A stretch of DNA of 24,566 nt from a virus (IMGVR_UViG_3300028129_000062:1-24566); one strand, 5' to 3'; shown: positions 1 to 24,566, counted from the stretch's first letter. Notes: generated by a model not told the origin, from the sequence alone. Made by a program: numbers and translations.

Positions 1-89
1 CCTTGTATCATTTCAGTAGACGTTCCTATTGAAGACGCAGTTTGTATAGTGTTACCCCACCAAGTACTATCGTATATTTCGTTTGCCAT
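1..89 (-). CDS. N-terminal fragment of a conserved phage protein, probably virion-associated
   Basis: Only the first 29 residues are in the window; the gene continues past the left edge. It begins MANEIYDSTWWGN and starts 2 bp after the stop of the upstream 50-residue gene, so it belongs to the portal transcription unit. The opening with a paired Trp (TWWG) resembles small structural proteins I associate with the portal region of Bacteroidota phages, but the fragment is too short to name a function. The start is the first ATG after the upstream stop. I infer a structural or morphogenesis role from position only. Confidence 0.6.
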   Translation of the reverse strand, partial: MANEIYDSTWWGNTIQTASSIGTSTEMIQ

Positions 90-91
90 AA

Positions 92-244
92 TTATCTGTC
101 TTTATTAATTAAGTACCATCTTTGTAATGTATAACCTATTGAAATACTCAAAAGTATTATTTTTAGTATAGCATCTATATTTGTAAAACTCAACATTAAA
201 CTACTCCCATTAATTGCATATAATTTTATATCTGCTAAATTCAT
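92..244 (-). CDS. Small single-pass membrane protein of the portal unit
   Basis: A 50-residue protein beginning MNLADIKLYAINGSSLML and ending with a basic tail (LINKDR). Residues about 23-42 (from IDAILKIILLSISIGY) form one likely transmembrane helix. Its ATG overlaps the stop of the preceding 27-residue ORF as ATGA, and its TAA is 2 bp before the next gene, so it fits exactly between neighbours on the same strand. Small one-helix proteins of this style often follow the portal and adaptor genes in Bacteroidota phages. A holin-like role is possible but there is no lysin in the window to support it. Function unknown. Confidence 0.65.
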   Translation of the reverse strand: MNLADIKLYAINGSSLMLSFTNIDAILKIILLSISIGYTLQRWYLINKDR

Positions 245-324
245 TTTTTAGTCTTTTTTAATTTTTTAAGAAACTTTGATAAAAGCTCTATATTTTTGTT
301 TTTTGGTTTGCTCTTTCTTATCAT
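241..324 (-). CDS. Very small basic ORF (27 aa)
   Basis: A 27-residue, strongly basic ORF beginning MIRKSKPKNKNIELLSKF and continuing with several Lys pairs to the stop. It is linked to both neighbours by 4-bp ATGA overlaps, at its start with the adaptor gene and at its stop with the membrane protein gene. This double coupling is the main reason to call it. No family is recognised. A Lys-rich peptide of this size could bind nucleic acid, or could be only a translational link between the two genes. Confidence 0.45.
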   Translation of the reverse strand: MIRKSKPKNKNIELLSKFLKKLKKTKK

Positions 325-833
325 AACACCCAGCCACTAAAATTAGCATCTCTATCAGGGTACATATCGTCTTCTGAATTAGTATTGTATTCAGGATATT
401 TGTTCTGATTGTAAACCATAAAATCAATAAATCGTCTAGTGTAAAACTCTGCAAAGCTGCGATGTCTGTCTATAAGATAATCTACCTCTTCTTTAGTCGC
501 AGTCTCACTATTCTCAGAACTATGTTTAAACACGCCTCCGTTAGCTATCTGATACGATGCGAATGGTATGTAATCTACCATAGCGAAATGAATCAACATA
601 GGCTTAATGTACTCATCAACTAAGATCGTATAATCAGGATTGTCTGTGGAATTAAGAGTCCCAGCTATAATCAAGTCTGAAATCTTATTATACAAGTCGC
701 TACCTAGGTAATTCTGTATGTGAATATCTTGAGCTAAACTGATAAATTGTATAAACTTATTTATGTCTACGTTTCCGTCTACAATAGTATTTCTTACCAG
801 GTCTTTATTTGTAATAAATATTGCTTTAGCCAT
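321..833 (-). CDS. Head-tail adaptor-like protein (DUF6712-like)
   Basis: A 170-residue protein directly after the portal, with the portal TAA and its ATG overlapping as TAATG. The N-terminal part (residues about 1-75) reads as helical, with the pattern of a protein that begins with a short strand (AIFITNKDLVRNTIVDGNVD), followed by helices containing YLGSDLYNKI. The C-terminal part is acidic and ends in DANFSGWVL. This pattern and its place next to the portal match the DUF6712 group of Bacteroidota phage head proteins, thought to be gp6-like head-tail adaptors. The family call is from memory, and the adaptor role is inferred from position. Alternatives are another neck or head-completion protein. 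Confidence 0.6.
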   Translation of the reverse strand: MAKAIFITNKDLVRNTIVDGNVDINKFIQFISLAQDIHIQNYLGSDLYNKISDLIIAGTLNSTDNPDYTILVDEYIKPMLIHFAMVDYIPFASYQIANGGVFKHSSENSETATKEEVDYLIDRHRSFAEFYTRRFIDFMVYNQNKYPEYNTNSEDDMYPDRDANFSGWVL

Positions 834-2608
834 TATCTTGCGTCTTTAGGTATGTTAGGATTATTTGGAGAAAAGCCTTTATTCTTCATATTGTTTGGTG
901 GCGTAGGTACTTCATACTCATTAGGCACCGGCTTAAACCCTTTGCTACGTGCTTGCTTAGTTGTAATCTCAGTTTGCTTTCCGTCCTTAAGCATATACGT
1001 TCTACGATACCAGGCGTGATGGCATCTTGGTCCTCCTTTATAAAGCCAAATATCATATTTATCTTTGCCATTTTCTCCGAAGCCAGGATTAACTGCTTTC
1101 TTACTCATCATCTGTATATCTTCCTTACGATATACCTTATTGGCTGCTTCCATCTTATCGCAAAATTCTCTACTTTTACCTGGAGATTTTATAGGATGAG
1201 CATATCTATATCTTACTTTGAATAAAACACCAGCTTGACTGTCTTGTTTACTTGTTCCGTCCTCACTTGATTTAGCCTTAGGCCTTGCAACACCGGTAGA
1301 AGCTAAACTAAGCATAGCGTCTAAAGAGTCTTCTGAATCATAGTCTACTTGACGTTCATCAACCAGGTCATATCCCTCAATATCGGCATCTTCTCCTAAT
1401 TTTATCAACTCCTCAGCTACGCTCTCTTGGAGTTTTACTATTTCTTGATAGCTATCATTAGAAAGGCTCATTTTAACTCCAGTTTCTTCCTCTCTTGTCT
1501 CAGAGTCTGTCACATTAGACAAGTCTTGGAACTCTAAAGGCTGCAAAGTTTTAAAATATAAGTTAAGAGTAATGTTATTAAAAGCTAATATTTTGTCAAA
1601 AGCGTCTATTAACAACTCCTGGAATGGTCTTATAACCGTGTTATCCATCAGCGTAGAAGCCGTTTGAAGCTCATCAGCGTTATTACCCAGGCCTGACTGG
1701 TCTTTTATACCTAGCAGCATTGGACTTACTACTCCGTGAGCTACCATAATCTTACGCATACTCTCATCTGAAAGGAACTGGTATTGATTATGTGCATCTG
1801 ATAAAGGCACCGGCTCTATGGTTGCAGCCGTTTCTGCATTCTCATTAAAGGCCAGGATAAATCTACCAGCATTAGAACTGCCAGCAAATTTTTCTGTAAT
1901 ACGACTTTCAATTAAATCTCTTTCTTCTTCATTTGGAACTCCATTGTTGAAATTCAATATCATTGATGGATTAAGTCCTTGCTGAATGTTGTTTATATGG
2001 TAATTAGATACCTCTTCTTCTAACTGAGCATATTGTAATCCACCCTGATAGTCTACTGGACTGAAATAATAGAATCCAGCTACATAGGGTCTAACGTATA
2101 ATATCTCGATAGGCTCTTTACTTGTTCCAAAGGCCGGTATACGCTTAGGTATTTCGTTAGGTTTAAGGCTTGACCAGTCAGATGAATAGTAAAAACCCTC
2201 TATCTCTCCGTCTTCGTTGCACTTTTCCATAGCTAAAGTTTCGATAGGCATATGCTCTACTTGAGCGATTGTCTTTCTGTCTTTAGAATATATGACTTGT
2301 ATTGCACATTGTCCCATCAGCTTTAAGTCATTGACCAGCTTACGCACACAATCTTTTCTAAATATGTTCATCATAGAAGCGTACTCAGACGGCTTACGTG
2401 AGCTATCTGTTGCATCTAATCCTTTTCCATAGATCAACTGAGAAAACCCCTTTATAACTGCGTTATTGGTAGGACTTCCGGTATATCTATCAATCAGGTA
2501 TTGAAAGTAACTATTCTTTTCCCCATATGTTACCCACTCCTTATTCTTTTTAACTGAAATTTCAGGACTTGTGTATGTGCTGAGGTTTACTACTCTTATT
2601 TTACTCAT
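833..2608 (-). CDS. Portal protein with a C-terminal Cys/His domain
   Basis: A 591-residue portal protein, the dodecameric ring through which DNA enters and leaves the capsid. Residues about 1-400 have the look of a siphovirus portal: early helical clip and wing segments, the QYLIDRYTGSPTNNAVIKGFSQLIYGKGL opening split across residues 36-65, a stem region with GLNPSMILNFNNGVPNEE, and a DESMRKIMVAHGVVSPMLLGI stretch near residue 290. An acidic linker follows. Residues about 462-540 form a separate domain with SREFCDKM (C483), YKGG and CHHAW (C529, H530, H531, W533). I have seen this kind of C-terminal extension in Bacteroidota phage portals, and it resembles the Cys/His core of MuF-type head-morphogenesis domains. 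A separate MuF gene is not seen in the window. The tail is Pro/Asn-rich. The portal call is firm; the MuF-like reading is inference. Confidence 0.85.
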   Translation of the reverse strand: MSKIRVVNLSTYTSPEISVKKNKEWVTYGEKNSYFQYLIDRYTGSPTNNAVIKGFSQLIYGKGLDATDSSRKPSEYASMMNIFRKDCVRKLVNDLKLMGQCAIQVIYSKDRKTIAQVEHMPIETLAMEKCNEDGEIEGFYYSSDWSSLKPNEIPKRIPAFGTSKEPIEILYVRPYVAGFYYFSPVDYQGGLQYAQLEEEVSNYHINNIQQGLNPSMILNFNNGVPNEEERDLIESRITEKFAGSSNAGRFILAFNENAETAATIEPVPLSDAHNQYQFLSDESMRKIMVAHGVVSPMLLGIKDQSGLGNNADELQTASTLMDNTVIRPFQELLIDAFDKILAFNNITLNLYFKTLQPLEFQDLSNVTDSETREEETGVKMSLSNDSYQEIVKLQESVAEELIKLGEDADIEGYDLVDERQVDYDSEDSLDAMLSLASTGVARPKAKSSEDGTSKQDSQAGVLFKVRYRYAHPIKSPGKSREFCDKMEAANKVYRKEDIQMMSKKAVNPGFGENGKDKYDIWLYKGGPRCHHAWYRRTYMLKDGKQTEITTKQARSKGFKPVPNEYEVPTPPNNMKNKGFSPNNPNIPKDAR

Positions 2609-2610
2609 AT

Positions 2611-2979
2611 CTAATCTATTACTATGTAATCGTTATCTCCAGTACTATGTGTAACGTAAACATCTTTATTTATATTATAAACTTCATTTTCATCTTGGTC
2701 TATGGATTGATTAGAACATAAAATTGCATCTCTGTAAATGACTGCATTTTCATTATCATCGTCTAAAAGCCAAAAGTCATATTGATGTCCGTCTACTAAA
2801 AAACCGGCACTAGCTTCAAACTCAACTCTTAAAAAATTTTCATCAACTAATGTTGTAACACTTGAAATTGTATCAGTAATATTTGTAAGTCTGTCTCTTA
2901 ATTTAAAAGTGACATTTGTTGCATACTTACGTGGAATAATTTTTATGATTGTTGTTCCGGTCGGTAATACTTTTTTCAT
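2611..2979 (-). CDS. Conserved structural protein ahead of the portal
   Basis: A 122-residue, probably beta-rich protein beginning MKKVLPTGTTIIKIIPRKY, with VDGHQYDFWLL and AVIYRDAILCSNQ in the middle and an acidic end (GDNDYIVID). It is the first gene after the terminator at 3173-3206 and sits 2 bp before the portal. I chose the ATG at 2979, not the in-frame ATG at 2985, because the 2985 ATG lies inside the repeated element at 2983-2995. The spacing from GTTATAT to the 2979 ATG also equals that seen in front of the protease gene at 7073. No function is established. Proteins with the ViYrdkiF-type motif occur next to Bacteroidota phage portals, so a head or neck role is likely. Confidence 0.65.
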   Translation of the reverse strand: MKKVLPTGTTIIKIIPRKYATNVTFKLRDRLTNITDTISSVTTLVDENFLRVEFEASAGFLVDGHQYDFWLLDDDNENAVIYRDAILCSNQSIDQDENEVYNINKDVYVTHSTGDNDYIVID

Positions 2980-2982
2980 ATC

Positions 2983-2995
2983 CATATAACGCTCA
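2983..2995 (-). promoter_or_regulatory. Repeat element TGAGCGTTATATG before the portal unit (copy B)
   Basis: Read on the minus strand the 13 bases are TGAGCGTTATATG, identical to the copy at 14614-14626. Both copies sit just upstream of the first gene after a terminator. No TAnnTTTG element is visible nearby, so this may be part of a phage-specific late promoter or of the 5' leader. Shorter relatives occur at 7078-7085 and 5858-5865. Confidence 0.45.
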
Positions 2996-3172
2996 AATTA
3001 AGTGTTTTTGCGATAAACTGAAAAAAAATAAAATGGACTCTCTAGGCCTCATCGCCAGTGGATTTTTTACTTTCTCAATTTTTATAACACCTATATTAGA
3101 AATGGTGGTAAAATTGCTTAAAAGTAGTTTAAAATGCTTCTCCAGGCGTGCTATGTTTTTTAAAAAATGACA

Positions 3173-3206
3173 AAAAAAAGAGGCTAAACTCGTGGTCTAA
3201 CCTCTG
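3173..3206 (-). terminator. Rho-independent terminator after the tail tube gene
   Basis: On the minus strand AGAGGTTAGAC pairs with GTTTAGCCTCT across a 5-base loop (CACGA). The stem is 11 bp with two G-U pairs and is followed by eight T. It lies 35 bp after the stop of the tail tube gene and closes the late head and tail unit. The roughly 180 bp between it and element B has no convincing gene. Confidence 0.85.
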
Positions 3207-3240
3207 ATTATTAACATTAAAACTAAGTAAAATCTTATGC

Positions 3241-3777
3241 TTACGGATTGATTTGTGTGGTTGAAACTGTAACCCCAGCTGCTGAAAGATCACTTGCTAA
3301 AAAATTAGCCGGCTTAGTTTCTTGTGCTGCTAAAGTAAGTGTATATCCACTTAAATCTCCCATTGCTGCTCCAGTAACTATTGTTCCTCCATTTACATCT
3401 GCTCCGTGGTCAAGACCCATAGTGAACAGATTTCCGTTGTTATCTTCTACTATAACGTGAGGTCTTGCAACTACTAAAAGTGCAATCTCATTGTGAGTAG
3501 CTTTGTCTAACTTCTTAAAAGTAAGATTCAGAGCTTGCTCATAGAAAGTAGTCCCATTTTCACGACTTGCCGTGATGGTTTGCTCAAAAGAGTTAGTACC
3601 CTTTAGCTCATACTTGTAAGCCGTGGGTGCTCCTCCAAAATCATCTATTGTGTCTGTATTGGTTGTATCGTAACCTACAACACCTAAGGTGCCATAGTCT
3701 ATAAAGTAGACATTCTTTAGTCCACCTACGGAGTCTTTACAAGGCTCAATACGACCGGTATTTAAAGTACAACTCAT
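3241..3777 (-). CDS. Probable major tail tube protein
   Basis: A 178-residue protein beginning MSCTLNTGRIEPCKDSVGG. It is dominated by short beta-type segments and Gly/Thr/Asp-rich turns. Near the C-terminus GAAMGDLSGYTLTLAAQE resembles the closing strands of tail tube proteins, which often read G-D-x-x-G-Y-T-L followed by an E. It follows the major capsid gene and precedes a terminator, so it is likely a highly expressed virion protein. An in-frame ATG exists at 3813, but it lies inside the hairpin at 3795-3820. The ATG at 3777 gives the CxLxxGRxEPCKDxVGG start that I associate with Bacteroidota phage proteins. A head decoration protein is the main alternative. Confidence 0.6.
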   Translation of the reverse strand: MSCTLNTGRIEPCKDSVGGLKNVYFIDYGTLGVVGYDTTNTDTIDDFGGAPTAYKYELKGTNSFEQTITASRENGTTFYEQALNLTFKKLDKATHNEIALLVVARPHVIVEDNNGNLFTMGLDHGADVNGGTIVTGAAMGDLSGYTLTLAAQETKPANFLASDLSAAGVTVSTTQINP

Positions 3778-3794
3778 ATGTGTTTTTTTAAATT

Positions 3795-3820
3795 GAGAGG
3801 CCTGAATTAACAAGCCTCCC
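3795..3820 (-). other. Stable hairpin between capsid and tail tube genes
   Basis: On the minus strand GGGAGGCTTG pairs with CAGGCCTCTC around the loop TTAATT, a 10-bp stem with two G-U pairs. It is followed by an A-rich stretch, not a T run, so it is not an ordinary terminator. It may protect the 3' end of the capsid message or partly attenuate transcription. It also argues that the downstream gene starts at 3777. Confidence 0.5.
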
Positions 3821-3838
3821 TATGGATTATTAAATTTA

Positions 3839-4780
3839 TTAGATAGTGTAATATACGATATCACTAGGGATTCCATACTGGATTCCGTAAGTAAAACGCA
3901 TAATTACTCTAACATTTTGACTTCCGTCAAGCTCTGCCATATCTAAAACTCTTACCTCATTTTTGTCTGATAATAAACCAGTTCCAAAGAATAAGTTAGA
4001 CTTTTCAGCAGCTACCATATCATTATTAGCTAGACCAGGTGCTCTGAATATTTTGATTCCGTCAAATAATAAAGATTGACCTAAATCTTGATTTGTACCA
4101 GCATCATTTACACCGGCAGCTCCTACACCAGCAGCAGCAAATCCACCTAATGCACGTACATATTGTCCAAAAATGTGGTTAGATACGTAAAGGTGTAAAT
4201 CATCTTTGTACTTAACTGAACTAGGAATGTCATCTACTAGCTTACCTAATTCTTCAATTACGTTTGCAGATGTAATAGAAGTAGCACTTGAGCCAACTTT
4301 AGGTACATTCGTGTCTGCTGCGAATAAAGTAGTAAAACCTGATATTCCGTTTGCTGCTCCAGTTCCTTTCCATACTTGGTTTTCAATGTGCTCAGACACT
4401 TTCTCTCCAACGTGTGCGATTAAGAAATTAGAAAATTCAGGAGGTAAGTTATCATAAGCTGAAAAACCCATATCAACTGCTTCCCAGTCAGATCTAAAGT
4501 CTTGCTTACATAATTGTAAATTTACGTCAAACTCACTTGGTGCAAGAATACGCTCAGATAAAGTAATTACATCGTCAGTAGTAGTAAAGTCACAAGTCGC
4601 AGCTTTAACTATTGAGCCGGTATCTAACTTCTTGATTACCTCTTTGTATTTTACATTCGGTTTGATAGTGATACCACCTTTATCTAGGGTATCTCCTGAT
4701 AACAATGCTGCTGCGATATACTTTCCAGCAAATTCGCCAGCATATGTTGTTGTGATTGGTGTGTTTAAACTATTTGCCAT
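3839..4780 (-). CDS. Major capsid protein (HK97-fold type)
   Basis: A 313-residue protein with the profile of an HK97-fold capsid protein. It has an extended N-terminal arm (MANSLNTPITTTYAGEFAGK), a spine-like helix around residues 118-134 (EFSNFLIAHVGEKVSEH), a Gly/Ala-rich A-domain loop around residues 210-225, and a beta-rich C-terminus (NVRVIMRFTYGIQYGIPSDIVYY). It follows the scaffold-like gene by 19 bp, the usual protease, scaffold, capsid order. The length is typical of a capsid protein with a separate scaffold. I see no long N-terminal delta domain, which fits with the scaffold being the separate 214-residue gene. Assignment rests on profile and context. Confidence 0.8.
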   Translation of the reverse strand: MANSLNTPITTTYAGEFAGKYIAAALLSGDTLDKGGITIKPNVKYKEVIKKLDTGSIVKAATCDFTTTDDVITLSERILAPSEFDVNLQLCKQDFRSDWEAVDMGFSAYDNLPPEFSNFLIAHVGEKVSEHIENQVWKGTGAANGISGFTTLFAADTNVPKVGSSATSITSANVIEELGKLVDDIPSSVKYKDDLHLYVSNHIFGQYVRALGGFAAAGVGAAGVNDAGTNQDLGQSLLFDGIKIFRAPGLANNDMVAAEKSNLFFGTGLLSDKNEVRVLDMAELDGSQNVRVIMRFTYGIQYGIPSDIVYYTI

Positions 4781-4799
4781 CTTTGATTAATTAAAAAAA

Positions 4800-5444
4800 T
4801 TATTGATTTATTTTTGTTAAAATTCTATTTAAAATTGTGTTTTTTCCATTAGCTCCAAACTGAACTAAATCTCTTTTTTGATTAGCTGCTTCAGGATTAT
4901 GACGTAAAGGCTTAACTGCTGCTTTAGATAACTCTTCTTTTAACTCAGCTGCCTCTTCTTCTTTATCCTCTCCACTCTTAACATATTGAGCTTTAACTTC
5001 GTCTATCATAGCTTTGATTTCTTCTACGGCCTTACCTAACTCTTCTTTAGTAGCGTAACCCATTTCTTCTTTCTCTTTTTGCTTTTCTTCTTCTGCAAAA
5101 TGAGATTCTTTAACAGTACTTTCTACCACTTTCTTTGGCTCTCTTGATTCTGCTTCTGCCTCAACTTCTTCAGTTTCTTCATCAGCTACTTTCTCTGCAA
5201 CCTTTTCTACCATATCAGATATGATACCCTCTTCAGCTATTGCTAAAGTCATTCCGTCTTCCATTTGGTATTCTCCTACCGGTAGAGCAACTTTCTCGTC
5301 TTCTGTAACGATGAATACTGGCTCTTCTGACTCGAACTTCTCAGCTTCGATTATTGTGCCGTTCTCTAACTTACGTTGTTCTAGAGCTACTTGGATTCCC
5401 AATGCTTCTCTAACTTTACTTAAAACTTGGTTTGATTTTCTCAT
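4800..5444 (-). CDS. Scaffold-like capsid assembly protein
   Basis: A 214-residue, very acidic protein just upstream of the capsid gene. Residues about 25-75 have a beta-type domain with LENGTIIEAEKFESEEPVFI and ALPVGEYQMEDGMTLAIAEEG. Residues about 80-180 are Glu/Lys/Ala-rich and should form long coiled coils. The C-terminus is basic and amphipathic (NTILNRILTKINQ), a pattern used by scaffolds to contact the capsid shell. This layout is what I would expect from a cleavable internal scaffold in Bacteroidota phages, where a GxYxLEDG motif is common. It starts 3 bp after the preceding stop. The role is inferred from composition and position. Confidence 0.65.
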   Translation of the reverse strand: MRKSNQVLSKVREALGIQVALEQRKLENGTIIEAEKFESEEPVFIVTEDEKVALPVGEYQMEDGMTLAIAEEGIISDMVEKVAEKVADEETEEVEAEAESREPKKVVESTVKESHFAEEEKQKEKEEMGYATKEELGKAVEEIKAMIDEVKAQYVKSGEDKEEEAAELKEELSKAAVKPLRHNPEAANQKRDLVQFGANGKNTILNRILTKINQ

Positions 5445-5447
5445 ATT

Positions 5448-5849
5448 CTATAATTGTTTTGCTTCGTCTTCAACACCTTGCATAGCTCTTACAAAACCCA
5501 TATATTCTGTTTCAAAACTATCATAAGCTTTATTAACATCACTTATAATATCATTAGCTCCAAAACCTTTAAGCTCATTTTCTACAAAATTAGCCGAGCC
5601 TTGTGCTGCTTGCATTGATGTTTGTGCAGAGTCCATAAAACTTGCTGCGATTTTTAAAATTTGTGATTTTGCTTTAGATGCTTGCTTAACTAAATCTTGC
5701 TCTTCTCCTCTAATAAAATCTACCTCAGACCTTAATTCTGCAATAGCTTCTTTAATACCTAACTCAACTTTATTAGAATCAGACTTTAATTCTAATCTAG
5801 TTTCTTTGGCCTTTTTTATCTTGCCCAGGATTGTGTTAATTTTACTCAT
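5448..5849 (-). CDS. Coiled-coil protein of the capsid assembly cluster
   Basis: A 133-residue, largely helical protein. Residues about 1-65 are rich in Lys, Glu and Leu with heptad-like spacing (KIKKAKETRLELKSDSNK), and residues about 66-133 contain an Ala/Ser/Gln-rich helix (SAQTSMQAAQGSANF). It has no Cys and no recognisable enzymatic motif. It lies between the protease cluster and the scaffold-like gene and is preceded by a CGTTATAT element at 5858-5865. A role in head assembly is inferred from the neighbours. It could equally be a minor internal head protein. Confidence 0.6.
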   Translation of the reverse strand: MSKINTILGKIKKAKETRLELKSDSNKVELGIKEAIAELRSEVDFIRGEEQDLVKQASKAKSQILKIAASFMDSAQTSMQAAQGSANFVENELKGFGANDIISDVNKAYDSFETEYMGFVRAMQGVEDEAKQL

Positions 5850-5857
5850 AACTTTAT

Positions 5858-5865
5858 ATATAACG
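5858..5865 (-). promoter_or_regulatory. CGTTATAT element before the coiled-coil gene (copy D)
   Basis: The minus strand reads TAATCGTTATATATAAAG just before the ATG at 5849. It shares the CGTTATAT core with the copies at 2983, 7078 and 14614. Placement in one of the few intergenic gaps of the late unit suggests a regulatory or translation-initiation function. Confidence 0.35.
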
Positions 5866-5887
5866 ATTAATTAATTATTATTTGCGT

Positions 5888-6040
5888 TTAAGAACTACGA
5901 TTAATGTTTCCTATTCCTTGATTTATAAAATATCCCTCACAACAATCTCTAGAGTATGTATCTTTATCTTTACACAAACATCCTCTACGACCTCCGTTAG
6001 GAATAGCATATCCTATTGTATAGTTTTTGTCATCATTCAT
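5888..6040 (-). CDS. Small Cys-rich protein (50 aa)
   Basis: A 50-residue ORF beginning MNDDKNYTIGYAIPNGGRRG. It has two cysteine pairs, GCLCKDKDTYS and RDCCEGY, followed by QGIGNINRSS. The C-x-C plus CC arrangement could bind one metal ion. It starts 1 bp after the protease stop and ends in the gap before element D, so it fits the gene order exactly. A small protein with a GCLC...CC...QGIG pattern is familiar to me from Bacteroidota phage head regions, but no function is known to me. A plus-strand ORF across the same bases is a shadow. Confidence 0.7.
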   Translation of the reverse strand: MNDDKNYTIGYAIPNGGRRGCLCKDKDTYSRDCCEGYFINQGIGNINRSS

Positions 6041-6041
6041 A

Positions 6042-7073
6042 TTACTTTCTTTTTATCGGCACGCAGTTAGGTACCTTTTTTCCATTTTTCATTTTAAAAC
6101 CGATTGCCTCATAACCTTTCCAACACGCATCATCCATATCTAAGTCTAACTTACCTAGTTCTTTTAGCTTGCTTTCTGCCCAGCGTTTACCAGCCAGGCC
6201 ACCCCATAGTAAATAAGAGATAGTACCACACGCTTTTGAATCGTTCTCGTCATAGTCTTCCTCAGCTCTACTCAGGTATGAGTACATACGCATAATAGTA
6301 TCAGCTTCTAGGTTACCACCTTTCTCTAAAGTGGCTCCTCTTACCTTTCCAACTTGTGTTGCACACTTGTTATTTACCTTCTCGTTTAATTCTCTACCTC
6401 TTTTAGCGTTGTTCTTTACACTCTGTGGATAGTCATTAAATGATTCTAAGTTCGTTTCCTCAGACTCTTTAAAATACGTCTTTAATTTTTCTACGATAGC
6501 ATCAGCTTCTTCATCTTCTATACTAGATAATGATTCCGGTAGAGGCTCTTTAGGTCTTTCGGCCTTATCTGCAAAGTACCCCTCTATTGAAAAGCCTTTT
6601 ACCTTACCAGTCTTTACATAGTCATTCCATATTTCATCGTTGTTTACCTTTACTGCACCCATCCAGGTACCGACCGGTACATCCATATTATACACATTAG
6701 ACTTATCATTAGCCTTGTCTTCGACTATCCAGGATTCCACCAGGGTAAGACCTTGTATTTTCATTTCGTGCTCTAAAGTACTCTGAGATTGATTGCCGGC
6801 TTGTAGGTAAAGCTCTGAAGCTTTCTTCACAGTATCACGGCTAAAATATATGTAATACTCGTCTTCTCCATTTAGTCTAAAAATTGGTTTATTAGGGATC
6901 AGTATTGGTCCCATAAGTATTTTCTTTTCTCCGTCAATCTTTTCAAACTTAACCTCGACTGATTTAGATTTAAGAGCCACAAAATTCTCTTCTATGGCTG
7001 GAGATTCTACTACCGATATAGCTTCCACTCCATCTTCTTGAAGCTCGTCAATAACTAATTCTATAATTTTCAT
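6042..7073 (-). CDS. Prohead protease (XkdF-like) with a C-terminal extra domain
   Basis: A 343-residue two-part protein. Residues about 50-165 match the XkdF-like serine protease pattern of phage prohead proteases: STLEHEM (H102), LVESWIVED (residues 111-119), PVGTWMGAVKV (133-143) and the ending KVKGFSIEGYF (158-167, S162). It would cut the scaffold and capsid proteins during maturation. Residues about 215-340 form a second domain, from FNDYPQSVKNNAKRG through WGGLAGKRWAESKL to GYEAIGFKMKNGKKVPNCV. I have seen this second domain attached to phage head proteins, but its activity is unknown to me. The gene sits between the tape measure and capsid assembly genes, with element C 5 bp before its ATG. 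Catalytic residues are proposed by pattern only. Confidence 0.75.
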   Translation of the reverse strand: MKIIELVIDELQEDGVEAISVVESPAIEENFVALKSKSVEVKFEKIDGEKKILMGPILIPNKPIFRLNGEDEYYIYFSRDTVKKASELYLQAGNQSQSTLEHEMKIQGLTLVESWIVEDKANDKSNVYNMDVPVGTWMGAVKVNNDEIWNDYVKTGKVKGFSIEGYFADKAERPKEPLPESLSSIEDEEADAIVEKLKTYFKESEETNLESFNDYPQSVKNNAKRGRELNEKVNNKCATQVGKVRGATLEKGGNLEADTIMRMYSYLSRAEEDYDENDSKACGTISYLLWGGLAGKRWAESKLKELGKLDLDMDDACWKGYEAIGFKMKNGKKVPNCVPIKRK

Positions 7074-7077
7074 ATTT

Positions 7078-7085
7078 ATATAACG
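7078..7085 (-). promoter_or_regulatory. CGTTATAT element before the protease gene (copy C)
   Basis: The minus strand reads AAATCGTTATATAAATATG, ending in the start codon of the protease. The spacing from GTTATAT to the ATG equals that of copy B to the chosen ATG at 2979. It may mark the start of a head-gene subunit of the late operon. Confidence 0.4.
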
Positions 7086-7093
7086 ATTTTAGT

Positions 7094-9046
7094 TTATAAT
7101 GTTGCGTTTTCTACAATATTTCTTTCCATTGATTGAGCCGTAGTAACATCGTTAGACACTACAAACGCTTGTATAGGCTGCTGAGTTTGTCCACCAATAG
7201 CATCTGCTAATTGATTAGAGCCACTTGACCCAACAATATTGAAAGCTGGTGGTGTAGCAGCTACCGGAGATGGTGCTGACGGCACGCCTCCTCCTCCTCC
7301 TCCAGCTCCAAACTTAGATGTTGCTGCCTTTGTTTTAGACATAGCTGACCTTATACTAGCTATAATACCAACGGCCTGAGCTGCGAATATTGCAATAGGG
7401 ATTAAGTTAAATGGTGGTGGAGCTGATGCTGCTGCTTTACCAGTTCCTTTAGCTATATCTGTACCACTTTCTGCTGCATTCATCGTAGCTTTACTTAAAG
7501 TAGATTTAGCATTCATAATTAACTCTTTTAGTGCAAGAGCTTGTTTTGCTACAAATAATGCTTTACCTACTCCACTTTCAGCACCGGCTGCCTGGATAAC
7601 TGCATCAAGACCTTGTTGTACCAAAGCTTTTTTGGTTTCAGCTTCAAGCTTATCTAACTCTATTTTTTGATGACCAAATTCTTGCTGCTTAGTTGCTAAT
7701 TCAGTTTCAGCATCAATACGAGCTTGAGTGCCTTTTTGTGTGTTATCAATATTAAATTGTAACCTTTCTAATTCTAATTCTTTCTCTAATTCAAATGCAT
7801 CTCTTTTAGCTTGAACTTTAGCCAGCTCATTATTGCCTTGCTCTGCCATAAAATTAGCCTCATTAATAGCTAGCTCATTCAGGCTTTCTGCTTTAGTCTT
7901 GTCTAGGTCTATTAATTCTTTCTTTAATCCTATCTCATTAATCAGCTGCTCAGACTTAAAACCAGCAACCTTAGCGTCTATTGCTAATAGCTCAGTATTT
8001 AAGTCATAAAGCTCGTTTGTACGCTCTATTGATTCGCCCTTTAAATCAATCTCTGTTTGTATGGCGTTAATACGCTGCTGAATAGTATTCTTTTCTGCCT
8101 CAGTTTGGTCTTCTATAACCTTTCCCAACTCTTCGTTAGCCTTTATTCTGTCTGCAATAGAAAGTGTTTCATCGTCTCTTATTTGACGTTGCTGCTCAGC
8201 TTGTAAATCATACTTCTCAACAAGGCGTTGTTGCTGCAAAGCCAGTAGCTCAAAATTCTTTTTAGATTCTACCAGGCGTTTAGCTTGAGATGATGCTGAC
8301 TTTACGTCTATAGTTTCTACTGCGACTGCAACACCCTCTGCTATACCTTGTGCTAGGGTACCTACTTCTCCTACTGCCTCAACAAAATTATCTCCTATCT
8401 GCTTACCAGCATTTTTTATCCTTTCGCCAGTCTGAGCTAACTTTTCTGACGTATCATCTATAGCCTCGTTTAGTCTTTTAATTTCTTCAGGATCACCGTC
8501 ACCTAAAAATGATTCTTCCCAGGCTAATTGTGCCTTTTGAACACCCAGCACTATACCTTGAATAGCTCCTACAATTATATTAACTGCAATACTCAAAGCT
8601 CCTCCTAGTACTTTACCTAACGCATCAAAGCCTCCGGTAGCTTCAGATACTCTTTCTATAATTGGTTTAAATACATCTACAATCTGATTCAAAACGATAC
8701 TCAAAGTCTCAGAAACCTGAGCTAAAGCATCAGTCATAATCTGATTCTCTTTAAACTTTTCAACCAGGTCGCCAGCTAGCTTGATAAGAATACCAAATCC
8801 AAGGCCTTTGAACACCAGGCCTAAACCTTTAAAACCTTTACCTAGTTTAGCTACGGCTCCCTTTACTTTTTTAAGTACTCCTACTTGTTTCTTTCCAGCA
8901 TTAGCATTATCTTGTAAAGCCTTGGTAAGTTCTTTTTGTTGCTCAGCGTTTTCATTACCCAGCTTCTCAACGGCTTTAGTTAGCTCAGCAATCTTCTTTA
9001 CTGCGTCTTTTACGTCAGCTTGTATCTTAATCGTTTCTTGTACCAT
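7094..9046 (-). CDS. Tail tape measure protein
   Basis: A 650-residue, mostly helical protein with the marks of a tape measure. It has an N-terminal coiled coil (residues 1-60), a Gly/Leu hydrophobic stretch around residues 70-92 (GFKGLGLVFKGLGFGI) and a second around 145-170 (ALSIAVNIIVGAIQGIVL). A long Gln/Glu/Leu coiled coil follows (about 250-470). A third hydrophobic segment lies near residues 540-565, then a Gly6 run at about 582-587 before a Pro/Ala-rich C-terminus. It sits between the tail-tip genes and the head genes. If tail length follows the usual rule of about 1.5 angstrom per residue, the tail would be near 100 nm. The chaperone pair upstream supports the role. Confidence 0.85.
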   Translation of the reverse strand: MVQETIKIQADVKDAVKKIAELTKAVEKLGNENAEQQKELTKALQDNANAGKKQVGVLKKVKGAVAKLGKGFKGLGLVFKGLGFGILIKLAGDLVEKFKENQIMTDALAQVSETLSIVLNQIVDVFKPIIERVSEATGGFDALGKVLGGALSIAVNIIVGAIQGIVLGVQKAQLAWEESFLGDGDPEEIKRLNEAIDDTSEKLAQTGERIKNAGKQIGDNFVEAVGEVGTLAQGIAEGVAVAVETIDVKSASSQAKRLVESKKNFELLALQQQRLVEKYDLQAEQQRQIRDDETLSIADRIKANEELGKVIEDQTEAEKNTIQQRINAIQTEIDLKGESIERTNELYDLNTELLAIDAKVAGFKSEQLINEIGLKKELIDLDKTKAESLNELAINEANFMAEQGNNELAKVQAKRDAFELEKELELERLQFNIDNTQKGTQARIDAETELATKQQEFGHQKIELDKLEAETKKALVQQGLDAVIQAAGAESGVGKALFVAKQALALKELIMNAKSTLSKATMNAAESGTDIAKGTGKAAASAPPPFNLIPIAIFAAQAVGIIASIRSAMSKTKAATSKFGAGGGGGGVPSAPSPVAATPPAFNIVGSSGSNQLADAIGGQTQQPIQAFVVSNDVTTAQSMERNIVENATL

Positions 9047-9173
9047 TCTTTATATTTTTTAACTGCCAGCTAAACTCTTTCCAGTTTGTAGGTAGCTTAT
9101 TTTTTCCTTTAGCAATCTCAACGTATTTGCCCTCGTTTACATACTGGAGCATATCTAATATTTGTTTTATCAT
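9027..9173 (-). CDS. Small protein ahead of the tape measure (48 aa)
   Basis: A 48-residue ORF beginning MIKQILDMLQYVNEGKYVEI, followed by a basic, Trp-containing half (PTNWKEFSWQLKNIKNGTRND). It starts 4 bp after the stop of the 815-residue tail protein and overlaps the tape measure start by 20 bp, so it fills an otherwise empty 130-bp gap. An internal ATG (MLQYVNEG) is a possible alternative start. No family is recognised. A small tail-assembly partner of the tape measure is a guess from position. Confidence 0.55.
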   Translation of the reverse strand: MIKQILDMLQYVNEGKYVEIAKGKNKLPTNWKEFSWQLKNIKNGTRND

Positions 9174-9177
9174 AATT

Positions 9178-11625
9178 TTAAGGTGTAGGTCCGCTCAAAG
9201 TAGTTACTACTAATGCACCTGATGGTGCTGATTCATTTAATAAAATATCAAATGCAACTACTGTTATTGAATATGATGTTGCTGAATTTAATCCAGTTAT
9301 ATCATCTGAATAAGTTGTTTGTAAAGGTTGTGCCATTGACCCACCAACTGCTACACCATTTGCATAAACAACATAATAAGACATTGTAATATTATCTGGA
9401 GATGTGCTTGGATTCCAAGTAATAGTAAACCCTGTACTTGTTATATTTGATGCAACTAATCCAGTAACTTGTGTTGGATTATTACCACTAGATGTTAATA
9501 TCGAGGTAACGTCATTGAGTAATTCAAATTCAGATTTTCCAGTCTTCAAGTTAGTTGTTAATGAATTTATCTTATAAGCATTATTATTAAATTTTACTAA
9601 ATCATTTAGCTTCAAATTATAGTAAAGACCGAATGGTAAATAAGCACTTACTTTTGTGATTCTTCTCCTGGCATTAAAAACATCTTGAATATAAGTCTTG
9701 TAATTAGTTTCAAATAAACTATCTGTAAAAGCAAGTGGGTCTACTACCGGCTCGTTTGCTTGATACTCGTTTATCTCATTACCAAAATGTATATTAGATT
9801 TACTTGCAGTTGATGTTAAAGCTAAGGCATTAGATGGAATATAGTATTCGTTAATATCTTCAACATTACTTGTTTCTGTATCTCTTATTCTTATACTTGT
9901 TTCGTTTGATAGTCTTATAGGGTAAAATAATAATGGAGATCCGTAATAAGGCTCTTGATTATCGTCTACAAAATAACCCCATTGAACATCCGTAGAGGCT
10001 CCTCCTTGTACGTCATAAAGCCTTTCATATTGCATATGCTCAAAAGGTAATTCTAAGTCGTAAGATTTAGTAGGAGCATCAAATATATCTGAGTTCAAAC
10101 TATAAGATAAAGACCCCCATCTTTTATTATTTAATTGTTGAAATTGTTTAGCTAAAAAGGTGCCTAATCCTTTGTATGTAAAATCAACTTTCTTAAAAGG
10201 TAGTGCTATATCAACGCTCGATTGTTCTGTATCTATGTAGTTGCTTATATCAACCGGTACTGAAGAGCCGGATGCATAATAACTATCTAAAGTTTTTACG
10301 ACAATAACGCCATCATTATCTACATAGGCCGTTAAATTGAACATCTTGAAAAGACCAGTTAAGAACTCTATAATAGTCATTTTAGGCATCTGCTCTTGGA
10401 TATTAAATTCAGTAAATGAAGTTGTAGTAAATGGAAATGTATTTGAATAAACCATTTGACCATTCTGTCCAAAGCCTAAACCTCCTTGTGTCCAAGATAC
10501 AGTCCATTGAATACTACCAGCTGCAAACGTCATATTTGTTGCTGATGCAATCTGTATTGTGTATGTACTATTATTGAAAGGTACTATTATTAATTGCTTA
10601 GCTCCGGTACCAGTAGTTTCTCCGACTATAGTTGAGCCATCTCTGATAACTTTAATCGTATAAGCATCTGTCGTATTTGGAGGCGTTACATTTAAGTTTA
10701 AAAAAGATATGCTATATGGAGATTGAGCCGTTAGTGCTAATACCCCATTTAACACATTAGATGTTGATGGCTGACAATTAGTAGTTGGTACGCAAACTGT
10801 TGTCCCCAGCTCTGTTACTTGTGTAAAGTTTTGCAACACTTGAGCCGGTGCATCTACGTGACCTTTCTTTCTATGTAACCATAAAAACAAATTATCAAAT
10901 TCTTCATTTGTATCATCATTAAAAAAGTCATCAGAAAAGGTTAATGTTTGACCACCAAGAAAAGACTCTGATTGTATAGCATCTATGATAGCTTGCACCT
11001 TAATCGCATACTTAAACTGATTCCATTCAACACCATTAGAGTTTACATTAGTGTGAGGAAATAAATTTCTTATACCTAAATCTGGACTAGGAGGAAAAAC
11101 ACTATGGCTTCCACTATCGTAGATTAATCTTTCTGTATGTGTGATTAAAGGAACTATAATATTACCATTTTCTGCAGCGATTTGCATTGCACTTGTAACA
11201 TTACTAAAATTATAAATTTGATTATAGTCGTTTAATTTTTGTAAAGATGATAACTGACTATCAGCAAGAATATCCTTTAAGTTTATAGTGTTTCCAAAAA
11301 AAGTAATATTGTATGTATGAGGTACGTTATTCTTTAACTTAACACCATTTAGCTTTATTAACCCCTCTTTGAAAGAAAGATTGTTTAATTCTAGTGTTGC
11401 TTGTTTTTTACTTCTTGCATCATAACCATCTCCAATGCTAAAATCATAATAGTGTTTAAAGATTTTGTTATTTGGTTTAGAAGCTGGGATTGAAAATGTC
11501 CTTGTAAATTCAGTAAATATTTTACTGATGTCTTTCACGTTCTGAATAGACTGCGTTAATACAACACTTTCGTCCTCAAATAAATCTACTCTTTGACCCT
11601 CTATGTATAGTTGTATTTTTTGCAT
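9178..11625 (-). CDS. Large tail-tip or baseplate protein with a C-terminal fibronectin type III domain
   Basis: An 815-residue protein beginning MQKIQLYIEGQRVDLFEDES, a start typical of the large tail-tip proteins of Bacteroidota phages. SKIFTEFTRTFSIPASKPNNK (residues about 34-54) is part of the same N-terminal region. The middle is beta-rich with few charged helices. Residues about 717-810 form a fibronectin type III-like domain with PTQVTGLVASN, FTITWNPS and the closing YSITVVAFD, as found on tail proteins that touch cell-surface sugars. It is next to the Dit-like gene, so it probably builds the tip hub (Tal-like) or central fibre. No CCTGG pentamer was seen in it on the coding strand, unlike most other genes here. 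That, and the FN3 domain, hint at separate exchange of this host-contact module. Confidence 0.65.
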   Translation of the reverse strand: MQKIQLYIEGQRVDLFEDESVVLTQSIQNVKDISKIFTEFTRTFSIPASKPNNKIFKHYYDFSIGDGYDARSKKQATLELNNLSFKEGLIKLNGVKLKNNVPHTYNITFFGNTINLKDILADSQLSSLQKLNDYNQIYNFSNVTSAMQIAAENGNIIVPLITHTERLIYDSGSHSVFPPSPDLGIRNLFPHTNVNSNGVEWNQFKYAIKVQAIIDAIQSESFLGGQTLTFSDDFFNDDTNEEFDNLFLWLHRKKGHVDAPAQVLQNFTQVTELGTTVCVPTTNCQPSTSNVLNGVLALTAQSPYSISFLNLNVTPPNTTDAYTIKVIRDGSTIVGETTGTGAKQLIIVPFNNSTYTIQIASATNMTFAAGSIQWTVSWTQGGLGFGQNGQMVYSNTFPFTTTSFTEFNIQEQMPKMTIIEFLTGLFKMFNLTAYVDNDGVIVVKTLDSYYASGSSVPVDISNYIDTEQSSVDIALPFKKVDFTYKGLGTFLAKQFQQLNNKRWGSLSYSLNSDIFDAPTKSYDLELPFEHMQYERLYDVQGGASTDVQWGYFVDDNQEPYYGSPLLFYPIRLSNETSIRIRDTETSNVEDINEYYIPSNALALTSTASKSNIHFGNEINEYQANEPVVDPLAFTDSLFETNYKTYIQDVFNARRRITKVSAYLPFGLYYNLKLNDLVKFNNNAYKINSLTTNLKTGKSEFELLNDVTSILTSSGNNPTQVTGLVASNITSTGFTITWNPSTSPDNITMSYYVVYANGVAVGGSMAQPLQTTYSDDITGLNSATSYSITVVAFDILLNESAPSGALVVTTLSGPTP

Positions 11626-12798
11626 TTATCTTATGTCATTTAAAACATTGTAAGAATTTTCAAACTCTATCGTGTACTCAACTAACTTATCGTTTAAGCT
11701 AGTCTTATAAGTTATATCGCTAGTCTTTATATTAATCGGTAATACTTGTTCGTCTGTATTTGTTAAGTTTGTTATCCATATTTTTTCAGATAACATTAAT
11801 TGCTTAAATACTTCGTTGTAAGATTCACTTAAAAAGCCACTACTCAAAGTCATTGACTCGTTTGCAGTAATGTTAAAATCTCTTTTCGTGTGTACACTCG
11901 TATCGTATGTATTAGTGTAAGTTAAAACATTAGCTTTATAGCTTTCTCTTTTAGTAGTCATTTGCTCAACTTTCTTTTTGAAGAAATACATATCTTGTAA
12001 TACACCAAACTTATTAACAAAGGTTATTTTCTTTGGCTCGTATTTACACTCATCAATAGTTTTTACATTAATGATATCAAGTGTTCCATCAGTATTCCCA
12101 ATATGTATAGCATCTACTTTACCAATACTCAGAGTATTTAGATATTGCGAGATACATTTATTATCTTCAAATACACCTAGATAATTACCAGCTACTCTTG
12201 ACTTAAACGAATCTCTTTCACTCTTTCCGTTTATGCTAATATGTGCTACTTGTTCTGTGGTGTCTAATGAATTATCAGTATTAACATAACTACCAACAAC
12301 CTCTCCATCTCTTAAAAAAGCGATACTAATATCTTCTCCAATGTAGACTGGTATTCTGTAAACATTATCATCTAACGCAAAAACCTCTTTATTACTCATT
12401 AGAAGATTCTTTCCAGTATAGGAATAGTAACTACCTTCTTCAAAATAAGAATAACCATCTAATGCTAAGTAAGTTAATGTTGATTGAAATAATTGACCTC
12501 CGTTTGAATCAAAAGATGTCTTTACAATTCGCACCCATTTACAAGTATAATATTCATCAGCAGCAAAATAAAAACCAAAAAAAGGTACATCTAAATAATC
12601 TCTAATTAGTTCTGATATTTCAAAATTTATTCCAATAGCACCTGGTAATATTTGCTTTCTTAAAGAGTATTGAGGTGTACCAGTATAATCAGTATCTCTA
12701 TTACCTGAATATATTTCAATATCTACAGTAGCATAGGCTATATTTACGCTTGCATCCCTTACAAAAAAAGGACTTCTTGTGTTAATTATTTGACTCAT
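11626..12798 (-). CDS. Tail protein, possibly distal tail (Dit-like)
   Basis: A 390-residue, beta-rich protein with many aromatic residues (YYTCKW, YSYFEEGSYYSYTGK). It has no signal peptide, membrane segment or enzymatic motif. It directly precedes the large tail-tip gene (stop and ATG adjacent, with no gap) and overlaps the neck-protein gene by ATGA. I associate this family with the conserved tail-tip cluster of Bacteroidota phages. A distal tail or baseplate ring role is inferred from its place just before the hub. Like its neighbour it lacks CCTGG on the coding strand, so the two may have moved together. Confidence 0.55.
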   Translation of the reverse strand: MSQIINTRSPFFVRDASVNIAYATVDIEIYSGNRDTDYTGTPQYSLRKQILPGAIGINFEISELIRDYLDVPFFGFYFAADEYYTCKWVRIVKTSFDSNGGQLFQSTLTYLALDGYSYFEEGSYYSYTGKNLLMSNKEVFALDDNVYRIPVYIGEDISIAFLRDGEVVGSYVNTDNSLDTTEQVAHISINGKSERDSFKSRVAGNYLGVFEDNKCISQYLNTLSIGKVDAIHIGNTDGTLDIINVKTIDECKYEPKKITFVNKFGVLQDMYFFKKKVEQMTTKRESYKANVLTYTNTYDTSVHTKRDFNITANESMTLSSGFLSESYNEVFKQLMLSEKIWITNLTNTDEQVLPINIKTSDITYKTSLNDKLVEYTIEFENSYNVLNDIR

Positions 12799-13367
12799 TT
12801 TTTCTTTTTATTATTCATAAAGACCAGGCGTACCAGCTGAGCTGCATCCAGGCCATATGACTTGGCTAATATTTCAGGTAACATTTCATAATGCTTTTGG
12901 AATGGCTTAGTAAAAAATAAGCTAGGCTTAATACCTCTTTTAAACACCCCTACTGCTATTGCAAACTGAATGCTCTTACGTGGTAGAAACTTACCCTTAT
13001 CATCTCTAATAGCTATCTTTCTTCTTACTATCCACTTATCCATCTTACTTGGTGGTGGCATTCCTTTTAATCCGTTCTTGCCTCCTTTACTCTTATATGA
13101 ATATGGAGTGTCATATTTCTTTTCAACACCTGAAACCCCTTGGTCTATAAAGGCTCCGTAGTGTTCCATTTTAATCACAAACTCTAAGGCTCCTGACGGA
13201 TATATTACAACCGGCTCCCCTTTAATACTCTTGCTAAGCTTTCCGGAGGCGTCTATTGACTGATTATACTTGCCTTGTGGCCTAGCTAGGTTTTCTTTCG
13301 CATCTGCTATTACGAGGTCTCTAAACTCCTCTAGTGATGCTTTTAAGTTTGAGAACTCTTCTAACAT
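12795..13367 (-). CDS. Neck / tail-completion protein, HK97 gp10-like
   Basis: A 190-residue protein with the layout of the HK97 gp10-like family. It has an N-terminal helix (LEEFSNLKASLEEFRDLVI), a central GALEFVIKMEHYGAFIDQGVSG segment split by turns, and GIKPSLFFTKPFQKH near the C-terminus. The family motif YGxFxDxG is seen as HYGAFIDQG (about residues 88-96). The protein ends in Lys repeats. Such proteins join head and tail or cap the tail tube. It overlaps the preceding gene by 7 bp and the next by 4 bp. The family call is fairly secure; the exact position in the virion is not. Confidence 0.7.
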   Translation of the reverse strand: MLEEFSNLKASLEEFRDLVIADAKENLARPQGKYNQSIDASGKLSKSIKGEPVVIYPSGALEFVIKMEHYGAFIDQGVSGVEKKYDTPYSYKSKGGKNGLKGMPPPSKMDKWIVRRKIAIRDDKGKFLPRKSIQFAIAVGVFKRGIKPSLFFTKPFQKHYEMLPEILAKSYGLDAAQLVRLVFMNNKKKK

Positions 13368-13849
13368 TTACTGAAATCATTTGCAACCATAATATTAGCC
13401 GTGTATGTCCAGCCAGCTATTTTGTTTTCAAACCTATCATAAAACGGCTCACAAGCCGGTACACCATCTAACTGAAATAAGTCTGTATTCAAAGTACCTC
13501 TTCTGAGTACCTCATTTAGCTTATTGAGGACTGCCAGCTGCGTGTTCATTACATCGTGTTCATTATCTACTCCGTTGAATGTTTCGTCTAAGTTAAGAGC
13601 TTCGTTTATTTGGTCTTTACTTTGCCATACAACATCCATAGCCAGGATAGAAATATTAAATACAATAACATTACCTTGAAGTGTAGCACTATTAACTATC
13701 AGATGTGATAAAGGAAATATGGTAATCTTGTTCAGGTCTATCTCTGTCAAATCTCCTGATGTAACCGTATTCACATTAGGGTCTAATAATAACTCATTTT
13801 TAATCTTGTCTAACGTCTTGTAGAACGCTTGTGGTCCAGCTATACTCAT
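13361..13849 (-). CDS. Neck or tail-terminator-like structural protein
   Basis: A 162-residue protein beginning MSIAGPQAFYKTLDKIKNEL. It is alpha/beta with FPLSHLIVNSATLQGNVIVFN in the middle, split into strands, and a C-terminal ACEPFYDRFENKIAGWTYTAN. The PFxDRFxNxxAGW motif is one I associate with a conserved protein in Bacteroidota siphophages. The fold pattern (helix, strands, helix, strands) and the place next to a gp10-like protein suggest a tail terminator, but this is inference. Its ATG overlaps the stop of the frameshifted reading frame (ATGA), which supports that frame being translated. Confidence 0.5.
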   Translation of the reverse strand: MSIAGPQAFYKTLDKIKNELLLDPNVNTVTSGDLTEIDLNKITIFPLSHLIVNSATLQGNVIVFNISILAMDVVWQSKDQINEALNLDETFNGVDNEHDVMNTQLAVLNKLNEVLRRGTLNTDLFQLDGVPACEPFYDRFENKIAGWTYTANIMVANDFSKC

Positions 13850-14103
13850 TTCTTAAATTTACTTTTTATATTGTCGCTTTCTAGCTTAGCTTTCTCTTGT
13901 TCAAAACTTAGCATAGTTAAGCAAGCGTTTACTCCCAGTTTGGTAATATCATCAAATCGTCTAACATCTCCTTTAGCGAGTGCGTAAATCGACTGATACC
14001 AACCCCATTTAGATGCGAACGATTGAAATCTTGAATAGCTGTTTTCTCCTGATTCTCCAAATAATTCACTATACCTTGAGATAATTCTATCCCTAAACGA
14101 TAA
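13846..14103 (-). CDS. -1 frame extension of the tail chaperone gene (85 aa), made by predicted frameshifting
   Basis: This reading frame is open from a TAG just upstream of a T9 run to a TGA that overlaps the next ATG (ATGA). It has no in-frame ATG, GTG or TTG before the internal ATG near its end, so it should be made only as a fusion. After 166 shared residues ending VFF it adds 85 residues beginning LSFRDRIISRYSELF. A protein-like middle reads SKWGWYQSIYALAKGD, then TKLGVNACLTMLSFEQEK. The fusion would be 251 residues. Two-product genes of this kind, G and GT in phage lambda, are tail assembly chaperones in most siphophages. Frame 0 is also coding, so about 175 bp are read in two frames. 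The alternative is a sequencing error in the T run. Confidence 0.7.
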   Translation of the reverse strand, partial: LSFRDRIISRYSELFGESGENSYSRFQSFASKWGWYQSIYALAKGDVRRFDDITKLGVNACLTMLSFEQEKAKLESDNIKSKFKK

Positions 14104-14600
14104 AAAAAAACCAGGCTACTCACTACTGCATCCATAGGCATATTCATCATAAGCTCATCATACTGCCCAGGATCATAACTCTTAATTCTATATTTACCAC
14201 CCAGCTGCTGCTCTATTGGTCTGTATAATACGGCCATAGCTTTATGCATATTAGTCCAGTCGCCCATAAACATATCCAGGTCAATATACTCTCCAAAGCT
14301 CATATCTTCAATCTTAGGAATAAAACCAAACTCTACTCCACCCATACTAAATCTCTCTACTAACTCAGGTTTAGAATTAATGGTATCTGATATAATGTTT
14401 ACGATATGCGTAACGTCTTTTATTTTAAGAGCTATCGCCTGGTCGTAAGGTACATTACAGAATATCTCTAACATCTTTAGTGATATGAAAGACTCTGAAT
14501 TAACGTCATCTTTATTTACGTTTACCAGGTTTTCATACTTCATATATTGAGCTAATGTAATTTCAGATAAATTGTTCGGTACGTTTACTTTGAACTCCAT
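13929..14600 (-). CDS. Tail assembly chaperone-like protein, frame-0 product
   Basis: A 223-residue protein beginning MEFKVNVPNNLSEITLAQYM. Residues about 88-140 carry GGVEFGFIPKIEDMSFGEYI and DWTNMHKAMAVLYRPI. A Met-rich helix and SLVFFYRLGIELS follow. The T9 slip site falls at F165-F166. After the slip point frame 0 continues 57 residues and ends TAA; this part (NGVGISRFTHSLKEML) resembles the end of known Bacteroidota phage homologues, as far as I recall, so the short form is probably real. It is the first gene of the late unit, with element A 14 bp before its ATG. A chaperone that loads the tape measure is inferred from the frameshift and location. Confidence 0.65.
   Translation of the reverse strand: MEFKVNVPNNLSEITLAQYMKYENLVNVNKDDVNSESFISLKMLEIFCNVPYDQAIALKIKDVTHIVNIISDTINSKPELVERFSMGGVEFGFIPKIEDMSFGEYIDLDMFMGDWTNMHKAMAVLYRPIEQQLGGKYRIKSYDPGQYDELMMNMPMDAVVSSLVFFYRLGIELSQGIVNYLENQEKTAIQDFNRSHLNGVGISRFTHSLKEMLDDLMILPNWE
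14101..14110 (-). promoter_or_regulatory. T9 slippery run for -1 frameshifting
   Basis: On the minus strand the bases read GG followed by nine T and then ATCG. In frame 0 this is GTT TTT TTT TAT (Val-Phe-Phe-Tyr). A slip back by one base gives TTA TCG TTT and enters the 85-codon open frame. U-UUU-UUU is a classic -1 slip heptamer. Transcription slippage that adds a T would give the same product. Confidence 0.65.
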
Positions 14601-14613
14601 ATTAATGATTTAA

Positions 14614-14626
14614 CATATAACGCTCA
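14614..14626 (-). promoter_or_regulatory. Repeat element TGAGCGTTATATG before the late unit (copy A)
   Basis: On the minus strand the 13 bases are identical to those at 2983-2995. The copy lies 26 bp after the end of the terminator at 14652-14683 and 13 bp before the ATG of the tail chaperone gene. It is the best candidate for a late transcription start or leader element. No Bacteroidota TAnnTTTG element is visible in this gap. Confidence 0.45.
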
Positions 14627-14651
14627 GAAATGGCTATTTTACAAATGGAAC

Positions 14652-14683
14652 AAAAAAAAATAGGCATCTTGTTAGACACCTAT
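14652..14683 (-). terminator. Rho-independent terminator after the small-gene unit
   Basis: On the minus strand ATAGGTGTC pairs with GATGCCTAT around the loop TAACAA, a 9-bp stem with two G-U pairs, followed by eight T. It is 27 bp after the last small gene and separates that unit from the late tail and head unit. Confidence 0.8.
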
Positions 14684-14710
14684 CTTAAACACTCTCAGAA
14701 TGCTTTAAAA

Positions 14711-14977
14711 TTACTCTCTCGGCTTTCGGCCGGCCTTTCCTTTCCAGTCTTCTGCTAACTCTTTTCTAAAATTAACCATATTGTTCTTAGTATATTCATC
14801 GCCTTTCTCGATAGCTCGCTTACAAGTAGAGTATAAACTAGGTATGTCTTCTAATAAAGCTCTAGCGTCAAACTCTATCCTCATAGCTTCGTCTTCGGAA
14901 TAACCTATAGTTTCAATATGTACAACACCAGGCGTTGCGTATAGGCTAATTGTCTTTAAAATAAATGCTTCTTTCAT
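14711..14977 (-). CDS. Hypothetical protein (88 aa), last gene of the small-gene unit
   Basis: An 88-residue alpha/beta protein beginning MKEAFILKTISLYATPGVVH, with a basic end (DWKGKAGRKPRE). The first 27 residues look like two strands (VVHIETIGYSEDE); the rest is helical (MRIEFDARALLEDIPSLY). No family is recognised. It starts 16 bp after the stop of the preceding gene, with the AT-rich leader typical of this unit, and is followed by a terminator. Function unknown; its place among early-type small genes suggests a host-interaction or regulatory role. Confidence 0.65.
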   Translation of the reverse strand: MKEAFILKTISLYATPGVVHIETIGYSEDEAMRIEFDARALLEDIPSLYSTCKRAIEKGDEYTKNNMVNFRKELAEDWKGKAGRKPRE

Positions 14978-14993
14978 AATATAAAATTTAGTA

Positions 14994-15239
14994 TTAATAA
15001 TTATCGAATTCGTTTAACGGATATAAATCATTCCAGCCGTCTACTGAATTAGGGTATGCATAAGGCTTTCTAATAACCTTTGAATATTCCTCTACGTAGT
15101 AATCCTCATCTCTAAAAGAGTCTTTTAATTCATCCATATATTGCTCTGCATCACACCTTGTGTAAAATCCATCTTCGTTTACCTCACCTTGTCTGTAGGC
15201 ATTCACCCACATTACTCTGTATCTAATCTCTGTTTTCAT
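14994..15239 (-). CDS. Hypothetical acidic protein (81 aa)
   Basis: An 81-residue protein with unusual aromatic content, beginning MKTEIRYRVMWVNAYRQGEV. It has a helix with DAEQYMDELKDSFRDEDYY and an end rich in Tyr, Asp and Asn (YPNSVDGWNDLYPLNEFDNY). It overlaps the preceding gene by 17 bp, which supports coupled expression. No family is recognised. An acidic aromatic surface is common in small phage inhibitors of host proteins, but nothing here shows that directly. Confidence 0.6.
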   Translation of the reverse strand: MKTEIRYRVMWVNAYRQGEVNEDGFYTRCDAEQYMDELKDSFRDEDYYVEEYSKVIRKPYAYPNSVDGWNDLYPLNEFDNY

Positions 15240-15453
15240 AACTTCTAGTGCTTATTGATTCGTGAATATAATCCTCAAGGTCTTCTCTGTAACGCTCTAT
15301 CTCCTCTGCTATGTCAAGGATGCGTTGTAATCCTTCCAGCTCCATACGGCTGCCAAGAGGCTCTCCGTTAAAAATTTCATTCTCTATTACTTCTAGACAC
15401 TCGTCTAAATCTTGTGCCGTGTTGTGGAAACGGCAATAACTCATATTACTCAT
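15223..15453 (-). CDS. Conserved small phage protein with N-terminal SYCRF motif (76 aa)
   Basis: A 76-residue acidic helical protein beginning MSNMSYCRFHNTAQDLDECL. The MSYCRFxNT start is a motif I have seen in many Bacteroidota phage small proteins of unknown role. The rest is two helices rich in Glu (LQRILDIAEEIERYREDLED). The second Met (residue 4) is an alternative start. It is preceded by the leader TAACATTTAAACGAACAATT, close to the leader of the gene at 16067. Function unknown. Confidence 0.7.
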   Translation of the reverse strand: MSNMSYCRFHNTAQDLDECLEVIENEIFNGEPLGSRMELEGLQRILDIAEEIERYREDLEDYIHESISTRSYENRD

Positions 15454-15473
15454 AATTGTTCGTTTAAATGTTA

Positions 15474-15653
15474 TTAACTATATTTCTCTGATATTCTAAA
15501 ACCCTCGTTTAAGCCTTTCTCATATTGATTAGTAGCTAGCTCACACATAATATCACTCAATGCGGTAAACTGCTCTGCGGTTAGGTTTAATTTCAAAGCA
15601 TTTTTTTTCTCGTAAGCTTTTGCTAAATTCGATTTTAATGATTCTGTTTTCAT
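15474..15653 (-). CDS. Hypothetical small helical protein (59 aa)
   Basis: A 59-residue ORF beginning MKTESLKSNLAKAYEKKNAL, with a helix-forming middle (TAEQFTALSDIMCELATNQY) and an end KGLNEGFRISEKYS. The start lies 4 bp after the stop of the 42-residue gene and the stop lies 20 bp before the SYCRF gene, so it fits the packed order of the unit. An alternative product is not obvious in other frames. No family is recognised; it may be a small dimeric helical protein. Confidence 0.6.
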   Translation of the reverse strand: MKTESLKSNLAKAYEKKNALKLNLTAEQFTALSDIMCELATNQYEKGLNEGFRISEKYS

Positions 15654-15657
15654 AATG

Positions 15658-15786
15658 TTAAAAGTTATATTTGATTTTAATAAGATTCCACCAGGTTAAG
15701 TGCTGGTATTCTTTCTCTGTGTAAACGTAAATCCGGCCTCTCACTTCTAAAGCGTGCAGACCGGTTGGTAGGATTCTGTGTATCAT
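15658..15786 (-). CDS. Hypothetical mini-protein (42 aa)
   Basis: A 42-residue ORF beginning MIHRILPTGLHALEVRGRIY, ending HLTWWNLIKIKYNF. Its ATG overlaps the stop of the preceding gene as TAATG, and it stops 4 bp before the next ATG. This tight fit on both sides is the main evidence. It is basic and aromatic, with a short beta-like first half. A longer ORF in the same frame starting at 15946 overlaps the upstream gene heavily and is less likely. Function unknown. Confidence 0.55.
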   Translation of the reverse strand: MIHRILPTGLHALEVRGRIYVYTEKEYQHLTWWNLIKIKYNF

Positions 15787-16067
15787 TACGCCTCGTATTT
15801 TTGACGGAAAATAGACATATCGAATTTGATACCAGTCTGCTTCTGTATGGTGTAACCAATGTTAAAAAAAGCCTTGTAAACACGGCCAGCGTATGACGGC
15901 TCTGCACCAGGGTACTGGAGCCACATAAAATCACCACCATTCGCATAGTGTGTGTTCACTACGGTAAGCTTCCAGCCTAGTAGCAATTTATCAACAATCT
16001 CTTGCTGAGGTTTAGTAAATTTGATGTTGTTTTCTTGTAGAAAATTAGAGAATAATTCAGGTGTCAT
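15786..16067 (-). CDS. Hypothetical protein, first gene of the small-gene unit (93 aa)
   Basis: A 93-residue protein beginning MTPELFSNFLQENNIKFTKP. It has a helical N-terminus and a mixed second half (WLQYPGAEPSYAGRVYKAFF). An in-frame ATG exists at 16094, but it lies 3 bp from the promoter hexamer at 16097-16104, so transcripts probably start after it. The ATG at 16067 is preceded by the leader TAACATTAAAAAAACGAACA, which recurs before other genes here. No family is recognised. As the promoter-proximal gene it should be well expressed. Confidence 0.65.
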   Translation of the reverse strand: MTPELFSNFLQENNIKFTKPQQEIVDKLLLGWKLTVVNTHYANGGDFMWLQYPGAEPSYAGRVYKAFFNIGYTIQKQTGIKFDMSIFRQKYEA

Positions 16068-16096
16068 AATGTTCGTTTTTTTAATGTTAGACAAAG

Positions 16097-16104
16097 CAAA
16101 GATA
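16097..16104 (-). promoter_or_regulatory. Bacteroidota-type promoter (-7 element TATCTTTG)
   Basis: The minus strand reads TATCTTTG, matching the -7 consensus TAnnTTTG of the Bacteroidota primary sigma factor. A TTTTG lies 18 bp upstream and could serve as the -33 element; it falls inside the preceding terminator. The transcript would begin about 7 bp downstream, leaving a short leader before the ATG at 16067. Confidence 0.7.
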
Positions 16105-16106
16105 AG

Positions 16107-16138
16107 AAAAAAAAGTTACCAACAAAATTTAATAACTT
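16107..16138 (-). terminator. Rho-independent terminator at the end of the modification/terminase operon
   Basis: On the minus strand AAGTTATTAA pairs with TTGGTAACTT around the loop ATTTTG, a 10-bp stem with two G-U pairs followed by a T run. Its 5' base overlaps the stop codon of the 52-residue gene. It is followed within 10 bp by the promoter of the next unit. Confidence 0.75.
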
Positions 16139-16295
16139 ATTTAGCGTGCTTCATAGCGTGTTCATAGGCCTTGACTAATAACAAGTGCTGGTGTGGATTC
16201 TGAGGCCTAGAAACGCTTATCCTTACACCCCTACAATGGAATATAAAATTACTGACTACTTGTGCCATTTCTTCCTCTGTCTTACTTGATTGCAT
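16137..16295 (-). CDS. Small protein after the large terminase (52 aa)
   Basis: A 52-residue ORF beginning MQSSKTEEEMAQVVSNFIFH, then a basic His-rich half (SRPQNPHQHLLLVKAYEHAMKHAK). It overlaps the end of the terminase gene by 14 bp. A longer version starting at 16349 would overlap the terminase by 68 bp and begins with a hydrophobic segment that is the terminase gene read in another frame, so the short form is preferred. No family is recognised. It is the last gene of the operon, with the terminator overlapping its stop codon. Confidence 0.55.
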   Translation of the reverse strand: MQSSKTEEEMAQVVSNFIFHCRGVRISVSRPQNPHQHLLLVKAYEHAMKHAK

Positions 16296-17445
16296 ACTTA
16301 CCAAAGTTAGGTCTACTAAGAATAGAATAAGTAGCGTAGCGTAATCCATCTATAAGATGATTATTCTTGTCTTCTGGCTGATTAGTTAGCTTTCCACTCT
16401 TGTCTTCTTTCCACTTGTAAGACCGGAACTCTCTAACCAGGTTATCTGAAACCGGCACCAGGTTTAATGTGTATCGTTTAAGTAAATCAATACCAGCGTT
16501 TATGCTATCCTTACCCTTAACAGACGGCCTTATGTTCCAACCCATACGTCTAAGCTCATCATTTAATCTAGGCTCAGCTGAGTCTGCATAAACCAGGGAT
16601 CTATTAACGCCTATTTCTCCCAGGACTTTACTAATATCAGATGCAGTCATATGTGTTCTATAAAGATGCTCTTGGATATAAAGGTTTACCTCGTCTTTCC
16701 ATACTGATACGATTGCCGTAGGGTCATTAGAGTAGCCGTAATCCATACCATAGGCTACAAATGAAGCGTTTTCAGGAACTCTTAAACATTCTTGATACTT
16801 GAATATAGTTGAGCGTGAAGCTCCCCTCTCTCCCAGGCCGTATATTTGCCAATATTGTTCATCAGTATCTCGCAGCCTTTCAATCTCAGATATGATTGTT
16901 TCGTTTAGAAACGGATTATCTAAGTATGTGGTCTGATAAAACTCAGTATCTTCTCTTGTAATTACACGATCATAAATCCAATGAAACTCGTCTGATGGAT
17001 TGTAGTCTAATATAATCTTGTCTTGTGTTCTAAAGACCAGCTGCTGCCAATCCTCAAAGAATAATTCATTAGCCTCATTAATAAACAACAAATCTCTCTT
17101 CCGGCCTCTTACTTTCTGAGGCTGGTCTAGGGATATAAATTCAACCAGGTTACCGAATAGCTTATACTCAGAGCTTGACTTATTATGATTAGAGTCGTTA
17201 TAGATTTCATAGATTTTAAGAATGTCGATGAAGTCACGCATCACAGTCGCTCTTGTACTTGGAAATGTCTTTCTAGTGATTGTAATCACCTTTCCGTTAT
17301 GTCTATTGCAGTAAGAGAATATAATCCATAACAATATGTTATACGTCTTGCCTGACCTAGTACCACCTTGCTCTACTACTATCTTCTTTTGAGAGCTTTC
17401 TAAGTGGTCAAATATAACATTGGTATCAATCTTCTTTTTTGCCAT
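16282..17445 (-). CDS. terL: Terminase large subunit (ATPase and nuclease)
   Basis: A 387-residue DNA packaging motor. Walker A is GGTRSGKT (27-34), Walker B is LLFINEAN (119-126) with E124 as the likely catalytic base, and the coupling segment is ILDYNPS (145-151). The C-terminal RNase H-like nuclease begins at about residue 228: YGMDYGYSNDPTA holds D235, VYADSAEP holds D288, and NHLIDGLRYA holds D366. These three would form the metal site. The length is normal for the Terminase_3 / Terminase_6C type. It overlaps the small subunit gene by 20 bp. Its place directly after the DNA modification genes in one operon suggests that base modification and packaging are expressed together. Confidence 0.95.
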   Translation of the reverse strand: MAKKKIDTNVIFDHLESSQKKIVVEQGGTRSGKTYNILLWIIFSYCNRHNGKVITITRKTFPSTRATVMRDFIDILKIYEIYNDSNHNKSSSEYKLFGNLVEFISLDQPQKVRGRKRDLLFINEANELFFEDWQQLVFRTQDKIILDYNPSDEFHWIYDRVITREDTEFYQTTYLDNPFLNETIISEIERLRDTDEQYWQIYGLGERGASRSTIFKYQECLRVPENASFVAYGMDYGYSNDPTAIVSVWKDEVNLYIQEHLYRTHMTASDISKVLGEIGVNRSLVYADSAEPRLNDELRRMGWNIRPSVKGKDSINAGIDLLKRYTLNLVPVSDNLVREFRSYKWKEDKSGKLTNQPEDKNNHLIDGLRYATYSILSRPNFGKYAIK

Positions 17446-17782
17446 TCGTAATTATGTTTACCTCGAATGATGTTTGCTCTCCGTCTGCACCGGTTATCTC
17501 CTGGCGTTCTACATAACCTCTTTTCTTTCCTCTTGTCTTCAACAGAAATATAGTAGCCGGCACGCTACCCTCTTTAATCTGTAAATGTAGATGAGATTCT
17601 GCAAAATCAAGAATGACGTTCTCAAGGTCTGAAACCTCTTGAGCATAATCATTGTCTTCTTTTAACCAGCGATAATGTGTATTACGACTAATACCTACCA
17701 TTTTACAAGCCGTTGAAACTATGCAAAGCGTTTTCTCTAAAGCTTCGAGCATATTCTTTTTTAAGGTGTCACTATTTGTCAT
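17426..17782 (-). CDS. terS: Terminase small subunit
   Basis: A 118-residue DNA-binding protein. Residues about 15-45 hold a helix-turn-helix with VSTACKMVGISRNTHYRWLK. The C-terminal half has the family pattern GSVPATIFLLKTRGKKRGY followed by VERQEITGADGEQ. It would recognise the packaging start site and deliver DNA to the large subunit. It overlaps the kinase gene by 11 bp and the large subunit gene by 20 bp, so all three are translated as a block. Family and context agree; no odd features. Confidence 0.9.
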   Translation of the reverse strand: MTNSDTLKKNMLEALEKTLCIVSTACKMVGISRNTHYRWLKEDNDYAQEVSDLENVILDFAESHLHLQIKEGSVPATIFLLKTRGKKRGYVERQEITGADGEQTSFEVNIITNGKKED

Positions 17783-18242
17783 CTTCTATAAATGTTTTAA
17801 TTAACTGATATGCCTCGTCTGAGCCACTTGCTAATACGTCTTCTTTAATATTATTAACTCTTGTCCCAATGGACTTGATATGTCTTTCGGTTTGCTTAGA
17901 GCCTCTTATTTTACGCCCAGCTTTTCCGTCTCCACTAATTTTAAATATAACCGGCTTAGCCTTTATAATGAATGTGCTATTAGTAAACCTATCTCCCTCA
18001 CAGATAACCGTCTTGTGTTTAGACCAGGCCAGGAACTTATCTAAATCTGTTACCACACTCATACTAAGTCTATCACTACCTTCAAAAGTAGAGCCGTCAT
18101 AGACTCCTATAATAGCTATATCATCGTTATAATGAAATTTAAACTTTCCAATCTTGCCTGGCCGTAATTTATGGTCTGCTAAGAGCTGCTTCATTACCCA
18201 GGTCTTACCGACTCCACAAGCTCCTATTAATAGTATGTTCAT
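17772..18242 (-). CDS. P-loop kinase, probable 5-hydroxymethyluracil DNA kinase
   Basis: A 156-residue P-loop protein with Walker A GACGVGKT (7-14) at the very N-terminus. Later motifs include FEGSDRLSM (53-61), VICEGDRF (79-86) and a basic lid-like stretch KAGRKIRGSKQTERHIKS (107-124). The small size, a G-x-D-x-L-S motif and an EGDR motif fit the phage HMUDK family as I recall it. That family phosphorylates 5-hydroxymethyluracil in DNA to create a leaving group. The gene overlaps the aGPT-Pplase gene by ATGA, the enzyme that would use its product. By itself the protein could be any small P-loop kinase; the neighbours make the DNA kinase reading likely. The phosphate donor and whether one or two phosphates are added cannot be read from sequence. 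Confidence 0.75.
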   Translation of the reverse strand: MNILLIGACGVGKTWVMKQLLADHKLRPGKIGKFKFHYNDDIAIIGVYDGSTFEGSDRLSMSVVTDLDKFLAWSKHKTVICEGDRFTNSTFIIKAKPVIFKISGDGKAGRKIRGSKQTERHIKSIGTRVNNIKEDVLASGSDEAYQLIKTFIEDDK

Positions 18243-19345
18243 CGTTGTCTAATGTAATCATTTAAATCGTTTGTAAAGTCATCCCATTCCCTATCCATCA
18301 TAATAACTTGACCGGTCGTTCTGTAATGGTTTTGCTTTATCTTGCCAAAGCCAGGGTCTGCCGGTGTACTTTCTAACCTAAGATAACTCGGTAAGACGTC
18401 TTCACGGCTATCCCAAAATATCTTAAACTTGTTTTTACTTTGCCATTGCTTTTCTGCGTATCTTATTCTATCGTGAAACATATCGTTGTAAACATTAGGA
18501 TAACGTCTGTTAGGCCTATGCCAGGACTTATAACAACATAGAGTGGTTTCCAATGTGAAATAACTTAAGTCTTTATGTGGAAATCTTGCCTCTGCCTCTG
18601 CCAGCAGCTTGACCCCCTCTGACTGAAGCCAGGTTATTGTATCATCTGCATAATGTACTTCATTCTTCCACCAGTCTAAATCATCACGGCCTAACACTTT
18701 ACAAAGACCATTCCTATGCGACTTACTTCCTGATATGTTACTTAGAAATAACGTATCACAATCTAAATGGAGGCCAGCTATTTTAAGATACTCTAAATAA
18801 CTGAATGTAGCCAGGCGTCCAAAGGTGTAAAAATTGTTGATAACAAAGTCCCAGGTGCGTCTAAAGTTCTCATACTTATCATCGGTGCTGCAAAGCTCTT
18901 TGAATAGGTCTTCTTGTGACCGGCCTCTTAACACTTCTTTGTACTTTATGATGCAGTCTTCAAATATGTTTTTTATGTATCGTCTGTCTGTGTCCCAACC
19001 CAGCTTGAGGTAATGCGTGCGATACCAGGAGCTAAACTCTTTGATGTCTAAATTTTTGAGGCTTGGAAACTTTTCAAATATCAAATATGTGGTAAGTACA
19101 TTCTGTGAGCATCCGTTAATGAATGTAAACCAAAGCTGCTCCTCGAGATCTAAATCTAACTCTTTAAAAATATGTGGTATTGCATAATAAACTGCTCCAG
19201 CGTGTCCCTGATATTTCAAATGAAATTCATAGAATCTTAAAAAAACTTCACGCCTATATTGAGGCAATCTAAAGTCAAGACCAGGCACTAAATCAGACTG
19301 CTCTGATATACCATTTATGTCACAATATCTCTTATTTTCAATCAT
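18239..19345 (-). CDS. Alpha-glutamyl/putrescinyl thymine pyrophosphorylase-like enzyme (aGPT-Pplase), amino-compound:DNA transferase
   Basis: A 368-residue helical protein that I place in the aGPT-Pplase superfamily, which is related to DNA glycosylase folds. These enzymes replace the phosphate on activated 5-hydroxymethyluracil in DNA with an amino acid or amine. Supporting segments are FINGCSQNVLTTYLIFEKFP (75-94), FGRLATFSYLEYL (175-187), ISGSKSHRNGLCKVLG (204-219) and TLETTLCCYKSW (265-276), followed by RRYPNVYNDMF (280-290). The ETxxCxYK...RYPxxxxDE-like block is the most telling part. The gene is coupled by ATGA to the kinase and lies in the same operon as the oxygenase and PLP enzyme. 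Clade 2 seems more likely than clade 1, but this is from memory. The attached amino compound cannot be told from sequence. Confidence 0.75.
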   Translation of the reverse strand: MIENKRYCDINGISEQSDLVPGLDFRLPQYRREVFLRFYEFHLKYQGHAGAVYYAIPHIFKELDLDLEEQLWFTFINGCSQNVLTTYLIFEKFPSLKNLDIKEFSSWYRTHYLKLGWDTDRRYIKNIFEDCIIKYKEVLRGRSQEDLFKELCSTDDKYENFRRTWDFVINNFYTFGRLATFSYLEYLKIAGLHLDCDTLFLSNISGSKSHRNGLCKVLGRDDLDWWKNEVHYADDTITWLQSEGVKLLAEAEARFPHKDLSYFTLETTLCCYKSWHRPNRRYPNVYNDMFHDRIRYAEKQWQSKNKFKIFWDSREDVLPSYLRLESTPADPGFGKIKQNHYRTTGQVIMMDREWDDFTNDLNDYIRQR

Positions 19346-19370
19346 TTTCTATATTTTATTTTTCAGCTCT

Positions 19371-19472
19371 CTATGTATCGTCAGCAGTAGATTTTTTATT
19401 TTCGTAAGATTTCAATAGCAGTATGTCCCAAAGGTGTGAAAAGCTCTTAAAACGTCTTAAAAGTGGCTTCAA
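19371..19472 (-). CDS. Possible TTG-started mini-gene between the PLP enzyme and aGPT-Pplase genes (33 aa)
   Basis: This is the only sizeable gap in the modification block. A 33-codon frame starts at a TTG that overlaps the PLP enzyme stop as TTGA, the same geometry as the ATGA overlaps elsewhere in the operon. The product would read KPLLRRFKSFSHLWDILLL, then a hydrophilic end KSYENKKSTADDT. It is basic at the N-terminus with a central amphipathic helix. There is no ATG in this frame. If it is not a gene, the 123-bp gap holds no other signal that I can see. Function unknown. Confidence 0.4.
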   Translation of the reverse strand: MKPLLRRFKSFSHLWDILLLKSYENKKSTADDT

Positions 19473-20476
19473 TTAACTACTGGAAAAACCTCCCTTGGCT
19501 CATTTCCGACCACCCAAAAGAGTGTATTTTTGTTTAAATATTTGTCAAATGTTTCAGGATTCTGTTTCATCCAGTTCCATATTTTACCCTCATACCTTGG
19601 GTGCAAATCTATGCCACCAAAATTGAAAGGCATCCAATCACCGTACGTGCAAAATCCAGTTCCATTTATGTCGTGATGAATTAAATGTATGCCAGTATTT
19701 TTGTCATTGAACATTGTATATTTGAATGCTGAATTAAGATTTTTGCCAATAACTTTGCTAATGATTTTCAAACGCTGAGGTATGTATTTTAAATTGTATG
19801 AGCCATTATTACCGATTCCCATAAGTAATATTCTCTTTAAATTACGAGGTGGATTCTGAGATATACCATACAGAATGCTAACCACTGAATTACAAGAGCC
19901 ACACGGAATAATCATTGTTTCAATATCATCAGGAATGTTGGCTACCTGATAACTTCCTATCTTATGAAAAGCCTCTATTCGCTCAGGTGGATTTAATCTC
20001 TCGTCTACGGTAATATTAGTTTCTAATACTTCGTGTCCTGGCAGCTTCTTGGCTAACTGAAAGGCCTTTGATTGCAAAGCTCTAGCATAACCAATCTTTT
20101 CTACTTTGAACTGAGCTCCCATACGATGTGCTAGTATCATATTAGTATGCTTCATATAATGCTTGCTACCGGTTACTATTAAACACCCCAGGTCATAATG
20201 CTTACATATTGAGGATATGAAAGGATGTTGTGGACTACCTACTACTGAGCCTGAAACTATACCGGTAATATTTTTTGTTTTAACCCATTCATCTACGAGC
20301 CATAAACATTGCCTCATCTTAGAGCCGTTTACTCCGTTGAAGCCTAATGGTGCAAACTTGTCTTCACGCTTAAATTTTACCCCTCCGTACTCTTCTACTG
20401 GTGTGAGGTCTTTTAGGTAATCCGACCAGCGTATCTGAGATCTATCAAAACTATATTGTGGAAATATGCTATTCAT
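19469..20476 (-). CDS. Fold-type II PLP-dependent enzyme, probable DNA-base tailoring enzyme
   Basis: A 335-residue member of the tryptophan synthase beta / ACC deaminase / cysteine synthase fold. GVKFKREDKFAPLGFNGVNG (32-51) leads into GSKMRQ, where K53 is the likely PLP Schiff-base lysine. SGSVVGSPQHP (75-85) is the substrate loop and PCGSCNSVVS (191-200) is the Gly/Ser loop that binds the PLP phosphate. It ends with a normal C-terminal helix (WVVGNEPREVFPVVN). It overlaps the oxygenase gene by 8 bp. PLP enzymes are known in phage thymine hypermodification clusters, where they alter the amino acid attached to the base. The fold type here would allow elimination, replacement or deamination chemistry. 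That it acts on DNA is inferred from context; a free amino acid substrate is possible. Confidence 0.75.
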   Translation of the reverse strand: MNSIFPQYSFDRSQIRWSDYLKDLTPVEEYGGVKFKREDKFAPLGFNGVNGSKMRQCLWLVDEWVKTKNITGIVSGSVVGSPQHPFISSICKHYDLGCLIVTGSKHYMKHTNMILAHRMGAQFKVEKIGYARALQSKAFQLAKKLPGHEVLETNITVDERLNPPERIEAFHKIGSYQVANIPDDIETMIIPCGSCNSVVSILYGISQNPPRNLKRILLMGIGNNGSYNLKYIPQRLKIISKVIGKNLNSAFKYTMFNDKNTGIHLIHHDINGTGFCTYGDWMPFNFGGIDLHPRYEGKIWNWMKQNPETFDKYLNKNTLFWVVGNEPREVFPVVN

Positions 20477-21224
20477 TTAAAAATGCTTTAAGAGGATAAA
20501 ACACTAAAGTATTACGATAACCCTCGTCAGCTAAAGGTACGATAGGAGTAACTCCGTGTACATTACGCCAGGCCGGATATACTAACATCGAATTATCGCA
20601 GCTATCTATAGTGGCACCATAATCAGGAATAGTAGTACAACCCCCTTTGCTATTTTGACGCTTGCAGATAATCACATTTACTGCTCCGACCAGGTTTGCA
20701 GTATCTCTATGATAAGGAGCTGCTATGTTGTAATTAGAAATAGAGCTTGTAAACATATTACCAAACTTCCATTTATCATCTATGCCTTTAAATAACTCTA
20801 ATTGCTTTTCGTAGATGTTAGGTGCCAGCTGCTTAATTAGTAACTCAGATTCTTTTGCAGCCAGGCTCATAGCCTTTACAAAGTTCTTTGCAGATTTAAC
20901 TGAATGTACTGAGCTAATAGTAGAGTAAGGTCTTCTCATATGAGGCCTTGGTGGTACTGCTCCTAAGATTGTGCTAAACTGTAGTACGCCTGAGCTTCGC
21001 TTCATAGTTGCTTTAGGAACTCGTTTTGACCTAAGCTCTGAATCGGCCAGGTTGATGAAGCTGCCCAGCCTTTCAGAATACTTATTAACATCTCTAATAT
21101 AGAAGCCTATAAGCTCGTCATTATCATAAAAAAGTGAATCCTCAGTAACATTAGGCTCTATGTATTCACAAACATCTCCGACCTTTACCGAGTGTTCAAC
21201 CTTATTTAAATTAATCCTTTTCAT
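20469..21224 (-). CDS. TET/JBP-type 2-oxoglutarate and Fe(II)-dependent DNA dioxygenase
   Basis: A 251-residue protein whose C-terminal half carries the full double-stranded beta-helix signature. APYHRDTAN (169-177) gives iron ligands H172 and D174, plus N177 in the same place as the base-contacting Asn of human TET2 (HRDxxN). NVHGVTPIVP (221-230) gives the third ligand H223, and YRNTLVFYP (236-244) gives R237 for 2-oxoglutarate. TET2 has a similar end, H-x-TTP...R-x-x-LVFY. Residues 1-160 are a family-specific helical region. In this operon the likely reaction is oxidation of thymine in DNA to 5-hydroxymethyluracil, the substrate of the downstream kinase. Oxidation of 5-methylcytosine is the alternative, but no cytosine methyltransferase is in the window. 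It overlaps the second ParB gene by 14 bp. Confidence 0.85.
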   Translation of the reverse strand: MKRINLNKVEHSVKVGDVCEYIEPNVTEDSLFYDNDELIGFYIRDVNKYSERLGSFINLADSELRSKRVPKATMKRSSGVLQFSTILGAVPPRPHMRRPYSTISSVHSVKSAKNFVKAMSLAAKESELLIKQLAPNIYEKQLELFKGIDDKWKFGNMFTSSISNYNIAAPYHRDTANLVGAVNVIICKRQNSKGGCTTIPDYGATIDSCDNSMLVYPAWRNVHGVTPIVPLADEGYRNTLVFYPLKAFLNE

Positions 21225-21765
21225 AACCTTTCTTGACGTTTCTTAATTCTTCTAACAATAGACCTCCTACGTATATGTTTCGCTCTCTAAAGTGCTTATT
21301 ATACCTTAGAGCATCATCTTTTAGCATATCTACTTTAATATGCATCGCTTTCTTTACGTTTGACTCGTAATTATCAATCTCGTCTTCTAAGTCTTCATAG
21401 TCTAAAATCGAATAGTCTATAGTTGTCTTTCCAAACCAGTCATTAAATTGTGGAAATTTATCCTGGATAACTTCTTCATCCCATTCGCCAAAACTAATAT
21501 TGTCTTTGATAACTAATTCTTGCTTTTGCTTATCAGTAAAATTTGTTACTTGCTTTACCTCAACATCTTTATTACCAAGCTCTACCCAGGCTCTATATCT
21601 CATATTACCAGCCAGGATAGTATTGTTCTCATCAATAATTATCGGCCTTACATTCATCATATCAGGAAAATCAGTCAGGGACTTCTTTAAGGCTTCGTAC
21701 TTATGCGTGTCTATGATACGTGGATTATTCTCATAGGTGTTTAATTGGCTTACTTTAATCTTCAT
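21211..21765 (-). CDS. ParB/Srx-fold protein, second of a tandem pair
   Basis: A 184-residue protein. Residues about 1-90 are a ParB-like domain with VSQLNTYENNPRIID, then IIIDENNTILAGNMRYRAWV, where GNMRY is the nucleotide-binding motif in place of the usual GERR. Residues 75-106 add VEVKQVTNFTDKQKQELVIK and DNISFGEWD. This second part is also found in phage ParB-methyltransferase fusions. No methyltransferase or helix-turn-helix domain follows. The C-terminus (residues 107-184) is acidic then basic. It overlaps the first ParB gene by 11 bp and the oxygenase gene by 14 bp. Its N-terminal 110 residues are roughly 40-45% identical by eye to those of the first copy, so the pair arose by duplication. 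A targeting or CTP-hydrolysing role in base modification is inferred. Confidence 0.8.
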   Translation of the reverse strand: MKIKVSQLNTYENNPRIIDTHKYEALKKSLTDFPDMMNVRPIIIDENNTILAGNMRYRAWVELGNKDVEVKQVTNFTDKQKQELVIKDNISFGEWDEEVIQDKFPQFNDWFGKTTIDYSILDYEDLEDEIDNYESNVKKAMHIKVDMLKDDALRYNKHFRERNIYVGGLLLEELRNVKKGYEKD

Positions 21766-22363
21766 AATTATCTTTTAAAACTTTAACTAAAATATCTCCT
21801 ACCGAGCCACCCAGGTCTGTGACGTCTTTTGCTAATTGATAAGCAGCCGGATAGTCGTTTATATCAAACTCTACTACATAAACTGGAGGCTTCTCACTTA
21901 CGTTTTCAGAGCCATCTATATCAGCCATATCATTTTTAGGATTCTCGTCTTCAAAGTCATAATCCATATCATCATCAATAGCTTCTTGTGGCTGCCATAC
22001 GTTTAATCCAAACTCTTTAAGTTCTCCAGGATCATAATCGTTACCCAGGATGTCCCAATCCCATACTCCGTAATTAACATTGTCTTTAACTACGAACTCT
22101 TTTTTACGCTCAGCTGAAAGGCCGGTAACTTGAATTACCGGTACCTCTTTAACTCTAAGCTCCTTTAATGCTAAATATCTTTGATTACCCCCCAGAATAA
22201 ACCCATCCTCATCTATTACTACTTCTCTTAATTCTAACATTTCAGGAAAATCTCTCAAACTCTTTACGAGCTTTTGAAAGTTACTATCTCTAATTACCCT
22301 GGGATTATCAGGATTCGGCTTCAACTGGCTCAGCTTGTACTTCGATATTCTTTGCTGCTTCAT
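21755..22363 (-). CDS. ParB/Srx-fold protein, first of a tandem pair
   Basis: A 202-residue protein with a ParB-like domain at residues about 7-90: LSQLKPNPDNPRVIRD, VVIDEDGFILGGNQRYLAL and VPVIQVTGLSAERKKE. The same VVKDNVNYGVWDWD block as its neighbour follows. A strongly acidic linker at about 128-155 leads to a small C-terminal domain (PPVYVVEFDINDYPAAYQLA). The start overlaps the DnaA-like gene by 56 bp; no later Met precedes the conserved NPR motif, so the long overlap seems real. ParB-like proteins are common near phage terminases and modification enzymes. The two-copy arrangement may allow a heterodimer, which is speculation. Confidence 0.8.
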   Translation of the reverse strand: MKQQRISKYKLSQLKPNPDNPRVIRDSNFQKLVKSLRDFPEMLELREVVIDEDGFILGGNQRYLALKELRVKEVPVIQVTGLSAERKKEFVVKDNVNYGVWDWDILGNDYDPGELKEFGLNVWQPQEAIDDDMDYDFEDENPKNDMADIDGSENVSEKPPVYVVEFDINDYPAAYQLAKDVTDLGGSVGDILVKVLKDNYED

Positions 22364-22763
22364 ATTTTACATTTTGGTTTAATAATTCATTAACTAAGTC
22401 AGATACCTTAACTACATTATCTTCTGACATATTCTTTAGAGCCGTATCTATAAAAGCAATCCTCTCTGAAACACTATTCTTGTTTGCACATAGTTGATTA
22501 AAAAGAGGTAAGAAATTCTCGTTGTAACGCTTATAGATATCAAACATCTTTAACGAATGGATAACTGTAGCGTGGTCGTAATTCTTGCCGTAATATCTGT
22601 AATTATCTCTAATCCAGGTTAAGCTCTTGTTCATAACTTTCTTTAATATGTAATTATATAACGCTCTATATTCTACATACTCTCTTTGACGTGAGTTTTT
22701 AAATACATCTACCCCAGTAATTTCTTTAATGAGGATAGCCATTTCTATTTCTTTTCCTATCAT
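22308..22763 (-). CDS. Stand-alone DnaA domain IV-like DNA-binding protein
   Basis: A 151-residue protein whose residues about 20-75 match the DnaA C-terminal DNA-binding domain. SRQREYVEYRALYNYIL (24-40) corresponds to the R/K-x-x-x-x-x-x-A-R helix, SLTWIRDNYRYYGKNY (47-62) to the next helix, and DHATVIHSLK (63-72) to the DnaA-box contact motif. There is no AAA+ ATPase domain. The C-terminal half is helical and acidic. The ATG overlaps the RecE-like gene stop as ATGA; M8 is an alternative start. It could bind DnaA boxes to act on replication start or on host DnaA regulation. It could also act only as a local DNA-binding adaptor. Confidence 0.7.
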   Translation of the reverse strand: MIGKEIEMAILIKEITGVDVFKNSRQREYVEYRALYNYILKKVMNKSLTWIRDNYRYYGKNYDHATVIHSLKMFDIYKRYNENFLPLFNQLCANKNSVSERIAFIDTALKNMSEDNVVKVSDLVNELLNQNVKYEAAKNIEVQAEPVEAES

Positions 22764-23536
22764 AATGTAAACTCTCTATAATAATTATCTAAATCTGCAC
22801 CATCTTGAAAAAAGGCCTTATACTTAGAAATCGCTTCTCTAACCTTTGCTTGGCCGGATAAATAAAACTCTTCAGAACAATGTGCTAAGGCCATTTCTAA
22901 ATTACCTTTATCAATAACCAGGAACTTAAAGTTCTCATAAGGTACATTGAAGATATTGCAGTAAATATAAACCTGGCAGTCATAGTGATATTTCTTGCAG
23001 CTATAATGAAAGCCTCCTATATCATTTGTAGTCTTTAAATCTACGATTCTGTTTTTACCCAGGATGTCTGCCTTAGCTCTGAAAGGAAATCCGTCTACTA
23101 ATCCAATACCAGGTACCTCAAACTCAGAGTCTCCTAAATACTTTAGACTCATTTCAGTCCTGAGAAACGCATCAGCTAACCTCTCTGCTTGATTCTTTTC
23201 TTTTATAGTAAAAACCTTGCCGTGCTCTTCTTTAGCTTCTTTAAACTTCTTTGTGTTCTTACTTTGTACGTCTATGAATATTTGTGACTCAAAAACATCA
23301 GGCTCTAAAATAGCCGTGTGAAATAACCAGCCATCTCTTAAAGGCTGAGATTCTTTTTGTGAATACTTTTGTCTAAAGGCATACGTCTTAGGACTATCCA
23401 ATAGGTCTTTAATGGAGCTTGAACTCAAAGCTAGTTTGTTAAGCTCTCCATAATAGAACTCGTCATCTTGCATTTTAGATAAAATCTCATCTTTCTTGTA
23501 CTCGACTCTGTCTAATAATTTAATTGTTTTACTCAT
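22760..23536 (-). CDS. RecE-like 5'-3' exonuclease (PD-(D/E)XK)
   Basis: A 258-residue nuclease of the RecE / exonuclease VIII C-terminal type. Diagnostic segments are LSSSSIKDLLDSP (37-49), GWLFHTAILEPDVFES (69-84, H73), FRAKADIL (152-159, D157) and IVDLKTTNDIGGF (164-176, D166 and K168). HYDCQVYIYCNIF (184-196) adds the Q188/Y192 helix typical of the family. It would resect double-stranded DNA ends for recombination or replication. A partner annealing protein (RecT or Erf type) is not in the window and may lie upstream. It starts 11 bp after the stop of the 45-residue gene, with a TTAACATT leader. Confidence 0.85.
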   Translation of the reverse strand: MSKTIKLLDRVEYKKDEILSKMQDDEFYYGELNKLALSSSSIKDLLDSPKTYAFRQKYSQKESQPLRDGWLFHTAILEPDVFESQIFIDVQSKNTKKFKEAKEEHGKVFTIKEKNQAERLADAFLRTEMSLKYLGDSEFEVPGIGLVDGFPFRAKADILGKNRIVDLKTTNDIGGFHYSCKKYHYDCQVYIYCNIFNVPYENFKFLVIDKGNLEMALAHCSEEFYLSGQAKVREAISKYKAFFQDGADLDNYYREFTL

Positions 23537-23546
23537 AATATAAATG

Positions 23547-23684
23547 TTAATTTAACTCCTCAGTTTGGCCAGGAGCTTTAGCCATAATTTTGTCATACAA
23601 ATCATTAACAAGCTTCAAAAGTATTATCTGACGCTTTTCTAATGCTTTAATACGCTCTTGTTGTGTTAGTTTCTTTTTTCTCAT
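23547..23684 (-). CDS. Small basic helical protein (45 aa)
   Basis: A 45-residue ORF beginning MRKKKLTQQERIKALEKRQI, then a helix ILLKLVNDLYDKIMAKAPGQ and an acidic end TEELN. Heptad-like spacing of Leu/Ile suggests a short coiled coil. Its ATG overlaps the stop of the preceding coiled-coil gene as ATGA, and it ends 11 bp before the nuclease gene, so it fills the gap exactly. No family is recognised. It could pair with the upstream coiled-coil protein. Confidence 0.6.
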   Translation of the reverse strand: MRKKKLTQQERIKALEKRQIILLKLVNDLYDKIMAKAPGQTEELN

Positions 23685-23989
23685 AAACCGGATATGTTTT
23701 TAAGCCTCTGTATTTCTGCCTTTAATTCATCGACCTCAGCTTCAGATTTTCTAGCTCGCATAACTGCTCTGTTTTTATCAGCCTTAGAGTCGCTCATATA
23801 CTTATCATACAAGTTCCTTTCTGACTGGATAGTATTTACATAAAAAAAGACATTCTTTAATGATGTTGATAACTCTTTAAGTTCATCGTTGTCAGGCTTC
23901 AGCTTCTCCCACTTCTGTACAATCTCACAACAATACGAGAAAGCTGCAAAATACTCTAGGTCTTTGAGTGTGTTAATTTTTGGATTCAT
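23681..23989 (-). CDS. Coiled-coil protein, first gene of the modification/terminase operon (102 aa)
   Basis: A 102-residue protein beginning MNPKINTLKDLEYFAAFSYC. The N-terminal half has an aromatic helix with two Cys (SYCCEIVQKW). The C-terminal third is a basic-to-acidic coiled coil (ARKSEAEVDELKAEIQRLKN). It is the first gene after the TATCTTTG promoter at 24016-24023, with the leader TAACATTTAAAACTAGAACA before the ATG. No family is recognised. It is the first product of the operon that carries recombination, modification and packaging genes, so a DNA-metabolism helper role is possible. Confidence 0.65.
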   Translation of the reverse strand: MNPKINTLKDLEYFAAFSYCCEIVQKWEKLKPDNDELKELSTSLKNVFFYVNTIQSERNLYDKYMSDSKADKNRAVMRARKSEAEVDELKAEIQRLKNISGL

Positions 23990-24015
23990 TGTTCTAGTTT
24001 TAAATGTTATTGTTG

Positions 24016-24023
24016 CAAAGATA
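24016..24023 (-). promoter_or_regulatory. Bacteroidota-type promoter (-7 element TATCTTTG)
   Basis: The minus strand reads CCTATCTTTGCAAC, matching TAnnTTTG. It lies 5 bp after the preceding gene and 27 bp before the ATG at 23989. A clear TTTG -33 element is not visible, which is not unusual. It probably drives the whole operon down to the terminator at 16107-16138. Confidence 0.65.
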
Positions 24024-24028
24024 GGTAT

Positions 24029-24436
24029 TTATTCATTAATGTTAATAACTACTGCTTTGCTTTCGTTTAATAAGTAGCATTCTTTTTTGACTTTACGGCT
24101 ATTCCACATAGTAGTTTCAGGACAATATAAAGTCTTTACCTCAGGCAGCTCCAAGTCATTAAGCCAAAACATATAATTACCTTTAGAATCTGCTACAAAA
24201 TACAAGGCCACTACATTAAGGCTTAATAGCCTCTCTAACTTATCTTTCTCTATTAATTTATCTTCATAATGTTTATCTCTAAATTTCATTTCTATTACGC
24301 AATCATATCCTTTTGGAGTCTTACCTTTAGCGTCATACCATTCCATTCCCTCTCCAGTATGTGATAACTCCCAGCCATCGAGATTCAGCACCATAACTAC
24401 TGCCTTTTCCCACTTATGAATATCTTTAATTTTCAT
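24029..24436 (-). CDS. Possible PD-(D/E)XK nuclease-like protein (135 aa)
   Basis: A 135-residue protein with a core order seen in small PD-(D/E)XK enzymes. An N-terminal helix with WEKAVVMVLN (E10) is followed by YDCVIEMKFR (D45, E49, K51, the D-x3-E-x-K pattern). A helix with LIEKDKLERLL and a strand with VVALYFVADSKGNY (75-88) come next. The C-terminus has two Cys in an alpha/beta segment. The pattern fits a phage resolvase or nicking endonuclease, but such short matches can arise by chance. The start is the ATG overlapping the stop of the upstream partial gene. It lies just before the promoter of the next operon. Confidence 0.5.
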   Translation of the reverse strand: MKIKDIHKWEKAVVMVLNLDGWELSHTGEGMEWYDAKGKTPKGYDCVIEMKFRDKHYEDKLIEKDKLERLLSLNVVALYFVADSKGNYMFWLNDLELPEVKTLYCPETTMWNSRKVKKECYLLNESKAVVININE

Positions 24437-24566
24437 TCTCCCAAATATTATTCAGGTCTTTAATCCAGGCGTTGTAAGTCTTGGGACTACAAGTACACGG
24501 ATATTTAACCTTGTGATTGAAATATTTAGCGTGTAATTGAACTAAGAGATCTATCTCTTTTTTTTC
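24426..24566 (-). CDS. C-terminal fragment of an unknown phage protein
   Basis: Only the last 46 residues are present; the gene enters from the right edge. The fragment contains LLVQLHAKYFNHKVKYP, then CTCSPKTYNAWIKDLNNIW. The C-x-C-S-P segment followed by an aromatic helix may hold a metal or a small beta-turn. It overlaps the next gene by 11 bp on the same strand. No function can be given from this fragment. Confidence 0.55.
   Translation of the reverse strand, partial: EKKEIDLLVQLHAKYFNHKVKYPCTCSPKTYNAWIKDLNNIWENEN

Follow-up and report, generated by a model that had tools for sequence, protein, structure and literature searches.

The stretch of DNA analysed here, referred to below as the window, is the entire 24,566-base virus contig IMGVR_UViG_3300028129_000062, which is probably an incomplete genome. 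It contains a cassette of six genes that lies directly upstream of the terminase genes and overlaps them (Table 1). The remainder of the window represents the late region of a tailed phage, including a portal-like protein and an XkdF-type protease. An earlier note on this DNA had described six adjacent, overlapping genes at positions 17772-22363, and all six were recovered there, on the minus strand. As their order is conserved in independent contigs, at identities of 55-100%, they are not chance ORFs. From ParB1 to TerS the neighbouring genes overlap by 4-14 nt (11 nt between the kinase and TerS genes), with the exception of the PLP and ADDT genes; these are separated by 123 nt (19346-19468), so that the description as overlapping holds for most neighbours only. 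Inspection of this gap revealed no clear element.

Table 1. Genes of the cassette and its immediate surroundings in the window
Gene	Position	Strand	Length (aa)	Remarks
DnaA-C-like gene	22763-22308	minus		most 5' of the listed genes
ParB_N-domain protein 1 (ParB1)	21755..22363	minus	202	PF02195 E 0.0041; phrog_498 E 8e-26
ParB_N-domain protein 2 (ParB2)	21211..21765	minus	184	PF02195 E 0.0021
TET/JBP 2-oxoglutarate/Fe(II) oxygenase (TET)	20469..21224	minus	251	PF12851 E 5.8e-9
PLP-dependent enzyme, fold type II (PLP)	19469..20476	minus	335	phrog_3650 E 7e-78
Amino acid:DNA transferase, aGPT-Pplase family (ADDT)	18239..19345	minus	368	PF18724 E 1.6e-18
P-loop kinase	17772..18242	minus	156	Walker A and EGDR motifs; profile matches
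Terminase small subunit-like gene (TerS)	17426..17782	minus	118	phrog_4102 E 4.9e-7
Terminase large subunit (TerL)	16282..17445	minus	387	PF04466 E 3.3e-22

Both ParB_N proteins score below the PF02195 cut-off (E 0.002-0.004) and match phrog_498 and phrog_620 at 1e-24 to 1e-26; a pairwise comparison identified ParB2 as a paralogue of ParB1 (41% identity over 135 aa). The TET protein reaches 35.8 bits against PF12851 (Tet_JBP), above the cut-off of 34.9, and is related to TET2 by profile (E 1.7e-9). Its residues H172-x-D174, H223 and R237 are invariant, and its AlphaFold model (pLDDT 95.7) matched CcTet, TET2, NgTET1 and CMD1 in Foldseek (E 1e-11 to 1e-9). The assignment of the 368-residue protein to the aGPT-Pplase/ADDT family, made in the earlier note, was borne out by a score of 67.7 bits against PF18724 (curated cut-off 26.2). 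This protein is 38% identical to the gp3 region of Mycobacterium phage Prince and homologous to the Kuttervirus ADDT (28%), and a sequence search of the PDB gave no match to it. Among the relatives ADDT and kinase are fused into a single ORF in L054-L056 and L065, and PLP-ADDT fusions also occur; the kinase and PLP HMMs were built without such fused ORFs.

The PLP protein matches Pfam PALP only at E 0.15. Over 97% of its length, however, it shares 38% identity with Vi01_182, a PALP-domain protein of Salmonella phage ViI (Vi01), and its NGSK53 motif, with the conserved PLP lysine K53, is invariant; the full-length homology and the conserved lysine together mark it as a ViI-type PLP enzyme. In the profile comparison with solved relatives the NGSK stretch is aligned to GGNK.

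The kinase carries an invariant Walker A motif (G7-GKT14) and an invariant EGDR motif (82-85). Its score against Ploopntkinase3 (PF18751) is 16.6 bits (E 0.006), below the cut-off of 27, whereas its profile matches the TET-linked kinases of the phages Prince, Wooper and Tonitrus at E 1e-20 to 1e-24; those of Prince and Wooper belong to PF18751 at 1e-58 to 1e-72. The profile also aligns with gp54 of phage M6, a 5-hmdU DNA kinase (PF18748), in the N-terminal half (hhalign probability 95%). Its own score stays under the cut-off, while its profile connects it with proteins that exceed it; the kinase can therefore be said to work like HMUDK/Ploopntkinase3 proteins without formal membership. Its AlphaFold model (pLDDT 92.3) weakly matches small P-loop kinases (hCINAP, E 6.5e-4), a sequence search of the PDB returned P-loop noise only, and no protein of Vi01 matched the kinase profile. 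The protein is predicted to be a 5-hydroxymethyl-pyrimidine DNA kinase.

With the window TET as query, 32 IMG/VR contigs were retrieved. The window cassette is found in six of them (L001-L006), L006 lacking the PLP gene in a region that is otherwise 92-96% identical to L005, which implies that PLP tailoring is optional. The remaining contigs keep the ParB-TET-terminase arrangement and differ in the tailoring gene. This can be a lone kinase (L021-L025, L029), a TET-associated glycosyltransferase (TAGT; assigned by Pfam in L009, L014 and L026 and from similarity, on inspection, in L016-L018, L027 and L031) or an FkbM methyltransferase (L007), and in four contigs (L008, L011-L013) there is none. 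L007 also contains a methyltransferase gene fragment, located ~7.8 kb away from its TET gene. The isolate MED4-184, a Prochlorococcus phage, shares with the window the TET subfamily (51% identity) and the place beside the terminase, as do the IMG/VR ParB-X-TET-terminase cassettes; it differs in its tailoring gene, which by similarity encodes an FkbM-type methyltransferase. L024 and L026 share 90% DNA identity on either side of a single gene between ParB and TET, which encodes a kinase in the former and a TAGT in the latter; two types of enzyme that both act on a hydroxyl thus fill one slot. Another module in this slot was observed in L144, a Flavobacteriaceae MAG contig with a cassette of ParB, a glycosyltransferase-like gene and TET. 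Because L144 has its backbone in common with the window (TerL 67%, an 815-aa late-region protein 68%), the host of the phage probably belongs to the Flavobacteriaceae. A search with ADDT yielded 29 new contigs, 20 of which encode a Tet_JBP domain. Of the nine without TET, six are cut off inside the cassette or near it; the remaining three, which are long (27, 155 and 110 kb), all carry an ADDT-PLP pair.

Close known counterparts are the actinophages Prince (Mycobacterium), Wooper (Gordonia) and Tonitrus (Rhodococcus). Like the window, they have a contiguous row of ParB, TET, aGPT-Pplase/ADDT and P-loop kinase near the terminase and no TS homologue. Their TETs are only about 26-28% identical to that of the window, and their cassettes lack a PLP enzyme. 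In Wooper and Tonitrus its place is taken by an extra uncharacterised gene, and their ADDTs belong to a different clade that is unmatched by the window ADDT profile. ViI and other Ackermannviridae, which carry 5-NeOmdU, share with the window the PLP enzyme and ADDT, but their genes are scattered, and ViI, which has PF00303 but no TET, takes the first step at the nucleotide level with a TS-type hydroxymethylase. Pseudomonas phage M6 (5-NedU) likewise has a member of the ADDT family (gp51, PF18724), and its gp54 is a distant relative of the window kinase, but M6 uses the TS route with other tailoring enzymes and lacks TET.

In M6, ViI and phi W-14, a 5hmdU DNA kinase presumably phosphorylates 5hmdU in the DNA before additional modification takes place, and ViI DNA carries 5-(2-aminoethoxy)methyl-dU (PMC6449724). 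We consider it likely that the window cassette encodes a post-replicative thymine hypermodification pathway of the phage, in which TET takes the place of the TS-like dUMP hydroxymethylase. Acting on finished DNA, TET would oxidise thymine at its 5-methyl group to give 5-hydroxymethyluracil, the hydroxyl of which would be phosphorylated by the kinase, as suggested by its family and by the gene swaps. ADDT, whose family is known in 5-hmdU phages, would then exchange the phosphate for an amino acid. The PLP enzyme is predicted to tailor the appended amino acid and would cleave off a portion, decarboxylation as in ViI being the most likely reaction. Lee et al. in 2022 reportedly found that ADDT installs free amino acids, which PLP enzymes decarboxylate. 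The predicted product is 5-(2-aminoethoxy)methyl-dU (5-NeOmdU) or a close relative, since the pair of enzymes that would define it is homologous to the PLP enzyme of ViI and to the Kuttervirus ADDT. Resistance to host nucleases would be the probable benefit.

Thymine oxidation could also lead to a product unlike that of ViI, if the PLP enzyme catalysed another reaction (elimination or racemisation) or if another amino acid were used. This is a sub-case of the proposed pathway and compatible with its main claim. The solved structures nearest to the PLP profile, ACC deaminase (E 1.7e-6) and D-cysteine desulfhydrase, would agree with it, as would the dispensability of the PLP gene in L006, but the nearly full-length identity to the ViI enzyme makes a different end product rather unlikely.

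A further question is which base is oxidised. A TET acting on cytosine requires 5-methylcytosine, and in a cytosine route the window TET would oxidise 5mC made by a methyltransferase of the host or of the unsequenced part of the phage, after which kinase, ADDT and PLP enzyme would build a hypermodified cytosine. Phage TETs beside C5-methyltransferases are indeed abundant, as in the cassettes of Melnitz and related contigs. These often include a homologous kinase (27 of 71 loci by profile), and kinases of this family may therefore act on hydroxymethylcytosine. Moreover, the solved structures closest to the window TET are of the 5mC/6mA type, and its fold is equally near to 5-methylcytosine enzymes. 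The pocket position following HxD is N177, the same residue as in the 5mC enzyme human TET2. This position, three residues past D174, does not discriminate between T and C: asparagine is common to actinophage TETs and human TET2, and aspartate is found in methyltransferase-linked and ADDT-linked TETs alike, and both were rejected as markers.

The gene neighbourhoods, on the other hand, separate the two groups. As a control, 71 Melnitz-type TET loci were retrieved; an adjacent C5-methyltransferase precedes TET in all 66 with usable upstream sequence, as opposed to none of the 28 window-type loci, counts that represent related sequences and not independent events. ParB of the kind found in the window was not detected in the Melnitz-type loci. 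A C5-methyltransferase (PF00145), as expected for TET-based cytosine hypermodification, is absent from the record, from every ADDT contig and from the complete TET-ADDT phages Prince, Wooper and Tonitrus. A tree computed from 53 TETs places the methyltransferase-linked proteins, including those of the Melnitz type, in one well-supported clade and the ADDT-linked ones in several separate clades. In addition, those relatives of ADDT and of the PLP enzyme whose function is known act on 5-hmdU. Given that thymine needs no prior methylation, the locus counts favour thymine without proving it. Together, these observations render the cytosine route improbable and strongly suggest that thymine is the base oxidised by TET, which we accordingly predict to be a DNA thymine hydroxylase. 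The post-replicative thymine route proposed in the earlier note is thus supported by the comparative evidence, with the identity of the base standing as a strong inference; the modification may, as the earlier note suggested, be site-specific or partial.

The earlier note had named a dUMP hydroxymethylase (TS homologue) as a gene that would speak against this route. No such gene (PF00303), the classic mark of thymidine hypermodification in ViI, M6 and phi W-14, was found in the 24.6-kb window, in the 32 related TET contigs or in four complete TET-bearing phages. Among eight complete phages, ViI, SH19, M6 and Montesquieu have TS and lack TET, whereas MED4-184, Prince, Wooper and Tonitrus have TET and lack TS; in the seven of these with ADDT (all except MED4-184) the two never occur together. 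As the record is a fragment, a TS homologue or a methyltransferase may lie beyond its ends. A pre-replicative start, in which such a TS homologue supplies hmdUTP for 5hmU while TET does something else, e.g. further oxidation, would fit the fragmentary record and the presence of a TS homologue in the long TET-less ADDT contig G058, but is very improbable in view of the mutual exclusion of TS and TET and the uniform absence of PF00303 from the TET-bearing sequences.

ParB is the constant companion of the window-type TET: it precedes TET in every one of the 28 loci for which 900 nt or more of upstream sequence is available, and 21 of 22 loci have a terminase gene downstream. Its constancy, combined with the absence of a methyltransferase, suggests that the ParB_N proteins may assist TET in engaging or selecting DNA. 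Alternatively, ParB genes near the terminase could simply be hitch-hiking. ParB is not universal, since some TETs of larger phages that are paired with ADDT (L052, L060) have no ParB nearby. A broader reading, which we put forward tentatively and hold to be nearly as likely as not, is that the ParB-linked phage TETs constitute a general platform for thymine oxidation, with ParB acting as the DNA-targeting partner in place of the methyltransferase. The kind of hypermodified thymine, produced post-replicatively and in step with packaging, would depend on what the swappable slot holds: a glycosyltransferase, a methyltransferase, a lone kinase, or kinase-ADDT, the last with or without PLP. For the window, the outcome would be a ViI-type amino-modified thymine obtained without hmdUTP.

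The general idea of TET-ADDT-kinase cassettes is already known. Iyer et al. are said to have predicted computationally, in 2013, that hydroxymethyl pyrimidines generated by TET serve as starting points. The earlier note overstated the novelty of the locus, as actinophages already carry annotated ParB-TET-aGPT-Pplase-kinase sets, and the thymine hypermodification system of Tonitrus has been named in one published paper. A literature search covering papers other than the main specialist ones gave no account of a TET route combined with a ViI-type PLP enzyme, of the exchange between kinase and glycosyltransferase, or of the split between ParB and methyltransferase.

If the proposed pathway is correct, the same exotic base can be reached in two unrelated ways, starting either with hydroxymethylation of the nucleotide while it is still free or with oxidation of thymine in DNA. 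The latter would permit partial or site-selective modification, without replacement of the nucleotide pool. The swappable slot predicts several specific bases, including those made by the lone-kinase and FkbM cassettes, and yields candidate enzymes for the introduction of amine handles into ordinary thymine DNA.

The TET gene of the window (TET/JBP oxygenase, a predicted DNA thymine hydroxylase) matches phrog_6059 (7.7e-51), a family labelled 'queuine tRNA-ribosyltransferase', and for this reason the label, which PHROGs and RefSeq attach to the TET genes of many phages (e.g. NC_020847.1, NC_023701.1), looks like a propagated misannotation. Gp54 of Pseudomonas phage M6 (NC_007809.1) bears the label terminase small subunit, yet it is a 5-hmdU DNA kinase of family PF18748 (E 7.7e-18); phrog_800, matched by the window kinase, is likewise labelled terminase small subunit.

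Several related cassettes contain fused or additional genes (see table). The N-terminus of the post-kinase protein of the actinophages Wooper and Tonitrus is nucleotide-binding-like (weak UDPG dehydrogenase/ApbA matches), and the protein is possibly a flavin or NAD tailoring enzyme. The Melnitz protein had no Pfam match and looks, on inspection only, like a GIY-YIG plus ParB-like protein. The small protein of the larger-phage cassette looks acetyltransferase-like.

Fused and additional genes of the cassettes, and gp54 of phage M6 (ADDT, amino acid:DNA transferase)
Feature	Source	Locus	Position
Natural ADDT-kinase fusion ORF	ADDT contig	L054	7998-9494
Natural ADDT-kinase fusion ORF	ADDT contig	L065	7917-9506
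Natural PLP-ADDT fusion ORF		L069	6807-9080
5-hmdU DNA kinase, gp54	M6	L147	13686-14249
Uncharacterised gene 3' of kinase	Wooper	L035	3054-3926
Uncharacterised gene 3' of kinase	Tonitrus	L037	3761-4642
FkbM-type methyltransferase, between ParB and TET	IMG/VR contig	L007	9322-10014
FkbM-type methyltransferase, between ParB and TET	Prochlorococcus phage MED4-184	L033	7282-7983
427-aa protein, between TET and kinase (cytosine-type cassette)	Methylophilales phage Melnitz	L072	6269-7552
Small protein, between ADDT and kinase	Larger phage	L060	9206-9781

TET and kinase genes without a neighbouring ADDT or PLP gene were observed in the IMG/VR contigs L021-L025 and L029. These cassettes predict a phosphomethyl pyrimidine as final product, or a missing partner elsewhere. 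The FkbM-type methyltransferase in the L007 and MED4-184 cassettes predicts a methylated hydroxymethyl base.
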